DNA from: Actinoallomurus spadix
GTDB taxonomy: Bacteria; Actinomycetota; Actinomycetes; Streptosporangiales; Streptosporangiaceae
Reading direction: 5' to 3'
Assembly (NCBI RefSeq): GCF_024055725.1
Contig: NZ_JAMXMX010000032.1
Coordinates: 1-64,000, forward strand
DNA length: 64,000 bases
Position numbers and translations under genes: made by a program. Shown piece by piece: positions 1-64,000 of the stretch. The stretch's first letter is position 1. Each line of letters begins with the position of its first letter. The notes under the pieces are model-generated. The model saw only the letters and a program-made list of their open reading frames with translations. It had not been told where the DNA came from and made no database searches.

Positions 1-674
1 GCCCCCCCCGCCCCGCCGCCCGGGGTGACCAGACCGGACTCGTAGGCCAGGACGACGGCCTGGGCGCGGTCGCGCAGGCCGAGCTTGGTGAACACCCGGG
101 CCACGTGCGTCTTCACCGTGTGCTCGCTCACCACGAGACGGGCGGCGATCTCGGAGTTGGACAGACCCCCGGCGATCAGCTGGAGGACCTCGGTCTCCCG
201 GGCGGTCAGCGTCGCCAGCGCGGGGACGGGCGTCGGCCGGTCCCGGCGCTGGCGCGCGAACTCCCGGATCAGCCGCCCCGTCACCTGCGGGGCCAGGAGC
301 GCGTCGCCCCGGGCGACCACGCGGACCGCGGCCACGAGGTCATCGGCGGTCGAGTCCTTCAGCAGGAAGCCGCTCGCCCCGGCGGACAGCGCCTCGTAGA
401 CGTACTCGTCCACGTCGAACGTCGTCAGCACGAGCACGCGCGTCGACGCGCCCGCCGGGTCGGCGAGGATGCGCCGGGTCGCGTCGATGCCGTCCATCTT
501 CGGCATCCTGATGTCCATCAGGACGACGTCGGGCCGGTGGGACGCGGCGAGCCTCACGGCCTCCTGCCCGTCACCGCACTGCCCGACGACGTCGATGTCC
601 GGCTGGGCGGCCAGGAGGGCGGCGAAACCGGCCCGGACGATCGTCTGGTCGTCGACGATCAGCACTCGGATCAC
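1..674 (-). CDS. NarL/LuxR-family response regulator (3' end cut by window edge)
   Basis: The reading frame is open from a GTG at 674-672 to the left edge, about 224 codons, so nearly all of the protein is present. The N-terminal receiver domain has the acidic pair near residues 8-9, the phospho-acceptor Asp in LMDIRMPKMDG near residue 54, and the conserved Lys in LLKDS. The C-terminal LuxR helix-turn-helix (TARETEVLQLIAGGLSN, then SEHTVKTHVARVFTKL) would bind DNA. The GTG overlaps the TGA of the upstream histidine kinase gene (GTGA), so the two are translationally coupled and form a two-component pair. The target genes are not evident. The C-terminus runs into a Gly-rich stretch at the edge. 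Confidence 0.9.
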   Translation of the reverse strand, partial: MIRVLIVDDQTIVRAGFAALLAAQPDIDVVGQCGDGQEAVRLAASHRPDVVLMDIRMPKMDGIDATRRILADPAGASTRVLVLTTFDVDEYVYEALSAGASGFLLKDSTADDLVAAVRVVARGDALLAPQVTGRLIREFARQRRDRPTPVPALATLTARETEVLQLIAGGLSNSEIAARLVVSEHTVKTHVARVFTKLGLRDRAQAVVLAYESGLVTPGGGAGG

Positions 675-2176
675 GATCGACGATTCTGGCCTACCGGAAG
701 CTCCGCCTGCACCGCGAATCCGCCTTCCGGCCGCGGCCCGGCCGCGAACCGGCCGCCGAGCATCGTGGCCCGCTCCCGCATGCCGACGAGGCCGTGGCCC
801 ATCACCTTCGTACGGCCGTCGGTGTTGACCGTCGTCGTGGGCGGGACCGTCGCGCCGTCGTCGGTGACGCGGACGGCGAGCCGGTCGCCCTGGTATTCCA
901 GTTCGACGTTCACCCGGGAGCCGGGCGCGTGCCGTCGCGCGTTCGTCAGGGCCTCCTGCACGATGCGGTACGCCGACAGCTCGATCGTGGTGGATAGGGG
1001 CCGGGCGCTGCCGCGCACGGTCAGCCGCGCGTCGCCGCCCGCGCCGCGGTGGGAGTCGATGAGCTCGTTCAGGCGGTCCAGCCGCGGCTGCGGCGTCACC
1101 TCCGGCTCGGCGCCGGGCTCGGCGCGCAGCACGGTGAGGAGGCGGCGCATCTCCTCCAGGGCCTCCCGCGCGGCGCCCGCGATCTCACCGAAGCCCTTCT
1201 TGGCCTCGGGGGACAGGTCCCGCATGGTGTACGGGGCCGTCTCCGCCTGCACGGCGATCATCGAGACCGAGTGCGCGACCACGTCGTGGAGCTCCCGGGC
1301 GATGCGGGCGCGCTCCCGCAGGACGGCCTGCTCGCGCTGGGCGGCGTTGAGCCGGGTGAGGGTCTCGCTGCTGCGCTCCCGCTCCTCGTCCACGCTGGCC
1401 TCGGCGGTCTCCACCGTACGGCGGGCGTCGCCCAGGCCGATGGCGGCGATGACGGCCGTGAACCCGGCCAGCCACGGGATGTCGTCCAGGCTGCCGGAGG
1501 CGAGGTAGACCACGCCGACGGCGACGACGCTGCACACGCCGAGCACGCCCGTGGACTGGCGGGGGAGCTGCTGGGCGAGGATGTACAGCGTGTAGAGCCC
1601 GGCGAAGGCCGTCGTGAGCAGGACCTGCTGCCCGGACAGCAGGCTCGCCGCGAGCGCGCCCAGCACGATCGCCGACGCGGGGCGCAGCGACTCCCGGCGG
1701 AACATCAGCGGCAGCGTCGCCGCCAGCGCGAACGCGCCGGACAGGCTCACGACCCGCAGATGGTGCAGGGGCAGCTCGATCAGGGCCGCCACGGCGAGGA
1801 TCGCCCCGGTCACCGGGCCGTACGCCCACGACTCCCCGAACCGGCGCCAGGCGTGCACCCAGCGCAGCAGCGGCGGCGTCTTGGGCGGCCTGGGCGGCGG
1901 GGCGGGGGCTCCGGCCGGATAAGGCGGCTGCCGGGTGAAGAGCGTGCCGTCGGGCGTGGCGTACGGGGGCGGTCCGCCGTACGGCGGAGACGCCGGAGGC
2001 GGAGTGCTCCGGCCGTACAGGGCGGCGACGAGGCGGTTGGTGATCGGGCGCAGGAGCCGGCCGATCCCGGTGAGGATCCACAGAAGGACCTGACCCACCG
2101 CGGTGACGACCTGGGCGGCCACGCGCCACGCCGCCGGTCCGGCCTCGTGGAGGAAGTCAGGCTTGTCGCTGGTCAC
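671..2176 (-). CDS. NarL-class sensor histidine kinase
   Basis: 501 aa with a GTG start. Residues about 55-100 are Pro/Gly/Tyr-rich and probably disordered in the cytoplasm. Hydrophobic segments between about 118 and 245 look like a membrane sensor domain. A coiled coil (255-290) leads into the HisKA_3 dimerisation box ARELHDVVAHSV, with the phospho-accepting His near residue 297. The HATPase domain carries the G box GHGLVGMRERA near the C-terminus. It should autophosphorylate and pass phosphate to the response regulator encoded next, which overlaps it by 4 bp. The signal sensed is unknown. This architecture (Pro-rich N-terminus, membrane sensor, HisKA_3) is common in actinomycete LiaS/DesK-like kinases. 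Confidence 0.9.
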   Translation of the reverse strand: MTSDKPDFLHEAGPAAWRVAAQVVTAVGQVLLWILTGIGRLLRPITNRLVAALYGRSTPPPASPPYGGPPPYATPDGTLFTRQPPYPAGAPAPPPRPPKTPPLLRWVHAWRRFGESWAYGPVTGAILAVAALIELPLHHLRVVSLSGAFALAATLPLMFRRESLRPASAIVLGALAASLLSGQQVLLTTAFAGLYTLYILAQQLPRQSTGVLGVCSVVAVGVVYLASGSLDDIPWLAGFTAVIAAIGLGDARRTVETAEASVDEERERSSETLTRLNAAQREQAVLRERARIARELHDVVAHSVSMIAVQAETAPYTMRDLSPEAKKGFGEIAGAAREALEEMRRLLTVLRAEPGAEPEVTPQPRLDRLNELIDSHRGAGGDARLTVRGSARPLSTTIELSAYRIVQEALTNARRHAPGSRVNVELEYQGDRLAVRVTDDGATVPPTTTVNTDGRTKVMGHGLVGMRERATMLGGRFAAGPRPEGGFAVQAELPVGQNRRS

Positions 2177-2630
2177 TCTTTACTATCGCCCCTCCCCGGG
2201 GGTGTTCGCCTCACCGCAGGGAGCGATTTCGTCTCGGCCGTCAGTCCCCCGATGTCCACCTCTGGGACGATCTCGGATCCATCCTTGCGGGGGACGACCC
2301 GCCGCGATCCGCGGCGTACCTTTGCATTGTGACGGGGCGCCGGCGTCCTCGCACTAGGGGGTCCGAGGTCGCCGGCGCCCGGGTCGGGTCATCCGGATCT
2401 CGGGGGTTCGGATGGCACGGCCGACGTCCCTCGCCGAGGTGGCCGCAGTCCGTCCGGGTCTCCCGCGGGTATGTCCCGTGGACGGCCGGTCGGGGCGACC
2501 ATGGGCTGGGGAAGGCCCCGATCCGGCCTCCTCGGCGAGGGCTGCACACGATGGCCCGCCGATCACCCCGGCGGACGCGCCGGCGGCGGGCCTGTGCGGT
2601 GTGTCCGCGCGGCCCGCCGCGAAGCGATGA
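2177..2630. other. 454-bp gap without a convincing gene
   Basis: This stretch lies between the histidine kinase start and the AhpD-like gene stop. It must hold the promoter of the kinase operon on the minus strand near 2177-2250. Overlapping GC-rich reading frames occur on both strands, for example an ATG frame at 2412-2630 (+) preceded by a G-run. None shows a recognisable motif and they contradict each other, so I do not call a gene. I see no convincing terminator. Confidence 0.5.
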
Positions 2631-3101
2631 TCATCCCCACTGGCCGGGCTCGTAGTCGCCGGCGGGCTGCTGGGTGATGGCGTTCATGCGGTTGTAGGTG
2701 TTGATGAGGGCGATGAGCGACACCAGGGCGGCGAGCTGCTCCTCGTCGTAGTGCTTGGCGGCGTTCGCCCAGGCATCGTCGGTGACGCCACCGGCGTCGG
2801 CGAGGCGGGTGCCCTGCTCGGTGAGTTCCAGCGCGGCCCGCTCGGCCTCGGTGAAGACCTTCGCGTCCCGCCAGGCCGCGATCAGGTTGAGGCGCAGCGA
2901 GGTCTCCCCGGCGTGCGCGGCGTCCTTGGTGTGCATGTCGAGGCAGACCCCGCAGCCGTTGATCTGGCTGGCGCGGATCTTCACCAGCTCCTGCGTGGTC
3001 GCGGGCAGGCTCGAATCGGTGATGACCTTGCCGGCCGAGTTGATGTACTTGGCGAACTTCGCCGCGACGGGGCTGCCATAGAAGTTGAGCCGGGCTTCCA
3101 T
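2631..3101 (-). CDS. Carboxymuconolactone decarboxylase / AhpD-like protein
   Basis: 156 aa. The motif CGVCLDMH is the CxxCxxxH active site of the AhpD/CMD fold and sits mid-protein after an amphipathic helix (LVKIRASQ). Family members act as alkylhydroperoxidase-type disulfide reductants, or are uncharacterised CMD proteins. The ATG start has a good AAGGAG box 7 nt upstream. The gene is followed upstream (same strand) by a MerR regulator with 129 bp between them, so the regulator could control it. The true substrate is unknown; AhpD-like peroxidase activity is inferred only from the CxxC-His motif. Confidence 0.85.
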   Translation of the reverse strand: MEARLNFYGSPVAAKFAKYINSAGKVITDSSLPATTQELVKIRASQINGCGVCLDMHTKDAAHAGETSLRLNLIAAWRDAKVFTEAERAALELTEQGTRLADAGGVTDDAWANAAKHYDEEQLAALVSLIALINTYNRMNAITQQPAGDYEPGQWG

Positions 3102-3230
3102 CGTGATCTCCTTGCCGTGTCCGTGCTGTCACCTCATTGACGGGACGGCCCGGCGGAATGTGACATCGGTGCCGCGCCGCCGGCGGATCAGATCACGGCG
3201 GCGCGGCAGCGGATCACGGCGGCGGGGGCC

Positions 3231-5106
<1,876 letters not shown>

Positions 5107-5119
5107 GGTCGACCCTGTC

Positions 5120-6373
5120 GTGACGTACGACATCGCGGACCCCGGGCTCGCCGAGTCCGGGGTCCGGCGCATCGAGTGGGCCGACCGGTCCATGCCCGTG
5201 CTGCGGCGCATCCGCGAGCGCTTCGCCGCCGAGCGTCCCCTGGACGGCCTGCGGGTCGCGGCGTGCATGCACGTCACCACGGAGACCGCCAACCTGATCC
5301 GCACCCTCCAGGCCGGCGGCGCCGAGGTGGCCCTCGCCGCCTCGAACCCACTGTCCACCCAGGACGACACCGCCGCCGCGCTGGTCCACGAGTACGGCGC
5401 CGCGGTGTTCGCCCGGCAGGGGATCGACCGCGACGGGTACTACCGGCACATCCACCAGGCGCTCCAGATCGCCCCCGACCTCGTCCTCGACGACGGCTGT
5501 GACCTGGTCAACATCCTGCACACCGAGCGCCTCGACCTGCTCGACGGCGTACGCGGCGGCTGCGAGGAGACCACGACCGGCGTCATCCGCCTGCACCAGA
5601 TGGCCCGCGAGGGCGCGCTGCGCTTCCCGATGGTCGCGGTCAACGACACCGACACCAAGCACATGTTCGACAACCGGTACGGCACCGGCCAGTCGACCCT
5701 CGACGGCATCGTCCGCGCCACCAACACGCTCCTGGCCGGGAAGACGATCGTCATCGCCGGGTTCGGCTACTGCGGCCGCGGCCTGGCCGAACGCGCCCGC
5801 GGCATGGGCGGCCGCGTCGTCGTCACCGAGATCGACCCGGTGAAGGCCCTCGACGCGGTCCTGCAGGGCTACCGCGTCCTGCCGATGGCCCAGGCCGCCG
5901 AGCACGGCGACGTCTTCATCACCGTCACCGGCAACCGGGACGTCATCCGCGGCGAGCACCTCGCCCGGATGAAGGACGGCGCGATCCTCGCCAACTCCGG
6001 CCACTTCGACGTGGAGATCGACGTACGGGCGCTGGCCGACCTCGCCGTGGACGTCCACCGCGGCGTGCGCCCGCAGGCCGACGAGTACGTCCTCGCCGAC
6101 GGCCGCCGGCTCGTCCTGCTCGCCGAGGGCCGCCTGGTCAACCTCGCCGCCGCCGAGGGCCACCCGGCGGCCGTCATGGACATGTCCTTCGCCGACCAGG
6201 CGCTCACCTGCGGGTGGCTCGTCGGTCAGACCCTGCTCCCCGGGGTGTACGACGTCCCGAAGGAGATCGACACCGAGGTCGCCGGCCTCAAACTCGCCTC
6301 CATGGACGTCGAGCTCGACGCCCTGACCCCCGGTCAGGAGGAGTATCTGTCCTCCTGGCGCCAGGGCTCCTGA
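5120..6373 (+). CDS. Second adenosylhomocysteinase-family protein, short archaeal/Thermotoga-like form
   Basis: 417 aa from a GTG start 13 bp after ahcY, so the two are probably cotranscribed. It keeps the family fold and chemistry residues: [35 protein letters not shown] with catalytic Lys/Asp, and a dinucleotide loop GFGYCGRG. It lacks the C-terminal Lys...His-Tyr NAD tail of the neighbouring enzyme, ending instead in a short LSSWRQGS. Tail-less forms are typical of archaea and Thermotoga, where some prefer S-inosylhomocysteine. The substrate here is therefore uncertain. It is not a duplicate of ahcY, because the two diverge strongly along their whole length. Confidence 0.85.
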
Positions 6374-6512
6374 GGCGTCCATCGCGGTACGCCGGTGTCC
6401 GCCGCCGGCGGCGAAGCGGCCGGCTCCGCCGCCGGACCTCGGCGCGGGCCTGCCCGGGGGAAGTTTCGCAGCCCCTGACCGGGGCAGAGCGGTGGCGACT
6501 CCGGGGGCCGGA

Positions 6513-7076
6513 ATGGACGAGCCAGAAGACCTGATCAGTGTGCTGATAGAGGAGCACCGCGACCTGTGGCAACTGGGCACCGAGCTGAGTTGCCTGAGCC
6601 CGTCCGAGCCGTTGGCGCACGCGCTGGGCGAGTTGATGACCGCCGAGCTGGTGCGGCACATCGTCGCCGAGGAGTCCTTCGTCTATCCGGTGGCCCGGAC
6701 GCACCTGCCCCAGGGGGACCTGGTCGTCGAGCAGGAGATCGCCGCGCACGCGAAGCTCGAACAGATGATGCGGGAGCTGGAGCGGCCCGGTCTGACCCGC
6801 GCCGAGTTCGACGCCCTCCATGTGCGCATGCCCGCCGAGGCGCGCCGGCACATGCAGACCGAGGAAGAGTGGCTCTTCCCGCTGCTGGCCGAGCGTCTGA
6901 GCGCGGAGGAGCTCCTCGCCCTCGGGCGGAAGGCGATCGAGGCCAAGGAGAAGGCGTCGATCCGGCAGCGGCTCGCGGAACCGGAGGGTTCCCTGCTGAA
7001 CAGGATCGTCGCCTCCGGGACGACTCTGGTCGATCGCGTCCGCGCCTACCTGCAGGACACCGGTTACGCCTCCTGA
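6513..7076 (+). CDS. Hemerythrin HHE cation-binding domain protein
   Basis: 187 aa. A four-helix HHE domain is indicated by the histidine/acid spacing: EEHRDLW, then LVRHIVAEESFVYP, then IAAHAKLEQ, then RRHMQTEEEWLFPLL. These are ligands for a di-iron site. Bacterial HHE proteins of this kind bind O2 or NO or store iron, and the specific role is unknown. The C-terminal 40 residues are an extra basic helical tail. A GTG at 6492 in frame is an alternative start. I chose ATG 6513 because it directly precedes the conserved region and follows a G-rich box. Confidence 0.85.
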   Translation: MDEPEDLISVLIEEHRDLWQLGTELSCLSPSEPLAHALGELMTAELVRHIVAEESFVYPVARTHLPQGDLVVEQEIAAHAKLEQMMRELERPGLTRAEFDALHVRMPAEARRHMQTEEEWLFPLLAERLSAEELLALGRKAIEAKEKASIRQRLAEPEGSLLNRIVASGTTLVDRVRAYLQDTGYAS

Positions 7077-7146
7077 CCGTGCCGCTCACCGGCCCGTGCC
7101 GGGTGCGCTCGATCGGGACCTGGTGCCGATCGCGTAGATTCTCAGC

Positions 7147-7707
7147 ATGCCGCGCGGTACGTACGTCCATGAGCCCGGCGTCGAGGAGCGGTTCGCCTGC
7201 GACCTGGACGGCGGCGGGTGGCGTTACTCCGCCGAGCGGTCCGACGGCGGCACGATCGAGCTGGTCGCCGACAGCCGGTGGCGGCCCGCCCGGCTGCAGG
7301 TGACCGCGGGGGAGCACGTCCTGCGGGGCGGCGCCGCCGGGGCCGAGCTCCTGTGGGTGACCGCCGGGCGGCAGCACGCCGCGCGGGCCACCGGGTTCCT
7401 CGGCGAGTCCCCGGGCCTGCTGGTCGCCGTGGCCCGGTCGCTGCGCCTGGCCGAGGGCGAGCGCGCCGACGTGCGCGTCCTGCTCGTCACCACGCCGTCG
7501 CTCGCGGTCCGTACGGTGCCGCGGCGCTGGGCCCTCGCCGAGATCGCCTGGCACGACGCCGACGGGGAGCGCGTCCCGGTCGAGCGGTACGAGGTCACCG
7601 ACCTGGAGACCGGAGAGGTCTCGGAGTTCCACCTGGCCGGCGACGTCGTCGTGGCTGCTCCCGGTATCGAACTGGTCAACCTTGAGAATCCCCCGAACTT
7701 TTCCTAG
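7147..7707 (+). CDS. Conserved hypothetical protein, probably beta-rich
   Basis: 186 aa; I do not recognise the family. There is no signal peptide or membrane segment. The sequence alternates short hydrophobic strands and charged turns, for example VRVLLVTTPSLAVRTVP and ERYEVTDLETGEVSEFHL, suggesting a beta-barrel or sandwich. A TAGATT hexamer ends about 7 nt before the ATG, which suggests a leaderless transcript. It stands alone between the hemerythrin-like gene and a secreted protein on the same strand. Confidence 0.7.
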   Translation: MPRGTYVHEPGVEERFACDLDGGGWRYSAERSDGGTIELVADSRWRPARLQVTAGEHVLRGGAAGAELLWVTAGRQHAARATGFLGESPGLLVAVARSLRLAEGERADVRVLLVTTPSLAVRTVPRRWALAEIAWHDADGERVPVERYEVTDLETGEVSEFHLAGDVVVAAPGIELVNLENPPNFS

Positions 7708-7754
7708 GAATCTCTGACAACCTCGGGAGCGTGTGCGCTGTCATAAGGATCATG

Positions 7755-8162
7755 ATGCGTGTGTTCGTCAGCGCCGGTGTGGTGGGGCTTCTCAGCGGCG
7801 GGCTGGTCGTGGCGTCCGGAGGGTCGGCGATGGCCAAGTCCGATCTCGGCCTCAGGGCCGCGCGTAACGTGATCCATCGAGGTCAGACCGTGCACCTGGC
7901 GGGATTCGCCGGGGATGACGCGGGGCTGCGCGAGAGCCGGTTCTGCCTGCAGGTGCGGGACGCCGGGCACTGGAGCCAGGTCGGCAAGTGCGTGTCGCCG
8001 TACCGCGTCGACGGCTGGACCGCCGACTTCGGATTCGACACCCGCCTGCTCACGCGCGGCAGGTACTCCTTCCGCGCCGTCGGCGTGAGCCCGCGTCACA
8101 AGAAGCACAAGGCGCACCGGACGTACGGGCCGTCCCCGACGGTCCGCGTCACCGTGCGCTGA
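7755..8162 (+). CDS. Small secreted protein of unknown function
   Basis: About 135 aa. The N-terminus is a classical Sec signal peptide: MRVF, a hydrophobic core about residues 5-20, and a likely cut after AMA near residue 27. The mature part has two Cys (FCLQ and KCVS) about 20 residues apart, probably a disulfide, and a basic patch RHKKHKAHR near the C-terminus. Its strand pattern resembles an Ig-like domain. An in-frame ATG immediately upstream and further N-terminal codons exist; I chose 7755 for its spacing from AAGGA. The 3' end overlaps the convergent RDD gene by 14 bp. Confidence 0.72.
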   Translation: MRVFVSAGVVGLLSGGLVVASGGSAMAKSDLGLRAARNVIHRGQTVHLAGFAGDDAGLRESRFCLQVRDAGHWSQVGKCVSPYRVDGWTADFGFDTRLLTRGRYSFRAVGVSPRHKKHKAHRTYGPSPTVRVTVR

Positions 8163-9144
8163 ATCCGTCCCCGGGCCGGCCCGCGGGCGGGAGGAACCGC
8201 GGCGGGTTCGCGGTGCCCGGTGCGCCGCCGAGCCACTCCGGGACGGGCACGGGACCGCCACCGTACGACGGGGGTACCGGCGGCGGCCCGCCCACCGGGA
8301 TGACGGCCGGGCCGCCGGGCCGGCCCGCGCCGGGCGGGAGGCTCACCGCGAGCGGCAGTCCGCGCCGGGCGATCGCGGCCCGCCGCGCGGCGCGCTCGGC
8401 CAGCCGGCGCTCCTCACGGTGTCGGCGTTCGGCCAGCACGGCCGACAGGTAGATCTCCGGCCGGAAGCCCATCGGCGGCGGCGGGCTGACGTACGTCAGC
8501 ACCTCGTCCATGAGCCGTCGTCCCATCTCGTCCCGGACGAGCGGCGCGAGCTCCCAGAACCGCGTGAGGTACTGCCGTGCCGCCAGCGCGGTGGTGTCCG
8601 GCAGCCGCGACAGCTCCAGGGACGCCGCCCAGGGCGCGAGCTGCGGCGGCATGATCGCGACAGGGCCGAACATGACGCTTACCGGAACCCGGTCCTGAAT
8701 CACGATCGTGCCCGCGAAGATGTCGCCGAGCCGCTTCCCGCGCCGGCTCAGGAGGGACGCGATCAGCGCCGGAGAGCCCGCCAGCATCCAGAACTCGACG
8801 AACCCGGCCAGGGCCCGTACCAGCGCCTGCCGGAACCGCTCCGGGCCGCCGTCGTCCGCGACCACCCGCAGCCCGAGGGCGAGCTTGCCGAGCGTACGGC
8901 CCCGGGTGAGCGTCTCGGTGATCGTCGGGTAGCCGACCAGGACGCCGACGAGCGCGAGGATCGACAGCCCGACCGTGACCGCGGAGTCCGACACGCGCGC
9001 GGACAGGCTGATGAAGATCAGGCAGAAGTAGAGCACCATCACCTGCAGCAGCACGTCGATGAGCAGGGCCAGCGCGCGGCTGGCCAGCCGCGCGACCCGG
9101 ATGTCGAGTGCGACGGCCTCACCTGTGACGAGTTCGACGGGCAC
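8149..9144 (-). CDS. RDD-family membrane protein
   Basis: 331 aa. The RDD domain spans about residues 15-165, with Arg and the Asp pair in RLASRALALLIDVLLQ, two or three membrane helices, and the charged GKRLGDIFAGT motif. The C-terminal half is cytoplasmic, Arg-rich (RRHREERRLAERAARRAA) and ends in a Pro/Gly-rich tail. I took GTG 9144 as start because GGAAGGGG lies just upstream; an upstream in-frame extension has no homology-like character. It is divergent from the SpoIIM-like gene. This pair next to a MoxR/DUF58 operon is a conserved actinobacterial arrangement (I recall Rv3690-Rv3695 in M. tuberculosis). Confidence 0.87.
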   Translation of the reverse strand: MPVELVTGEAVALDIRVARLASRALALLIDVLLQVMVLYFCLIFISLSARVSDSAVTVGLSILALVGVLVGYPTITETLTRGRTLGKLALGLRVVADDGGPERFRQALVRALAGFVEFWMLAGSPALIASLLSRRGKRLGDIFAGTIVIQDRVPVSVMFGPVAIMPPQLAPWAASLELSRLPDTTALAARQYLTRFWELAPLVRDEMGRRLMDEVLTYVSPPPPMGFRPEIYLSAVLAERRHREERRLAERAARRAAIARRGLPLAVSLPPGAGRPGGPAVIPVGGPPPVPPSYGGGPVPVPEWLGGAPGTANPPRFLPPAGRPGDGFSAR

Positions 9145-9211
9145 ACTGCCCCTTCCGGTCGCGGATCCGTTCGAGCCTGGAGATTCCCATTGAACGGTAG
9201 TCTGCCGGGTT

Positions 9212-10210
9212 GTGGACGTCGACGCCTTCGTGGCCGCGCACAACGCCGAGTGGCGGCGCCTCGAGCAGCTCGTCAACCGCGGCACGCGCAAGCTGAGCGG
9301 CGCGGAGATCGACGAGTTGGTCGAGCTCTACCAGCGGGCGGCCACCCACCTGTCGGTGGTGCGCTCCAGCTCCCCTGAGCCCGCCCTCGTCGGCCGCCTG
9401 TCCGGGCTGGTCGCGCGGGGCCGGGCGGCGGTGACCGGTGCGCAGGCCCCCATGTGGCGGGACGCCGCGCGCTTCCTCACCGTGGCGTTCCCGGTGACCG
9501 CCTATCGCATGCGCTGGTGGTGGCTGGGATCGGCGGTGCTGTCCAACATCGTCTCCCTGATCCTCGCGGTGTGGATCGCCCGCAACCCGCAGGTGCAGAC
9601 CTCGCTGCTGTCCCCTGAGCAGATCAAGCAGCTCGTCGACCACGACTTCGCCAACTACTACACCGAGCACGCCGCCGGTGCGTTCGCGTTCCACGTGTGG
9701 ATCAACAACGTCTGGGTCTCCGCGGAGACGCTGATCTTCGGCATCCTGCTCGGCATCCCGACGATCCTCGCGTTGTTCGCCAACCAGCTGAACCTCGGCG
9801 TCTCCGCCGGTCTGATGTTCGCCCACGGCAAGGGCGCCATCTTCTTCGGACTGATCCTGCCGCACGGTCTGCTGGAGCTGACGGCGGTGTACCTCGCGTC
9901 TGCGGCGGGGCTGCGGCTCGGCTGGACGGTCATCGACCCGGGTCCGCGCCGGCGGGGACAGGCCCTCGCCGAGGAGGGGCGGGCGGCGATGAGCATCGCC
10001 CTCGGCCTCATCGGCGTGCTCGCCGTGTCCGGCGCCATCGAGGGCTTCGTCACCGGCCACGTGCACGTCACGTGGCTGCGCATCGTCATCGGTGTCGTCG
10101 CCGAGACCGCCTTCCTGGCGTACGTCATCGTGTTCGGCCGCCGCGCCGCCAGGGCGGGCGAGACCGGCGACGCCGAGCTCGTCCCCGACACCGCCCCGGT
10201 CGCCGCCTGA
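9212..10210 (+). CDS. SpoIIM-like (stage II sporulation protein M family) membrane protein
   Basis: 332 aa with a GTG start. A soluble N-terminal helical region of about 100 residues is followed by several membrane helices (SAVLSNIVSLILAVW, ETLIFGILLGIPTILALF, GAIFFGLILPHGLLEL, ALGLIGVLAVSGAIEGF, and a final one). GLILPHGLLELTAVYLA is the family hallmark. A TAGTCT hexamer 8 nt before the start suggests a leaderless message. In actinomycetes this protein is encoded beside RDD and MoxR/DUF58 genes and its role is unproven; an envelope or export function is inferred. It is not evidence of Bacillus-style sporulation. Confidence 0.88.
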   Translation: MDVDAFVAAHNAEWRRLEQLVNRGTRKLSGAEIDELVELYQRAATHLSVVRSSSPEPALVGRLSGLVARGRAAVTGAQAPMWRDAARFLTVAFPVTAYRMRWWWLGSAVLSNIVSLILAVWIARNPQVQTSLLSPEQIKQLVDHDFANYYTEHAAGAFAFHVWINNVWVSAETLIFGILLGIPTILALFANQLNLGVSAGLMFAHGKGAIFFGLILPHGLLELTAVYLASAAGLRLGWTVIDPGPRRRGQALAEEGRAAMSIALGLIGVLAVSGAIEGFVTGHVHVTWLRIVIGVVAETAFLAYVIVFGRRAARAGETGDAELVPDTAPVAA

Positions 10211-10248
10211 CCGGCCCGTAGCCCGCCGGTGATGGAGCCATCGGCCCT

Positions 10249-10292
10249 CTGCCGAGGATCGTGATCGTGTGAGCGACCAGAATCCTCGGCAG
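10249..10292 (+). terminator. Hairpin terminator after the SpoIIM-like gene
   Basis: CTGCCGAGGAT (10249-10259) pairs perfectly with ATCCTCGGCAG (10282-10292), giving an 11-bp stem with a 22-nt loop. It lies 39 bp after the SpoIIM-like stop and just before the convergent Uma2 gene, so it may serve both strands. There is no T-run, as is usual in actinomycetes. Confidence 0.6.
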
Positions 10293-10299
10293 TGGAGGT

Positions 10300-10866
10300 T
10301 CAGCTCAACGCGTCGAGGTCGATGGCGACAGGGAAAGGCTGTTCGGTCTTCAACACACCGGTGTGGGCGCCGGATGAGACGTAACTCTTTGTCGTCGCAT
10401 TCAGGATGTGGGTATAAGTAACCAATCCAGAATTCTGCTGCTCGATGCGCCAATAATGGGGAATGCCTACTGTGGCGTACTCGGCCGGTTTGTCGAGGCG
10501 ATCGGCGCTGACGCTGCCCTTGCTCATGATTTCGACCGCCAGCAGAACCTGGTGCGGGCGGACGGGGAGCACGTCCGGGTCGCCGTCGAACACCAGCACG
10601 TCCGGCCGGCGGTTGTGCAGCGGAACGTCCGCGAGCCGGAGGTCGACGTCCGTGGTCACCTGCCAGGGAGCCGGTGCGGCCGCCTCCAGGGCGTTGGCGA
10701 ACAGGCGCGCGATTTTATTGTGCCGCGGGGTCGCGGAGGGCGACACGATAATGCTCCCGTCAACGATCTCAATGCGCCGGCAGATCTCTTCCGGCATCCG
10801 ATCGTATTCCTCCGCGGTGACGCCTTCCTCCGGAAGGCTCAACATCCATTCCGGCAAAGCCGTCAT
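10300..10866 (-). CDS. Uma2-family (DUF820) endonuclease-like protein
   Basis: 188 aa. The restriction-endonuclease-like fold is shown by the ordered motifs EICRRIEIVDGSIIVSP, then RRPDVLVFDGD (catalytic Asp), then LLAVEIMSKGS (ExK-like) and DRLDKPAEYATVGIPHYW. The family is abundant in cyanobacteria and actinomycetes; its role is unknown and it may be a selfish or DNA-repair nuclease. Codon use is visibly less GC-biased than in neighbours, with many A/T third positions near 10380-10460 and 10720-10800. The gene separates the SpoIIM/RDD pair from the MoxR operon, consistent with insertion into a conserved cluster. Confidence 0.85.
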   Translation of the reverse strand: MTALPEWMLSLPEEGVTAEEYDRMPEEICRRIEIVDGSIIVSPSATPRHNKIARLFANALEAAAPAPWQVTTDVDLRLADVPLHNRRPDVLVFDGDPDVLPVRPHQVLLAVEIMSKGSVSADRLDKPAEYATVGIPHYWRIEQQNSGLVTYTHILNATTKSYVSSGAHTGVLKTEQPFPVAIDLDALS

Positions 10867-10947
10867 AATGGCCCTCCTGTTGCCAGGGTCGCTCTCCCTG
10901 CTGCTCTCATCTTAGAAGTACCGCGTTGACGGGGCGATCCTTCTGTC

Positions 10948-12240
10948 TCAGAGGCGGCCGGCGGCCTTGAGGGAGAGGTACGCGTCGGCGAGGGCGGGGG
11001 CGATCTCGTCCGGGGGCGCGTCGACGACCTCGACGCCGTACTTGCGGAGTTCGACGGTGACGCGCCGGCGGTCGGCGCGGGCGCGTTCGGCCGCCGCGGC
11101 GTCGTAGAGGGCCGCCGAGTCGCCGCGCGCCGCCGCCATCTCGGTCACCCGCGGGTCGCTCACCGCCGCGACGACGACGAGGTGCTTGGCGGTCAGCTGG
11201 GGGAGGAGCGGCAGCAGGCCCTCCTCGATCGCGGTCGTGTTGAGGTCGGTCAGCAGCACCACTAGGCACCGCTGCCGGACCCGGGACAGCAGCGCCGAGA
11301 CCATGCCCGCGGCGTCCGCCTCGATCAGCTCCGGCTCCAGCGGCGCCATCGCCCGCACCATCGCGGTCAGCACCTCGGTACGGGCGGCGCCCTCGACACG
11401 GGCGCGGACCCGCCGGTCGTAGGCCAGCAGGTCGACGCGGTCACCGGCGCGGGAGGCCAGCGCGCCGAGCAGCAACGCGGCGTCCATCGAGCAGTCCAGG
11501 CGCGGGATGTCGCCGACGCGCCCGGCGGCCGTACGGCCGGTGTCGAGCACGAGGTAGATCCGCCGGTCGCGCTCGGGGCGCCAGGTGCGGACGACGACGT
11601 CGGCGCGGCGCGCGGTCGCCCGCCAGTCGATCGAACGGACGTCGTCGCCGTCGACGTACTCCCGCAGCGAGTCGAACTCGGTGCCCTGGCCGCGGATCAG
11701 CGCGACGTGCTGCCCGGTGAGCTCCCGCAGCCGCGCGAGCTTGGCGGGCAGGTGACGCCGCGACGGGAACGCGGGCAGGACCCGTACCGTCCAGGGCGCG
11801 GCGCGGTTCAGCTGGCGGGCCGCGAGCCCCAGGGGGCCGTACGAGCGGAAGGTGACCGCCACGGCCGCGCGGTCGCCCCGGCGCGTGGGGACGAGCCGGG
11901 TCTCGACGCGGCGCCGCTCACCGGGCGGGATCGTCACGGTGACCGTACGCGGCGACGAGCCCGCGCTGGGCGGCCAGGCGTCCCGTAGCCGGGCCCGCAG
12001 CGGCCGGGGGCCCGGGTTCTCGACGATCAGGGCGACGGTGGCCTCCTCGCCGAGACGGACGTTCGTGTCGCCCGACCGGTGCAGACGCAGCCGCCGCACG
12101 TTGCCCGCCAGCACGAGATCGGCGACGACGAGCGCGGCGAGCACGCCGTCGACGGCGAGCAGCGTCCACCAGCTCGGCACGATCACGAGGACCACCGCCC
12201 CGAGGGCGGCCAGCAGCCCCGTACGCCCGGTCAGCGTCAT
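10948..12240 (-). CDS. DUF58 domain protein (vWA-like), MoxR-operon member
   Basis: 430 aa. Two N-terminal membrane helices (GLLAALGAVVLVIVPSWW and an adjacent one) are followed by a beta-rich periplasm-facing part. The DUF58 signature is REYVDGDDVRSIDWRATAR (about residues 200-220), and the following vWA-like domain begins RRIYLVLDTGRT. DUF58 proteins pair with MoxR AAA+ ATPases and are thought to act in assembly or maturation of metal-dependent or envelope complexes. It starts 13 bp after the moxR stop with GGGAG upstream, so it is cotranscribed. Confidence 0.9.
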   Translation of the reverse strand: MTLTGRTGLLAALGAVVLVIVPSWWTLLAVDGVLAALVVADLVLAGNVRRLRLHRSGDTNVRLGEEATVALIVENPGPRPLRARLRDAWPPSAGSSPRTVTVTIPPGERRRVETRLVPTRRGDRAAVAVTFRSYGPLGLAARQLNRAAPWTVRVLPAFPSRRHLPAKLARLRELTGQHVALIRGQGTEFDSLREYVDGDDVRSIDWRATARRADVVVRTWRPERDRRIYLVLDTGRTAAGRVGDIPRLDCSMDAALLLGALASRAGDRVDLLAYDRRVRARVEGAARTEVLTAMVRAMAPLEPELIEADAAGMVSALLSRVRQRCLVVLLTDLNTTAIEEGLLPLLPQLTAKHLVVVAAVSDPRVTEMAAARGDSAALYDAAAAERARADRRRVTVELRKYGVEVVDAPPDEIAPALADAYLSLKAAGRL

Positions 12241-12253
12241 GCCCGGCTCCCGC

Positions 12254-13231
12254 TCACCGGGGAGCGGGGACGGTGGTGAGGATGCCCTCGAGCACGCCGT
12301 CCGTGGTCGCGCCCTCCAGCTCCGCCTCGGGCCGCAGCTGCACGCGGTGCCGCAGCGTCGGCCGGGCGAGTGCCTTCACGTCGTCGGGCCGTACGTAGTC
12401 GCGGCCGGACAGCCACGCCCACGCCCGGGCCGTCGCCAGCAGCGCCGTCGCGCCGCGCGGCGACACGCCCAGCTGCAGGGACGGCGACTGCCGCGTAGCG
12501 CGGCACAGGTCGACGATGTACCCGCTGACCTTCGGGTCGACGTGGACGCGGCGCACGGCCTCCCGGCCGGCGGCCAGGTCCTCCGGCCCCGCGACGGGCG
12601 TGACGCCCGCCGCGCCGAGGTCGCGCGGGTCGAACCCGGAGGCGTGGCGCTGCAGCACCGCGATCTCGTCCTCGCGCGACGGCACCGGAACGTTCAGCTT
12701 GACCAGGAACCGGTCGAGCTGCGCCTCCGGCAGCGGGTACGTGCCCTCGTACTCGACGGGGTTCTGGGTGGCGCAGACGACGAAGGGGTCGGGCAGCGGA
12801 CGGGGCTGCCCCTCCACCGAGACCTGCCGCTCCTCCATCGACTCGAGCAGGGACGCCTGGGTCTTCGGCGGCGTGCGGTTGATCTCGTCGGCGAGCAGCA
12901 GGTTCGTGAAGATCGGGCCCTCGCGGAACTCGAACTCCGACGTGCGGTTGTCGTAGACGAGAGAGCCGGTGACGTCACCCGGCATGAGGTCGGGCGTGAA
13001 CTGCACCCGCTTGAAATCGAGCTTCAGCGCCTGGGCGAGCGTGCGGATCAGGAGCGTCTTGGCGACACCCGGAACGCCCTCGAGCAGCACGTGCCCCCGG
13101 CACAGCAGGGCGATGACCAGGCCGGTCACGACGGAGTCCTGGCCGACGACCGCCTTGGCGACCTCGCCGCGCAGTGCGGTCAGCGCCGTGCGGGCGTCCT
13201 CGCCCCCGATGTCGTGTGGAGTTTCCGTCAA
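12254..13231 (-). CDS. MoxR-family AAA+ ATPase
   Basis: 325 aa with a TTG start that overlaps the stop of the upstream DUF4350 gene (TTGA). Walker A is EGVPGVAKT near residue 60, Walker B LLLADEINRTPPKTQ near 110-125, sensor 1 FVVCATQNPVEYEGTYPLPE, and a C-terminal lid helix bundle (SPSLQLGVSPRGATALL). MoxR ATPases act as chaperones for partner proteins with vWA-like domains, here presumably the DUF58 protein encoded next. The rare start codon and overlap suggest its synthesis depends on translation of the gene before it. Confidence 0.94.
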   Translation of the reverse strand: MTETPHDIGGEDARTALTALRGEVAKAVVGQDSVVTGLVIALLCRGHVLLEGVPGVAKTLLIRTLAQALKLDFKRVQFTPDLMPGDVTGSLVYDNRTSEFEFREGPIFTNLLLADEINRTPPKTQASLLESMEERQVSVEGQPRPLPDPFVVCATQNPVEYEGTYPLPEAQLDRFLVKLNVPVPSREDEIAVLQRHASGFDPRDLGAAGVTPVAGPEDLAAGREAVRRVHVDPKVSGYIVDLCRATRQSPSLQLGVSPRGATALLATARAWAWLSGRDYVRPDDVKALARPTLRHRVQLRPEAELEGATTDGVLEGILTTVPAPR

Positions 13232-14415
13232 GAGTTGCGAACCAGCCTTTCCAGGTCGTCGAGGACGCCCGCGAGGCTCACGAGCCCGGCGTCGTCCACT
13301 GGGGGAGGACCGTACAGGGCGGCGCCGACCACGGCCTGCTCCTGGCCGGTGTGCGCCGCGACCGCGGCGACGATCTCGGCGGCCATCGCGGGGTCGGAGG
13401 CGGCACTGCGCGGCATGCCGAGCAGCGCGGTGAGCCGTTCGAGCGCGCCCGCGCGCAAGGCCTCCGCAGCCCGGTCGGTGGCCCGGCGGGAGCGGTAGAG
13501 CCGGGCCCGGCCCTCGACGGCCTCCGCGGAGCGCACGACGACCGGGAGCGGCTCGACCACGACCGGGCCGAGGCGCCGGGACCGCCAGAGCGCGACCAGG
13601 ACCACGGCGATCACGATCTGCAGCACCGCGAGCTTGACGCCGAACGGGAGGAGCTCGCTGAACGACTTGTGCCCGCCGCTGCCCGGCGCGGGCAGGTCCG
13701 GCAGCAGCCAGACGACGCCGGCCCGCCCCTCGATCAGGTTCATGGCCAGCGCGGCGTTGCCGTTTTCGGCCAGGTGCTGGTTCGTGAGCAGGCGGGACGA
13801 GCCGAGGACGGTGACCGTCGCGCCGCCCATCGGCAGCTGGACCAGCCCGGCCCCGCCGAGTCCGTCGAAATAGCAGGTGGTGGCCTCACCGGGCGCCTTG
13901 TAGGTGGTCGCGCCGAGGAAGTCGGCGTCGCCGGCGTACGCCGCCGCCGGCAGGGTGCAGCCCGGCGCGGGAGTGCTCCACGCGGACCCGGACGCCTCGA
14001 CGCCCGGGGCCAGCGCGCTCAGCGTCTCGCTGGAGGGGGTGACGAGGAGCCGGTCGCCGGGCGCGCCGCGCAGCGCGGTCAGGTCGGCGGCCACGAGGCG
14101 CTCGGAGCGGACGACCACGAGGACGGCGTCGGGCTGGGAGCGCAGGCGCTCGGCGGCGTCGGACGCCGTGTGCGCGACGGTCACGGGCGTGCCGTGCCGC
14201 CGCGTGATCTCCACGAGGGCCCGGGCGCCGTCCTGACCCGGCGAGTCCGGGTCGAGGGTCTCCGAGCCGGTGCGCGGGCGCATCAGGGCGAGCAGCACAC
14301 CGAGGACCAGCAGGGCGAGCACCGCGACGAGGATGCCGCGGGACCGCCGCCAGCGGCGCCGCGCGACCTGCCCCGCGGTGGCCGGCTCACCCGGAGGGGC
14401 CTGCACCGCCGTCAT
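13228..14415 (-). CDS. DUF4350 domain membrane protein
   Basis: 395 aa. One membrane helix near residues 28-45 ([18 protein letters not shown]) precedes a Rossmann-like DUF4350 domain facing outward (LVEITRRHGTPV, DAVLVVVRSERL). A second helix near residues 270-290 (LAVLQIVIAVVLVALW) leads to a helical cytoplasmic tail. It is a regular partner of MoxR/DUF58 operons and its function is unknown. ATG 14415 has AAGGAG upstream and overlaps the stop of a 23-codon reading frame in the 68-bp repeat (ATGA). Expression is thus probably coupled to the repeat-derived frames. Confidence 0.88.
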   Translation of the reverse strand: MTAVQAPPGEPATAGQVARRRWRRSRGILVAVLALLVLGVLLALMRPRTGSETLDPDSPGQDGARALVEITRRHGTPVTVAHTASDAAERLRSQPDAVLVVVRSERLVAADLTALRGAPGDRLLVTPSSETLSALAPGVEASGSAWSTPAPGCTLPAAAYAGDADFLGATTYKAPGEATTCYFDGLGGAGLVQLPMGGATVTVLGSSRLLTNQHLAENGNAALAMNLIEGRAGVVWLLPDLPAPGSGGHKSFSELLPFGVKLAVLQIVIAVVLVALWRSRRLGPVVVEPLPVVVRSAEAVEGRARLYRSRRATDRAAEALRAGALERLTALLGMPRSAASDPAMAAEIVAAVAAHTGQEQAVVGAALYGPPPVDDAGLVSLAGVLDDLERLVRNS

Positions 14416-14483
14416 GGGGCCTCCTTCGTCGGTCCCATGACCAAGGTGCTGTGCTGATTGATTCCCTCGCTCCGCTCGGTCAT
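14412..14483 (-). CDS. 23-codon reading frame in repeat copy 1
   Basis: On the minus strand it reads MTERSEGINQHSTLV then MGPTKEAP and stops at a TGA that overlaps the ATG of the DUF4350 gene. Its own ATG overlaps the TGA of the identical upstream frame. Its AAGGAGG serves as the ribosome binding site for DUF4350. A functional peptide is not established. The frame may simply be a coupling device carried by the repeat. Confidence 0.45.
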   Translation of the reverse strand: MTERSEGINQHSTLVMGPTKEAP

Positions 14484-14551
14484 GGGGCCTCCTTCGTCGG
14501 CCTCATGACCAAGGTGCTGTGCTGATTGATTCCCTCGCTCCGCTCGGTCAT
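14480..14551 (-). CDS. 23-codon reading frame in repeat copy 2
   Basis: It encodes the same 23-residue peptide as copy 1 except for Arg instead of Gly after the second Met. The ATG overlaps the TGA of the DUF4129 gene and the TGA overlaps the ATG of the next mini-frame, so both junctions are 4-bp ATGA overlaps. Translation is plausible because each junction is a textbook coupling signal. A function for the peptide is unknown. Confidence 0.45.
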   Translation of the reverse strand: MTERSEGINQHSTLVMRPTKEAP

Positions 14552-15201
14552 GGGACGCCTCCGAGCGGGACCGGGCGCGCGGCGCGCAGGCGGTCGTCGA
14601 GGTCGGCGAGCGCCCGGTAGCCGTCGGCGTCGCCCTGCCGTCCGCCGTACCAGACGTCGTCGAACAGGCGTACGCCCGCGGTGAGGGCGTCAGCGTGGTC
14701 GGGCAGCGCCGTCCCCGCCTCGGCCGCGAGTTCGTCGGCGGTACGGCCGGGCCGCGGCGGGACGATGGCGCGCTCCTCCAGATCGCGTGCGATGGCGCGG
14801 AGGCGTTCGCGGATGGCCTCGGGCCACCGGCCGGCGGCGGCGTGGCGTTCGGCCGTGGCGCGGTGGTCCTCGGCGGTGGTGACCGTCTCGGCGAGCAGGG
14901 CCTCGGGCGCGGCGGCGTTGCGGCGCACGCTGCCGATCCGCCACCAGACGGCGGCGACCACCACGGCCAGGATGACGAGCAGGACGACGATACCGAGCCA
15001 GCCGCCGCCCGCGCCGCCTCCGACGTCGGTGAACCGGTGGTAGAGGCCGTTGAGCCAGTCCTGGATCCTGAACAGGATCCGCTCGAAGAACGAGGGGTCG
15101 TCCTGGTGGTAGACCGGCTTGTTCAGCTCGCGGCGCGCCAGCTCGCGTGCGGGGTCACGGGCGATCGGCGGACCGCCGCCGTACCAGAGCGTCGGCGTCA
15201 T
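14548..15201 (-). CDS. DUF4129 domain membrane protein
   Basis: 217 aa. The N-terminal part contains FERILFRIQDWL, a membrane helix (WLGIVVLLVILAVVVAAVWW, about residues 75-95) and a cytoplasmic DUF4129 region (AIRERLRAIARDLEERAIV...GRTADELAAEAG, then VRLFDDVWYGGR). It belongs to the MoxR envelope operon and its function is unknown. I chose the ATG at 15201 because it overlaps the upstream stop as ATGA; an ATG three codons earlier (15210) is also in frame. Confidence 0.86.
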   Translation of the reverse strand: MTPTLWYGGGPPIARDPARELARRELNKPVYHQDDPSFFERILFRIQDWLNGLYHRFTDVGGGAGGGWLGIVVLLVILAVVVAAVWWRIGSVRRNAAAPEALLAETVTTAEDHRATAERHAAAGRWPEAIRERLRAIARDLEERAIVPPRPGRTADELAAEAGTALPDHADALTAGVRLFDDVWYGGRQGDADGYRALADLDDRLRAARPVPLGGVP

Positions 15202-16334
15202 CGGTGCCATCCCGGGGGCGGGGGCGCCACGAACGACGGGCGCGGCGTCTTCGGCTGGGGGCCGGACCCGGCGGCCGTGAGCGGGCCGGGCAGCCAGGCG
15301 GCGAGCGGATCGTCCGCCGGTTCGAGCTGCGACTCCAGGTCGAACGCCTCACGCCGCATGCGCCGGTCGGCGTAGATCAGGGTGATCACTCCCGCGTTGA
15401 ACGGGTTGACGAGCGTGCCGGCGATGATGCGGCCGACCCCGCCGACCGCGATGACGGCCACGAGCAGCCAGCCGTGCGGCTCCTTGTCGAAGGCGAGGAA
15501 GATCTGCTGCGCGATCGCGAACGGCACGGGCAGCACCAGGAACTCGACGAAGATCGTGATGACCAGTGCCAGGGTGAGCACGCCCATCACCCGCCACCAG
15601 CGGCCCCGCACGATCTCCGTCGAACGGCGCAGCGCGGCGCGGACGCCCCGGCGCTCGAGGACGGCGATGGGGGTGGCGAGGGCGAACCAGACGTAGCCGA
15701 CGACCATCAGTCCCAGCGCCAGCGGGATGCCGAGGACGGCCGTGAGGGCCTGGACGCCGGTGGGGGCGTGGACCAGCACCGACGCGACGAGCGGGGCGAT
15801 GGGGAGCGCGATGGCGAGCAGCACGACCGCGAGGATGGCCGTCGCGGTGCCGGCGAGGCGGCCCTTCACGGCGCGCACGTCACGGCAGGCCTGCCCGAAC
15901 GAGGTGCCGTGGCCCAGCAGCGTACGGCCCATGACCGGGGCGAGGAGCCCGCTGAGCAGGAGCACGACGTACGCGGTGAGGAACAGCCCGACGAGTGAGG
16001 TCATCGACGCCGGGCCGAGCACGCCGACCAGGTCCGCGGGGCTCTCGACGTCGACGTGGAGCCGGCCGCCGAGCACGATGAACTGCGCGGCCGTGAGGAT
16101 CACCTGGACGATCGACGTGAGGATCGCCGACAGGCCGAGCGCGGCGCGCGGGCTGCGGCGGACGTAGGTGATCGCTCCGTCGAGGAGCTCGGAGACGCCG
16201 AGCGGCCGCAGGGGGATCTCGGTCACCGGCGTGTCGTCGGCGACGGGCGGGGGTGCCGGCGGCGGAGCCGCGGCGGCATCGGCGGTTTCGGGCATGGCGG
16301 AGCCCGGAGCCGCCCAACCCGGTGCGTCGGTCAT
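15198..16334 (-). CDS. Multi-pass membrane protein, first gene of the MoxR operon
   Basis: 378 aa. A Pro/Ala-rich cytoplasmic N-terminus (residues 1-45) is followed by about six hydrophobic segments between 60 and 310, for example LSAILTSIVQVILTAAQFIV, LVGLFLTAYVVLLLSGLL, and LTLALVITIFVEFLVLPV. Motifs such as LGVSELLDGAITYVRRSP match the membrane domain family once annotated as glycerophosphodiester phosphodiesterase membrane domain (DUF7544/7847-like). No phosphodiesterase catalytic domain is present. It is divergent from mtnA and should share a promoter region 16335-16492. An envelope role is inferred from the operon only. Confidence 0.8.
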   Translation of the reverse strand: MTDAPGWAAPGSAMPETADAAAAPPPAPPPVADDTPVTEIPLRPLGVSELLDGAITYVRRSPRAALGLSAILTSIVQVILTAAQFIVLGGRLHVDVESPADLVGVLGPASMTSLVGLFLTAYVVLLLSGLLAPVMGRTLLGHGTSFGQACRDVRAVKGRLAGTATAILAVVLLAIALPIAPLVASVLVHAPTGVQALTAVLGIPLALGLMVVGYVWFALATPIAVLERRGVRAALRRSTEIVRGRWWRVMGVLTLALVITIFVEFLVLPVPFAIAQQIFLAFDKEPHGWLLVAVIAVGGVGRIIAGTLVNPFNAGVITLIYADRRMRREAFDLESQLEPADDPLAAWLPGPLTAAGSGPQPKTPRPSFVAPPPPGWHR

Positions 16335-16492
16335 CGCCTGCTCCCGCCCGCCGATTACCCGGCCAATCCTGCCATGCGGCGAGAGCGCCGGTGATCGCTC
16401 GCCGCGGTCCGCTCGATTCGCGTGCGCCGTGTGGTGGCCGGGGTCGGTCGGGCCCGCTGATCCGGCGCACCCGATGAGGCAGACTGAGGCAC

Positions 16493-17512
16493 GTGGACGT
16501 GCTGCGATGGAGCGATCCCCCCGAAGGGCCCGCGCTCCTGTTGCTCGACCAGACCCGGCTGCCGCGTGAGGAGGCCGTTCTGGTCTGCCGGGACGTCCCC
16601 GCCGTCGTCAGGGCCGTTCGGGAGCTCGCCGTCCGCGGGGCGCCGCTGCTGGGGATCGCCGCCGGGTACGGCGTCGCGCTGGCCGCCGCGCTCGGCGAGG
16701 ACGTCGAGGCGGCGGCGCGTGCCCTCGCCGGAGCCCGGCCCACGGCGGTGAACCTCGCGCGAGGCGCCGAGCGGGTCCTGCGGGCACACCGGGAGGGGCG
16801 GCCGGCCCTGGCCGAGGCGCACGCGATCGCGGACGAGGAGGCGGCGGCCTCCGCGCGGATGGCGGCGCACGGCCTGGAGCTGGTGCCGGAGGGCGGCCGC
16901 GTTCTCACGCACTGCAACACCGGGGCCCTCGCGGCGGGGGGTGACGGGACGGCGCTGGGCGTCGTGATCGCGGCGCACCGCGCCGGGCGGCTCACGATGC
17001 TGTGGGTGGACGAGACCCGGCCCCTGCTGCAGGGCGCCCGGCTGACGGCGTACGAGGCGGCGCGGCACGGCCTGCCGCACACCGTGCTGCCGGACGGCGC
17101 GGCGGCCTCGCTGTTCGCCGCCGGGGAGGTCGACCTGGTCGTGCTGGGCGCCGACCGCATCGCCCGGGACGGAAGCGTGGCAAACAAGGTAGGGACGTAC
17201 TCCCTCGCGGTGCTGGCCCGCCATCACGGCGTGCCGTTCGTGGTGGTCGCGCCGACGAGTACCGTCGATCTGGCTACGCGGACGGGCGGCGACATCCCGA
17301 TCGAGCTACGCGATCCGGGAGAAGTCACCGCGTTCGCCGGACAACCGACGGCACCGCTCGGGAGTCCTGTCTACAATCCGGCCTTCGACGTGACCCCGGG
17401 TGACCTGGTGACGGCCATCGTCACCGAACGCGGGGTCATCGCGCCGGTGAACGAGGGTAACCTGGCTGCCCTGGGCGACCCGCCTCCGATAAGCGACGAT
17501 GAGGGCTCATGA
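16493..17512 (+). CDS. mtnA: S-methyl-5-thioribose-1-phosphate isomerase
   Basis: 339 aa with a GTG start. It converts methylthioribose-1-phosphate to methylthioribulose-1-phosphate in methionine salvage. Signatures are AVRGAPLLGIAAGYGVAL (substrate-binding loop), LTHCNTGALAAGG with the catalytic Cys, WVDETRPLLQGARLTAYE, and VLGADRIARDGSVANKVGTY with the catalytic Asp. It overlaps mtrA by 4 bp (ATGA), so it leads the mtnA-mtrA-mtrB-lpqB operon. No other methionine-salvage gene is adjacent. I recall the same order in Streptomyces. Confidence 0.95.
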   Translation: MDVLRWSDPPEGPALLLLDQTRLPREEAVLVCRDVPAVVRAVRELAVRGAPLLGIAAGYGVALAAALGEDVEAAARALAGARPTAVNLARGAERVLRAHREGRPALAEAHAIADEEAAASARMAAHGLELVPEGGRVLTHCNTGALAAGGDGTALGVVIAAHRAGRLTMLWVDETRPLLQGARLTAYEAARHGLPHTVLPDGAAASLFAAGEVDLVVLGADRIARDGSVANKVGTYSLAVLARHHGVPFVVVAPTSTVDLATRTGGDIPIELRDPGEVTAFAGQPTAPLGSPVYNPAFDVTPGDLVTAIVTERGVIAPVNEGNLAALGDPPPISDDEGS

Positions 17513-18186
17513 AGGGACGCGTGCTGGTCGTCGACGACGACCTGGCTCTGGCCGAGATGCTCGGCATCGTGCTCCGCGGCGAAGGCTTCGAGCCGTCGTT
17601 CGTGCACGACGGTGACAAGGCGCTCGAGGCCTTCCGGGAGACCCGGCCCGACCTCGTGCTGCTGGACCTGATGCTCCCCGGCATCGACGGGATCGACGTC
17701 TGCCGTCAGATCCGCGCCGAGTCCGGCGTGCCGATCGTGATGCTGACCGCCAAGAGTGACACGGTCGACGTCGTCCTCGGCCTCGAATCCGGCGCCGACG
17801 ACTACATCGTCAAGCCGTTCAAGCCGAAGGAGCTGGTGGCGCGGGTCCGCGCCCGGCTCCGCCGTACCGACGACCCGACGCCGGAGCTGCTGCAGATCGG
17901 CGACATCTCGATCGACGTGGCGGGCCACTCGGTGAAGCGGGCGGATCGGCACATCCCGCTGACGCTGCTGGAGTTCGACCTGCTCGTCGCGCTGGCCCGC
18001 AAGCCGCGCCAGGTCTTCACCCGTGAGGTGCTGCTCGAGCAGGTGTGGGGGTACCGCCACGCCGCCGACACGCGACTGGTGAACGTCCACGTCCAGCGGC
18101 TGCGCGCCAAGATCGAGAAGGACCCCGAGCATCCGGAGATCGTCGTCACCGTACGCGGTGTCGGTTACAAGGCCGGGCCGGCGTAA
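17509..18186 (+). CDS. mtrA: Response regulator MtrA
   Basis: 225 aa, an OmpR/PhoB-type regulator. The receiver domain has VVDDD at residues 7-11, the phospho-acceptor in LLDLMLPGIDG near residue 53, and the Lys in DDYIVKPFKP. The winged-helix domain ends RGVGYKAGPA. Sequence and neighbourhood (mtrB, lpqB) identify MtrA, the essential actinobacterial regulator of cell-wall hydrolases, division and osmotic response. Its start codon overlaps the mtnA stop, so part of its expression is coupled to mtnA. Confidence 0.97.
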   Translation: MKGRVLVVDDDLALAEMLGIVLRGEGFEPSFVHDGDKALEAFRETRPDLVLLDLMLPGIDGIDVCRQIRAESGVPIVMLTAKSDTVDVVLGLESGADDYIVKPFKPKELVARVRARLRRTDDPTPELLQIGDISIDVAGHSVKRADRHIPLTLLEFDLLVALARKPRQVFTREVLLEQVWGYRHAADTRLVNVHVQRLRAKIEKDPEHPEIVVTVRGVGYKAGPA

Positions 18187-18216
18187 CGGCCCCTTCCGAC
18201 TCCCCCCGAGCAGTCC

Positions 18217-19866
18217 ATGAACAGATGGCCGACGCTGCCGTCGGCGGCCCGCCGAGGCCTGCACCTGATCCGCCGCTACGCCGGAGCGGCGGTGCGCCGG
18301 GCCTATGTGAGCTGGCGGCGGTCGCTGCAGGCCCGTGTCGTGACGTCGACCCTCCTCGTGTCCGGTCTCGTCGTCGCGGTCCTCGGCATGTTCCTGATGC
18401 AGCAGATCACGACCGCGCTGCTGGAGGCCAAGGAACGCGCGGCGCTCCTCCAGCTCGATGAGGGCGTGGGCGTGGCCCAGGGGCGGCTGGCCACCGCCGG
18501 TACCGACAATCCCGACAGCACCAAGAGCACCCTCAACGGCATCGTCACCGCGCTCGCGCACCGGAGCGGGCCGTCGGGCCTGTACGAGGTCATCATCATC
18601 GACCGGGACGACCCGGGCAGTGTCGGGTTCAGCTCGAACTGGGTTCGGCTGAAGAGCGTCCCGGCCGTGCTGATGCGGCAGGTCGAGGCGTCGAACGCGA
18701 GCAAGCCCTACCGCACCTACGGCACGCTGACCTACGACGACGGCTCCTCGAAGCCGGGGCTGATCGTCGGCAAGAAGGTCAGCCGGTACCAGCTGTACTA
18801 CCTGTTCCCGCTGACCCAGGAGCGGCAGAGCCTGGGGGTCGTCCAGCAGACGATCCTCGGCGTCGGCGCGGCGCTCGTCCTGCTCCTCGCGGCGATCGCG
18901 TCGATCGTCACGCGCCAGGTGGTCATCCCCGTGCGGATGGCGGCCCAGGCGGCCGAGCGCCTGGCGGCGGGCCGCCTCGAGGAGCGGATGCGGGTGCGCG
19001 GCGAGGACGACCTGGCCCGGCTCGCGACGTCCTTCAACGACATGGCCGCGAACCTGCAGGAGAAGATCGTTCAGTTGCAGGAGCTGTCGCAGGTGCAGCG
19101 GCAGTTCGTCTCCGACGTCTCCCACGAGCTGCGCACGCCGATCACCACGGTCCGGATGGCCGCCGAGGTGCTGTACGAGGCGCGCGCGGACTTCGACCCG
19201 ATGGCGGCACGCTCGGCCGAGCTGCTGCAGAGCCAGATCGAACGCTTCGAGGGGCTGCTGGCCGACCTCCTTGAGATCAGCCGGTACGACGCCGGCGCGG
19301 CGACCCTCGACATCGAGCCGATGGACGTCCGCGAGCTGGTGCTGCGGGCCGTCGGCTACACCGAGGACCTGGCCGAGCGCAAGGGAAGCAAGATCATCCA
19401 GCAGCTGCCCGGCGAGGCGACCATGGCGGAGGTGGACCGCCGCCGCGTCGAGCGCATCCTGCGCAACCTCCTGGTCAACGCGATCGAGCATGGCGAGGGC
19501 AAGGACATCGTCGTCAGTGTCGCGGCCGACCGGGACGCCGTCGCCATCGCCGTCCGCGACCACGGCTGCGGCCTGCGGCCCGGCGAGGCGAACATGGTGT
19601 TCGACCGGTTCTGGCGCGCCGACCCGGCGCGGGCCCGTACGACGGGCGGCACCGGTCTCGGGTTGTCGATCTCGATGGAGGACGCGCAGTTGCACGGCGG
19701 CTGGCTGCAGGCGTGGGGCGAGCCCGGCCAGGGCTCGCAGTTCCGGCTGTCGCTGCCCCGGGTGGCGGGGGCGGAGCTGCGCGGGTCGCCGCTGCCGCTG
19801 GTGCCGCCGGAGATCGAACTGCAGCGGGCGCCGTACGCCGAGCTGCCACTGGAGGCGGACGCATGA
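18217..19866 (+). CDS. mtrB: Sensor histidine kinase MtrB
   Basis: 549 aa. Two membrane helices (about 40-62 and 212-235) flank an extracellular sensor domain. A HAMP linker (LAAGRLEERMRVRGEDDLARLATSFNDMA, split here between positions 249 and 278) leads to HisKA with the phospho-accepting His in SDVSHELRTPITT (near 303). An HATPase domain has GTGLGLSISMED. It starts 30 bp after mtrA and overlaps lpqB by 4 bp. It phosphorylates MtrA in the conserved MtrAB-LpqB system that couples envelope state to division. Confidence 0.96.
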   Translation: MNRWPTLPSAARRGLHLIRRYAGAAVRRAYVSWRRSLQARVVTSTLLVSGLVVAVLGMFLMQQITTALLEAKERAALLQLDEGVGVAQGRLATAGTDNPDSTKSTLNGIVTALAHRSGPSGLYEVIIIDRDDPGSVGFSSNWVRLKSVPAVLMRQVEASNASKPYRTYGTLTYDDGSSKPGLIVGKKVSRYQLYYLFPLTQERQSLGVVQQTILGVGAALVLLLAAIASIVTRQVVIPVRMAAQAAERLAAGRLEERMRVRGEDDLARLATSFNDMAANLQEKIVQLQELSQVQRQFVSDVSHELRTPITTVRMAAEVLYEARADFDPMAARSAELLQSQIERFEGLLADLLEISRYDAGAATLDIEPMDVRELVLRAVGYTEDLAERKGSKIIQQLPGEATMAEVDRRRVERILRNLLVNAIEHGEGKDIVVSVAADRDAVAIAVRDHGCGLRPGEANMVFDRFWRADPARARTTGGTGLGLSISMEDAQLHGGWLQAWGEPGQGSQFRLSLPRVAGAELRGSPLPLVPPEIELQRAPYAELPLEADA

Positions 19867-21596
19867 GGCTCCGTCTCCTGACCGTCGCCCTCGCCGCCCT
19901 CCTGGCGGGCGGCTGCGTCGGCGTGCCGCAGGGCGGCCGGGTGCTGGGCGGGAACGCCGGCGGGACCGAACAGCCGGCCGACGACCCGTACGTCGGCATC
20001 ATCCCGGTCGGACCGGAACGCGACTGGGCGCCCACCGAGATCGTCGAGGGGTTCCGCACGGCCTCCTCCAGCTTCGACGGGCCGAACGGCGACCACCAGG
20101 TCGCCCGCTCCTACCTCGCCTGCGCGTCCTGCTGGCGGCCGGGCGTCGCCTCGATCGTGTACAGCAGGCTGGATCCGCCGACGTTCGAGGCGGACGGCCC
20201 CACCCGGGGGACGGTCACCCTCCAGGGCACCCAGCTCGGCCGGATCGGCGCCGACGGGCAGTACATCGCGGACGCCAGCGACTTCAAGGAAGAGTTCCAC
20301 GTGCGCCAGGACGCCCAGCGGCAGTGGCGCATCACCGACCTGCCGTCGGAGCTGCTGCTCAGCCGGGACGACGTCACCCGCGCCTTCCGCACCCTCGACC
20401 TGTACTTCTTCGCGCCCGACTCCCAGACGCTCGTGCCGAACCCCGTGTTCATCCCGCTGGTGAGCCGGTCCTGGCTCCCGGCGCAGCTGGTGAAGCAGCT
20501 GATCGGCGGTCCCACGACCTGGCTCAAGAGCGCCCTCGTACGCTCGGCGTTCCCGGCCGGGACGCGGTTGCGCGGGCTGCGGATCAGCGGGGGCGTGGCC
20601 ACGGTCGACCTGACCCGGCAGGCCCGCGCCGGTGACCTGAACAACATGTCGATCCAGCTGATGTGGACGCTCCGGCAGCTGCGGGAGGTCCAGCGCATGC
20701 AACTGAGGATCGACGGCAAGGTGGTCGACGTCCCGGGCGTGAGCGGGTCCCTGCAGTCGACCCGGGACTGGGCGGCCTACAACCCCAACGGCGGCGGCGA
20801 ACCGCAGTCCGCGTACGTCCGGCTCGTCGACGGGCACCTCGGCCGGCTGGGCACCGACCGGGGACAGCCCGTGGCCAAACTGCAGACCGGCCACCCTGCG
20901 ATCTCCTACGACGACCGGCAGGTCGCCTCGCTGAACGACGCGGCGGACACGGTGACCGTCACGGACCTGCTCGGCGGCGCCGTCCGCACGACCCTGCGGG
21001 CCACCGCGAAGGGCGGCCGGTTCACGCCGCCCTCCTGGGACTCACGAGGAAACGTCTGGGTCGTCGAGTCGACGGCGACGGGCTCCCAGCTCTGGGTCAT
21101 CGAGGGCGGCACCCGGCCCGTCACGGTCGACGGCTGGGCGCTGGTCCCCTACCCCGTGAAGGCGCTGCGCGTCTCCCGCGACGGCACGCGCGCCGCGGTC
21201 ATCGTCAAGGTGGACGGCCGGTGGCAGGTCCAGCTCGGCCGGATCGACCGCGCCCCGTCCGGCGGGCTGCAGGCGGAGGGTTTCATCTCGATCAGCTCGG
21301 AGCTGGAGAGCGCCATCGACCTGGCGTGGAGCACCACCGACCACCTCGCCGTCGTCGGCATGACGCAGGGGAACCCGTCGCCGTCGCTGTTCGACGTGCC
21401 GGTGAGCGGGGCCCCGATCTCGCCGATGATCGGCCCGGGCGGAGAGATCACCACGATCACGGCCTCGCCCGGCTCGCCGCTGCTCGTCACCCAGCGCCTC
21501 TCGGGGGACAAGACGCTGAACGTCTGCCGGCTCAGCGTCCAGTTCGACGAGTGGAAGTGCATCAATGGCACGTCCAACCCCGCCTACCCCGGCTGA
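19863..21596 (+). CDS. lpqB: Lipoprotein LpqB, MtrAB-associated
   Basis: 577 aa. The N-terminus is a lipoprotein signal: MRLRLLTVALAALLAGGC with lipidated Cys near residue 18. A GerMN-type domain follows (about residues 130-290, including LVPNPVFIPL and GVATVDLTRQA). The C-terminal half is a beta-propeller-like LpqB domain (AYVRLVDGHLGRL, NVWVVESTATGSQLWVIEG). I set the start at 19863, overlapping mtrB by ATGA, because the lipobox is correctly placed from there. LpqB interacts with the extracellular part of MtrB in mycobacteria. Confidence 0.95.
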   Translation: MRLRLLTVALAALLAGGCVGVPQGGRVLGGNAGGTEQPADDPYVGIIPVGPERDWAPTEIVEGFRTASSSFDGPNGDHQVARSYLACASCWRPGVASIVYSRLDPPTFEADGPTRGTVTLQGTQLGRIGADGQYIADASDFKEEFHVRQDAQRQWRITDLPSELLLSRDDVTRAFRTLDLYFFAPDSQTLVPNPVFIPLVSRSWLPAQLVKQLIGGPTTWLKSALVRSAFPAGTRLRGLRISGGVATVDLTRQARAGDLNNMSIQLMWTLRQLREVQRMQLRIDGKVVDVPGVSGSLQSTRDWAAYNPNGGGEPQSAYVRLVDGHLGRLGTDRGQPVAKLQTGHPAISYDDRQVASLNDAADTVTVTDLLGGAVRTTLRATAKGGRFTPPSWDSRGNVWVVESTATGSQLWVIEGGTRPVTVDGWALVPYPVKALRVSRDGTRAAVIVKVDGRWQVQLGRIDRAPSGGLQAEGFISISSELESAIDLAWSTTDHLAVVGMTQGNPSPSLFDVPVSGAPISPMIGPGGEITTITASPGSPLLVTQRLSGDKTLNVCRLSVQFDEWKCINGTSNPAYPG

Positions 21597-21779
21597 CGCG
21601 CCGCCCGACCCCCGGCCACGGTTCGGCCCCCGGCCACGGTCCGGCTCCCGGCCACGATGCGGCCACCGCCCGCCTACCGGTCACGGTCCGGCCGGCGCGC
21701 GGCCGAGCGGTGCCGGCGTCGTCCACAGGTCGTGGAACGGGACTGGCGGCCCGGGGCGCGCCCGGGCAGGCTTCGGACC

Positions 21780-22493
21780 GTGGGACTTCTCGGCGCGGCC
21801 CTCGACCTCCTGCTGCCCCAGCGGTGCGCCGGCTGCGGCCGGGCCGGCGGGCTCCTCTGCCCCGCCTGCGCCGCCCTGTTCGGCGGCCCGGCACGGGTCC
21901 GCCCGCCCCGGCCGGCGCCGCCGGGTCTGCCGCGGCCCTGGGCCGTCGCCGCCTACACGGGCGCGGTCCGGCAGGTGATCGTGGCGCACAAGGAGCAGGG
22001 GCGCACGGGCCTGGCACGGCCTCTCGGCTCCTGCCTCGCCACGGCCGCGCTGGCCGCCGCGGGGGACGCCGCCGGGGACGCCGCGTGCCCCGTGCTGCTG
22101 GTCCCGGTGCCTTCCTCTCCGGCGTCGGTCCGCCGCCGGGGACATGACCCGACGCTGCGCATCGCGCTGGCCGCCGCCCGCGAGGCCGCCCGTTCGGGCG
22201 CGGCCGTGTCGGTCGCGCGGATGCTCGCGCACCGGCGGCGGGTCGCCGACCAGGCCGGCCTGACGGCGGTGGCCCGGGCCGCCAACCTCGCGGGCGCGCT
22301 CGAGGCCCGGGGCGACGTGCGGGGAGCGCCGGTGGTCTTGGTCGATGACGTGATCACCACCGGGGCGACGCTCGCCGAGGCCGCCCGCGCCCTGCGGTCG
22401 GGCGGGGCGCGGGTCCTGGCGGCCGCGGTGGTCGCGGCGACACGCCGGTACGACGACGGCGCGGGGACTGGTGAGTTTGGTCACTTTACGTAG
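21780..22493 (+). CDS. ComF-family phosphoribosyltransferase-like protein
   Basis: 237 aa. A double-zinc-ribbon-like N-terminus (LLLPQRCAGCGRAGGLLCPACA, with four Cys; motif spans 22 residues from about residue 10) precedes a type I phosphoribosyltransferase domain. The PRPP loop is VVLVDDVITTGATLAEAA. ComF proteins take part in DNA uptake or purine salvage in other bacteria, and the actinobacterial role is unproven. I chose GTG 21780 because the conserved zinc ribbon starts right after it; in-frame upstream codons to 21657 look non-conserved. It follows lpqB in the same transcription direction. Confidence 0.85.
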   Translation: MGLLGAALDLLLPQRCAGCGRAGGLLCPACAALFGGPARVRPPRPAPPGLPRPWAVAAYTGAVRQVIVAHKEQGRTGLARPLGSCLATAALAAAGDAAGDAACPVLLVPVPSSPASVRRRGHDPTLRIALAAAREAARSGAAVSVARMLAHRRRVADQAGLTAVARAANLAGALEARGDVRGAPVVLVDDVITTGATLAEAARALRSGGARVLAAAVVAATRRYDDGAGTGEFGHFT

Positions 22494-22509
22494 CCGATTA
22501 CCGGCCGTC

Positions 22510-22538
22510 CCTCTCGGCGGGCGGCGGTGCCCGAGAGG
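22510..22538 (+). terminator. Hairpin after comF, possible terminator of the mtnA-comF operon
   Basis: CCTCTCGG (22510-22517) pairs with CCGAGAGG (22531-22538) around a 13-nt GC-rich loop, 17 bp after the comF stop. There is no T-run. Its position suits the end of the mtnA-mtrAB-lpqB-comF unit, before the separate hpf promoter. Confidence 0.45.
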
Positions 22539-22721
22539 TCACGGTCGGCGTCCCGTCGTGTCCGAAGTGCGATTTTCACGGCGTCGCGGCGTCGCCGAGG
22601 CCCCTGCGGCGGCGCGTTTCGCCCGGTCGGCGGCGGTCGGGCGGATGGTCCGGCGGGCCGAACCGGCGGCCCGAAACGGCCTTCGTTCATGACTATCCGT
22701 GGTTTTCTCCGTCACACCCCC

Positions 22722-22750
22722 CTGACATTCGCCCGGAGAGGGGTTAGCGT
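22722..22750 (+). promoter_or_regulatory. Sigma-70-like promoter of the hpf leader
   Basis: CTGACA (22722-22727, five of six matches to the -35 consensus) is separated by exactly 17 bp from TAGCGT (22745-22750, weaker -10). Transcription from about 22757 would produce a leader of about 355 nt before the hpf start codon. Confidence 0.5.
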
Positions 22751-22756
22751 TCCTCA

Positions 22757-23111
22757 CATGACACCCGCCCGGGTCCGTGGTTGCGCCGAGCCCCTACCGG
22801 CCCGGCAAGCCGATGCCAGCCGCAGGCGAAACGGCCCACGTAAGGCGACTTTTCGTCGACCGATCACGGTGCGGCTTAGAGGTAAGTCCTGCCTCGCCGG
22901 GGGATCAGATGTCCTCCGGACCGGGAGAAGGGGAGTAGTGGCGAGAGCGCCGCGAGACCCTCAGCAGGCGGATGTGGGGACGAAGACCAGGTCGGCCGGG
23001 CGGGTGTTGTCCCCTAGGGGTCCGGCGACGGAAGGCCGGACCCGAACAATCTACCGAGCCCGGCGTTCCCGTCGCTGACAGGTCAGCGACCGGGGAGAAG
23101 GGGGGTCCCCC
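22757..23111 (+). ncRNA. Structured 5' leader of hpf, candidate raiA-motif RNA
   Basis: About 355 nt without a gene. Clear helices are CCGGGGGA/TCCTCCGG (22897-22919), GGCG/CGCC (22940-22951), long-range GGGGAC/GTCCCC (22976-22981 with 23009-23014), GGTCCGGC/GCCGGACC (23019-23042, 8 bp) and GTCGCTGA/TCAGCGAC (23071-23090, 8 bp with a 4-nt loop). None has a following T-run. A conserved raiA RNA motif is known 5' of raiA/hpf genes in Firmicutes and Actinobacteria. I infer membership from position and dense structure, not from a model match, so exact ends are uncertain. Confidence 0.45.
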
Positions 23112-23792
23112 GTGGAAATCATCGTCAAGGGTCGTCACACGGACGTGAGCGACCGTTTCCGCCGTCACGTGGACAGCAAGCTCACCAAGGTCGAGAAGCT
23201 GGACCCTAAGGTCATGCGGATCGACGTCGAGGTCTCCCAGGAGCGCAATCCCCGCCAGTCGGCCCGCCGTGAGCGTGTCGAGCTCACCATCCACTCGCGC
23301 GGCCCGGTGATCCGGGCCGAGGCCGCCGCCGACGACCGGGTCGCGGCGCTCGACATGGCCATCGGCAAGCTTGAGGCCCGGCTCCGCCGGGTGTCCGACC
23401 GGCGTAAGCCGCACGGCGGCCATGGTGGCCACGGTGGCCACGGGCGCGCCCGCCTCGCGACGGCCCTGGCCCCGGAGCCGGTGGGGACGACCCCCGCCAC
23501 CTCCATCGTGGAGCCGGCCGCGGAGGAGGCCCGCGCCGCGCGCGAGGAGGCCCGGGAGCGGCCGGAGGCCGAGGAGGGCATCGTTCCCATCCCGATGGAG
23601 GGGGAGGGGCCGCTCGTGGTGCGGGAGAAGTCGCACAAGGCCCAGCCCATGACGATCGACCAGGCCCTCTTCGAGATGGAGCTGGTCGGTCACGACTTCT
23701 TCCTCTTCCGGGACAAGGACTCCGGTGACGCCAGCGTGGTCTACCGGCGGCGTGGATGGGACTACGGCGTCATTCGCCTCGTCGAAGAGTGA
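23112..23792 (+). CDS. hpf: Long-form ribosome hibernation promoting factor
   Basis: 226 aa with GTG start after GGGGAGAAGGGGGG. The N-terminal HPF/RaiA domain (residues 1-100: [47 protein letters not shown]) binds the 30S decoding region. A His/Gly-rich linker ([11 protein letters not shown]) and an acidic Ala/Glu stretch follow. The C-terminal dimerisation domain ([19 protein letters not shown]...[13 protein letters not shown]) makes 100S ribosome dimers. This is the long form. The long structured leader suggests expression is controlled at the RNA level. Confidence 0.95.
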
Positions 23793-23938
23793 CCTCCCGC
23801 TTGCGCCGCGCCACCGCCTCGACCACTCTGGACTCGAAAGCGTTCCGCGGTGGGACGCTCAGACTCCCCGAGCTTGCTCTCAGCCCTGCGACACGCCCAG
23901 GATTTGATCATGGGCAGGCGCACCCTTTGGAGGATGAG

Positions 23939-24640
23939 TTGAGCGAGACCCCCGAGACTCGTGGCGCGGTCGCCGGTGATCCCATCCGCGTGATGATCGT
24001 CGACGACCACGCTCTGTTCCGCCGTGGTCTGGAGATGGTGCTCGAGGATGAGGACGGCGTCGAGGTCGTCGGGCAGTGCGGCGACGGCCAGGAGGCCGTC
24101 GAGCAGGTGGGTGACCTGCTGCCGGACGTCGTGCTCATGGACATCCGGATGCCGCGCCGCGGTGGCATCGAGGCGTGCACCGCCATCAAGGACCAGGTGC
24201 CGAGCGCCAAGATCGTGATGCTGACCATCAGCGACGAGGAGGAGGACCTCTTCGAGGCGATCAAGGCGGGCGCCACCGGCTACCTGCTGAAGGACGTCTC
24301 GATCGACGAGGTCGCCGACGTGGTCCGCGCCGTCCACGACGGCCAGTCCTTCATCAGCCCGTCGATGGCGTCCAAGCTGATCACCGAGTTCGCCGCACTG
24401 GCCAAGCGCGGCGAGGAGCGGCAGCAGCAGGTCCCGGCGCCCAAGCTCACGGAGCGGGAGATGGAGGTGCTCCGTCTCGTCGCGCGCGGCCTGGGCAACC
24501 GGGAGATCGCCAAGGAGCTGTTCATCTCCGAGAACACCGTCAAGAACCACATTCGCAACATCCTCGAGAAGCTTCAGCTGCACTCGCGGATGGAGGCGGT
24601 GGTCTACGCGGTGCGCGAGAAGCTGCTCGAGATCAGCTGA
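23939..24640 (+). CDS. NarL/FixJ-family response regulator (orphan)
   Basis: 233 aa. I chose TTG 23939 because GGAGG lies 7 nt upstream and the frame before it lacks domain character. The receiver domain has [17 protein letters not shown], the acceptor in [13 protein letters not shown] near residue 70 and LLKDVS. The LuxR-type HTH is [18 protein letters not shown] to [14 protein letters not shown]. No histidine kinase is adjacent. This orphan regulator sits between hpf and secA in Streptomyces as well, by my recollection. Its 3' end overlaps the convergent YcaQ-like gene by 8 bp. Confidence 0.9.
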
Positions 24641-25898
24641 CCGCGGGAGACGGGTCGGGTCCCGCCTCCTTCAGGGCGGTGCCGAGCAGCGACGCGAGCT
24701 CCGGCGGATCGAGCCGCTCCACGCGTACGTCGTCGCACCCGACCCAGGCGGCGGCCTCCACGAGCGCGTCGGCCAGCCGCGTCACCGCGCTCTCCGCGCG
24801 GGCCGGGGTGCTCACGGCCGCGGGCTCCAGCGACGCCTTGCGCACCACCAGCGTGCTTCCCTCACGCGCCGGATCGGCGCGCCCGATGAGCCGCCCGCCC
24901 GCGAGGAGCGGCATCGTGAAGTAGCCGTGGACGCGCTTGTCGCGGGGGACGTACGCCTCCAGCCGGTGGTCGAAGCCGAACACCCGCTGCGTGCGTTTGC
25001 GATCCCAGACCAGCGAGTCGAACGGCGACAGCAGGGTGGTGCGGTGCCGGCCTCGCGGCGGTGCGGTGAGCGCGTCCGGATGCGCCCAGGCGGCGCCGCC
25101 GCGGCCCGCGCCGTTGCCGTTGGCCCAGCCCGCCACGGTGACCGGGATCAGGCCGGCCGCCTCGACGGCGGCGTCCACGTCCTCACCACGGACACGGACG
25201 TAGTCGGCGAGGTCCGCCCTGGTCGCGACGCCCAGCGCCCGCCCGGCCCGCCGTACGAGCGTCGTGACGCACTCGGCGTCGTCGAGGTCACGGGCGCGCA
25301 GCTCGGCCGGGACGGCCCGCTCCGGCAGGTCGTACACGCGCCGCCAGCCGACCCGGCGGGTGCAGACGACGTCGCCGGTGGCGAGCAGGAACTCGGCCGC
25401 GATCTTCTCGTCGGTGCGGTCGAACCACTCGCCGCCCTTCTTGGCGCCGCCCAGGCCCGTGACGGTGAGCGGGCCCTCGGCGCGCAGCCGGGCCAGGACG
25501 TCCTCGCAGACCTTCTCCGGCGTGCGGTGCCAGTGCCGGCCGCGCAGCCGGTAGGCGCGGCGGCGGAAGGCGTAGAGCGGCCAGTCCTCGATGGGCAGCA
25601 CGCAGGCGGCGTGCGACCAGTACTCGAACGCGGCGGTGCCGCCCCAGTAGGCCCGCTCGACGCTCGTGCGCCCGACCGCGCCGAGCCGGGCGTAGGCGAC
25701 GAGCTCGTGGGAACGGGCGAGCACGGAGATGGTGTCGAGCTGGATCGCGCCGAGGTGACGGAGCGCGCCGAGCGCCCGGCGCGCGTCCGGGTCGCCGCGC
25801 AGGCCGGGCGCCGGGGCCGGCGAGACCCGTCCCATCAGACCTTGGGCGTGCAGCTGGATCCGGCGCGCCTCGTCGGCGGTCAGCTCGTGGGTCGGCAT
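24633..25898 (-). CDS. YcaQ/AlkX-like winged-helix DNA glycosylase family protein
   Basis: 421 aa. The YcaQ family motif QxD appears as [16 protein letters not shown] near residue 52. Other family features are [20 protein letters not shown], several winged-helix-like segments, and [30 protein letters not shown] in two parts near residues 290-320, with GYFTMPLL after it. YcaQ (AlkX) of E. coli unhooks interstrand crosslinks and removes bulky alkyl adducts. A DNA-repair role is inferred from that family, and self-resistance versions occur in antibiotic clusters. No such cluster is seen here. Confidence 0.85.
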
Positions 25899-26014
25899 GG
25901 CCCGATCGTAGGTGGCGACACCGACAAAACGCTTATGCGGGTTGAGCGATCAAAGAACCCGAACGATCCCAGAGGCGGGGCGATCACAGGAGGGGAGTGG
26001 CCGGGGAACGCCGA

Positions 26015-26048
26015 AGGGCCCGCTCGTCCGATGATCGGAGCGGGCCCT
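26015..26048 (-). terminator. Strong hairpin terminator after the HGxxPAAW-family gene
   Basis: AGGGCCCGCTC (26015-26025) and GAGCGGGCCCT (26038-26048) form a perfect 11-bp stem with a 12-nt loop. It lies 107 bp downstream of the minus-strand gene ending at 26155 and upstream of the YcaQ-like gene. No T-run follows, as is typical of actinomycete terminators. Confidence 0.65.
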
Positions 26049-26154
26049 GAGACGGGCGGCGCGGCCGCGCCGCCGGCGCCGGAGTCCGGCCGCACGGTGG
26101 CCGTTCACGCCGGAATCCGGCGACCGGCCGCACGGGGCGGCCGGTCGCGTTCGC

Positions 26155-26463
26155 TCAGCCGTGCGGGTGCGTCGTCTGCGGGTCGGTGGCGATGGCGGGG
26201 CCCTCGCCGGAGGTCGCGCGCGCGTGCAGCACGGCCGGGTGGGCCTCCTCCGGGAGGATCCGCGGCGCGTCGATGATGACGTCGTCGAAGATGCGCACGA
26301 TCAGCCCGATGACACCGCCGACCGCGACGATGCCGATCCCGGTCCAGAAGAGCCACCAGGACGGTCCGCTGACCATCGCGACGCCCCCGACGATGAAGCC
26401 GATCCACATCACGACGACCGCGACCCACGAACTGAGGCGGCCTGCGTGAGAACTGCCGGCCAT
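26155..26463 (-). CDS. HGxxPAAW-family small membrane protein
   Basis: 102 aa. Residues MAGSSHAGRLSSWVAVVV carry the family motif in a divergent form (HAGRLSSW instead of HGxxPAAW). Two membrane helices follow, about residues 12-32 and 38-60 (WLFWTGIGIVAVGGVIGLIV). The tail is polar and His-ended. The start at ATG 26463 has GGAGG 8 nt upstream; another ATG seven codons earlier is less likely. The function of the family is unknown. The gene is divergent from secA. Confidence 0.8.
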   Translation of the reverse strand: MAGSSHAGRLSSWVAVVVMWIGFIVGGVAMVSGPSWWLFWTGIGIVAVGGVIGLIVRIFDDVIIDAPRILPEEAHPAVLHARATSGEGPAIATDPQTTHPHG

Positions 26464-26708
26464 GTGTTTTCCTCCCAGGGGCATCTGCGTTCGTCCCCGA
26501 ACGCGGTCCTACGTTGTGCTTTATGCTGCGGTTCCTCGCAGGGTCAACGATAAACCCGGGGTTCACGGCCGCTGCGGCCGAGTCCCGTGATATCGAGGTG
26601 GTCCCGCTGTACGGTTGGACTCGCCTACGATGACACCGTACGGGTCGTGTATGCGCCGTCGGACATGACCCCCGGCGATTCCAGCAATGGTTCGAGGAGC
26701 TTCCGAGA

Positions 26709-29513
<2,805 letters not shown>

Positions 29514-29527
29514 CGCACACCGAACGA

Positions 29528-29557
29528 ACGGCCCCGGGCGCTCCCGCCCGGGGCCGT
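29528..29557 (+). terminator. secA terminator
   Basis: ACGGCCCCGGGC (29528-29539) pairs perfectly with GCCCGGGGCCGT (29546-29557), a 12-bp GC stem with a 6-nt loop, starting 15 bp after the secA stop. It may also stop transcription of the convergent Rv3235-like gene, 100 bp away. Confidence 0.75.
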
Positions 29558-29656
29558 CCGGCTTCCCCGGTCCAAAACGCCCGGCCGTCCGGACTCCGCG
29601 CCGAAGCGTCCGGCGGGCCGGGACACGCGATCACGCGGGGCCGGGCCCCGGTCGTC

Positions 29657-30136
29657 TCAGGCCGGGAGCGCGGTCTCGATGGCGGCGCAGCGCCATCGGC
29701 CGCGGTCCTGCTCCAGCCGGAGCGCCAGGGCGTGGACACGTGACCCGAAGGACGCGATCGCGGTGACCTCGGCCACGCCGGGAGCGGGGGCGCAGACCCG
29801 CACCGTGCCGAGCCGGGGGAACACCCGGGTCCGCATCCGGGCGGCGAACCCGTCCAGGTGCTCGAACAATTCCGGCGTCGTACGGCCGGCGAGGTGGTGG
29901 TACGGGCGCACGCCGGCGAGGACCTCCAGGACCAGCCGGGCGAGGAGCCGGGCGTCCGCGGTGACGTCCGGGGCGCCGGGGCGTACGACGCCGAGCGGCG
30001 GGCGGGTCCGCGGTGGCGGACCGGCGTCCAGGGCGACGGCCAGTGAGCCGTGAACGGCGATCTCGGCGGACCGGCCCGAGCCGTACGGGATGAGCCGGAT
30101 CGGGGCGGGGCGGCGGGCGGACGTGTTCCTGCGCAT
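29657..30136 (-). CDS. Rv3235-family (DUF6459) protein
   Basis: 159 aa. After a basic disordered N-terminus (MRRNTSARRPAPIRLIPYG) comes the family domain: LARLVLEVLAGVRPYHHLAGRTTPELFEHL (in two parts near residues 75-105), then RVCAPAPGVAEVTAIASFG and a C-terminal RGRWRCAAIETALP. Rv3235-like genes lie close to secA in many actinobacteria, and the function is unknown. I chose ATG 30136 because GAGGAGG precedes it; the frame is open for 141 more codons upstream but without conserved content. Confidence 0.82.
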   Translation of the reverse strand: MRRNTSARRPAPIRLIPYGSGRSAEIAVHGSLAVALDAGPPPRTRPPLGVVRPGAPDVTADARLLARLVLEVLAGVRPYHHLAGRTTPELFEHLDGFAARMRTRVFPRLGTVRVCAPAPGVAEVTAIASFGSRVHALALRLEQDRGRWRCAAIETALPA

Positions 30137-30527
30137 GGAGGGCCTCCTCGGTGTCTGCCGCGGGGAGGGCGGCAGCCAACAAAGAGGCCTGAAGCGGCGG
30201 CCTGATACATCCGTGGCCGGATTCGGACGGACCTGCTCTGGCTGGTGCAGGTGCCGGTCAAGGGGCCATGGCGACCGGGGCCGCTCCTGGCCTCGCCATG
30301 ATCCTCCGGTCTTCGGACCGAGTGAGGCCCAACCCCGGGTGATTCGCGCGGACGCGGTGGAAGGTGCCGAAAAAGACGAATAGGCATTGGTGCCGATACC
30401 CCGGCCGCCTCGGGCGATGGCAGGCTCGATCTTGGTCCGCCGCTCGCCGCGCAGCCGGTGGGGTTCCCTCGGCGGACCGCCTGTTCCGGCAAGGAGTCTC
30501 CGGATCCCTGACGATGAGGAGGACCTC
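30137..30527. other. 391-bp gap between the Rv3235-like gene and the secreted-peptide gene
   Basis: This divergent interval must contain promoters for both flanking genes. I see a GAGGAG ribosome binding site for the peptide gene near 30513-30522. A small hairpin lies near 30158 (CTGCCGC/GCGGCAG). There is no convincing gene; longer reading frames across it are low-complexity Arg/Pro shadows. Confidence 0.5.
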
Positions 30528-30698
30528 ATGCGACGTGCTGTTCTCGCCAGGCTCGGCATCGCCGTCGGCGTGACCGCCGCGGCCGCGGCGCTGTCCCTGT
30601 CCGGTGCGTCAGCCGCTTCCGCGCAGAGCCGGCAGACCGCCGCGCCCGCGAGCGCGACGAGCTGTCACTACTTCATGTCCTACTGGTACTGCGACTGA
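30528..30698 (+). CDS. 56-residue secreted peptide with a Cys-x8-Cys tail
   Basis: The precursor starts MRRAVLARLGIAV, has an Ala-rich hydrophobic core and a likely Sec cleavage after ASAASA near residue 32. The mature peptide would be about 24 residues. It ends CHYFMSYWYCD, where two Cys flank eight mostly aromatic residues and could form one disulfide ring. GAGGAG precedes the ATG by about 8 nt. It is monocistronic: a long inverted repeat follows 24 bp after the stop. I do not recognise it; signalling, surface or antimicrobial roles are all open. Confidence 0.65.
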   Translation: MRRAVLARLGIAVGVTAAAAALSLSGASAASAQSRQTAAPASATSCHYFMSYWYCD

Positions 30699-30721
30699 GC
30701 CGCAGCGCTCTGATCACGTGA

Positions 30722-30775
30722 GCCTCGCGTCACGGCGCGCGACCAGCGCCGGGCGGTCGCGCCGTGACGCGAGGC
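30722..30775. terminator. Long bidirectional hairpin terminator
   Basis: An 18-bp perfect arm (30722-30739, beginning GCCTCGCGTCACGG) pairs with 30756-30775 around a short bulge and loop. It sits between the secreted-peptide gene (+) and the convergent dasR gene (-), and can end both transcripts. Confidence 0.75.
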
Positions 30776-30838
30776 CCGTGTCATCGGTGCCGGCTGAGAC
30801 CCCTTTCGGCATCGGCCTTCGGAATCAAGCTCAGCGCG

Positions 30839-31588
30839 TCACTGGCGCGGGCGGGCGCGGCGGGGGATCTCCAGGGCGCCGCGGATCTGGTACCGGTCGG
30901 CGCGGTAGGTGGAGACGGCGAGTTCGACGCACTTGCCGTTCATGAAGGACCGGCGCTGGAACAGCAGGACGGCGCTGCCGCGGGGCAGGTCGAGAAGCCG
31001 GGCGTCGGCCGCGTCGGCCAGGCCCGCCTCGATCGTCTGCTCGCCGGCGTCGAAGATCACCCCGAAGCGCGTCTCCAGCACGTCGTACAGCGAGACGTCC
31101 CGGAGGGGGATGTCGAGGAGTCCCGGGGCGACGTTCGCCGGGATCTGGGAGCGTTCGACCGCCATGGGCTCGCCGTCGGCGGTCCGCAGCCGCTCGATGA
31201 CGTGCACTCCCGCGCCCACCGGGATGCCGAACACCCGCGCGAGGTTGCTGTTCGCCTGCGTGGTGCGGTGGTCGAGGTCACGGGCGCCGGGTTCGAGGCC
31301 GCGCGCCCGCATGTCCTCGGTGAAGGACACGAGGCGGAGCGGCATCTCGATCTTCGGCCGCGCGACGAACGTGCCCTTTCCGGGCACCCGGTACAGCCGG
31401 CCCTCCGTGACCAGGTGGTCGACCGCCTGACGGACCGTCATCCGCGACAGCCCGAACCGCTGGCAGAGCTCGCGCTCCGAGGGGATCGGCGCGTCCACGG
31501 GCAGCTCCGCGTCATCGATGAGGTCGAGGAGGATGCCGCGGAGCTGGAAGTACTTGGGTACGGGACTGTTGGGGTCGATCTTCCCCAT
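30839..31588 (-). CDS. dasR: GntR/HutC-family regulator DasR
   Basis: 249 aa. The winged HTH is [19 protein letters not shown] then [19 protein letters not shown] (residues 35-80). The C-terminal UTRA effector domain includes [15 protein letters not shown] and [19 protein letters not shown]. DasR represses amino-sugar uptake and metabolism and is released by glucosamine-6-phosphate. Identification as DasR rests on sequence, the divergent SIS-domain deaminase gene, and a dre-like palindrome between them. It probably regulates itself and the sugar genes to the right. Confidence 0.88.
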
Positions 31589-31634
31589 TGGGGTACCTCT
31601 GGCAGCGAAGTGGGGGTTGAAGTATGGTTCAGAC

Positions 31635-31656
31635 TGGTCTAGTCCGGACTAGACCA
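31635..31656. promoter_or_regulatory. dre-like operator for DasR, perfect palindrome
   Basis: The half-site TGGTCTAGTCC (31635-31645) is followed directly by its exact reverse complement GGACTAGACCA (31646-31656), a 22-bp perfect palindrome. The known DasR element has the core TGGTCTAGACCA; here the two TGGTCTAG/CTAGACCA halves are both present but set 6 bp further apart. It lies in the divergent dasR / SIS-gene interval, 47 bp before the dasR start. Confidence 0.8.
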
Positions 31657-31740
31657 CAGGTCAGAACTCACTGTCAATGCAGGTCAGCACTACGAAGACG
31701 TAACGACGAGATCACAGGCCGAAGAGATGGGAAGGTTCCG

Positions 31741-32787
31741 GTGAGCACATCGCGCATGCGGGCGGAGATCGGTGAGCAGCCCGCCGCCCTGCGGGCCACC
31801 CTCGACGCCCTGCTCCCCCGGATACCGGAGATCGGGATGCTGGCGCGGGAGACCCGCCAGGTGCTGTTCATCGCGCGCGGGTCGTCCGACAACGCCGCGG
31901 TCTACGGCGGTTACCTGATCCAGACGCACGCCGGTCGGCTGGCGACCCTCGCCTCGCCGTCGGTGGCCACGACCTACAAGAAGCGGATCGACCTGTCGGG
32001 GGTCCTCGCGGTCGCCATCAGCCAGTCGGGCAAGACGGAGGAGATCGTCGAGTCGCTGGACTGGGCCGCCGACTGCGGCGCCCGTACGGTCGCCGTCACC
32101 AACGGCGAGGGATCGCCGCTCGCGGAGGCCGCCCAGGTCGCCCTGGTGACGAAGGCCGGCGCGGAGGTGGCGGTCCCGGCGACCAAGACCTACACCACGC
32201 AGCTCGCGGCGCTGGCCGTGCTGGGCATCGCGCTCGGCGCCGAGGTCGACGTCGCGGACCTGCGCCGCGCGCCCGACGAGGTCGAGCGCCTGATCGCGGC
32301 GACCGAGGAGTCCGGCGCGCTCGGGCCGATCGTCGACGGCCTCGCGGGGGTGAAGGGCGTCGTGGTGTCCGGGCGCGGCATCGCGTACGGCACCGCACTC
32401 GAACTGGCCCTCAAGCTGAAAGAAGCCTGTTACCTGCACGCCATGGGCCTGTCCTACGCTGATCTGCTGCACGGCCCGATCGCCGTCGTGGACGACGAGA
32501 CGCCCGCGGTCCTGGTCGCCGCCGACTCCGGCCCCACGCTGCCCGGCACGGTGGCGCTGGCCGAGCGCGTGGTGGCGGCGGGCGCCCGGGCGTACGGGAT
32601 CGGCGGCGGCCGGGCACTGTCCGAAGCGACCTCGTGTGCACTACCTGGTCCGGATCTGCCAGAGTGGGTATCGCCGCTGGCCTTGATCGTGCCAGGCCAG
32701 CTGCTGACCGAGGCGCTGGCCCGTGGGCTGGGCATCGACCCCGATGTCCCCCGCGGCCTCGACAAGGTGACCCAGACGGATCAATGA
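31741..32787 (+). CDS. Double-SIS-domain protein, probable glucosamine-6-phosphate deaminase (NagB-II type)
   Basis: 348 aa with a GTG start. Two SIS domains resemble the isomerase half of GlmS: FIARGSSDNAAVYGGY and AISQSGKTEEIVES (phosphate-binding Ser loop), then VVVSGRGIAYGTALELALKLKE and LHAMGLSYADLLHGPIAVV (catalytic Glu/His region). The glutaminase half of GlmS is absent. This suits SIS-type deamination of glucosamine-6-phosphate to fructose-6-phosphate. Divergent dasR and its operator support that role, because GlcN6P is the DasR effector. AgaS-type activity on galactosamine-6-P is an alternative. It begins a unit with ptsH and ptsI. Confidence 0.82.
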   Translation: MSTSRMRAEIGEQPAALRATLDALLPRIPEIGMLARETRQVLFIARGSSDNAAVYGGYLIQTHAGRLATLASPSVATTYKKRIDLSGVLAVAISQSGKTEEIVESLDWAADCGARTVAVTNGEGSPLAEAAQVALVTKAGAEVAVPATKTYTTQLAALAVLGIALGAEVDVADLRRAPDEVERLIAATEESGALGPIVDGLAGVKGVVVSGRGIAYGTALELALKLKEACYLHAMGLSYADLLHGPIAVVDDETPAVLVAADSGPTLPGTVALAERVVAAGARAYGIGGGRALSEATSCALPGPDLPEWVSPLALIVPGQLLTEALARGLGIDPDVPRGLDKVTQTDQ

Positions 32788-32801
32788 GGCAGGAGGACCA
32801 C

Positions 32802-33065
32802 ATGGCCGAGCGCCGTGTCAGGGTCGAGACGAAGGTGGGGCTGCACGCGCGCCCGGCCGCGCTCTTCGTCCAGGCGGCCACGAGGACGCCCCTGGACGTC
32901 ACCGTGGCCAAGCCGGGCAAGGACCCGGTGAACGCCAAGAGCATTCTGTCCGTGCTCGCGCTCGACGCCCAGCAGGGCGAGGAGATCGTGATCCGCGCGG
33001 AGGGCGACGGCGCCGACGCCGTGCTGGACGAGCTGGCGGGACTGGTCACCGAGCAGAGTGCCTGA
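32802..33065 (+). CDS. ptsH: Phosphocarrier protein HPr
   Basis: 87 aa. The phospho-accepting His15 is in VGLHARPAA, and the regulatory Ser47 region is AKSILSVLALDAQQGEEI. It receives phosphate from Enzyme I and passes it to sugar-specific EII complexes. AGGAGGA precedes the ATG at proper spacing; the gene starts 14 bp after the SIS-domain stop. It overlaps ptsI by 8 bp. No EII gene lies in the window. Confidence 0.96.
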   Translation: MAERRVRVETKVGLHARPAALFVQAATRTPLDVTVAKPGKDPVNAKSILSVLALDAQQGEEIVIRAEGDGADAVLDELAGLVTEQSA

Positions 33066-34734
33066 GGTGCTGCGCGGCACGGGCGTCAGCCCCGGCGTCG
33101 CGGCCGGGCCCGTGCGCGTCATGACCGGGGCGGTGCCCGAACCGCCCGCCGGGCGGCGCCACGCCGGTGACGCCGACGCCGAGCGCGACCGTGCGCTGGC
33201 CGCGCTGGAGACCGTCGGCGCGGACCTGGAGGAGCGCGGCGCGCGGGCGGGCGGTGAGGCGCGGGACGTCCTGGCCGCCCAGGCGATGATGGCCCGGGAT
33301 CCCGGGCTGGCCGGCGTCGTGACCGACCGGATCGCCGAGGGTCTGCCGGCGCCGCGCGCGGTGTTCGAGGCGTTCAACGTCTTCCACGCGGCGCTGAGCC
33401 GCGCGGGGGAGTACATGGCCGCCCGGGCCGCCGACCTCGACGACATCCGGGACCGTGCCGTCGCCTTCCTCCTGGGCATGCCGGCGCCGGGCGTCCCCGA
33501 CTCCGACGAGCCGTTCGTCCTGGTCGCCCGGGACCTCGCCCCCGCCGACACCGCTCTGCTGGACCCGTCGAAGGTCCTCGCCTTCGTCACCCGGGACGGC
33601 GGCCCGACCAGCCACACCGCCATCCTCGCCCGCGCGATGGGCGTGCCCGCCGTCGTCGCCTGCGGTGACTGCCTGGAGCTCCCCGACGGCACGATGGTGC
33701 TCGTCGACGGGACCTCCGGTGAGGTGCGCCCCGACCCCACCGAACAGGAGACGGCGGCGGCCCACGCGGCGGCCGAGGCGCGGGCGGCCGCGCTCGACGT
33801 GGGGACCGGGCCGGGCGCCACCGCCGACGGGCACCGGGTGCCGCTGCTGGCCAACATCGGCGGCCCGAAGGACATCGAGGCGGCCCTGTCCTGCGGTGCG
33901 GAGGGCGTGGGCCTGTTCCGCACCGAGTTCCTCTTCCTCGGCCGTACGACCGCGCCCTCGGAGGAGGAGCAGGAGGCGGCCTACCGCGCCGTCCTGGAGG
34001 CGTTCCCGCACGTCGTCGTGCGGACGCTGGACGCGGGGGCCGACAAGCCCCTGGCCTTCCTGCCGCCGCCGGACGACGAGCCGAACCCCGCGCTCGGCGA
34101 ACGCGGACTGCGCCTGATGCACAGCCATCCCGGCGTGCTGACGGGGCAGCTGCGCGCCCTCGCCCGCGCCGCCGCCGGCCTGGACACCGAGCTGCGGGTG
34201 ATGGCGCCGATGGTCGCCGACGTGGCGGAGACCCGGTCGTTCGTCGCGGCCTGCCGCGCGGCCGGGCTGAGCAGCGCCGGCGTCATGATCGAGATCCCGG
34301 CGGCGGCGCTGCGGGCCGCGGATCTCGCGGCCGAGGCCGACTTCTTCAGCCTCGGCACGAACGATCTCGCGCAGTACGCCTTCGCCGCCGACCGGCAGAT
34401 CAGCGGGCTGGCCCGGTTCCAGGATCCCTGGCAGCCGGCGCTGCTCGACCTGGTCGCCCCGGCCGCACGGGCCGCGACCGCCGCGGGCAAGGACTGCGGC
34501 GTCTGCGGCGAGGCCGCCGGCGACCCCGCGCTCGCCTGCGTGCTCACCGGTCTCGGCGTGACCTCGCTGTCGATGAGCGCCCGGTCGCTGCCGCGCGTAC
34601 GCGCCGCGCTGGCCGCGCACACGCTGGACCAGTGCCGCAGGGCGGCCGAGGCCGCCCTGCGCGCCACCGACGCCGACGGCGCCCGTACGGGCGCGCGCGC
34701 CGAACTCCCCGGCCTGGAGCCCCTCGGCCTGTAG
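33058..34734 (+). CDS. ptsI: PTS Enzyme I
   Basis: 558 aa with a GTG start inside the end of ptsH. The phosphorylated His186 is in RDGGPTSHTAILAR. The C-terminal PEP-binding TIM barrel shows FLFRTEFLFLGR-like LFRTEFLFLG, ERGLRLM, SLGTNDLAQYAFAADR and the catalytic Cys in DCGVCGEAAGDP. It uses PEP to phosphorylate HPr. Linkage of both general PTS genes to dasR and a GlcN6P enzyme points to N-acetylglucosamine as a main PTS sugar, as in Streptomyces. Confidence 0.96.
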   Translation: MPEVLRGTGVSPGVAAGPVRVMTGAVPEPPAGRRHAGDADAERDRALAALETVGADLEERGARAGGEARDVLAAQAMMARDPGLAGVVTDRIAEGLPAPRAVFEAFNVFHAALSRAGEYMAARAADLDDIRDRAVAFLLGMPAPGVPDSDEPFVLVARDLAPADTALLDPSKVLAFVTRDGGPTSHTAILARAMGVPAVVACGDCLELPDGTMVLVDGTSGEVRPDPTEQETAAAHAAAEARAAALDVGTGPGATADGHRVPLLANIGGPKDIEAALSCGAEGVGLFRTEFLFLGRTTAPSEEEQEAAYRAVLEAFPHVVVRTLDAGADKPLAFLPPPDDEPNPALGERGLRLMHSHPGVLTGQLRALARAAAGLDTELRVMAPMVADVAETRSFVAACRAAGLSSAGVMIEIPAAALRAADLAAEADFFSLGTNDLAQYAFAADRQISGLARFQDPWQPALLDLVAPAARAATAAGKDCGVCGEAAGDPALACVLTGLGVTSLSMSARSLPRVRAALAAHTLDQCRRAAEAALRATDADGARTGARAELPGLEPLGL

Positions 34735-34748
34735 GCCGCCACGGACAC

Positions 34749-34768
34749 CGGCCCGGCACGCCGGGCCG
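34749..34768. terminator. Short GC hairpin between ptsI and tetR
   Basis: CGGCCCGGC (34749-34757) and GCCGGGCCG (34760-34768) form an almost gapless inverted repeat 15 bp after the ptsI stop and 24 bp before the convergent tetR stop. It is a likely bidirectional terminator. Confidence 0.55.
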
Positions 34769-34791
34769 CCCCGGGTTCCACGTGCCCGCGG

Positions 34792-35355
34792 TCAGGTGCG
34801 GGTGGTGGTGCCCTTCAGCTCGCCGACCGCCTCGCGGACGCAGCCCCGCAGGTCCTCGGCGCCGGTTCCGTCGAGCCAGCGCTGCCACGCGACCTTGAAG
34901 ACGGCCATCCCCACCTCGGCGGCCAGACTCGCGGTCAGGTCCGGGACGCCACGGTGGCGCAGTGCGCCGGCGACGGCCGCGGCGAGTCGCGCGAGCTTGA
35001 TCAGCTCGCGCTCGCGCAGTTCGGTGTTCGCATCGATGATGCGCTGCCGCTGCCGGGAGAACTCCCGGTCCGTGAGCACGGCGCCGGCGGCCTCCAGGGC
35101 GGTGGTGACCGCGTCGACGGGCGCCACGGACTCGTGGGCGCCGGTGACGGCGCCCACGAGGGCCTCCTGCAGATCCTCCGAGCCCGCGAACAGGACCTCG
35201 CGCTTGTCGGCGAAGTGCCGGAAGAAGGTGCGCTCCGTCAGCCCCGCCCGCTTGGCGATCTCGGCGACGGTGGTCTGTTCGTACCCGCGTTCGCCGTAGA
35301 GCTCGTATGCCGCCCGCGTGAGGCGGCCGCGCGCGTTCGGCTGCCATCGACCCAT
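34792..35355 (-). CDS. TetR-family regulator
   Basis: 187 aa. The N-terminal HTH is LTRAAYELYGERGYEQTTV then AEIAKRAGLTERTFFRHFAD (residues 13-53). The C-terminal helical domain would bind a small ligand, identity unknown. The gene is divergent from an SDR-family gene 86 bp away, and two similar dyads lie in between. It is therefore probably the local repressor of that reductase gene. It shows no link to the flanking amino-sugar genes. Confidence 0.9.
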   Translation of the reverse strand: MGRWQPNARGRLTRAAYELYGERGYEQTTVAEIAKRAGLTERTFFRHFADKREVLFAGSEDLQEALVGAVTGAHESVAPVDAVTTALEAAGAVLTDREFSRQRQRIIDANTELRERELIKLARLAAAVAGALRHRGVPDLTASLAAEVGMAVFKVAWQRWLDGTGAEDLRGCVREAVGELKGTTTRT

Positions 35356-35371
35356 GACCTGATCGTAGCCT

Positions 35372-35421
35372 GATGACAGCGGCTGACATCGCCTGCTATG
35401 TTGATGGCAGTCACTGACATC
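35372..35421. promoter_or_regulatory. Paired operators in the tetR / SDR intergenic region
   Basis: Two near-identical imperfect palindromes, 35372-35390 and 35403-35421, share the pattern GATG-x-CAG...CTG-A-CATC. Their centres are 31 bp apart, about three helical turns. The 86-bp divergent interval and the arrangement suit cooperative binding of the TetR protein over both promoters. Confidence 0.65.
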
Positions 35422-35441
35422 GGCCTATCGGAGGTCCTCTC

Positions 35442-36368
35442 ATGCGCGTATTCGTCACCGGAGCGTCCGGCTGGATCGGCTCCGCCGTCGTTCCGGAGCT
35501 CATCGGCGCCGGTCACCAGGTCATCGGCCTCGCGCGCTCCGACACCTCGGCCGCCGCCCTCACCGCGGCCGGCGCGGAGGCGCTTCGCGGCACCCTCGAC
35601 GACCTCGACGTCCTGCGGGACGCGGCCGCGGCCTCGGACGGCGTGATCCACCTCGCTTTCAAGCACGACCTCGCCTTCTCGGGTGGCTTCGCGGAGGCCA
35701 CCGACGCGGATCGCCGCGCCGTCGAGACGTTCGGCGCGGCGCTCGCGGGCTCCGGCCGGCCGTTCGTCATCGCCTCGGGGCTGGTCGGGCTCTCGCCGGG
35801 CCGGATGGCGACGGAAGAGGACGGGCGCCCATCCGAGTCGGCTCCGGAGTCGCTGACGGCCGGCCGGCAGGGCACCGCACAGCTGACGCTCTCCCTCGCC
35901 TCGAGCGGCGTCCGCTCGTCCGTGGTGCGCCTGGCCCCGACGGTGTACGGAGAGGGTGACCCCGGCTTCATGACGGCCCTGGTCGGCATCGCCCGCGCCA
36001 AGGGCGTCTCCGGCTACGTCGGCGACGGGTCGGCCCGCTGGCCCGGGGTGCACGTGCTGGACGCCGCCCACCTGTTCCGTCTGGCGCTGGAACAGGCCCC
36101 GGCCGGCTCGGCGCTGCACGCGGTCACCGACGAGGGCGTGCCGATCCGCGAGATCGCCGGGGTCATCGGCCGTCATCTCGGCGTGCCGGCGGTCTCCGTC
36201 CCTCCGGAGAAGGCGGAGGAGCACTTCACCTGGCTGGCGAACTTCGTCGCGACCGACAGCCCCGCCTCGAGCGTGCTGACCCGTGAGCTGGTGGGGTGGC
36301 AGCCGGCTCAGCCCGGGCTCCTCGACGACCTCGACAAGGGTCACTACTTCCGCGCCCCGTCCGCCTGA
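35442..36368 (+). CDS. NAD-dependent epimerase/dehydratase family (extended SDR) protein
   Basis: 308 aa. The dinucleotide-binding motif VTGASGWIGSAVV opens the Rossmann fold, followed by GLARSDTSAAAL and VIHLAFKHD. The usual Tyr-x3-Lys catalytic pair is not obvious in the middle region, so activity may differ from classical epimerases. The substrate is unknown. GGAGG precedes the ATG. The gene is divergent from its probable TetR regulator and separates the ptsHI unit from the GH3 genes. Confidence 0.86.
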   Translation: MRVFVTGASGWIGSAVVPELIGAGHQVIGLARSDTSAAALTAAGAEALRGTLDDLDVLRDAAAASDGVIHLAFKHDLAFSGGFAEATDADRRAVETFGAALAGSGRPFVIASGLVGLSPGRMATEEDGRPSESAPESLTAGRQGTAQLTLSLASSGVRSSVVRLAPTVYGEGDPGFMTALVGIARAKGVSGYVGDGSARWPGVHVLDAAHLFRLALEQAPAGSALHAVTDEGVPIREIAGVIGRHLGVPAVSVPPEKAEEHFTWLANFVATDSPASSVLTRELVGWQPAQPGLLDDLDKGHYFRAPSA

Positions 36369-36520
36369 CGGGTCGTTCCCCCGGCCGGTCACCGGCCGAC
36401 GCGCCGTCCCCAGCGTCGCCGGCCGGTGTTCCCGCCTCCGCGCGGCCGGGACGTTTGCCGCGGGCCGGTCCGGGGGTTAGCGTCGTGCGGGTTGTGATGA
36501 CGGCTCAGGGGAGGACGGCG

Positions 36521-37807
36521 ATGAGACGGATCGGCGGGCCGCGGCTCGTCTCCGCCGTGGCCGTGATGGCGGCCGTGGCGTCGGCGGCCGGGTGCGGCGG
36601 ATCGGCGGCCGGCTCGGACGACGGGTCGGCTCGGCGCACTGCGGCGGGCGGCCGGACCACCCCGAGCGCCGCTCCCACGCCCACGCCCGACCCGGTCACG
36701 TCGCTCGTCCGGCGGATGAGCACGGCGGAGAAGGTCGGCCAGCTGTTCATCCCGACGGTGCGGGGCACCACCGCGGCCACCGGCGCCGCGATGATCGAGA
36801 AATACCACCCCGGCGGCGTCATCTACTTCCCGGAGAACCTGCGCACGGCGCGGCAGACCGCGGTGCTGTCCAACGGCCTGCAGCGCGCGGCGAAGAAGGA
36901 CGACGGGGTTCCACTGCTCATCGGCACCGACGAGGAGCAGGGCATCGTCTCCCGCGTCCCGTACATCACGCGGTTCCCGACCAACAAGGCGCTCGCCTCG
37001 ACCAGGAATCCCGACGACGACGTGCGCGCGGCGGCGCGCGTCACCGGCGAGGAGCTGCGCGCGGTCGGCATCAACCAGGACTTCGCGCCGGTCGCCGACG
37101 TCAACGTCAACCCGCGCAACCCGGTCATCGGCGTGCGGTCGTTCGGGGCCGACCCGAAGAAGGTCGCCCACCTCGTCGGTGTCGCGGTCGACGCCTACCG
37201 CGCGTCCGGGGTCGTGGCGACGGCCAAGCATTTCCCCGGGCACGGCGACACCGCGACCGACAGCCACACCGGCCTGCCCGTGATCAAGCACTCGATGGCG
37301 ACGTGGCAGCGTCTCGACGCGCCGCCGTTCCAGACCGCCATCGCGCACCACGTCGACATGATCATGACGGCGCACATCGTCGTCCCCGGTCTGGACGACT
37401 CCGGCGACCCGGCGACGATGTCCAGGACGGTGCTGACGGGACTGCTCCGCCACAGGCTCGGCTACGGCGGGGTCGTGGTGACCGACTCGCTCAGCATGGC
37501 GGGCGCGCAGGTGAAGTACGGCGCGCCGGAGGCGGCGGTGCGGGCCGTCCGGGCCGGCGCGGACATGCTCCTCATGCCGCCCCGGCTGGACAGCGCCTAC
37601 CGCGCCGTGCTGTCGGCGGTGCGGTCGGGCCGGATCCCGCAGAGCCGCCTCGACGAGGCCGTGACCCGCATCCTGCGGATGAAGCAGGACCGGGGGATCC
37701 TCCGCGCGCCGTACGTCGACGCGTCGCGCGCCGCCGACGTCGTGGGCTCGGCGGAGCACCGGGCGGCCGCGCGGCGGGTCGCCGCGCACGTCCGCGCGGG
37801 CCGCTGA
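36521..37807 (+). CDS. Glycoside hydrolase family 3 lipoprotein, NagZ/LpqI-like N-acetylglucosaminidase
   Basis: 428 aa. The N-terminus MRRIGGPRLVSAVAVMA...SAAGC is a lipoprotein signal with lipidated Cys near residue 24. A Thr/Pro-rich linker (TTPSAAPTPTPDP) follows, then a single GH3 barrel. KHFPGHGDTATDSHTGLP is the His/Asp loop typical of beta-N-acetylglucosaminidases, and the nucleophile is in VVVTDSLSMAG. It should release GlcNAc from muropeptides or chitin outside the membrane; LpqI of mycobacteria is a close analogue. The ATG has GGGAGGA upstream; the frame upstream is open but not conserved. Confidence 0.9.
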   Translation: MRRIGGPRLVSAVAVMAAVASAAGCGGSAAGSDDGSARRTAAGGRTTPSAAPTPTPDPVTSLVRRMSTAEKVGQLFIPTVRGTTAATGAAMIEKYHPGGVIYFPENLRTARQTAVLSNGLQRAAKKDDGVPLLIGTDEEQGIVSRVPYITRFPTNKALASTRNPDDDVRAAARVTGEELRAVGINQDFAPVADVNVNPRNPVIGVRSFGADPKKVAHLVGVAVDAYRASGVVATAKHFPGHGDTATDSHTGLPVIKHSMATWQRLDAPPFQTAIAHHVDMIMTAHIVVPGLDDSGDPATMSRTVLTGLLRHRLGYGGVVVTDSLSMAGAQVKYGAPEAAVRAVRAGADMLLMPPRLDSAYRAVLSAVRSGRIPQSRLDEAVTRILRMKQDRGILRAPYVDASRAADVVGSAEHRAAARRVAAHVRAGR

Positions 37808-37926
37808 CCAGCGATTGATCGGCAGACCGTTGACGCGCGTCCAATTGTGTGACTAACTTCCGCAAGGCCGGATTATCTCCGTCACTTTCTTACATCTCGT
37901 CTCGGGGGCGAGCAAAAGGAGTCTCG

Positions 37927-39756
37927 ATGTCCCGTCGCCGACGGCTCGCCGCGCTCAGCACGGCGTCATTGGTGGCGATCGCGGGCCTGGGTGCGGGAAC
38001 CGCCCAGGCCGCGTCCTCGCCCGGCAAGGACCAGAGCGTCCTGCGGATCCTCCACAAGATGACCCTTGAGGAGAAGGTCGCCCAGCTGTTCGTCCTGCAG
38101 GTGTACGGCACCAGCGCCGACACCACCGACCCGGCCGCCGTCGCGGCGAACCGGAAGCTGTACGGCGTCGACAACGCCGCGCAGCTCATCGACAAGTACC
38201 ACCCCGGCGGGATCATCTATTACTCCGTGGATCCGCCCAACCTCGCGAACCCGCAGCAGATCGCGCACCTGTCCAACGGCATTCAGCAGGCCGCGATGCG
38301 CCAGCGGGTGCCGATCCCGATGACGATCGTCACGGACCAGGAGCAGGGCAGCGTGGTGACGCGGGTCCCGGCGCCGTTCACTCAGTTCCCCGGCAGCCAG
38401 GCCCTCGGGGCCGGGCGCCGGCCCCGCGACGCGTACGCCACCTCGAAGATCACCGGGCAGGAGCTGCGGGCGATCGGCATCAACACCGACTACGCCCCCG
38501 ACGCCGACGTCAACACCAACCCGGCCAACCCCGTGATCGGCGTGCGGTCCTTCGGCTCGGATCCGCAGCTCGTGTCGAAGTTCGTGGCGGCCGAGGTCGA
38601 CGGCTACCAGGCCGCGGGCGTCATCCCGACGGCCAAGCACTTCCCCGGCCACGGCGACGCCGCCACCGACAGCCACACCGGCGTCCCCGTCATCAAGCAC
38701 ACGCGGGCGCAGTGGGAGAAGCTCGACTTGCCGCCCTTCAAGGCCGCCATCGCGCACGGCGTCGACTCGATCATGACGGCGCACATCGTCGTCCCGGCAC
38801 TGGACCCGTCCGGCGACCCGGCGACGCTGTCCAAGCCCATCCTCACCGGCATCCTGCGCGACCAGCTGCACTTCAAGGGCGTCATCGCCACCGACGCGCT
38901 GGGCATGCAGGGCGTCCGCGAGAAGTACGGCGACGACCGCGTGCCGGTGCTGGCCATCAAGGCCGGCGCGGACGAGCTGGAGAAGCCGCCGACGGACGCC
39001 AAGGGCAACGGCCTGTTCGACCTGCAGCTCACTTCGGTGATCAACGCCGTCAAGGGCGGTGAGCTGACCGAGTCCCGGATCGACGAGTCGGTCTACCGGA
39101 TCCTCGAGATGAAGAAGAAGCACGGCCTGTTCGCGAACCCGTACGTCGACGAGGGCCAGGTCGCCCAGAAGGTCGGCACGCCGGCGCACCTCGCCACTGA
39201 GCAGCGGGTCACCGACCGCACCATCACGCTGGTCAAGAACGGCGTGCTGCCGCTGAAGAAGGACGGCCGCAAGGTCCTCGTGACCGGCTACGGCGCGGCG
39301 ACGACCCAGACGCTCGCCGCCGACATCGGCAAGCGGGGCCCGGCCACCACCGTCTACCAGACCGGTACGAGCCCGTCGCAGGCGGCGATCGACCAGGCCG
39401 TCGCCAAGGCCGAGGACAACGACCTCGTCGTCGTCACCACCAACCGCGCCTGGGACGTCTCGCCGGAGTCGGGCCACAACGGCCCGGGCCAGGCGAACCT
39501 CGTCAAGGCGCTCGTGGCCACCGGCAAGCCGGTGATCGTGGCGGCGGTGCGCGACGCGTACGACATCGCCTACTTCCCCGAGGCGCAGACCTACCTGGCC
39601 ACCTACGGCTACACGCCGGCGACGCTCGAGTCGCTGACCAAGGTGCTGTTCGGCGAGATCAGCCCGAAGGGGAGGCTGCCCGTCATGGTCCCCGTCGCGG
39701 GCGACCCGAACACGACCCTCTACCCCTTCGGGACCGGGCTGACCTTCCGTAAGTAG
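37927..39756 (+). CDS. Secreted two-domain GH3 beta-N-acetylglucosaminidase
   Basis: 609 aa. The signal peptide (residues 1-32, ending TAQA) has no lipobox, so this paralogue is secreted. Domain 1 is a GH3 barrel with KHFPGHGDAATDSHTGVP and nucleophile region VIATDALGMQG. Domain 2 (about 420-609) is the GH3 C-terminal alpha/beta domain (VLVTGYGAATTQTLAAD, then GEISPKGRLPVMVP). The preceding gene is a shorter paralogue with almost the same active-site loops, 119 bp upstream. The ATG at 37927 has AAAAGGAG at good spacing. Together they look like an outside-cell muropeptide or chitin trimming pair. Confidence 0.9.
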   Translation: MSRRRRLAALSTASLVAIAGLGAGTAQAASSPGKDQSVLRILHKMTLEEKVAQLFVLQVYGTSADTTDPAAVAANRKLYGVDNAAQLIDKYHPGGIIYYSVDPPNLANPQQIAHLSNGIQQAAMRQRVPIPMTIVTDQEQGSVVTRVPAPFTQFPGSQALGAGRRPRDAYATSKITGQELRAIGINTDYAPDADVNTNPANPVIGVRSFGSDPQLVSKFVAAEVDGYQAAGVIPTAKHFPGHGDAATDSHTGVPVIKHTRAQWEKLDLPPFKAAIAHGVDSIMTAHIVVPALDPSGDPATLSKPILTGILRDQLHFKGVIATDALGMQGVREKYGDDRVPVLAIKAGADELEKPPTDAKGNGLFDLQLTSVINAVKGGELTESRIDESVYRILEMKKKHGLFANPYVDEGQVAQKVGTPAHLATEQRVTDRTITLVKNGVLPLKKDGRKVLVTGYGAATTQTLAADIGKRGPATTVYQTGTSPSQAAIDQAVAKAEDNDLVVVTTNRAWDVSPESGHNGPGQANLVKALVATGKPVIVAAVRDAYDIAYFPEAQTYLATYGYTPATLESLTKVLFGEISPKGRLPVMVPVAGDPNTTLYPFGTGLTFRK

Positions 39757-39777
39757 TGCGGCCCGGCCGGCGTGCCC

Positions 39778-39805
39778 GCCTCATCGATGTCCGGATCGAT
39801 GAGGC
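39778..39805 (+). terminator. Hairpin terminator after the second GH3 gene
   Basis: GCCTCATCGAT (39778-39788) pairs perfectly with ATCGATGAGGC (39795-39805) around a 6-nt loop, 22 bp after the stop codon. Confidence 0.65.
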
Positions 39806-39833
39806 GGCACCCGGACCGAAGGTCCCCCGGTGA

Positions 39834-39878
39834 GGGGCGTGGGACGGCGAGACCCCGCCGGTCGCCGTCCCACGCCCC
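39834..39878. terminator. Second, 17-bp-stem hairpin before the convergent kinase gene
   Basis: GGGGCGTGGGACGGCGA (39834-39850) pairs without mismatch to TCGCCGTCCCACGCCCC (39862-39878), loop 11 nt. Two successive strong hairpins separate the GH3 unit (+) from the convergent kinase (-), so little read-through is expected either way. Confidence 0.7.
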
Positions 39879-39963
39879 AAGGGAATCCTCACCCGAACCG
39901 GTCCACCGCGTAAAGGCGCTCACTCCGGCGGGCGAGGGCGATCTCTCACGCGCCTGGAAACGA

Positions 39964-41004
39964 TCACTCGTCCGTCGTCCGGGACCTCGCCCGGCGGAGG
40001 GCCAGGCGGGTGGCGCCGAGGGTGCCGTCGGCGGCCACGGACGCCTCGACGCCGAACCGCTCGCACAGCCCGGAGCGTACGGCCTCGGCGACGGGCCCCT
40101 TCTCCAACAGCGAGCCCGCCACGACGACGCCCGGTCCGGACTCCCCGTCGCGGCCGGCGCCGATGATCTCCTCCAGGGCCGGGCGCACGGCGTCGACGTC
40201 GGCGAGCAGCCACTCCGCGGCCTCCGCGACGATCCGCCGCGCCACCGCGTCGCCCGCGGCCGCCGCGGCCGTCACCAGCGGCGCGGCGCGGCCGAGCCCG
40301 GCGGGCGGCCCGTCGTACACCTCCCGCAACACCGCCTGGGGCAGCGCGGCGCCGGAGGACATCGCGGCGGCGCCGGTCTCGCCGGTCCCGACGGTCAGGG
40401 CCTTCAGATCGACGTCGGCGAGGAGCGGGCCCGCGGCCTCGCCGAGCAGCAGCCGCGGCACGCTCTCGGCCAGCGTGGTGGGCCGGCCGCGCCCGTCGTA
40501 GGCACGCAGCGCCGCGCGGACCGCCTCGGTGCCGATCCAGACCCCGGAACCCTCGTCACCGGCCAGCCAGCCGTAGCCGTCGGCGCGGCGCACGACCTCG
40601 CCGTCGTCGACCACGGCCGCGCCCGCTCCCGTGCCGGCGAAGACGACGAGCCCGGCGGGCGCGGGACTCCCCGCGGCGAAGGCGACCGCGATGTCGGTGA
40701 CCACTTCCGGCTCGCCCAGGAGGCCCAGCGCCCGCCACGCGGCGTTCGCGGCGGCGACCGCCTTCGGCCGTCCGGCCGCTCCGGCGCCGGCGATCCCGAA
40801 AACGCCGCCTACGACCTGTAGCCGGTCCAGGCCGCCCAGAGCATCGCCGACGGCGCTGGTCAGGGCGCCCGCCGGGTCGGCGCTGGAGTTAGGATTGGCA
40901 CCAGGTCCACGGCCGCGACCAGCGACGACGCCATCGAGCGTGACGAGTGCGGCACGAGTGTTGGTGCCGCCGGCGTCCACTCCCACGACATACGGGCCAC
41001 TCAC
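39964..41004 (-). CDS. BadF/BcrA-type amino-sugar kinase (GlcNAc/MurNAc kinase candidate)
   Basis: 346 aa from a GTG. The ASKHA phosphate-1 motif is VVGVDAGGTNTRAALVT, adenosine/phosphate motifs include VVFAGTGAGAAV and GWLAGDEGSGVWIG, and VVVAGSLL lies near the C-terminus. In the BadF/BcrA family the MurK kinase of Clostridium acetobutylicum acts on both N-acetylmuramate and N-acetylglucosamine. Position beside an RpiR regulator, murQ and an ABC importer makes the same substrates likely. The start is uncertain: no ribosome binding site is seen, and an ATG ten codons earlier (41034) is in frame. Confidence 0.83.
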   Translation of the reverse strand: MSGPYVVGVDAGGTNTRAALVTLDGVVAGRGRGPGANPNSSADPAGALTSAVGDALGGLDRLQVVGGVFGIAGAGAAGRPKAVAAANAAWRALGLLGEPEVVTDIAVAFAAGSPAPAGLVVFAGTGAGAAVVDDGEVVRRADGYGWLAGDEGSGVWIGTEAVRAALRAYDGRGRPTTLAESVPRLLLGEAAGPLLADVDLKALTVGTGETGAAAMSSGAALPQAVLREVYDGPPAGLGRAAPLVTAAAAAGDAVARRIVAEAAEWLLADVDAVRPALEEIIGAGRDGESGPGVVVAGSLLEKGPVAEAVRSGLCERFGVEASVAADGTLGATRLALRRARSRTTDE

Positions 41005-41040
41005 ATTGGAACACACACTGTGACCGTAGAACATCGCATA

Positions 41041-41073
41041 TTGACAGGGAATCGTTTTCGTCGGAAAATTTCC
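41041..41073 (+). promoter_or_regulatory. Leaderless promoter and operator of the rpiR-murQ-ABC unit
   Basis: A perfect -35 TTGACA (41041-41046), a 17-bp spacer and a -10-like GAAAAT (41064-41069) would start RNA at about the ATG at 41077, so the message is leaderless. The palindrome GGAAAATTTCC (41063-41073) covers the -10. RpiR-type regulators typically bind GAAA/TTTC dyads, so this is a good autoregulatory operator candidate. Confidence 0.55.
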
Positions 41074-41076
41074 TGC

Positions 41077-42006
41077 ATGAGCAAGGTCGGGCCCGACGCC
41101 GGGTCCGCGGCCGACGGTGCCGGAGCGTCGCTCAGCACGGTCGTTCGCGTCCGTTCCCTGTTGCCCTCGCTGCCCCCCGCGGAGGCGCGCGTCGCCCAGC
41201 GCGTCATCGACGACCCGGAGGCGGTGGCCAACTCCACCATCACCGAGCTCGCGCAGGCGTGCGGCACCTCCGAGACGACGGTCATCCGGTTCTGCCGGGC
41301 GATCGGCTTCGCCGGCTACCCGGAGCTGCGGCTGACCCTGGCCACGGAGGCCGGGCGCGCCCAGGGGGTGACCGGCGGGCGCGTCGTCGGCAGCGACATC
41401 AGCACCGACGACACGCTCCAGCAGGTCGTGGAGAAGATCTCCTTCGCCGACGCGCGGGCGGTCGAGGAGACCGCCAACCAGCTCGACATCGAGGCCCTCG
41501 AGCGGGTCGTCGCGGCGATCGTCGACGCGCGCCGGGTCGACATCTACGGCGTGGGCGCCAGCGCGTTCGTGGCCCTGGACTTCCAGCAGAAGCTGCACCG
41601 CATCGGGCGCATCTCCTACGGCTGGTCCGACGCGCACATCATGCTCACCAGCGCGGCCATCCTGGAGCCCGGAGACGTCGCGGTCGCCATCTCCCACACC
41701 GGCACGACGGTCGACACGATCGACGCGCTGAACGTCGCGAAGCGGCGCGGCGCGACCACCGTCGCGCTGACCAACTTTCCGCGCTCGCCGATCGCCGAGG
41801 TCGCCGACTACGTGCTGACCACGGCGGCGCGCGAGACCACCTTCCGTTCGGGCGCGACGGCGAGCCGCCTGGCCCAGCTGACCGTCGTCGACTGCGTCTT
41901 CGTCGGCGTCGCCCAGCGCACGTACGAACCGACCCGCCAGGCCCTGGAGGCGACCCGCGAAGCGGTCCGGGTCCGCCGCGTCGGTCCGGATCGGAGACGC
42001 AGGTGA
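41077..42006 (+). CDS. MurR/RpiR-family regulator
   Basis: 309 aa. The N-terminal HTH_6 domain reads LPPAEARVAQRVIDDPEAV to TSETTVIRFCRAIGFAGYPE (residues 25-85). The C-terminal SIS domain (RRVDIYGVGASAFVALDF, ISHTGTTVDTIDAL) binds phosphorylated sugars. In E. coli MurR senses MurNAc-6-phosphate. Overlap with murQ (GTGA) makes that effector likely here too. It heads the operon murQ-ABC transporter and is divergent from the sugar kinase. Confidence 0.9.
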   Translation: MSKVGPDAGSAADGAGASLSTVVRVRSLLPSLPPAEARVAQRVIDDPEAVANSTITELAQACGTSETTVIRFCRAIGFAGYPELRLTLATEAGRAQGVTGGRVVGSDISTDDTLQQVVEKISFADARAVEETANQLDIEALERVVAAIVDARRVDIYGVGASAFVALDFQQKLHRIGRISYGWSDAHIMLTSAAILEPGDVAVAISHTGTTVDTIDALNVAKRRGATTVALTNFPRSPIAEVADYVLTTAARETTFRSGATASRLAQLTVVDCVFVGVAQRTYEPTRQALEATREAVRVRRVGPDRRRR

Positions 42007-42929
42007 CCGATCGCCTCTCCGTCGGGGTGCTGCGGGGGGTCCCCACCGAGGGCCGCAATCCGCGCACCATCGACATCGACCTGCTGCCCACTCTCGACGT
42101 GCTGCGCCTGATCAACGCCGAGGACGAGCAGGTGCCCGGCGCGGTGGCGCGGGTGCTGCCGCAAATCGCCGAGGCCGTCGACTTCGCCGTCGACGCGCTG
42201 CGCGGCGGCGGGCGCGTGCACTACTTCGGCGCCGGCACCTCCGGGCGGCTCGCGGTGCTGGACGCCGCCGAGCTCCCGCCGACGTTCGGCGTCAGCCCGG
42301 ACCTGTTCGTCGCCCACCACGCGGGCGGGCTCGGCGCGCTGTCGCAGGCGATCGAGGACGTCGAGGACGACGAGGACCTCGGCGGCCGCGACGCCGCGGA
42401 CGTGCGCCCCGGCGAGCTCGCCGTCGGGATCACCGCGAGCGGCCGCACGCCGTACGTCGTGGGCGCGCTGCGCGCCGCGGCCCGGCAGGGCGCCCGCACC
42501 GCGCTGATCAGCTCGAACCCGCGCGCGTCGTTCGGCGCGGAGGTCGACGTCAACATCGCCGTGGAGACCGGGCCGGAGGCCGTCACCGGCTCGACCCGGA
42601 TGAAGGCGGGCACCGCGACCAAGCTGGTGCTGAACGCCATGTCCACCGCGGCGATGGTGCGGCTCGGCCGCACCTACTCCAACCTCATGGTCAGCGTCAA
42701 CGCGCTCAACTCGAAGCTGCGCGGCCGCGTGATCAAGATTCTGGTCGAGGCGACCGGTCTGGACGCCGAGACGTGCGCGGCGGCGCTGGCGGAGGCCGGC
42801 GGCGACACGCGCATCGCGTTGCTGTCCCTGTTGTGCGAGGTGCCGTCCGACCGCGCCGCCGTGGCGCTGGAGGAGACCGGCGGCTCGGTACGGGACGCGA
42901 TGCGCAGGATCCGGCGTGAGGACCAGTAG
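42003..42929 (+). CDS. murQ: N-acetylmuramic acid 6-phosphate etherase
   Basis: 308 aa with a GTG overlapping the rpiR stop. The enzyme cleaves the lactyl ether of MurNAc-6-P, giving GlcNAc-6-P and D-lactate, in peptidoglycan recycling. Diagnostic stretches are HYFGAGTSGRLAVLDAAELP, GGLGALSQAIEDVEDD, VGITASGRTPYVVGAL, and GSTRMKAGTATKLVLNAMST. The fold is SIS plus a C-terminal helical region. MurQ normally works with a MurNAc PTS; here an ABC importer and a kinase are next to it instead. Confidence 0.96.
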   Translation: MTDRLSVGVLRGVPTEGRNPRTIDIDLLPTLDVLRLINAEDEQVPGAVARVLPQIAEAVDFAVDALRGGGRVHYFGAGTSGRLAVLDAAELPPTFGVSPDLFVAHHAGGLGALSQAIEDVEDDEDLGGRDAADVRPGELAVGITASGRTPYVVGALRAAARQGARTALISSNPRASFGAEVDVNIAVETGPEAVTGSTRMKAGTATKLVLNAMSTAAMVRLGRTYSNLMVSVNALNSKLRGRVIKILVEATGLDAETCAAALAEAGGDTRIALLSLLCEVPSDRAAVALEETGGSVRDAMRRIRREDQ

Positions 42930-42969
42930 TAAGACGTCGGGGGCAGCAGAGAAAGGGGTCAACCTCCTC

Positions 42970-44235
42970 ATGCGTAAATTCTGCGCGCTCGTCGCGGCGC
43001 TGGGCGCAACCCTCGCCCTTCCGGCGTGCGCACCGAGTACGAACAGCGGCGGCGGCAAGGTCCACCTCACCGTCATGACCTGGCGGCCGGAGGACACCGC
43101 GGGCTACGAGAAGATCTTCGACGCGTACGAGAAGAACCACCCGAAGGTCACCGTCGACTACAAGCCGATCAAGAGCACCGACTACCTGACGGTGCTGCCG
43201 AACGAGCTGAAGAAGTCGACGGGCGGGCCGGACGTCGTCCAGCTCAAGCCGTACGGCCCGCTGCAGTCCTACATCAAGGCGGGCAACCTCGTGCCGCTCG
43301 ACGGCCAGGTGAACGTCAGCGGCTGGCAGGACAAGGTGCTGCAGGCGGCCAAGGGCAAGGACGACGGGAAGCTGTACGGCGTCCCGTACGCCCTGCAGAC
43401 CCTCGGGATCCTCTACAACAAGAAGATCTTCACGGACCAGAAGATCGAGCCGCCGAAGACGTGGGCCGACTTCACCGCCGCCTGCGAGAAGCTCAAGAAG
43501 GCCGGGATCACCCCGATGGCCACCAGCGGCCTGCAGCCGTGGGTGCTGGCGATCGACCACCAGATCTTCGGCGCGACGCGGTTCGGCGGCAACGACTTCG
43601 AGCAGGCCGTCCTCACCGGCAAGAAGGATTTCACCGACCCGGACTACACGGCCTCGCTGCAGACCGTCACCGACCTGAAACAGTACTTCCCGGACCAGGT
43701 CGCCGCCGTCGACTACCCCGACGCGCAGACGCTGTTCACCAGCGGCAAGGCCGCGATGTACCCGGGCGGCTCGTACGAGATCGGGCCGTTCACCAAGACG
43801 TCACCGGACCTGCAGATCGGCTGGTTCGACGCCCCGCCCGCCCCGGGCGCCAAGGTGAACCAGCCGCTGACCTCCGGCTACGTCGACGGATCGTTCGGCA
43901 TCAACGCGCACTCCGAGCACAAGACCGAGGCGACCGAGCTGGTCAAGTGGATGGCGACGCCCGAGTTCGGGCAGCTGTACGCGAGCACGCTCAAGCAGAT
44001 CTCGACCGTGCCCGGCACGACCCCCGGCGACCCGCTGCTCACCCAGGCGTACCAGGGCTACCAGCAGCACGGCGCGACCTACATGATGGTCGTCGACTTC
44101 GGCTACGGGAACCCGCTCGGCCGTGACCAGGAGGGGCAGGCCCTGCAGAAGATGCTGGGCGGCACCTCGGCCGCGGACGCGGGCAAGCTCGTCCAGAAGG
44201 GCATTTCGGCGTGGTTCAAGCCCAGCGGAGGCTGA
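42970..44235 (+). CDS. ABC transporter sugar-binding lipoprotein
   Basis: 421 aa. The lipoprotein signal MRKFCALVAALGATLALPAC puts the lipidated Cys near residue 20. The rest is a family 1 solute-binding protein: VHLTVMTWRPEDTAGYEKI, GGPDVVQLKPYGPL, YGVPYALQTLGILYNKKIF, AMYPGGSYEIGPF. It delivers an oligosaccharide or sugar to the two permeases that follow. The operon (rpiR-murQ) suggests GlcNAc, MurNAc or muropeptide sugars. No ATPase gene is in the cluster, so a shared MsiK-type ATPase elsewhere must energise it. Confidence 0.92.
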   Translation: MRKFCALVAALGATLALPACAPSTNSGGGKVHLTVMTWRPEDTAGYEKIFDAYEKNHPKVTVDYKPIKSTDYLTVLPNELKKSTGGPDVVQLKPYGPLQSYIKAGNLVPLDGQVNVSGWQDKVLQAAKGKDDGKLYGVPYALQTLGILYNKKIFTDQKIEPPKTWADFTAACEKLKKAGITPMATSGLQPWVLAIDHQIFGATRFGGNDFEQAVLTGKKDFTDPDYTASLQTVTDLKQYFPDQVAAVDYPDAQTLFTSGKAAMYPGGSYEIGPFTKTSPDLQIGWFDAPPAPGAKVNQPLTSGYVDGSFGINAHSEHKTEATELVKWMATPEFGQLYASTLKQISTVPGTTPGDPLLTQAYQGYQQHGATYMMVVDFGYGNPLGRDQEGQALQKMLGGTSAADAGKLVQKGISAWFKPSGG

Positions 44236-45161
44236 GGCGTCCGGTCGGCACCGGCGGCGGGCGACCCCGCCGCCGGGTCCTGCTGACCTTCCTGCTGCCC
44301 GCTCTGGCGCTGTACACGGTGTTCATCATCTATCCGCTGGTGTCCGCCGCGGAGTACAGCCTGTACTCCTGGTCGGGGAACAGGCAGGACGGCTTCACCG
44401 GCCTGTCCGACTTCCACCAGCTGTTCACCAAGTACCCGCTGAGCGAGCAGGTGTGGCGCGCCCTCGGCCACAACTGCCTGTTCTTCATCGGCACGATGCT
44501 GATCCAGACCACCCTCGGCCTGGCGTTCGCCGTGCTGCTGCACAAGTCCCGGCGCGGCAAGCGGTTCCTGCAGACCGCGTACACGCTGCCGCACCTGGTC
44601 AGCCCCATCGTGGTCGGCTACCTCTGGTCGATCATGCTCAACCCGCAGTTCGGCGCGATCAACGCCGCGCTGCGCGACGTCGGCCTCGGCGCGCTGGCGC
44701 AGCCCTGGCGCGGTGACCCGCACCTGGCGCTGCCCGTCGCGATCGTCGTCAACGCCTGGCAGTGGGTCGGCTTCCCGATGCTGCTGTTCGGCGCCGCGCT
44801 CGCGGGCATCCCCGACGAGTACGAGCAGGCCGCCCGCGTCGACGGCGCGTCGTCGTGGCAGGTGTTCCGGCGGGTCACGCTGCCGCTGCTCACGCCGGTG
44901 CTGGGCATCGTCACCGTGCTGACCTTCATCGGGACGTTCAACGTGCTCGACCTGGTCTTCGCGCTGCAGGGCTCGCAGGGCAATCCCGGGTTCGCCACCG
45001 ACACGCTCGGGCTGCTGTTCTACCGGACGGCCTTCCAGAACCCCGACCCGAACGCCATCGGCCAGTCCTGCGCGCTCGCCGTCTGCATGTTCGTGCTGAT
45101 CTTCGGGGTGTCGCTGGCGGCCAACAAGATCTTCCGCCGGATGGAGGACCGCCTCACATGA
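44211..45161 (+). CDS. ABC sugar permease, MalF-type
   Basis: 316 aa. The GTG start overlaps the binding-protein gene by 25 bp; no later ATG/GTG precedes the first helix. Six membrane segments are visible, starting LLTFLLPALALYTVFIIYPL. The EAA cytoplasmic loop that docks the ATPase reads EYEQAARVDGASSWQVFRRVTLP. It pairs with the next gene, which overlaps by ATGA. Confidence 0.93.
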   Translation: MVQAQRRLRRPVGTGGGRPRRRVLLTFLLPALALYTVFIIYPLVSAAEYSLYSWSGNRQDGFTGLSDFHQLFTKYPLSEQVWRALGHNCLFFIGTMLIQTTLGLAFAVLLHKSRRGKRFLQTAYTLPHLVSPIVVGYLWSIMLNPQFGAINAALRDVGLGALAQPWRGDPHLALPVAIVVNAWQWVGFPMLLFGAALAGIPDEYEQAARVDGASSWQVFRRVTLPLLTPVLGIVTVLTFIGTFNVLDLVFALQGSQGNPGFATDTLGLLFYRTAFQNPDPNAIGQSCALAVCMFVLIFGVSLAANKIFRRMEDRLT

Positions 45162-46048
45162 CCACCCTCACGGTCGGCGAGCGGTCCACCGTCACCGCAC
45201 GCCCGCGATCTCCCCGGCGGCGGATCCGGGCCGGCGGAGCGGCATCGGCCATCCTGCTCTGGGTGTACGCCCTGGCGGCCCTGGCCCCGCTCGTCATCAT
45301 GGCGTTCAACTCGCTGCGCACCGAGCAGGACCTGGCGAACCAGCCACTCGGCCTGCCCCTGCACCCGGCGTTCGGGAACTACTCCCGCGCCTGGTCGGAA
45401 GGCAACTTCAGCACCTACTTCATGAACTCCGTCCTGATCACGGTCACCTCGGTGGTGCTCGGCACCGGCGTCTCGGTGCTCGCCGCCTACCCGCTGGGCC
45501 GGTACCGCTTCCGCGGCCGGGGCGTGCTGTCGTCCTACTTCCTGGCCGGCCTCATGCTGCCGATCCGGCTGGGCGCCGTGCCGGTGTTCTACCTCGTCAA
45601 CTCGCTCACGCAGTCGATGCCGGGGGTCGACGCGCGCTTCTGGCTGATCTGCGTGTACGCGGGGAGCGGCGTGCCGTTCTCGGTCTTCGTCCTGACGGCG
45701 TTCTTCCGGCAGCTGCCGATGGAGCTGGAGGAGGCGGCCCGCATCGACGGCGCCGGCGAGCTGCGGATCTTCGCCCGGATCATGGTCCCCATGGTCCGCC
45801 CGGCGCTGACCACCGTGGCGTTGTTCCAGTTCATTCCCCTCTGGAACGACTTCTTCTTCCCGCTGGTGCTGTTGAGGGACGATCAGTGGACCCTGCCGAC
45901 CGGTCTGACCCGCTTCTTCGGCGAGTTCGAGGCCGCCCACGCGACGCTGTCCGCCGGCCTGGTGATCACGACGATCCCGCTCGTCGTCCTCTTCCTCGTC
46001 GCCACCAAACAGATCGTCGCCGGCTTGACGGCCGGAATTTCCAAATAG
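45158..46048 (+). CDS. ABC sugar permease, MalG-type
   Basis: 296 aa with six membrane helices. The EAA loop is ELEEAARIDGAGELRIFARI followed by MVPMVRPAL. The N-terminal Arg-rich tail (RPRSPRRRIRAGG) is cytoplasmic. It completes the importer with the upstream permease and lipoprotein. A hairpin with a following T-rich stretch about 95 bp downstream ends the operon. Confidence 0.94.
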   Translation: MTTLTVGERSTVTARPRSPRRRIRAGGAASAILLWVYALAALAPLVIMAFNSLRTEQDLANQPLGLPLHPAFGNYSRAWSEGNFSTYFMNSVLITVTSVVLGTGVSVLAAYPLGRYRFRGRGVLSSYFLAGLMLPIRLGAVPVFYLVNSLTQSMPGVDARFWLICVYAGSGVPFSVFVLTAFFRQLPMELEEAARIDGAGELRIFARIMVPMVRPALTTVALFQFIPLWNDFFFPLVLLRDDQWTLPTGLTRFFGEFEAAHATLSAGLVITTIPLVVLFLVATKQIVAGLTAGISK

Positions 46049-46143
46049 CCGCCATTTATCCGCGCCGCATCATTACCCTCGCCTGATCAGAGCGAGCATG
46101 GTACTCTAATTCCGGTGCCTAGGAGAAAGCCGAACATCGCATC

Positions 46144-46173
46144 CTGAGGTCGTCCCCATTGGGGCGGCCTCAG
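46144..46173 (+). terminator. Terminator of the rpiR-murQ-ABC operon
   Basis: CTGAGG...CCCC (46144-46157) pairs with GGGG...CCTCAG (46161-46173), with two G-U pairs. It is followed by the T-rich tract TGTATTTTCTG, an unusual canonical rho-independent form in this GC-rich genome. Confidence 0.7.
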
Positions 46174-46188
46174 TGTATTTTCTGGGTC

Positions 46189-46261
46189 ATGTTTTTTCTG
46201 TTATCTCGACGAGTCGGGTGGTTGTGAGCCGCCCGATCAGTCTTCGAACGCTACACCGGCG
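46189..46261 (+). other. Frameshifted 5' end of the DUF3800 gene
   Basis: The conserved DUF3800 start (FFCYLDESGG) is encoded here, but no start codon lies in that frame before an upstream TGA. The ATG at 46189 enters a run of six T (46192-46197) and then reads out of frame to a stop. Removing one T would give MFFCYLDESGG fused to the downstream frame. Confidence 0.7.
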
Positions 46262-47035
46262 ATGGTCCTCCTTGGCCTGATAATTCCGGCAAGTCAGATT
46301 CCTGACCTGACGCGAGACTTCCTCGCTCTTAAGCGCCGGCACTTTCCCGGGCGGTTCAGCTACGGCCCTGCCCTCGACCACGCGCTGACCGAGGTCAAGG
46401 GCAGCGACATCCTTCAGATGACCCGCAAGAACTCACGCGATCGACGGCGTCAGGCGAGCTTGGTGCGGTATGCCATCCTCGACCTGATCGATGGCTATGG
46501 ATGCCGAGTGATCGGCCGGGTGTGGGTCAAGGAGAAGGGAAAATCACTCAAATCAGACGCTACCTACTGTTATGCCGTACAAGACATAGCCTGGCACTCC
46601 AGCGAGTTCCTTCTCGAGTATCGCTCGAAGGGCGTTATGATCGCGGACGGGCGGACTCCGGGGCTCAATGTCAAGGTCGCGCATTCGATCTTCACCCAGA
46701 AGTGGCGGACCGCCGGTGACCCCTATCCGCCGCTGCTGGAGGTCCCGCTGTTCTCGCACAGCGACAACCACGTCGGCCTGCAGATCGCGGACCTGGTCGC
46801 CTCCACGCTCGTCCTCCCGATGGCGGCCGCGGCCTATGGCGCTTCGCCCGGCTGCATCCACGCCTCCTCGCGCTACCCGGCGGTCCGGGCCGACCATGGC
46901 GAGGCGCTCCGCGACCTGCAGTACCGCTACCGCGACGAGACGGCCGCCGGCGCGGCGGTCTCGTCGTCAGCGATCCGGCCCGCGGCCGGCCCGGATCGCT
47001 GCTCTTCGGGCCGGGTGAGGGCGAGGAGCGGCTGA
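46262..47035 (+). CDS. DUF3800 domain protein, probably disrupted at its N-terminus
   Basis: 257 aa counted from ATG 46262. The body is a DUF3800 protein, an RNase H-like fold found in mobile and defence contexts: VLLGLIIPASQIPDLTRDF, then RRRQASLVRYAILDLID, and HSDNHVGLQIADLVASTL near the C-terminus. The N-terminal YLDESG motif, which carries a likely catalytic Asp, lies just upstream in the same frame but is cut off from any start by a 1-nt homopolymer change. The first half uses more A/T-rich codons than neighbours, suggesting transfer. It may be a pseudogene, a phase-variable gene or a sequencing error. Confidence 0.7.
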   Translation: MVLLGLIIPASQIPDLTRDFLALKRRHFPGRFSYGPALDHALTEVKGSDILQMTRKNSRDRRRQASLVRYAILDLIDGYGCRVIGRVWVKEKGKSLKSDATYCYAVQDIAWHSSEFLLEYRSKGVMIADGRTPGLNVKVAHSIFTQKWRTAGDPYPPLLEVPLFSHSDNHVGLQIADLVASTLVLPMAAAAYGASPGCIHASSRYPAVRADHGEALRDLQYRYRDETAAGAAVSSSAIRPAAGPDRCSSGRVRARSG

Positions 47036-47085
47036 TCCCCGAGCGGGCCGGGCCGCTGCGTCCGGACCTCGCGATCGGGTGACCT

Positions 47086-48411
47086 CTAATCCTGCCGCTC
47101 AACATCCGAGGCCGGGGTCCTGCCCGGCTGCGCCGACGGGCGCCGGTTGCCGTTCTGCGTCGTGCCATGCCCCAGAACGCCGTGGTCATAGGCGCTCTCG
47201 GCGTGTACGGCAAGGTCCAGGCCGAGCTGCTCGTCCTGGGCCGAGGCCCGAAAGCCCATCATCCGGTCGATCAGCTTCCCTATGCCGTAGGTCATGGTGA
47301 ACGCGTACGCGCCCACCGCGAGCACCGCCGTGACCTGCTTGAGCAGCTGGCCTCCTCCGCCACCGGAGAGCAGTCCGGCGGCACCCCCGGTCATCACCGC
47401 GGTGGCGAAGACCCCGATCAGCACGGTGCCGACCACGCCCGCGACCAGATGGACCCCGACGACGTCCAAGGAGTCGTCATAGCCGAGACGGAACTTCCAG
47501 CTCACCGCGTACGAACACAGCACACCGGCGGCCAGACCGATCATCAGCGCACCGAAGACGCCCACAGAGCCGCAGGACGGGGTGATGGCGACCAGACCGG
47601 CGACCGCACCGGAGGCGGCGCCGAGAGTGGTGGCGTGGCCGTCCCTGCGCTTCTCCACCGCCAGCCAGCCCAGCATGCCGGTGCAGCCCGCCGCCTGGGT
47701 GTTGACGAAGGCGGCTGCCGCGAGGCCGTTGGCGCCCATCGCCGAGCCCGCGTTGAATCCGAACCAGCCGAACCACAGCAGCCCCGCGCCGAGGAGCACC
47801 AGCGGCAGGTTGTGCGGGCGCATGGCCTCTTTCTTGAAGCCGATGCGCGGTCCGAGGAGCAACGCGAGCGCCAGCCCGGAGGTCCCGCAGTTCACTTCGA
47901 CCACGGTGCCCCCGGCGAAGTCCAGCGCGTGCAGCCGGGTGAGGATCCAGCCGCCGGGCGCGAAGACCCAGTGGGCCACCGGTACGTAGACCAGCAGTGT
48001 CCAGACGGCGACGAAGACCGCCCACGCGCCGAATTTGGCCCGATCGGCGATGGCCCCGCTGATCAGCGCGGCCGTGATGATGGCGAACGCCAGTTGGAAC
48101 GCGGCGAAGATCAGGGTCGGTATGTGCCCGGTGAGGCTTCTCGGCCCGATGCCGTGCATGCCGATGTACCGCAGGCCGCCGAGCAGCCCCCAGCCTCCCA
48201 AGTCGGGACCGAAGGCCAGCGTGTAGCCGGCGAGCAGCCAGACGATGGTCACCACGGCGATCGAGACGAAGCTCATCATCAGCATGTTGAGCACGCTCTT
48301 GGTCCGGACCATGCCGCCGTAGAACAGCGCCAGGCCCGGCGTCATCAGGAGAACGAGTGCGGTGCTGGTCAGCAGCCAGGCGGTGTCGCCGGCGTTGAAT
48401 CCGGTCGGCAT
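47086..48411 (-). CDS. amt: Ammonium transporter
   Basis: 441 aa with about eleven membrane helices. Amt signatures are MTPGLALFYGGMVRTKSVLN, the first pore His in YVPVAHWVFAPGGW, FAGGTVVEVNCGTSGLALAL, FGWFGFNAGSAMGANG, and the second pore His in VGVHLVAGVVGTVLIG. The soluble C-terminus (DEQLGLDLAVHAESAYDHG) is the usual PII contact region. No glnK follows, unlike the common amt-glnK-glnD order. A possible GlnR half-box lies about 90 bp upstream. Confidence 0.95.
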   Translation of the reverse strand: MPTGFNAGDTAWLLTSTALVLLMTPGLALFYGGMVRTKSVLNMLMMSFVSIAVVTIVWLLAGYTLAFGPDLGGWGLLGGLRYIGMHGIGPRSLTGHIPTLIFAAFQLAFAIITAALISGAIADRAKFGAWAVFVAVWTLLVYVPVAHWVFAPGGWILTRLHALDFAGGTVVEVNCGTSGLALALLLGPRIGFKKEAMRPHNLPLVLLGAGLLWFGWFGFNAGSAMGANGLAAAAFVNTQAAGCTGMLGWLAVEKRRDGHATTLGAASGAVAGLVAITPSCGSVGVFGALMIGLAAGVLCSYAVSWKFRLGYDDSLDVVGVHLVAGVVGTVLIGVFATAVMTGGAAGLLSGGGGGQLLKQVTAVLAVGAYAFTMTYGIGKLIDRMMGFRASAQDEQLGLDLAVHAESAYDHGVLGHGTTQNGNRRPSAQPGRTPASDVERQD

Positions 48412-48895
48412 GTCGGTATGTCGTCCTTCCCCTCGGCACGGCGATGCCGAGCAGCTTCGGGAAGGGTCGCCACCTCAGGTTTCCGGTCGCGTACAGGTGT
48501 GTTACCCGCATGTTTCGTGTTTCACGAAGATTGCGAAATGCTCACCGGAGGTTTCGCAGGGTGGCGGGCGCGATCGGTAGGCTTCCGGCAGCCCACCACC
48601 GGCTCCGGTCGTCGCCGCCCGAGTGCAACGGGCCGAGACATCCCGCACCGCCCTGGCGACGACGGCGCCGGCGACATCGAGCTTCCAGCTCCGCCCGCCG
48701 GGTGGGGCCGTCGACGACGACTGACGGACGGAGCCGGCGGACCTCCGGGCCGTGGCAGAGGGTCACAGCCTGACCGCACGTGGCCACCGCTCTTGCTCAA
48801 CAACGGACGTTCGACGACATTTGCCGAGGATCCGGTTCGACGGGGTGCATTCCGCCACACATCGCGATTAACGCAGAGGGTGGAGAGAACTGAAC
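48412..48895. other. 484-bp divergent gap between amt and a secreted-protein gene
   Basis: It holds the amt promoter, with regulatory motifs around 48501-48528, and on the right the promoter and GGAGAG ribosome binding site of the secreted protein. The middle (48540-48850) has only contradictory GC-rich frames and I see no gene there. Confidence 0.5.
48501..48528 (-). promoter_or_regulatory. Possible GlnR-type site and overlapping dyad upstream of amt
   Basis: On the minus strand GAAAC-N6-GTAAC (48501-48516) matches the central part of the actinomycete GlnR element, but the outer boxes do not match well. A palindrome TTCGTG-TTT-CACGAA (48514-48528) overlaps it. The distance to amt (90 bp) is right for nitrogen control. 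It is weak evidence. Confidence 0.35.
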
Positions 48896-51376
48896 ATGCG
48901 AAGATCCACATTATCGCGCGCGTTTCGGATGGGCTGCACGGCGATCGCCGGACTGCTCATCACCGGTACTTTCGTCGGAATCTCGGCCGCACCGGCGCCC
49001 GCGGCCGATTCGTCCGTCCTCCACAAGAGCGCGCAGAATGTGACCCATCCGGGCGCCGCTCATCCCGGCCACGGCGACGTGCTCAACTGGGTGGTCGACT
49101 ACACGGACAAGGGGTCCGCGGCGCCCGCGTCCGCGACCATCACCGACCCGATCAACGGCGCGCCGAGCGCCCAGACGTACGTCCCCGGCTCCCTCAAGGT
49201 TCCTCCGGGCTGGTCCCCGTCCTGGTCGACGGACGGCACCACCTTCCAGGGCAGTGACACCGGCGCGGCCACGACGGCCGTACGGGCCGGCAATCCCTCC
49301 GCGCGGCAGGGCGGCACGAACCTCTCGGCGGACCTGCTTCCGCCGCTGCAGTCCGTCGCGACCGCGACCGGCGGAGACGGCTACACACCGATCCTCTACC
49401 GGGCGGGCGGCAAGGTGGAGGCCTGGAACCTCTTCCACCATTCCACCGCCCCCGCGGCCGTGGTCGTCTGCACGGACCTGAACACCGGGCAGGCGTGCGC
49501 GGGCGGGCCGTGGCCCAAACCCATCAACGCCGCGCCCGGGCCGCTCGGCAGTGGCGCCACGTCGGACCTGGCGACCGCGTCGATGGAACGAATCATCCGC
49601 GACCCGGACCACGCCAACCTCGTGTACTACCCGGCGTTCGCGTCGGCCACGGTCGGCGTCGCCTGCCTCGACCTGCAGGCGCGGGCCAACTGCGGATACT
49701 GGCCCCTCATCGACCGGGGCGGTTCACCGTCGAGCGTGAACAACATCGGCGGCCTGGTCGAGCACGACGGCGACCTGTACGGCATCGCCTCGACCGGTCA
49801 GGTGCTGTGCCTGGTGATCGCCTCGCATCAGCCGTGCGCCGGCCAGCCGTACGCCGCGATCGTCCCCCCGAACGGCGACCGGCCCGCCACCCCGAGGAGC
49901 GACTACCTCGGCTGGATGGTCACCGCGAACGGCAAGGTCTTCGCGTCGTCGTCACCGCTCGACTCCTCGGCCGGCCAGCGCCCGCCCGCGATCGGCTGCT
50001 TCGACCCGGGCACGAAGGCCGCGTGCGACGGCTGGACCACGCCGCACGTCGTCGGCTCCGCCGGTTCGTACTCCTACAACGCCTATGTCGGATACGACAC
50101 CGGAGCTCACGCCGACCGCGTGTGCGCCACCGTCACCAGCCCGGCGATGAAGTCCACGTGCTTCGACTTCGGCGGTACGGCGGTCACCGCGCCCACGGAG
50201 TTCGACGGGCTGTCCAGCGGCGCGCAGGCGTTCAGCCCGGAGACGATCACGACGTCGGATGGGCATCTGCGCAGCTACTTCGGTATCTGGGGCGGCTCGG
50301 TGGCGGGCGCGACGGTCTGCCACGACTGGACCGCCGGCGCGGCATGCGCCGGATTCCCGCTTCCGGCGACGCACCCCACCGTCAACGGCGGGGCGACGCG
50401 GGACTACGGCTACGCCTACGACACCACCAGCGGCTGCCTGTTCGGCCTCGGTGACGCCGGCGTGCTGTTCTCCGTCGACCCGGACACCGCCAGGACGCCG
50501 TGCCTGCACAGCGGCGCGAGCGTGACGATGAAACCGTCGGCGTACTACTGCGACGGCGGCACCGGGCACGTGCAGGGTTACCAGAACGCCCGCCTGGAGA
50601 ACATCGACGTGGCCGATGTCGACCTGGCCGCCTCCACGGCCACGGTGACCGACAACGGGACGACGATCGCGAATCCGTCGTTCGGCGCGGACGGATCGCT
50701 CGACCTGTCCGGCATCTCCGCCTCGGCCCATCCGTCCATCAACGTCACCACCCATCTGGTGCTGAGGAACGGGAGCGACTTCACCGGAACGAACCATCCC
50801 GCGCTGGTGGTCGCCTTCCACGGCGACGCGCCGCAGGTCTGCTTCCAGACCAAGGTCACCGACACCTGCACGGTCACCGGCGTGTCGAACACCGCCACCG
50901 GTTCGGACAGCACCGGGGATCTCCGGTCCAACACCGTCGACCTCTGGATCACGCCGGGCTCGGCCTGCATGCCCCACGTCAGCGTGAACAAGGAGATCTG
51001 CTCATCGACGACGGCGAGCAAGTGCGGCCCGTGCGGCTGCGGCCCGTGGGTCAAACAGACACCGGGCGGCCTGCTCGGGCTGCTGGGTACGGCCTACTGG
51101 CGGATCACCGTGACCGACACCGGCCCGCTGGACGCCGCGAAGGTCACGCTCGACGACCCGAAGGAGTCGTCGTGTGAGGCGGCGGCAGGGGAGTTCACCC
51201 TGGCGGCAGGGGAGACGAAGCGGTTCTACTGCTCGACGTTCCTGCTGGTCCTGCCGCTGAAGAACACCGTCACAGCGTCGTACGTCCCGGCGGGCGCACC
51301 CGCGGACTTCCCGCGGACGACCACCGACCCGTCGTCCGCGATCGCCTGCGGCGTGCTCTGCATCCTCAAGGACTGA
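48896..51376 (+). CDS. Large secreted protein with seven Cys-pair units and DUF11-like C-terminus
   Basis: 826 aa. The signal peptide covers residues 1-37 (cut after APAA). Residues 40-130 are a DUF11-like beta domain (VLNWVVDYTDKG). Residues 160-540 contain seven Cys pairs: 192/201, 257/266, 305/314, 368/377 and 475/484 with exactly eight residues between, plus 410/422 and 514/536. Most follow C-x-D...C-x-G-x-P. Mean spacing near 55 residues suggests a seven-bladed propeller held by disulfides. Residues about 690-826 form a second DUF11-like domain with CGPCGCGPW. There is no sortase or membrane anchor, so it is probably released. The function is unknown. Confidence 0.75.
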   Translation: MRRSTLSRAFRMGCTAIAGLLITGTFVGISAAPAPAADSSVLHKSAQNVTHPGAAHPGHGDVLNWVVDYTDKGSAAPASATITDPINGAPSAQTYVPGSLKVPPGWSPSWSTDGTTFQGSDTGAATTAVRAGNPSARQGGTNLSADLLPPLQSVATATGGDGYTPILYRAGGKVEAWNLFHHSTAPAAVVVCTDLNTGQACAGGPWPKPINAAPGPLGSGATSDLATASMERIIRDPDHANLVYYPAFASATVGVACLDLQARANCGYWPLIDRGGSPSSVNNIGGLVEHDGDLYGIASTGQVLCLVIASHQPCAGQPYAAIVPPNGDRPATPRSDYLGWMVTANGKVFASSSPLDSSAGQRPPAIGCFDPGTKAACDGWTTPHVVGSAGSYSYNAYVGYDTGAHADRVCATVTSPAMKSTCFDFGGTAVTAPTEFDGLSSGAQAFSPETITTSDGHLRSYFGIWGGSVAGATVCHDWTAGAACAGFPLPATHPTVNGGATRDYGYAYDTTSGCLFGLGDAGVLFSVDPDTARTPCLHSGASVTMKPSAYYCDGGTGHVQGYQNARLENIDVADVDLAASTATVTDNGTTIANPSFGADGSLDLSGISASAHPSINVTTHLVLRNGSDFTGTNHPALVVAFHGDAPQVCFQTKVTDTCTVTGVSNTATGSDSTGDLRSNTVDLWITPGSACMPHVSVNKEICSSTTASKCGPCGCGPWVKQTPGGLLGLLGTAYWRITVTDTGPLDAAKVTLDDPKESSCEAAAGEFTLAAGETKRFYCSTFLLVLPLKNTVTASYVPAGAPADFPRTTTDPSSAIACGVLCILKD

Positions 51377-51389
51377 CCGGTTTTGAACC

Positions 51390-51422
51390 GATGGCGGCCC
51401 GCAGGAGCGGCGGGCCGCCATC
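51390..51422. terminator. Bidirectional terminator between convergent genes
   Basis: GATGGCGGCCCGC (51390-51402) pairs perfectly with GCGGGCCGCCATC (51410-51422), a 13-bp stem with a 7-nt loop, right after the secreted-protein gene. Its right arm overlaps the stop codon of the minus-strand gene. Confidence 0.75.
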
Positions 51423-51987
51423 AGTAGCCGGGGTTCGCACCGCCGCTCGCCACGATCAGCCGGTACAAAGTTTCGGTCCCGAAAGGCAGCCTGGGCGTGG
51501 CGACGTCGATCCAGCCGTTGCCCAGCACGTCGATTCCGGCGTCCCACCACCACCAGCTCCGGTCGCCGCCGCCCTCTTCCTCGCTCGGGTCGAAATGGAA
51601 GAGCCAGTCCGAAAGGCTCCAGGACGCCTCGTCCGTGTCGTCCGCCTTGTCGGGGGTGGCCTCTTCTGCCGGAGTCGCCGCCTGCCAGAGCTGCAGCCAG
51701 GCGGCGGCCCGGGCGGCGGGATCGAAGATCGGCTCCAGGGCGGGTGGCTCGACCTCCGTCACGAACCGTTCGACGAACCAGGAAGGAAGGATCTTCGGCC
51801 ACTCTTCGTCCGCCGGCCATGAGTCCACCCGCTCGATGACGCTGCCGAGTACCTCGCGCGCACGGGCGATCACGGCCTCCGGGTCGGTCGCCGTGAAGAA
51901 CACTCGTACGAGGAACAGGCCTTCCTCGTCGTCATCCTCGGTGGGGCCGAGCCGGATACGCCGTAGCTCGCCGTCGGAAATCTTCAT
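51421..51987 (-). CDS. Acidic hypothetical protein with Trp-rich motif
   Basis: 188 aa; family not recognised. It is cytoplasmic by appearance, strongly acidic (DDDEEG, DPSEEEGGGD), with a beta-alpha start (LFLVRVFFTATDPEAVIARAREVLG) and a striking WWWWDAGIDVLGNGWIDV segment near the C-terminus. Size and acidity resemble immunity or barnase-inhibitor-like proteins, but that is only an impression. The ATG at 51987 follows AAGGG closely; the frame is open far upstream without conserved content. It is convergent with the large secreted protein gene. Confidence 0.65.
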   Translation of the reverse strand: MKISDGELRRIRLGPTEDDDEEGLFLVRVFFTATDPEAVIARAREVLGSVIERVDSWPADEEWPKILPSWFVERFVTEVEPPALEPIFDPAARAAAWLQLWQAATPAEEATPDKADDTDEASWSLSDWLFHFDPSEEEGGGDRSWWWWDAGIDVLGNGWIDVATPRLPFGTETLYRLIVASGGANPGY

Positions 51988-52031
51988 CCCTTGCAGTTTG
52001 CATGATTTCGGTCGCTTCCGGGGCCTTTCGG

Positions 52032-52772
52032 TCAGCCGATGGCGGCGATGACGCGCTGGATGCGGGCCGCGCTCGTGACAGCGCGGACGCTCTCCGGCGG
52101 GTACAGCGCGCCGCCCATGTGGATACCCGGCCGGGTGAAGCGAGACGGGGACGGCAGCGCCTCCGAGGCGGTGAAGTGCAGTTCCTCCACGCCGGTCTGC
52201 TGGACGACGCGCGCGGCGGTGCGTTCGTTGATGCCGCCGGCCGGCAGGATGACGATCCGTCCGGCGGCCTTCTCGACGAGGTGCGCGATCAGGTCGGAGC
52301 CCTCCAGGGCCGAGGGTGCCGCGCCGGAGGTGAGCAGCCGGTCGACACCGAGACCGACGACGTCCTCGAACGCCGCCTCTGGGTCGCGGGTGACGTCGAA
52401 CGCCCGGTGGAAGGTGACGCTGAGCGGGCGGGCGGCCTCGACGAGCCGTCCGCACAGTTCGGTGTCGATGTCCGCGTCCGGGGTCAGGGCGCCGATGACG
52501 ACGCCGTCGACCCCGGCGGCCTTGACCGCCTCGATGTCACGCAGCATCGCCGCGGCCTCGGCCGGGCCGTACACGAAGTCCCCGCCGCGCGGGCGGATGA
52601 TCACATGGACCTTGATCCGGCCGGCCGCGGCGGCGACGGCCTGTTCGACCATTCCGATGCTCGGCGTGATCCCGCCCTCCAGCAGGGCGGCACAGAGCTC
52701 GACCCGGTCCGCGCCGGCCTCCGCCGCGGCGGCGACGCCGTCGGCCGACTCCAGGCAGATCTCATAACGCAC
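52032..52772 (-). CDS. cutC: CutC-family protein (copper homeostasis)
   Basis: 246 aa with a GTG start after GGAAGGA. It is a TIM barrel, with CutC signatures EICLESADGVAAAAEAGADR, VELCAALLEGGITPS, VHVIIRPRGGDFVY, FHRAFDVTRDPEAAFEDV, LLTSGAAPSALEG and ILPAGGINERTA. CutC was linked to copper tolerance in E. coli, but its biochemical role is unsettled. It is encoded alone here, divergent from a HAD gene. Confidence 0.92.
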   Translation of the reverse strand: MRYEICLESADGVAAAAEAGADRVELCAALLEGGITPSIGMVEQAVAAAAGRIKVHVIIRPRGGDFVYGPAEAAAMLRDIEAVKAAGVDGVVIGALTPDADIDTELCGRLVEAARPLSVTFHRAFDVTRDPEAAFEDVVGLGVDRLLTSGAAPSALEGSDLIAHLVEKAAGRIVILPAGGINERTAARVVQQTGVEELHFTASEALPSPSRFTRPGIHMGGALYPPESVRAVTSAARIQRVIAAIG

Positions 52773-52980
52773 GCTTCGGTTCCTTCCGCGGGGAAGTGGA
52801 TCAGGGGACTTCAGTCGGTCTGGGCGACCACACCGGCCAGCCCGCAGGCAATCCTCGGCGCTGATGAAGCCCGCGGGGACCGGGCTCCTCGAACCGGCCG
52901 AAGAGTACCGGCCCTGCCCAGCGGAGCCGGGGCCCGATTCGGTCAGCCGTCTGTGGCGGTGGAGCCGGTCTCCGTGTCGT

Positions 52981-52998
52981 AGAACCGCGTTCGGTTCT
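52981..52998. promoter_or_regulatory. Inverted repeat upstream of the HAD hydrolase gene
   Basis: AGAACCG (52981-52987) and CGGTTCT (52992-52998) are perfect arms around CGTT. A -10-like TACGAT (53014-53019) ends 7 nt before the GTG start at 53027, so the dyad would overlap the -35 region of a leaderless promoter. Operator or terminator function cannot be decided by eye. Confidence 0.4.
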
Positions 52999-53026
52999 TG
53001 TGGGGTGGTGGCTTACGATCGGCTGC

Positions 53027-53671
53027 GTGACGGTTCGCGGGCTCATCACCGACTGGGGCGGCGTGCTCACCACGCCGCTGAAAGAGACGATCACAGCGTG
53101 GATCGAGGCGGACGACATCGATCCCGACGCGTACAAGCTCGTGATGAGGGAGTGGGTCGACCAGGCGTACGCCGGTGACGGCGCGGTCAACCCGATCCAC
53201 GGGCTGGAGGACGGGTCGCTGAGTCCCGCGGAGTTCGAGCGGCTGCTGGCCGAGCGGCTGCGTACCCGGACCGGCACGCCGGTGCCCGCCGACGGGCTGC
53301 TGACGCGGATGTTCCTCGCGTTCGAGCCGGTCGAGCCGATGTACGACGCGCTGCGCCGGGTGAAGTCCGCCGGCGTCCGTACCTGCCTGCTGTCCAACTC
53401 CTGGGGCAACACCTACCCGCGTGAGCTGTTCGCGGAGATGTTCGACGCGGTCGTGATCTCGTCGGAGGTGCGGCTACGCAAGCCGGACCCGGCGATCTTC
53501 CATCACGCGCTGGAGCTGATCGGCCTGTCGCCGGAGGAGTGCGCGTTCATCGACGACATCGAGCACAACGTCCGCGCGGCGGAAGAGCTCGGCATCACGG
53601 GCGTTCACTACGTCGATGCCACGAGCACGGTCGCCCGGCTCGAGGGACTGCTGGGCATCTCGCTCAGTTGA
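53027..53671 (+). CDS. HAD-family hydrolase
   Basis: 214 aa with GTG start. Motif I is LITDWGGVLTTP with both catalytic Asp/Gly positions intact, motif II LLSNSWGN, motif III Lys in RLRKPDPAIF, motif IV AFIDDIEHNVRAA. The helical cap lies at residues 18-90. It resembles HAD-IA hydrolases annotated as epoxide-hydrolase N-terminal-like phosphatases. The substrate is unknown. It is probably a leaderless transcript (see the dyad upstream). Confidence 0.88.
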   Translation: MTVRGLITDWGGVLTTPLKETITAWIEADDIDPDAYKLVMREWVDQAYAGDGAVNPIHGLEDGSLSPAEFERLLAERLRTRTGTPVPADGLLTRMFLAFEPVEPMYDALRRVKSAGVRTCLLSNSWGNTYPRELFAEMFDAVVISSEVRLRKPDPAIFHHALELIGLSPEECAFIDDIEHNVRAAEELGITGVHYVDATSTVARLEGLLGISLS

Positions 53672-53741
53672 GACCCGGAACGGGGTGTCGCCGGGATACG
53701 GCGCGCATTCGTGGCCTCCTGCTGGCACACTCTGCAGCAAC

Positions 53742-54248
53742 ATGCGCGTGTATCTTCCGTCAACACTGAACGGCCTCGCCCGGATCCTCGACGATCGGGA
53801 GCTCGGGCCGGTGCCGCTGACCGCCTACGCCGTTACGCCGGCGCTGCGCGAGTGGTACGCCTCCGCGGACCTCGAGGAGCTCGAGTACGCCGCGATGTCG
53901 GACGCCGCGAAGGCGTCCCTCCGGCTGCTGGCCGACGATCCGGAGGCGCCGTCCCGCCGGGTCGTCATCGCCGCGGAGATTCCCGACAAGGCCGTGACCT
54001 TCGCCGTCGGTGACCTCGTCGACGCCGACGACCGGGCCGTCGTGCGGATCTCCGAGCCGGTTCCCTTCGGCCGGATCGTGTCCGGGCACATCGACGACGC
54101 CGAGGCCGAGCCGGACGTCCGCGCGGCGCGCGCCGCGATCGAGGCCGCCGACGCGGGCGACGACGACGCGCGGTTCACCGTCGACGGCGCCGCCGGGCAC
54201 GACCTCATGTGGTACGCCACCCAGGAGCTGCGGCACCTGTTCCCATGA
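53742..54248 (+). CDS. DUF6912 family protein
   Basis: 168 aa. It begins MRVYLPSTLNGLARIL and continues PLTAYAVTPALREWYAS and DLEELEYAAMSDAAKASLRLL, a pattern I recall as the actinobacterial DUF6912 family. The C-terminus is acidic and ends MWYATQELRHLF. There is no signal peptide or membrane segment. Function is unknown. It precedes a HAD gene by 41 bp on the same strand, so the two may be cotranscribed. Confidence 0.8.
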   Translation: MRVYLPSTLNGLARILDDRELGPVPLTAYAVTPALREWYASADLEELEYAAMSDAAKASLRLLADDPEAPSRRVVIAAEIPDKAVTFAVGDLVDADDRAVVRISEPVPFGRIVSGHIDDAEAEPDVRAARAAIEAADAGDDDARFTVDGAAGHDLMWYATQELRHLFP

Positions 54249-54289
54249 CGTTTCGGCCGGCGGGTGTCCTGGCTTATGCTCGATTGGCT

Positions 54290-54925
54290 ATGGCGCACAT
54301 CGTCTGGGACTGGAACGGCACGCTCTTCAACGATCTCGACGCGATCGTGGACGCGACGAATGAGATCTTCGCGTCGTACGGCCTGCCGATCGTGGATCTG
54401 GCGGGGTTCCGCTCGGTGTACACGCGCCCCATCTGGGCCTGTTACGAGCGCATGCTGGGGCGCGCGCTGGAGGACGGGGAGTGGGAGCGGCTCGACGCGG
54501 CGTTCCACAACTCCTACCACCGGCTGATGGAGCGGTGCCGGCTCGCGGCGGACGCCCGGCACGCGATCGACTCGCTGGCCGGCGCCGGGCACAGCCAGTC
54601 CCTGCTGTCGATGTGGCATCACGACCGGCTGACCGTCGCGGTGCGCGAGCACGGGATCGGTGAGATCTTCCGCCGGGTCGACGGCCTGCGGCCGGAGGAG
54701 GCCGGCGGGTCGAAGGCGGAGTTCATGGTCCGGCACCTGACCCGGCTCGGGGTCGACCCGTCGGAGGTCATCGCGATCGGGGACAGCGTGGACGACGCCG
54801 TCGCCGCCCGGCACGCGGGGGCGCGCGCGATCCTGTACGCCGGGGGGATGCAGGGGCGGGCCGAACTGGACCGGTTCGGGGTTCCCGTGGTGGAGCGGCT
54901 GACCGAGGTCTCCGCGTACATCTGA
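54290..54925 (+). CDS. HAD-family hydrolase, phosphoglycolate-phosphatase-like
   Basis: 211 aa. Motif I is IVWDWNGTLFND with nucleophile Asp and acid/base position Asn-Gly typical of DxNGT variants, motif II LLSMWHHDRL, motif III Lys in GGSKAEFMV, and motif IV VIAIGDSVDDAVAARHAG. The helical cap lies at about residues 16-85. The ATG at 54290 directly starts the core; upstream in-frame codons are not conserved. The substrate is unknown. Confidence 0.88.
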   Translation: MAHIVWDWNGTLFNDLDAIVDATNEIFASYGLPIVDLAGFRSVYTRPIWACYERMLGRALEDGEWERLDAAFHNSYHRLMERCRLAADARHAIDSLAGAGHSQSLLSMWHHDRLTVAVREHGIGEIFRRVDGLRPEEAGGSKAEFMVRHLTRLGVDPSEVIAIGDSVDDAVAARHAGARAILYAGGMQGRAELDRFGVPVVERLTEVSAYI

Positions 54926-55060
54926 CCTGCGTAATGAGCGTTTTGTCGGGTCGGCCGTGACGTGCGAGGATGCGGAGTGCGGTCCTCACGAGGGGCCGTG
55001 CCCACGATCCTCACCCGGATCATTCTGACGACGCTGTCACGAACTGCGGGGAGCTGCCTC

Positions 55061-56689
55061 ATGGACGCTGTCACGAACGTACCGGTCCCCGTGAACGAGC
55101 CGGTGAGGGCGTACGCCCCCGGCGGCCAGGACCGGACCGGCCTCGAAGCGAAGATCAAGGAGCTCGCCGGCGAGCGGATCGACCTCACGATGACCATCGG
55201 GGGCGAGCAGCGGCTCGGCGGCGGGCGGCCGATCGACACGGTGCAGCCGCACAAGCACCGGCACGTCCTCGGCCAGGCACGTGAGGCGACCGACGACGAC
55301 GTGCGCGCGGCCATCGACGCCGCGCGGCGGGCCGCACCGGGCTGGCGGGCGTTGTCGTTCGACGACCGCGCCGCGATCTTCCTGAAGGCCGCCGACCTGC
55401 TGTCCGGTCCCTGGCGCAACACGCTGAACGCCGCGACCATCCTGGGGCAGTCGAAGTCGGTGCAGCAGGCCGAGATCGACGCGGCGTGCGAGTTCATCGA
55501 CTTCCTGCGCTTCAACGTCTCGTTCGCCCGCGAGTTGTACGCCCAGCAGCCGATCAGCTCGCCGGGCGTGTGGAACCGCCTGGAGTACCGGCCGCTGGAG
55601 GGCTTCGTCCTCGCGATCACGCCGTTCAACTTCACGGCGATCGCCGGGAACCTGCCGACCTCCGCCGCGCTCATGGGCAACGTCGTCGTGTGGAAGCCCT
55701 CGCCGACGCAAGCGTTCGCCGCGCACTTCACGATGCGCCTCCTGGAGGCGGCCGGCCTGCCGCCCGGCGTGATCAACCTGGTCACCGGCAACGGCGAGGC
55801 GGTCTCGAACATCGCGCTGCGGCACCCGGACCTGGCCGGCATCCACTTCACCGGCTCGACCGCGACCTTCCAGCACCTGTGGCGCACCGTCGGGGAGAAC
55901 ATCGCCGGCTACCGCACCTACCCGCGGCTCGTCGGCGAGACCGGCGGCAAGGACTTCGTCGTCGCCCACCCGTCGGCGGACCCGCGGGTGCTGTCCACCG
56001 CGCTGATCCGCGGCGCGTTCGAGTACCAGGGCCAGAAGTGCTCCGCCGCCTCCCGGGCGTACGTCCCGCGCTCGGTGTGGAACACCATGCGCGACGACTT
56101 CCTCGGCACGGTCGAGTCGCTGACGATGGGCGACGTCGCCGAGGACCTGTCGGTGTTCATGGGCGCCGTGATCGACGACCGGGCGTTCGCCAAGCACCGG
56201 GCCGCGATCGAGCGGGCCCGGTCCCACGACGCCATCGACCTCCTGGTCGGCGGCGGCCTCGACGACTCCGAGGGCTACTTCGTCCAGCCGACGGTGCTGC
56301 AGAGCGCCGACCCGGAGGACGAGATCTTCACCACGGAGTACTTCGGCCCGATCCTCGGCGTGCACGTCTACGACGACGCCGACTACGACACGGTGCTCAC
56401 CCAGATGGAGGGCGCCGCGCCGTACGGCCTGACCGGATCGATCATCGCGCAGGACCGCCGGGCCATCGCCGAGGCGTCGGAGAAGCTGCGGTTCGCCGCC
56501 GGCAACTTCTACGTCAACGACAAGCCGACCGGCGCGGTCGTCGGGCAGCAGCCGTTCGGCGGGTCGCGGGCCAGCGGCACCAACGACAAGGCCGGCTCGA
56601 TCTTCAACCTGACGCGATGGGTGAGCACGCGCGCGGTCAAGGAGACGTTCGCGCCGCCGACGGACCACCGGTACCCCCACATGGGGTGA
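55061..56689 (+). CDS. pruA: L-glutamate gamma-semialdehyde dehydrogenase (1-pyrroline-5-carboxylate dehydrogenase)
   Basis: 542 aa. It oxidises glutamate semialdehyde, derived from proline, to glutamate with NAD. Features are FVLAITPFNFTAIAGNLP, VWKPSPTQ, HFTGSTATFQHLW, ETGGKDFVV (general-base Glu) and GQKCSAASRAYVP (catalytic Cys). The C-terminus has PFGGSRASGTNDKAG. The ATG at 55061 has GGGGAG upstream. The partner proline dehydrogenase gene, often adjacent, is not in the window. Confidence 0.95.
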   Translation: MDAVTNVPVPVNEPVRAYAPGGQDRTGLEAKIKELAGERIDLTMTIGGEQRLGGGRPIDTVQPHKHRHVLGQAREATDDDVRAAIDAARRAAPGWRALSFDDRAAIFLKAADLLSGPWRNTLNAATILGQSKSVQQAEIDAACEFIDFLRFNVSFARELYAQQPISSPGVWNRLEYRPLEGFVLAITPFNFTAIAGNLPTSAALMGNVVVWKPSPTQAFAAHFTMRLLEAAGLPPGVINLVTGNGEAVSNIALRHPDLAGIHFTGSTATFQHLWRTVGENIAGYRTYPRLVGETGGKDFVVAHPSADPRVLSTALIRGAFEYQGQKCSAASRAYVPRSVWNTMRDDFLGTVESLTMGDVAEDLSVFMGAVIDDRAFAKHRAAIERARSHDAIDLLVGGGLDDSEGYFVQPTVLQSADPEDEIFTTEYFGPILGVHVYDDADYDTVLTQMEGAAPYGLTGSIIAQDRRAIAEASEKLRFAAGNFYVNDKPTGAVVGQQPFGGSRASGTNDKAGSIFNLTRWVSTRAVKETFAPPTDHRYPHMG

Positions 56690-56763
56690 TCGCCTTCCCG
56701 CCTCCCGGCGAGTAGCCTGGCCTGTGACCAGGCAATATGCGTGGCACGCCTCGGGGGGAACGT

Positions 56764-57309
56764 GTGCGGCGTCTGACGTCATTGGCCGCCGTCGTCGGCT
56801 GTGCGGCGGCGGCCGGGTACGCGGTCAAGGCGCTCACCGTGCCCGAGCCGCGGCCCGCCCGTGTCATCGACGCGGACGGGGACGCCGACCTCACCCACCT
56901 GTCGCTCCACGCCGACCCGCGGCTGGTTCCCGTGACCGGCCACCGGCTCGTCCCCGGGCGCCGCGCCCGGTACGCCTTCACCGTCACGAACGCGGGCACC
57001 GAGGGCGTCCGGCACGTCGTGGCGCGCAGCGTCAAGGTGTCGGCGCCCGGAACGGACGACCGGCTGGCCGTCGTCTCCGTCAGCGATCCGTCGTGCTCGG
57101 CGATCGGCAGGGTCGAGTGCATCTTCCAGCGGCTGGCGCCGGGGGAGAGCAGGACGGTGCGCGTCGTCGTGGACACCCCGGCGGACCGCCCGCCGCGCGG
57201 GCGGATGACGATCAACACGTTCCTGGGCCGGTTCACCGGGCCGGTCGGCGGGACGATCCCGCTGGAGGTGATCGGCGAGGTCAGGCCGACCACGGGGCGA
57301 TTCCCCTGA
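56764..57309 (+). CDS. Exported or membrane-anchored hypothetical protein
   Basis: 181 aa from GTG 56764, chosen for the GGGGGGAA box just before it; ATG 56737 is also in frame. An uncleaved or cleaved N-terminal helix (LTSLAAVVGCAAAAGYAV) precedes one beta-sandwich domain resembling DUF11 (RYAFTVTNAGTEGVRHVV, RLAPGESRTVRVVVDTP) with two Cys (PSCSAIGRVEC). It is probably on the outer face of the membrane. The function is unknown. Confidence 0.7.
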   Translation: MRRLTSLAAVVGCAAAAGYAVKALTVPEPRPARVIDADGDADLTHLSLHADPRLVPVTGHRLVPGRRARYAFTVTNAGTEGVRHVVARSVKVSAPGTDDRLAVVSVSDPSCSAIGRVECIFQRLAPGESRTVRVVVDTPADRPPRGRMTINTFLGRFTGPVGGTIPLEVIGEVRPTTGRFP

Positions 57310-57388
57310 CACCGGGTTTGCGCCGGACGGGGCTCAGCCTCCACGATTGACCGGCCCTCTTGTGTCCACCGTGTGCGGGAGACCGTCG

Positions 57389-58099
57389 ATGCCTCGTCTG
57401 GTGCTGTGGAACGTCGATCACACACTGGTCGACGTCGGCAAGGTGACCCGGGAGGCGTACGCCGAGGCGTTCGAGCGCGTGACCGGGCGGCCGCTCGTCC
57501 GCCTCGCGCCGGCCGCCGGGCGTACCGAGTCGGAGATCATCTTCGAGACCCTGGCGTTCAACGACGTCGCCCCGACCGAGGATCACCTACCGGAGTTCAT
57601 GGCCGCGCTGGCCGACGCGTTCGCGGCGCGCAAGGGCGCGGTCCGCAAGGAGGGCCGCGTGCTGCCGGGAGCCCGCGAGGCCCTCGCGGCGGTGGCCAGG
57701 CGGCGCGGCGTCGTGCAGTCGGTGCTGACCGGCTCGATCCGGCCGAACGCCGTCACCAAGCTGAAGGCGCTCGGCCTGGCCAAGTACCTCGACTTCGAGG
57801 TCGGCGGGTACGGCTCGGAGACCTACCCCAAGGCCGCCCTGGTGGAGCTGGCCCGCACGCGTGCGGCGGAGCGGCACGGCGGTGTGATCGCCGAGGACGC
57901 GACCGTGCTCGTGGCCGACTCCCCGCGCGACGTGCAGGCCGCGAAGATCGCCCGCGCCAGGATGCTCGCGGTCGCGACGGGCACCGCGACCCAGGCGGAG
58001 CTGCGCGGCGCGGGCGCGGACGTCGTGCTGCCGAGCCTCGCCGAGACCGAGACGGTCGTCGCCGCGATCGAGGAGCTCACCGCGACGCCACCGGCGTGA
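57389..58099 (+). CDS. HAD-like protein with Asn in place of the nucleophile Asp
   Basis: 236 aa. The fold follows HAD phosphatases (motif II VLTGSIRPNAVTKL, motif III Lys in YPKAALVEL, motif IV LVADSPRDVQAAKIA). However, motif I reads LVLWNVDHTLVDVG, so the first catalytic Asp of DxDxT is Asn. The second Asp is kept. Phosphatase activity through an aspartyl-phosphate should be lost or much reduced, and a binding or regulatory role is possible. It stands alone before the acetoacetyl-CoA synthetase gene. Confidence 0.82.
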   Translation: MPRLVLWNVDHTLVDVGKVTREAYAEAFERVTGRPLVRLAPAAGRTESEIIFETLAFNDVAPTEDHLPEFMAALADAFAARKGAVRKEGRVLPGAREALAAVARRRGVVQSVLTGSIRPNAVTKLKALGLAKYLDFEVGGYGSETYPKAALVELARTRAAERHGGVIAEDATVLVADSPRDVQAAKIARARMLAVATGTATQAELRGAGADVVLPSLAETETVVAAIEELTATPPA

Positions 58100-58185
58100 G
58101 GGCCGAGTCACCAGGGGCCGGCATTGCGGCCGGTGGCCGCCCCCGTGAATGCTGGGTGCCAGCGAAAACGTGAGGAGGCCCTGCC

Positions 58186-60162
58186 GTGTCCGTTGCCGAG
58201 GGTGATCTGTTGTGGGAGCCGTCCGAGGAGGTCCGCCGGACCGCCCGTGTCGCGCGGTTCATGCGCGAGCGCGGGATCGACTCGTACGACGAGCTGTGGC
58301 GCTGGTCCGTCACCGACGTCGGCGGGTTCTGGGACGCGATCTGGTCCTACTTCGGAGTGCTGGGCGACCGCGGCGACGGGCCGGCGCTGGAACGCTCCGA
58401 GATGCCGGGCGCGCGCTGGTTCCCCGGCGCGACGCTCAACCACGCGCGCAACGCGCTGCGCCGGGCCGAGGAGGACCCCGGCGCCACGGCGGTGATCTTC
58501 CGGACGGAGGCCGACGACGGTGACCAGGCCGGCGAGGGCTCCGGCGGGGCGTCCCGCTCGCGGACGCTGACGTACGGCGAGCTCGCCGCCGAGGTCGCCG
58601 AGGTGCGCGCCGGGCTGCGGGCGCTCGGCGTCGGCCGGGGCGACCGCGTCGCGGCGTACGTCCCGAACATCCCCGAGGCCCTGGTCGCCTTCCTCGCGAC
58701 CGCGTCCCTGGGCGCGGTGTGGTCGTCGTGCTCGCCCGACTTCGGCGCGCCGAGCGTGATCGACCGGTTCACCCAGATCGAGCCGAAGGTGCTGATCGCG
58801 GTGGACGGCTACGCCTACAACGGCAAGCGGTTCGACCGGTCCTCGGTCGTCCGCGACATCCAGGCGTCGCTGCCCACACTGACGGCCACGGTCACGATCC
58901 CCTGCCTCGACCCGGACGCCCCCGCGATCGGGGAGGGCCGCGCGCTCCGCTACGCCGACCTGCGGCGTGACGGCGAGCCGCTCGCCTTCGAGGCGGTGCC
59001 CTTCGACCACCCGCTGTGGATCCTGTACTCCTCGGGCACCACGGGCCTGCCCAAGCCGATCGTGCACGGCCACGGCGGCATCGTCCTGGAGCACCTCAAG
59101 GCCCTCAGCTTCCACCAGGACCTCGGCCCCGGCGACGTGTTCCTCTGGTACACGACGACCGGCTGGATGATGTGGAACTACCTCATCGGCGGCCTCCTCG
59201 TCGGCGCGACCGTCGTGCTGTACGACGGGGCGCCGAACGGCGACACGCTGTGGCGGCTGGCCGCCGAGACCGGGGTCACCTACTTCGGGGTCGGCGCGCC
59301 GTACGTCCTGGCGTCGATGAAGGCGGGTCTCGACCCCGGCCGGACGCATGACCTGTCCCGGCTGCGCGGGATCGGCTCGACGGGTTCGCCGCTGCCGCCC
59401 GAGGGCTTCGGTTGGCTGTACGACCACGTCGGCCGGGACCTGCTGGTCGGCTCGTTCTCCGGCGGCACGGACGTGGCCACCGGGTTCGTCGGGCCCTGCC
59501 CGCTGCTGCCGCTGCGCGCGGGCGTCATCCAGTGCCGTGGGCTCGGCGCGAAGGTCGAGGCGTACGACGAGAAGGGCGAGCCGGTCATCGGCGAGGTCGG
59601 GGAGCTGGTGCTCACCGAGCCGATGCCGTCCATGCCGATCTACTTCTGGAACGACGAGGGCGGCGAGCGCTACCGCGACTCCTACTTCGGCGTGTACGAG
59701 GGCGTCTGGCGGCACGGCGACTGGATCAAGGTGCTGCCCGACGGCGGGTGCGTGATCTACGGGCGGTCCGACTCCACCCTCAACCGCGGGGGCGTCCGCA
59801 TGGGCACCGCCGACTTCTACCGTGTCGTCGAGGGCTTCGACGAGATCGCCGACTCCCTCGTCGTCGACACCGGGCAGCTCGGCGCGGAGGGCCGGCTGCT
59901 GCTGTACGTCCAGCTCGCCGAGGGCGTCGACCTGTCCGATGACCTGGCCGGCCGGATCCGCGCCGCCCTGCGCTCGACGCTGTCCCCGCGGCACGTACCC
60001 GACGAGATCCGGGTCGTGCCGGGAGTGCCGCGCACCCTGTCCGGTAAGAAGCTGGAGGTTCCAGTCCGTAAGATCTTGCTTGGCACGCCCATCGACAAGG
60101 CGGCGAATCCGGACGCGATGGCCAACCCCGAAGTGCTGCGCCACTTCACGCCGGATTCCTGA
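58186..60162 (+). CDS. Acetoacetyl-CoA synthetase
   Basis: 658 aa with a GTG start after GAGGAGG. It activates acetoacetate with ATP and CoA. ANL-family core motifs are LYSSGTTGLPKPIVHGHGG (P-loop), WYTTTGWMMWNYL, GSFSGGTDVATGFVG, and C-terminal RTLSGKKLEVPVRKIL with the adenylating Lys. The N-terminal WSVTDVGGFWDAIWSYFGV is typical of acetoacetate-CoA ligases. It probably feeds ketone-body carbon into acetyl-CoA or polyhydroxybutyrate metabolism. No thiolase gene is adjacent. Confidence 0.93.
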   Translation: MSVAEGDLLWEPSEEVRRTARVARFMRERGIDSYDELWRWSVTDVGGFWDAIWSYFGVLGDRGDGPALERSEMPGARWFPGATLNHARNALRRAEEDPGATAVIFRTEADDGDQAGEGSGGASRSRTLTYGELAAEVAEVRAGLRALGVGRGDRVAAYVPNIPEALVAFLATASLGAVWSSCSPDFGAPSVIDRFTQIEPKVLIAVDGYAYNGKRFDRSSVVRDIQASLPTLTATVTIPCLDPDAPAIGEGRALRYADLRRDGEPLAFEAVPFDHPLWILYSSGTTGLPKPIVHGHGGIVLEHLKALSFHQDLGPGDVFLWYTTTGWMMWNYLIGGLLVGATVVLYDGAPNGDTLWRLAAETGVTYFGVGAPYVLASMKAGLDPGRTHDLSRLRGIGSTGSPLPPEGFGWLYDHVGRDLLVGSFSGGTDVATGFVGPCPLLPLRAGVIQCRGLGAKVEAYDEKGEPVIGEVGELVLTEPMPSMPIYFWNDEGGERYRDSYFGVYEGVWRHGDWIKVLPDGGCVIYGRSDSTLNRGGVRMGTADFYRVVEGFDEIADSLVVDTGQLGAEGRLLLYVQLAEGVDLSDDLAGRIRAALRSTLSPRHVPDEIRVVPGVPRTLSGKKLEVPVRKILLGTPIDKAANPDAMANPEVLRHFTPDS

Positions 60163-60400
60163 CCCACGGGCCGGGCGCGTCTCTCGTACGGGACATGTCC
60201 GTCACCTGCTGCGACCCGCCCTGGGCACGCGACGTCGGTGGGGATATGTTCGGCAGATGCGGTTCGTCGCCCATGCTCTGATCGGCGGGCCGGCAGGGGA
60301 GTGACCAGCCCCGGCCGGCCGGCCGAACCAGCGGGACGTCGACCGCATCTCAACCGATATGCCCGACCGTGGGGACGGTCGGCGGGGAGCGACGGAAGGG

Positions 60401-62275
60401 ATGCGGTCGGCCATGGACCGGACTGCGGTGGACCATAATGCGAATCCCCTGCAGCCAGGTGATCCTCGGCGGCTGGGGGAGTACGACCTCATCGGACGGC
60501 TGGGACGGGGCGGCCAGGGCGCCGTCTTCCTGGGCAGGTCCCCCGAGGGCGCCCAGGTCGCGATCAAGCTGCTCCACTCGGAGCTGGCGCAGGACGCCAG
60601 GGCGCGTACCCGCTTCGAGCGTGAGGTGACCGCCGCCAAGCGGGTCGCGCGGTTCTGCACCGCGCAGGTGCTCGACGCCGACGTCGCGGGGGACCGCCCG
60701 TACATCGTGAGCGAGTTCGTCCCCGGGCGTTCGCTGTACGACGTGATCAAGGAGAGCGGGCCGGTCGGCGGCGCGGCGCTGGAGCGGCTCGCGATCGGCA
60801 CGGTCACCGCGCTCGTCGCCATCCACCAGGCGGGCGTCGTGCACCGCGATCTCAAGCCGCACAACGTGCTGCTCGGGCCCGACGGCCCACGGGTGATCGA
60901 CTTCGGTATCGCGCGGGCACTGGACGGCACCTCGACGGTGTCCAGCCGCGTCGTCGGTACCCCCGCCTACATGGCCCCGGAGCAGATCCGCGGCGAGACG
61001 GTCGGGCCGGCCGCCGACATCTTCGCGTGGGCCGCCACGATGGTCTTCGCGGCCACCGGGACCCCGCCCTTCGGCAGCGACATGATCTCCGCGGTGGTCA
61101 ACCGGATCCTCACCGAGGAGCCCCGCACCGGGGATCTGCCAGCCGAGCTGCAGGCGCTCGTCGCCGCGTGCCTGGACAAGGACCCCGGGAGGCGGCCCAC
61201 CGCCAACGCCCTCCTGCTGCGCCTGCTCGGCGGTGGCCGGCAGGCCGCCCAGGGGCCGGAGTCCTCCCCGACCAAGGTGCTGCCGCCGGTCGAGACCATG
61301 GCCGGCGACGGTCCCCTGGCGGTCCCCGCCGACCTGCTCGAGCACGCGGCCACGGTCGCCGCCCAGCGGACCCCGCCCGGCGGCTCGGCCTTCGCCGGCG
61401 CGCCGGGTTCCGGCGCCGCCGGCCCCAAGTACCCCGTCGCGGCCAAGTACCCCGTCGCGGCGGCACAGCCGGCGCCCACGCCTCGGGCCGAGGAGCGGAC
61501 CCCCACCCTCGCGGCGGGGGAGCAGACCCCGGCCTTCGGCGCGGGGGAGCGGACGCCCGCCTACGGGGCGGAGGCGCGCACCGCGCCGGTCCTGCCGCCG
61601 GTGGCCGGAACGCCCGGCCGGCCGTCCGTCGCGGGGGAGCCGACCTCACCGGTCCTCCCGCCCGTGCCCGGTGCCGCACCGGTCCCCCACGGGGGCTGGT
61701 CGGCGATGTCGAAGGGCCGCCGGAGGCTCGCCGCCGCCGGGGCGGCGGTCGCCGCGGCCGCGGCGGTCGTCGTCGCGCTGGCCCTGACCTTCAACGGCAA
61801 CGACCGCACCGGGCAGAACACCGGGTACAACCCGAACGGCACGCAGAGCCACATGTCCCCCTCCCAGACCGCCCACGGCAACGACGGCGTGCCGGTCGGC
61901 ATCCCCTCGTCGGCTCCCACCCACACGGCGCCGACGCCGACGGACTCCTCCACGCCCACCTACTCGCCGACGCCGACCTATTCGCCCACGCCGACGCATT
62001 CCTCCACCCCGACGCACTCGTCCACCCCTACGCACTCGTCGACCCCCACCAGTGGCACCGGGGGCGGATCGAGCACCGGCACCGGCGGCACCGGATCCGA
62101 CTCGGGCCACACCGGGGGCGGAACGGGGACCGGCGGCGGCACCGGGACGGGCGGCGGCACCGGGACCGGCGGGGACACGGGCGGCGGGTCCGGGACGACC
62201 ACCGGCCAGGGCGTGGACTCTCAGACCACGCCCCGCGCCCACTCCGGCGCCACGACCGGTGACGGGGGCGCCTGA
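60401..62275 (+). CDS. Membrane Ser/Thr protein kinase with repetitive extracellular tail
   Basis: About 624 aa; ATG 60413 is an equally possible start. The Hanks-type kinase domain spans residues 25-280: LGRGGQGAVFLG, VAIKLL (catalytic Lys), HRDLKPHNVLL, IDFGIARAL and GTPAYMAPEQIRG. A Pro/Ala linker (300-445) contains an 18-bp tandem duplication (KYPVAAKYPVAA). One membrane helix is at about residues 460-480. The outer tail is Pro/Thr-rich (THSSTPTHSSTP) then Gly/Thr-rich (GTGGGTGTGGG). There is no PASTA domain, so the ligand, if any, is unlike PknB. Confidence 0.92.
   Translation: MRSAMDRTAVDHNANPLQPGDPRRLGEYDLIGRLGRGGQGAVFLGRSPEGAQVAIKLLHSELAQDARARTRFEREVTAAKRVARFCTAQVLDADVAGDRPYIVSEFVPGRSLYDVIKESGPVGGAALERLAIGTVTALVAIHQAGVVHRDLKPHNVLLGPDGPRVIDFGIARALDGTSTVSSRVVGTPAYMAPEQIRGETVGPAADIFAWAATMVFAATGTPPFGSDMISAVVNRILTEEPRTGDLPAELQALVAACLDKDPGRRPTANALLLRLLGGGRQAAQGPESSPTKVLPPVETMAGDGPLAVPADLLEHAATVAAQRTPPGGSAFAGAPGSGAAGPKYPVAAKYPVAAAQPAPTPRAEERTPTLAAGEQTPAFGAGERTPAYGAEARTAPVLPPVAGTPGRPSVAGEPTSPVLPPVPGAAPVPHGGWSAMSKGRRRLAAAGAAVAAAAAVVVALALTFNGNDRTGQNTGYNPNGTQSHMSPSQTAHGNDGVPVGIPSSAPTHTAPTPTDSSTPTYSPTPTYSPTPTHSSTPTHSSTPTHSSTPTSGTGGGSSTGTGGTGSDSGHTGGGTGTGGGTGTGGGTGTGGDTGGGSGTTTGQGVDSQTTPRAHSGATTGDGGA
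61925..62195 (+). repeat. Low-complexity tandem repeats encoding the kinase tail
   Basis: Two repeat blocks lie in frame: about ten copies of a 12-15-bp Thr-Pro-Ser unit (61925-62050), then four or five copies of an 18-bp Gly-Thr unit (62105-62190). They encode an extracellular disordered stalk. Copy number probably varies between strains. Confidence 0.7.
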
Positions 62276-62634
62276 CCGGGTCTCATCCGGGTCGGACAAT
62301 CTCCGTTTACGCGTTAATGTGGCCGCCGTGAGCACAACACCACAACGGCGTGGTGCGGCCGCGTTCGCTTCCGGCGTGTCCGGACACGGATGCGGCGTGC
62401 CCGGGCGTAGCTTCGTAAACGACGGCCCCTGGCGACTCGCCGAAGATCTTCTCGAATCCGACGAGATCGGCGCTGCGGCGCCCCGCATGGTCGGCCCACC
62501 CACGGAACCCCCGTCGCCGTGGCCGACCACGTTCCCGACCGGTCTTGGCGGGAACAACGGTCGCCGAGCCCGCGACCGCGTTGAGTGGATTTGCGAAGGT
62601 ATTGAGGGAGAATCGGAATGAGGGGCGAAGGCGC
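62276..62634. other. 359-bp gap before the glutamate dehydrogenase gene
   Basis: It holds the promoter of the large GDH gene. A 97-codon GTG frame (62328-62621) ends 13 bp before the GDH start. It has two Cys in its first half, no recognisable domain and weaker GC bias at third positions, so I list it only as a possibility. GAGGGAG and GGGGCGAAGG stretches near 62604-62630 could serve as ribosome binding sites. Confidence 0.4.
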
Positions 62635-64000
62635 ATGAGCGCGAGTGCCAACGTCAGCGGCACCGCCGGACTCGACGACGCGAAGGACGAACTGCTGGAG
62701 CGTGCGGCACGGGCGTGCACGCACACTCCCGGCGTGCGGCACGACGCCGGGGAGATCCTCGGCTACTTGAGGTTCTACTACCGGCACGTCGCACCGGAGG
62801 ATCTGCTCGACCGCGACCCGGTGGACGTCTGCGGCCCGGCGATGGTGCACCGCCACCTCGGCGAGGAACGGCCGCAGGGGCGGGCCAAGGTGCGGGCGTT
62901 CACCCCGACGATCGAGGAGTACGGCTGGGACCCCGGGCACAGCGTCGTGCAGGTGGTCACCGACGACATGCCGTACCTCGTCGACTCGGTGGTGATGGAG
63001 CTCAACCGGCACCGCCTCGCGACGCACCTGATCGTCCACCCGCAGCTCCGGGTCACCCGCGACGTGACCGGCAGCCTCCAGCAGGTCGGCGCGGGCGACG
63101 GCCTCGTGCTGGAGGAGTCCTGGATCCACATCGAGATCGACCGGCAGAGCGACCGGGTGCTGCTGGACGAGCTCGAGGCCGACCTGCAGCGGGTGCTGGG
63201 CGACGTGCGCGCCGCCGTCGAGGACGAGCAGAAGATGCGCGCGCTGGCGGGCGCCATCGCGGTCGAGGTCGCCGAGAGGCGGCCGCCGCTGCCGGACCGG
63301 GAGATCACCGACGGCGTCGAGCTGCTGGACTGGCTCGCCGACGACCACTTCACCTTCCTCGGCTACCGCGAGTACAAGCTGGAGGACGGGCCGGACGGCG
63401 AGCAGCTGCGCGCGGTCCCCGGCACCGGCCTGGGCATCCTGCGCTCCGACCAGGCGGAGTCCACGAGCTTCGCGTCCCTGCCGCAGCAGGTGCGCTCGAA
63501 GGCGCGGGAACCGCAGCTGCTGATCCTCACCAAGGCCAACTCGCGGGCGACCGTGCACCGCTCGGCGTACCTCGACTACGTCGGGGTCAAGAAGTTCGGG
63601 GAGAACGGCGAGGTCGTCGGCGAGCGCCGCTTCCTCGGACTGTTCACCCACACCGCCTACAGCGAGAGCATCGCGCACATTCCCGTCCTGCGGCACAAGC
63701 TGGAGGAGGTCCTCGGCCACGCCGGGCTGGCCGCCGACAGCTACGACGGCAAGGACCTCATCGAGATCCTCGAGACCTACCCCCGCGACGACCTCTTCCA
63801 GATCTCCGTCGCCGAACTGCTGCCCATCGCCCTCGGCGTGCTGCGGCTGCGGGAGCGCAAGCAGCTGAAGCTGTTCGTCCGCAAGGACGAGTACGGCCGG
63901 TACATGTCGTGCCTGGTCTTCCTGCCCCGGGACCGGTACACCACGCAGATCCGCCTGCGCATCCAGGACATCCTGCTGCGGGCGTACGACGGCGTCTCCG
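62635..64000 (+). CDS. Large NAD-specific glutamate dehydrogenase (5' part)
   Basis: About 455 codons are present; the family is about 1600 aa, so most of it lies outside. The start at ATG 62635 follows GGGGCGAAGG. Visible N-terminal features are VVQVVTDDMPYLVDSVVMELNRH (in two parts, the ACT-like regulatory region near residue 105-130), LEESWIHIEIDRQSD, LDWLADDHFTFLGYREYKL and LFVRKDEYGRYMSCLVFLPRD. It deaminates glutamate to 2-oxoglutarate with NAD. It belongs to the Bac_GDH type known from Streptomyces and mycobacteria. Confidence 0.93.
   Translation, partial: MSASANVSGTAGLDDAKDELLERAARACTHTPGVRHDAGEILGYLRFYYRHVAPEDLLDRDPVDVCGPAMVHRHLGEERPQGRAKVRAFTPTIEEYGWDPGHSVVQVVTDDMPYLVDSVVMELNRHRLATHLIVHPQLRVTRDVTGSLQQVGAGDGLVLEESWIHIEIDRQSDRVLLDELEADLQRVLGDVRAAVEDEQKMRALAGAIAVEVAERRPPLPDREITDGVELLDWLADDHFTFLGYREYKLEDGPDGEQLRAVPGTGLGILRSDQAESTSFASLPQQVRSKAREPQLLILTKANSRATVHRSAYLDYVGVKKFGENGEVVGERRFLGLFTHTAYSESIAHIPVLRHKLEEVLGHAGLAADSYDGKDLIEILETYPRDDLFQISVAELLPIALGVLRLRERKQLKLFVRKDEYGRYMSCLVFLPRDRYTTQIRLRIQDILLRAYDGVS

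Follow-up and report, generated by a model that had tools for sequence, protein, structure and literature searches.

The junction between a DUF4129 gene and a DUF4350 gene is filled, in the 64,000-nucleotide stretch of Actinoallomurus spadix DNA analyzed (hereafter the window), by a tandem pair of 68-bp units on the minus strand, each unit being an end-to-end 72-nt ORF flanked by ATGA (Table 1). Genes for a MoxR-type AAA ATPase and a DUF58 protein lie further on the same strand. The two units are identical at all but 2 of their 72 positions, and TRF reports them with period 68, 2.1 copies and 97% match (14411-14554), which scores highest among the window's 17 rows. A preliminary description of this DNA, which stated no strand, had placed two near-identical 68-bp units exactly between the DUF4129 stop and the DUF4350 start, each a reading frame with its own ATG and all three junctions being ATGA overlaps; TRF, the ORFs (14480-14551 and 14412-14483) and Pfam agree with this picture. 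The Shine-Dalgarno-like AAGGAGG noted in each unit is found as well, GAAGGAGG lying four bases 5' of the next ATG in both. No Rfam family matched positions 14300-14700 at E<=1. Matches to DUF4350 were found in 50 of 60 genomes, own included.

Copies were searched for with R1, a sequence-only model built from 16 host copies, and with R2, a structural model of the unit. A further candidate in the window, at 3815-3878, was rejected, being weak (R1 E 0.017; R2 E 0.71), devoid of RTGA bounds and located inside long ORFs.

Table 1. Position of repeat units, overlaps, hairpins and flanking genes in the window
Feature	Position	Strand	Evidence
Unit 1, RTGA-to-RTGA element, ORF MTERSEGINQHSTLVMRPTKEAP plus stop, net 68 bp	14480-14551	-	R1 76 bits, E 1.7e-22 in window (unit 1 itself in model)
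Unit 2, second tandem copy, 72-nt ORF	14412-14483	-	R2 66.2 bits (unit 2 absent from R2)
ATGA, DUF4129 stop / unit 1 start overlap	14548-14551	-	sequence
ATGA, unit 1 stop / unit 2 start overlap	14480-14483	-	sequence
ATGA, unit 2 stop / DUF4350 start overlap	14412-14415	-	sequence
3' hairpin of unit 1, TCATGAGGCC..GGCCCCATGA, unit 2 start codon in stem	14480-14508	-	folds; covariation, 45 copies
3' hairpin of unit 2, TCATGGGACC..GGCCCCATGA, DUF4350 start codon in stem	14412-14440	-	folds; covariation, 45 copies
DUF4129 gene, upstream partner	14548-15210	-	PF13559, 2.2e-17
DUF4350 gene, downstream partner	13228-14415	-	PF14258, 1.6e-26

The unit is dispersed in the host genome (8.02 Mb, 71 contigs). 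A DNA search gave 33 matches at E<=1, and R1, with the best 150 of 14464 first-look candidates scored, gave at least 91 matches at E<=10 and at least 41 at E<=0.01, both window units included; the 41 matches exclude a chance origin of the units. Among the best 30 host matches, 21 stop on the start of a downstream ORF (at least 80 codons) or a few bases from it, 5 run into another listed unit, and by this criterion 4 (L039, L050, L057 and L059) do neither. All seven genus mates match R1, with at least 10 to 93 matches each. At E<=0.01 the model matches 34 of 60 genomes: its own, the 7 genus mates, 16 of the 29 remaining members of the family, and 10 of 23 from elsewhere, of which many show a single weak match only. 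In a class-wide draw 23 of 394 genomes, own included, match at E<=1e-5. The unit is not a one-off, a possibility that the preliminary description had left open.

R2 matched at E<=0.001 all 17 genomes searched, with 2 to 131 matches each, the maximum being reached in A. iriomotensis. In the family of Nocardia abscessus R2 has matches in at least 57 of 401 genomes, and units there precede genes whose Pfam matches are ribosomal protein L23, the acetolactate synthase small subunit, GatB, methionyl-tRNA synthetase and NADH dehydrogenase chain 4L; among the ten N-terminal fragments of downstream genes analyzed, two had no Pfam match and one (a succinate dehydrogenase subunit) fell under the cut-off. 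One genome of this family holds four head-to-tail 77-bp units (L342, G780:C1 6642880-6643191), a length equal to that of the senX3-regX3 MIRU unit discussed below. An exact pattern on the 5' half of the unit retrieved 79 named stretches. The hosts are Actinoallomurus, Microbispora, Microtetraspora, Streptosporangium, Nonomuraea, Planomonospora and a Streptosporangiaceae bacterium of unnamed species; Actinopolymorpha, Kribbella, Nocardioides, Micromonospora, Phytohabitans, Paractinoplanes and Catellatospora; Saccharothrix, Solihabitans, Nocardia, and one contig labelled Melainabacteria. The latter (L212, CAJCJE010000993.1) carries a full 80-bp unit, and is possibly a mis-binned actinobacterial contig. 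No unit match was found in plasmids, phages and viral contigs, and a vehicle of this type was dropped from consideration.

At the window junction the unit is missing from six of the seven genus mates, G007 having a plain ATGA and G002 to G006 a plain GTGA overlap; G001 carries two units and a 23-bp remnant, which starts at an internal ATGA and is still 2 mod 3 in length. At 22 loci outside the genus, no unit was found within the ~260 bases inspected at this junction. Fourteen host junctions (DUF4350 and thirteen others) were compared by eye with the genus mates. Nine of them (DUF4350, L032, L033, L040, L041, L043, L045, L046 and L049) have a clean empty site, the same two flanks being recognisable around a single RTGA in a mate. 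The L060 site shows a single RTGA in G004, G005 and G006, yet the upstream gene end differs, and it was not counted as clean; L036, L038, L042 and L048 have no clean empty counterpart among the genus mates compared. As read by eye, the host 5' tetranucleotide is that of the empty site in eight of the nine clean sites, the 3' tetranucleotide in five, sites too few to tell a target duplication from an end borne by the element. At L049, upstream of a cytidylyltransferase-like gene read as nadD, no long ORF ends at the 5' RTGA, and TAAGGT directly precedes ATGA in G007; the target may therefore have been a leaderless start.

Depending on the species, 0, 1, 2 or 3 units are found at orthologous junctions, and many copies are common to G000 and G001. 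Tandem units at the DUF4350 locus differ by 0-2 changes within species and by 4-6 between two species, as counted by a script that allows loose mismatches, scans whole loci and returns several chance-like hits, used otherwise in support of the by-eye counts. These distances point to local duplication or homogenisation, by which an array could lengthen leaving the operon intact. Dispersal, empty sites, copy-number variation between species and the length rule described below all fit the earlier suggestion of a mobile or expanding element suited to ATGA junctions.

Some ends deviate. Tandem units at L045 and L233 (G000:C48, G001:C11) have GCGA or GCGG instead of RTGA at the 5' end, the empty G007 site being ATGA. 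At L058 (G000:C22:29593-29645) a 3' unit remnant follows an upstream frame without 5' RTGA, and by eye the decayed unit seems now to be the tail of the upstream gene. Comparison by eye of L224 (G001:C55) with L060 suggests that a truncated 5' piece of a unit has become the N-terminus of the downstream gene.

Net unit length is 68 bp in Actinoallomurus, and mostly 68, 77 or 80 bp in the related units of other genera. Pattern matches in named loci are 91, reduced to 83 by leaving out 8 without a defined 3' end. Lengths are 2 mod 3 in 74 of the 83 copies (80 bp in 52, 77 bp in 9, 68 bp in 5, 107 bp in 4, 104 bp in 3, 71 bp in 1). Five lengths are 1 mod 3, three of these being 49-bp calls at an internal ATGA in Micromonospora copies which also have an 80-bp end, and further exceptions are copies of 69 bp (0 mod 3) or with decayed ends. 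Of the 66 copies that could be evaluated, 52 have an upstream ORF of 60 codons or more whose end coincides exactly with the 5' RTGA; among 7036 control RTGA sites taken from these loci the share is 28.8%. By a loose test, a four-base Shine-Dalgarno-like match precedes the next start in 69 of the 83 copies. The internal ORF runs from end to end of the units, except in 69-bp copies and in L200, an 80-bp copy with an internal stop. The preliminary description held that any number of copies would keep the coupling intact; the frame is indeed kept, the net 68 bp being 2 mod 3, and the coupling itself stands as a prediction from the letters. A 104-bp Actinopolymorpha unit (L192:6158-6265) has its 5' half repeated internally, as if a copy had inserted into a copy and part of it decayed.

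The 3' end of the unit is a stem in which TCATG.. pairs with ..CATGA, the next start codon being inside. In alignment A2, made up of window unit 1 and 44 of 85 extracted units (those left out include 69-bp, 71-bp and seven 104- or 107-bp units), 92.5% of cells are paired, versus 73.2% in shuffled alignments and at most 50.3% when the arms are slid. Double changes occur in these 45 diverse copies at 7 of 10 pairs, with a covariation of 0.416, a value reached in 0 of 500 shuffles, versus 0.115. Complementarity drops from 9.72 to 8.37 of 12 (sd 0.10, 500 swaps) once the tails of 81 distinct units are exchanged among them. The last 40 nt fold with a mean z of -3.05, all 78 named units being below 0; the effect is moderate for the last 34 nt of the genus units (mean z -1.5, 27 of 35 below 0). 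In 15 of the 35 genus units a pyrimidine-rich arm faces the Shine-Dalgarno stretch and can pair with GGAGG according to a loose test, and the TCATG arm is present in 10. The window units folded singly are barely better than shuffles (z -1.11 and -0.85), the structure given by RNAalifold for the 16 host copies is weak, and 3' pairing is poor in the seven 104- or 107-bp units (7 or 8 of 12). The hairpin is convincing only in the cross-genus comparison.

We hold with good confidence that the units are tandem copies of a dispersed repeat, once or still mobile, which lacks its own enzyme gene, has RTGA start codons as insertion sites and leaves translation across the junction coupled. The repeat would insert at RTGA, in practice at start codons, by enzymatic transposition, leaving RTGA at each end and thereby doubling the start codon. 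The original start or overlap would then become the beginning of a 24-codon frame (counting the stop) that terminates in an overlap with the displaced start, and ribosomes bound for the gene would translate the mini-ORF and be handed on by termination-reinitiation. The start codon, often along with the Shine-Dalgarno-like stretch, would be held in the 3' hairpin; an arriving ribosome would open the stem and stand ready to restart, and the handover would thereby become obligatory. Tandem copies would arise and homogenise locally, any number of them preserving the frame.

The mini-ORFs might instead constitute a functional family of small proteins (MSERSER...), spread like a gene cassette, a reading that we consider highly improbable. 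A MSERSERI..HS N-terminus recurs across genera and Arg4 shows free variation at its four-fold site, but most of the recurrent stretch is set by the search pattern itself, the C-terminal halves are unlike between unit types, and the other synonymous sites (GAG, AGC, CGA) are nearly fixed, as if DNA or RNA mattered, a bias which the pattern favoured. None of the 35 genus units 72 nt long is interrupted by a stop, which proves little because only units of this length had been picked and a stop was possible at few of the variable codons. In the 35 distinct 68-bp Actinoallomurus units, selected by a loose pattern, differences per site are 0.333, 0.297 and 0.275 at codon positions 1, 2 and 3. Codon positions diverge about equally, hence it is probably not the peptide that matters. 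The mini-ORF peptide appears to be under no visible selection, the frame probably serving as a ribosome bridge, and a peptide function is disfavoured by the absence of codon-position bias. The units had been taken for mini-genes in the preliminary description; as there is no excess of changes at third positions, they are probably not genes with a selected peptide.

Local copy-number change and homogenisation, plain at the window locus, indicate that recombination acts on the repeat, and G000 and G001 have many copies in common, as would be expected of an old, immobile family of intergenic spacers in which empty sites are precise losses and dispersal results from recombination or gene conversion between junctions. 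This is unlikely: at the window junction the losses in six of seven genus mates and at the 22 loci outside the genus would each have had to leave exactly one RTGA, and in other families units precede different genes. Nor do we favour a mobile element of the IS200/IS605 style. In IS200/IS605, guides of the TCAY type pair with the ends, and a Y1 transposase moves single-stranded DNA. The terminal hairpin sets TCAY opposite RTGA, in a few copies both change together (TCAC or TCGC with GTGA), and the closer agreement of the 5' than of the 3' RTGA with the empty sites fits such guides. No clear left-end hairpin and no autonomous copy were seen, however, and PF01797 (Y1_Tnp, E<=1e-5) had no match in G000 to G006 and three in G007; thus it was not found in seven of eight Actinoallomurus genomes, including the one richest in matches, and a resident Y1 transposase as the mover is unsupported. 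A Y1 transposase gene was found in 14 of 30 genomes searched. Such an element is a quite improbable source of the units. REP/BIME and other non-autonomous elements derived from IS200/IS605 are, as the present units, short, palindromic, dispersed and without a gene of their own; REP/BIME-type elements differ in that they sit in untranslated intergenic space, and in their Y1-type enzyme, the one missing from the searches of the seven genomes.

The preferred reading, a start-codon repeat without its own enzyme, can be extended, tentatively and with considerable doubt, to a class-wide actinobacterial superfamily living on start codons. The RTGA-TCAY hairpin would guide insertion at the DNA level, by some enzyme, and enforce ribosome handover at the RNA level, MIRU being the mycobacterial branch. 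The stem would covary and the peptide would not because one hairpin does both jobs.

Mycobacterial interspersed repetitive units (MIRU), reportedly described by Supply et al. in 1997, are 46-101 bp long and widely used in strain typing. The present unit is likewise a short dispersed repeat (68 bp, at least 41 host matches at E<=0.01), located at start codons or stop-start overlaps, with an end-to-end internal ORF (few exceptions), a coupling predicted at -4 nt, and variable tandem number (0-3 units at orthologous junctions). It differs in host, Actinoallomurus instead of mycobacteria, and in length, 68 bp here and 68-107 bp elsewhere. On the best reading the unit would work like a MIRU, the likeness being one of published architecture. 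An architecture that inserts at start codons is not new in kind: in the accessible text of PMC12548453, MIRUs are described in the same terms, as apparently mobile units which insert at start codons and have an internal ORF coupled at -4 nt. The tandem units lying between senX3 and regX3 are given as 77 and 53 bp in the part of PMC4213456 at hand, both lengths being 2 mod 3. The start-codon 3' hairpin is not mentioned in the available portions of these two descriptions (PMC12548453, PMC4213456). As far as the accessible text of PMC2639699 goes, two published senX3-regX3 intergenic probes, whose placement inside a unit is not established, lack GAGCGNAGCGAG. Coupled small ORFs of mycobacteria are RTGA-linked and precede genes, and the example shown keeps coupling, not peptide (PMC4633059, available sections); they differ in being single, on leaderless transcripts and not a dispersed repeat, and the word MIRU is absent from those sections. 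A MIRU primer pattern matched 1 of 401 genomes (no M. tuberculosis complex among them), with one mismatch; this hit lies within a long ORF, neither the second primer nor the probes accompany it, and it is therefore a chance match. Among top-ranked titles and beginnings of abstracts, most subscription papers being beyond reach, none reports such repeats outside mycobacteria.

To our knowledge, how MIRUs spread and how operons tolerate them is unsettled. Both questions become open to experiment in non-pathogens, since soil actinomycetes have this architecture in dozens of copies, with empty sites between related species and a start-codon hairpin that covaries. A further consequence is that repeats, not genes, account for some of the start sites and short ORFs annotated in actinobacteria.
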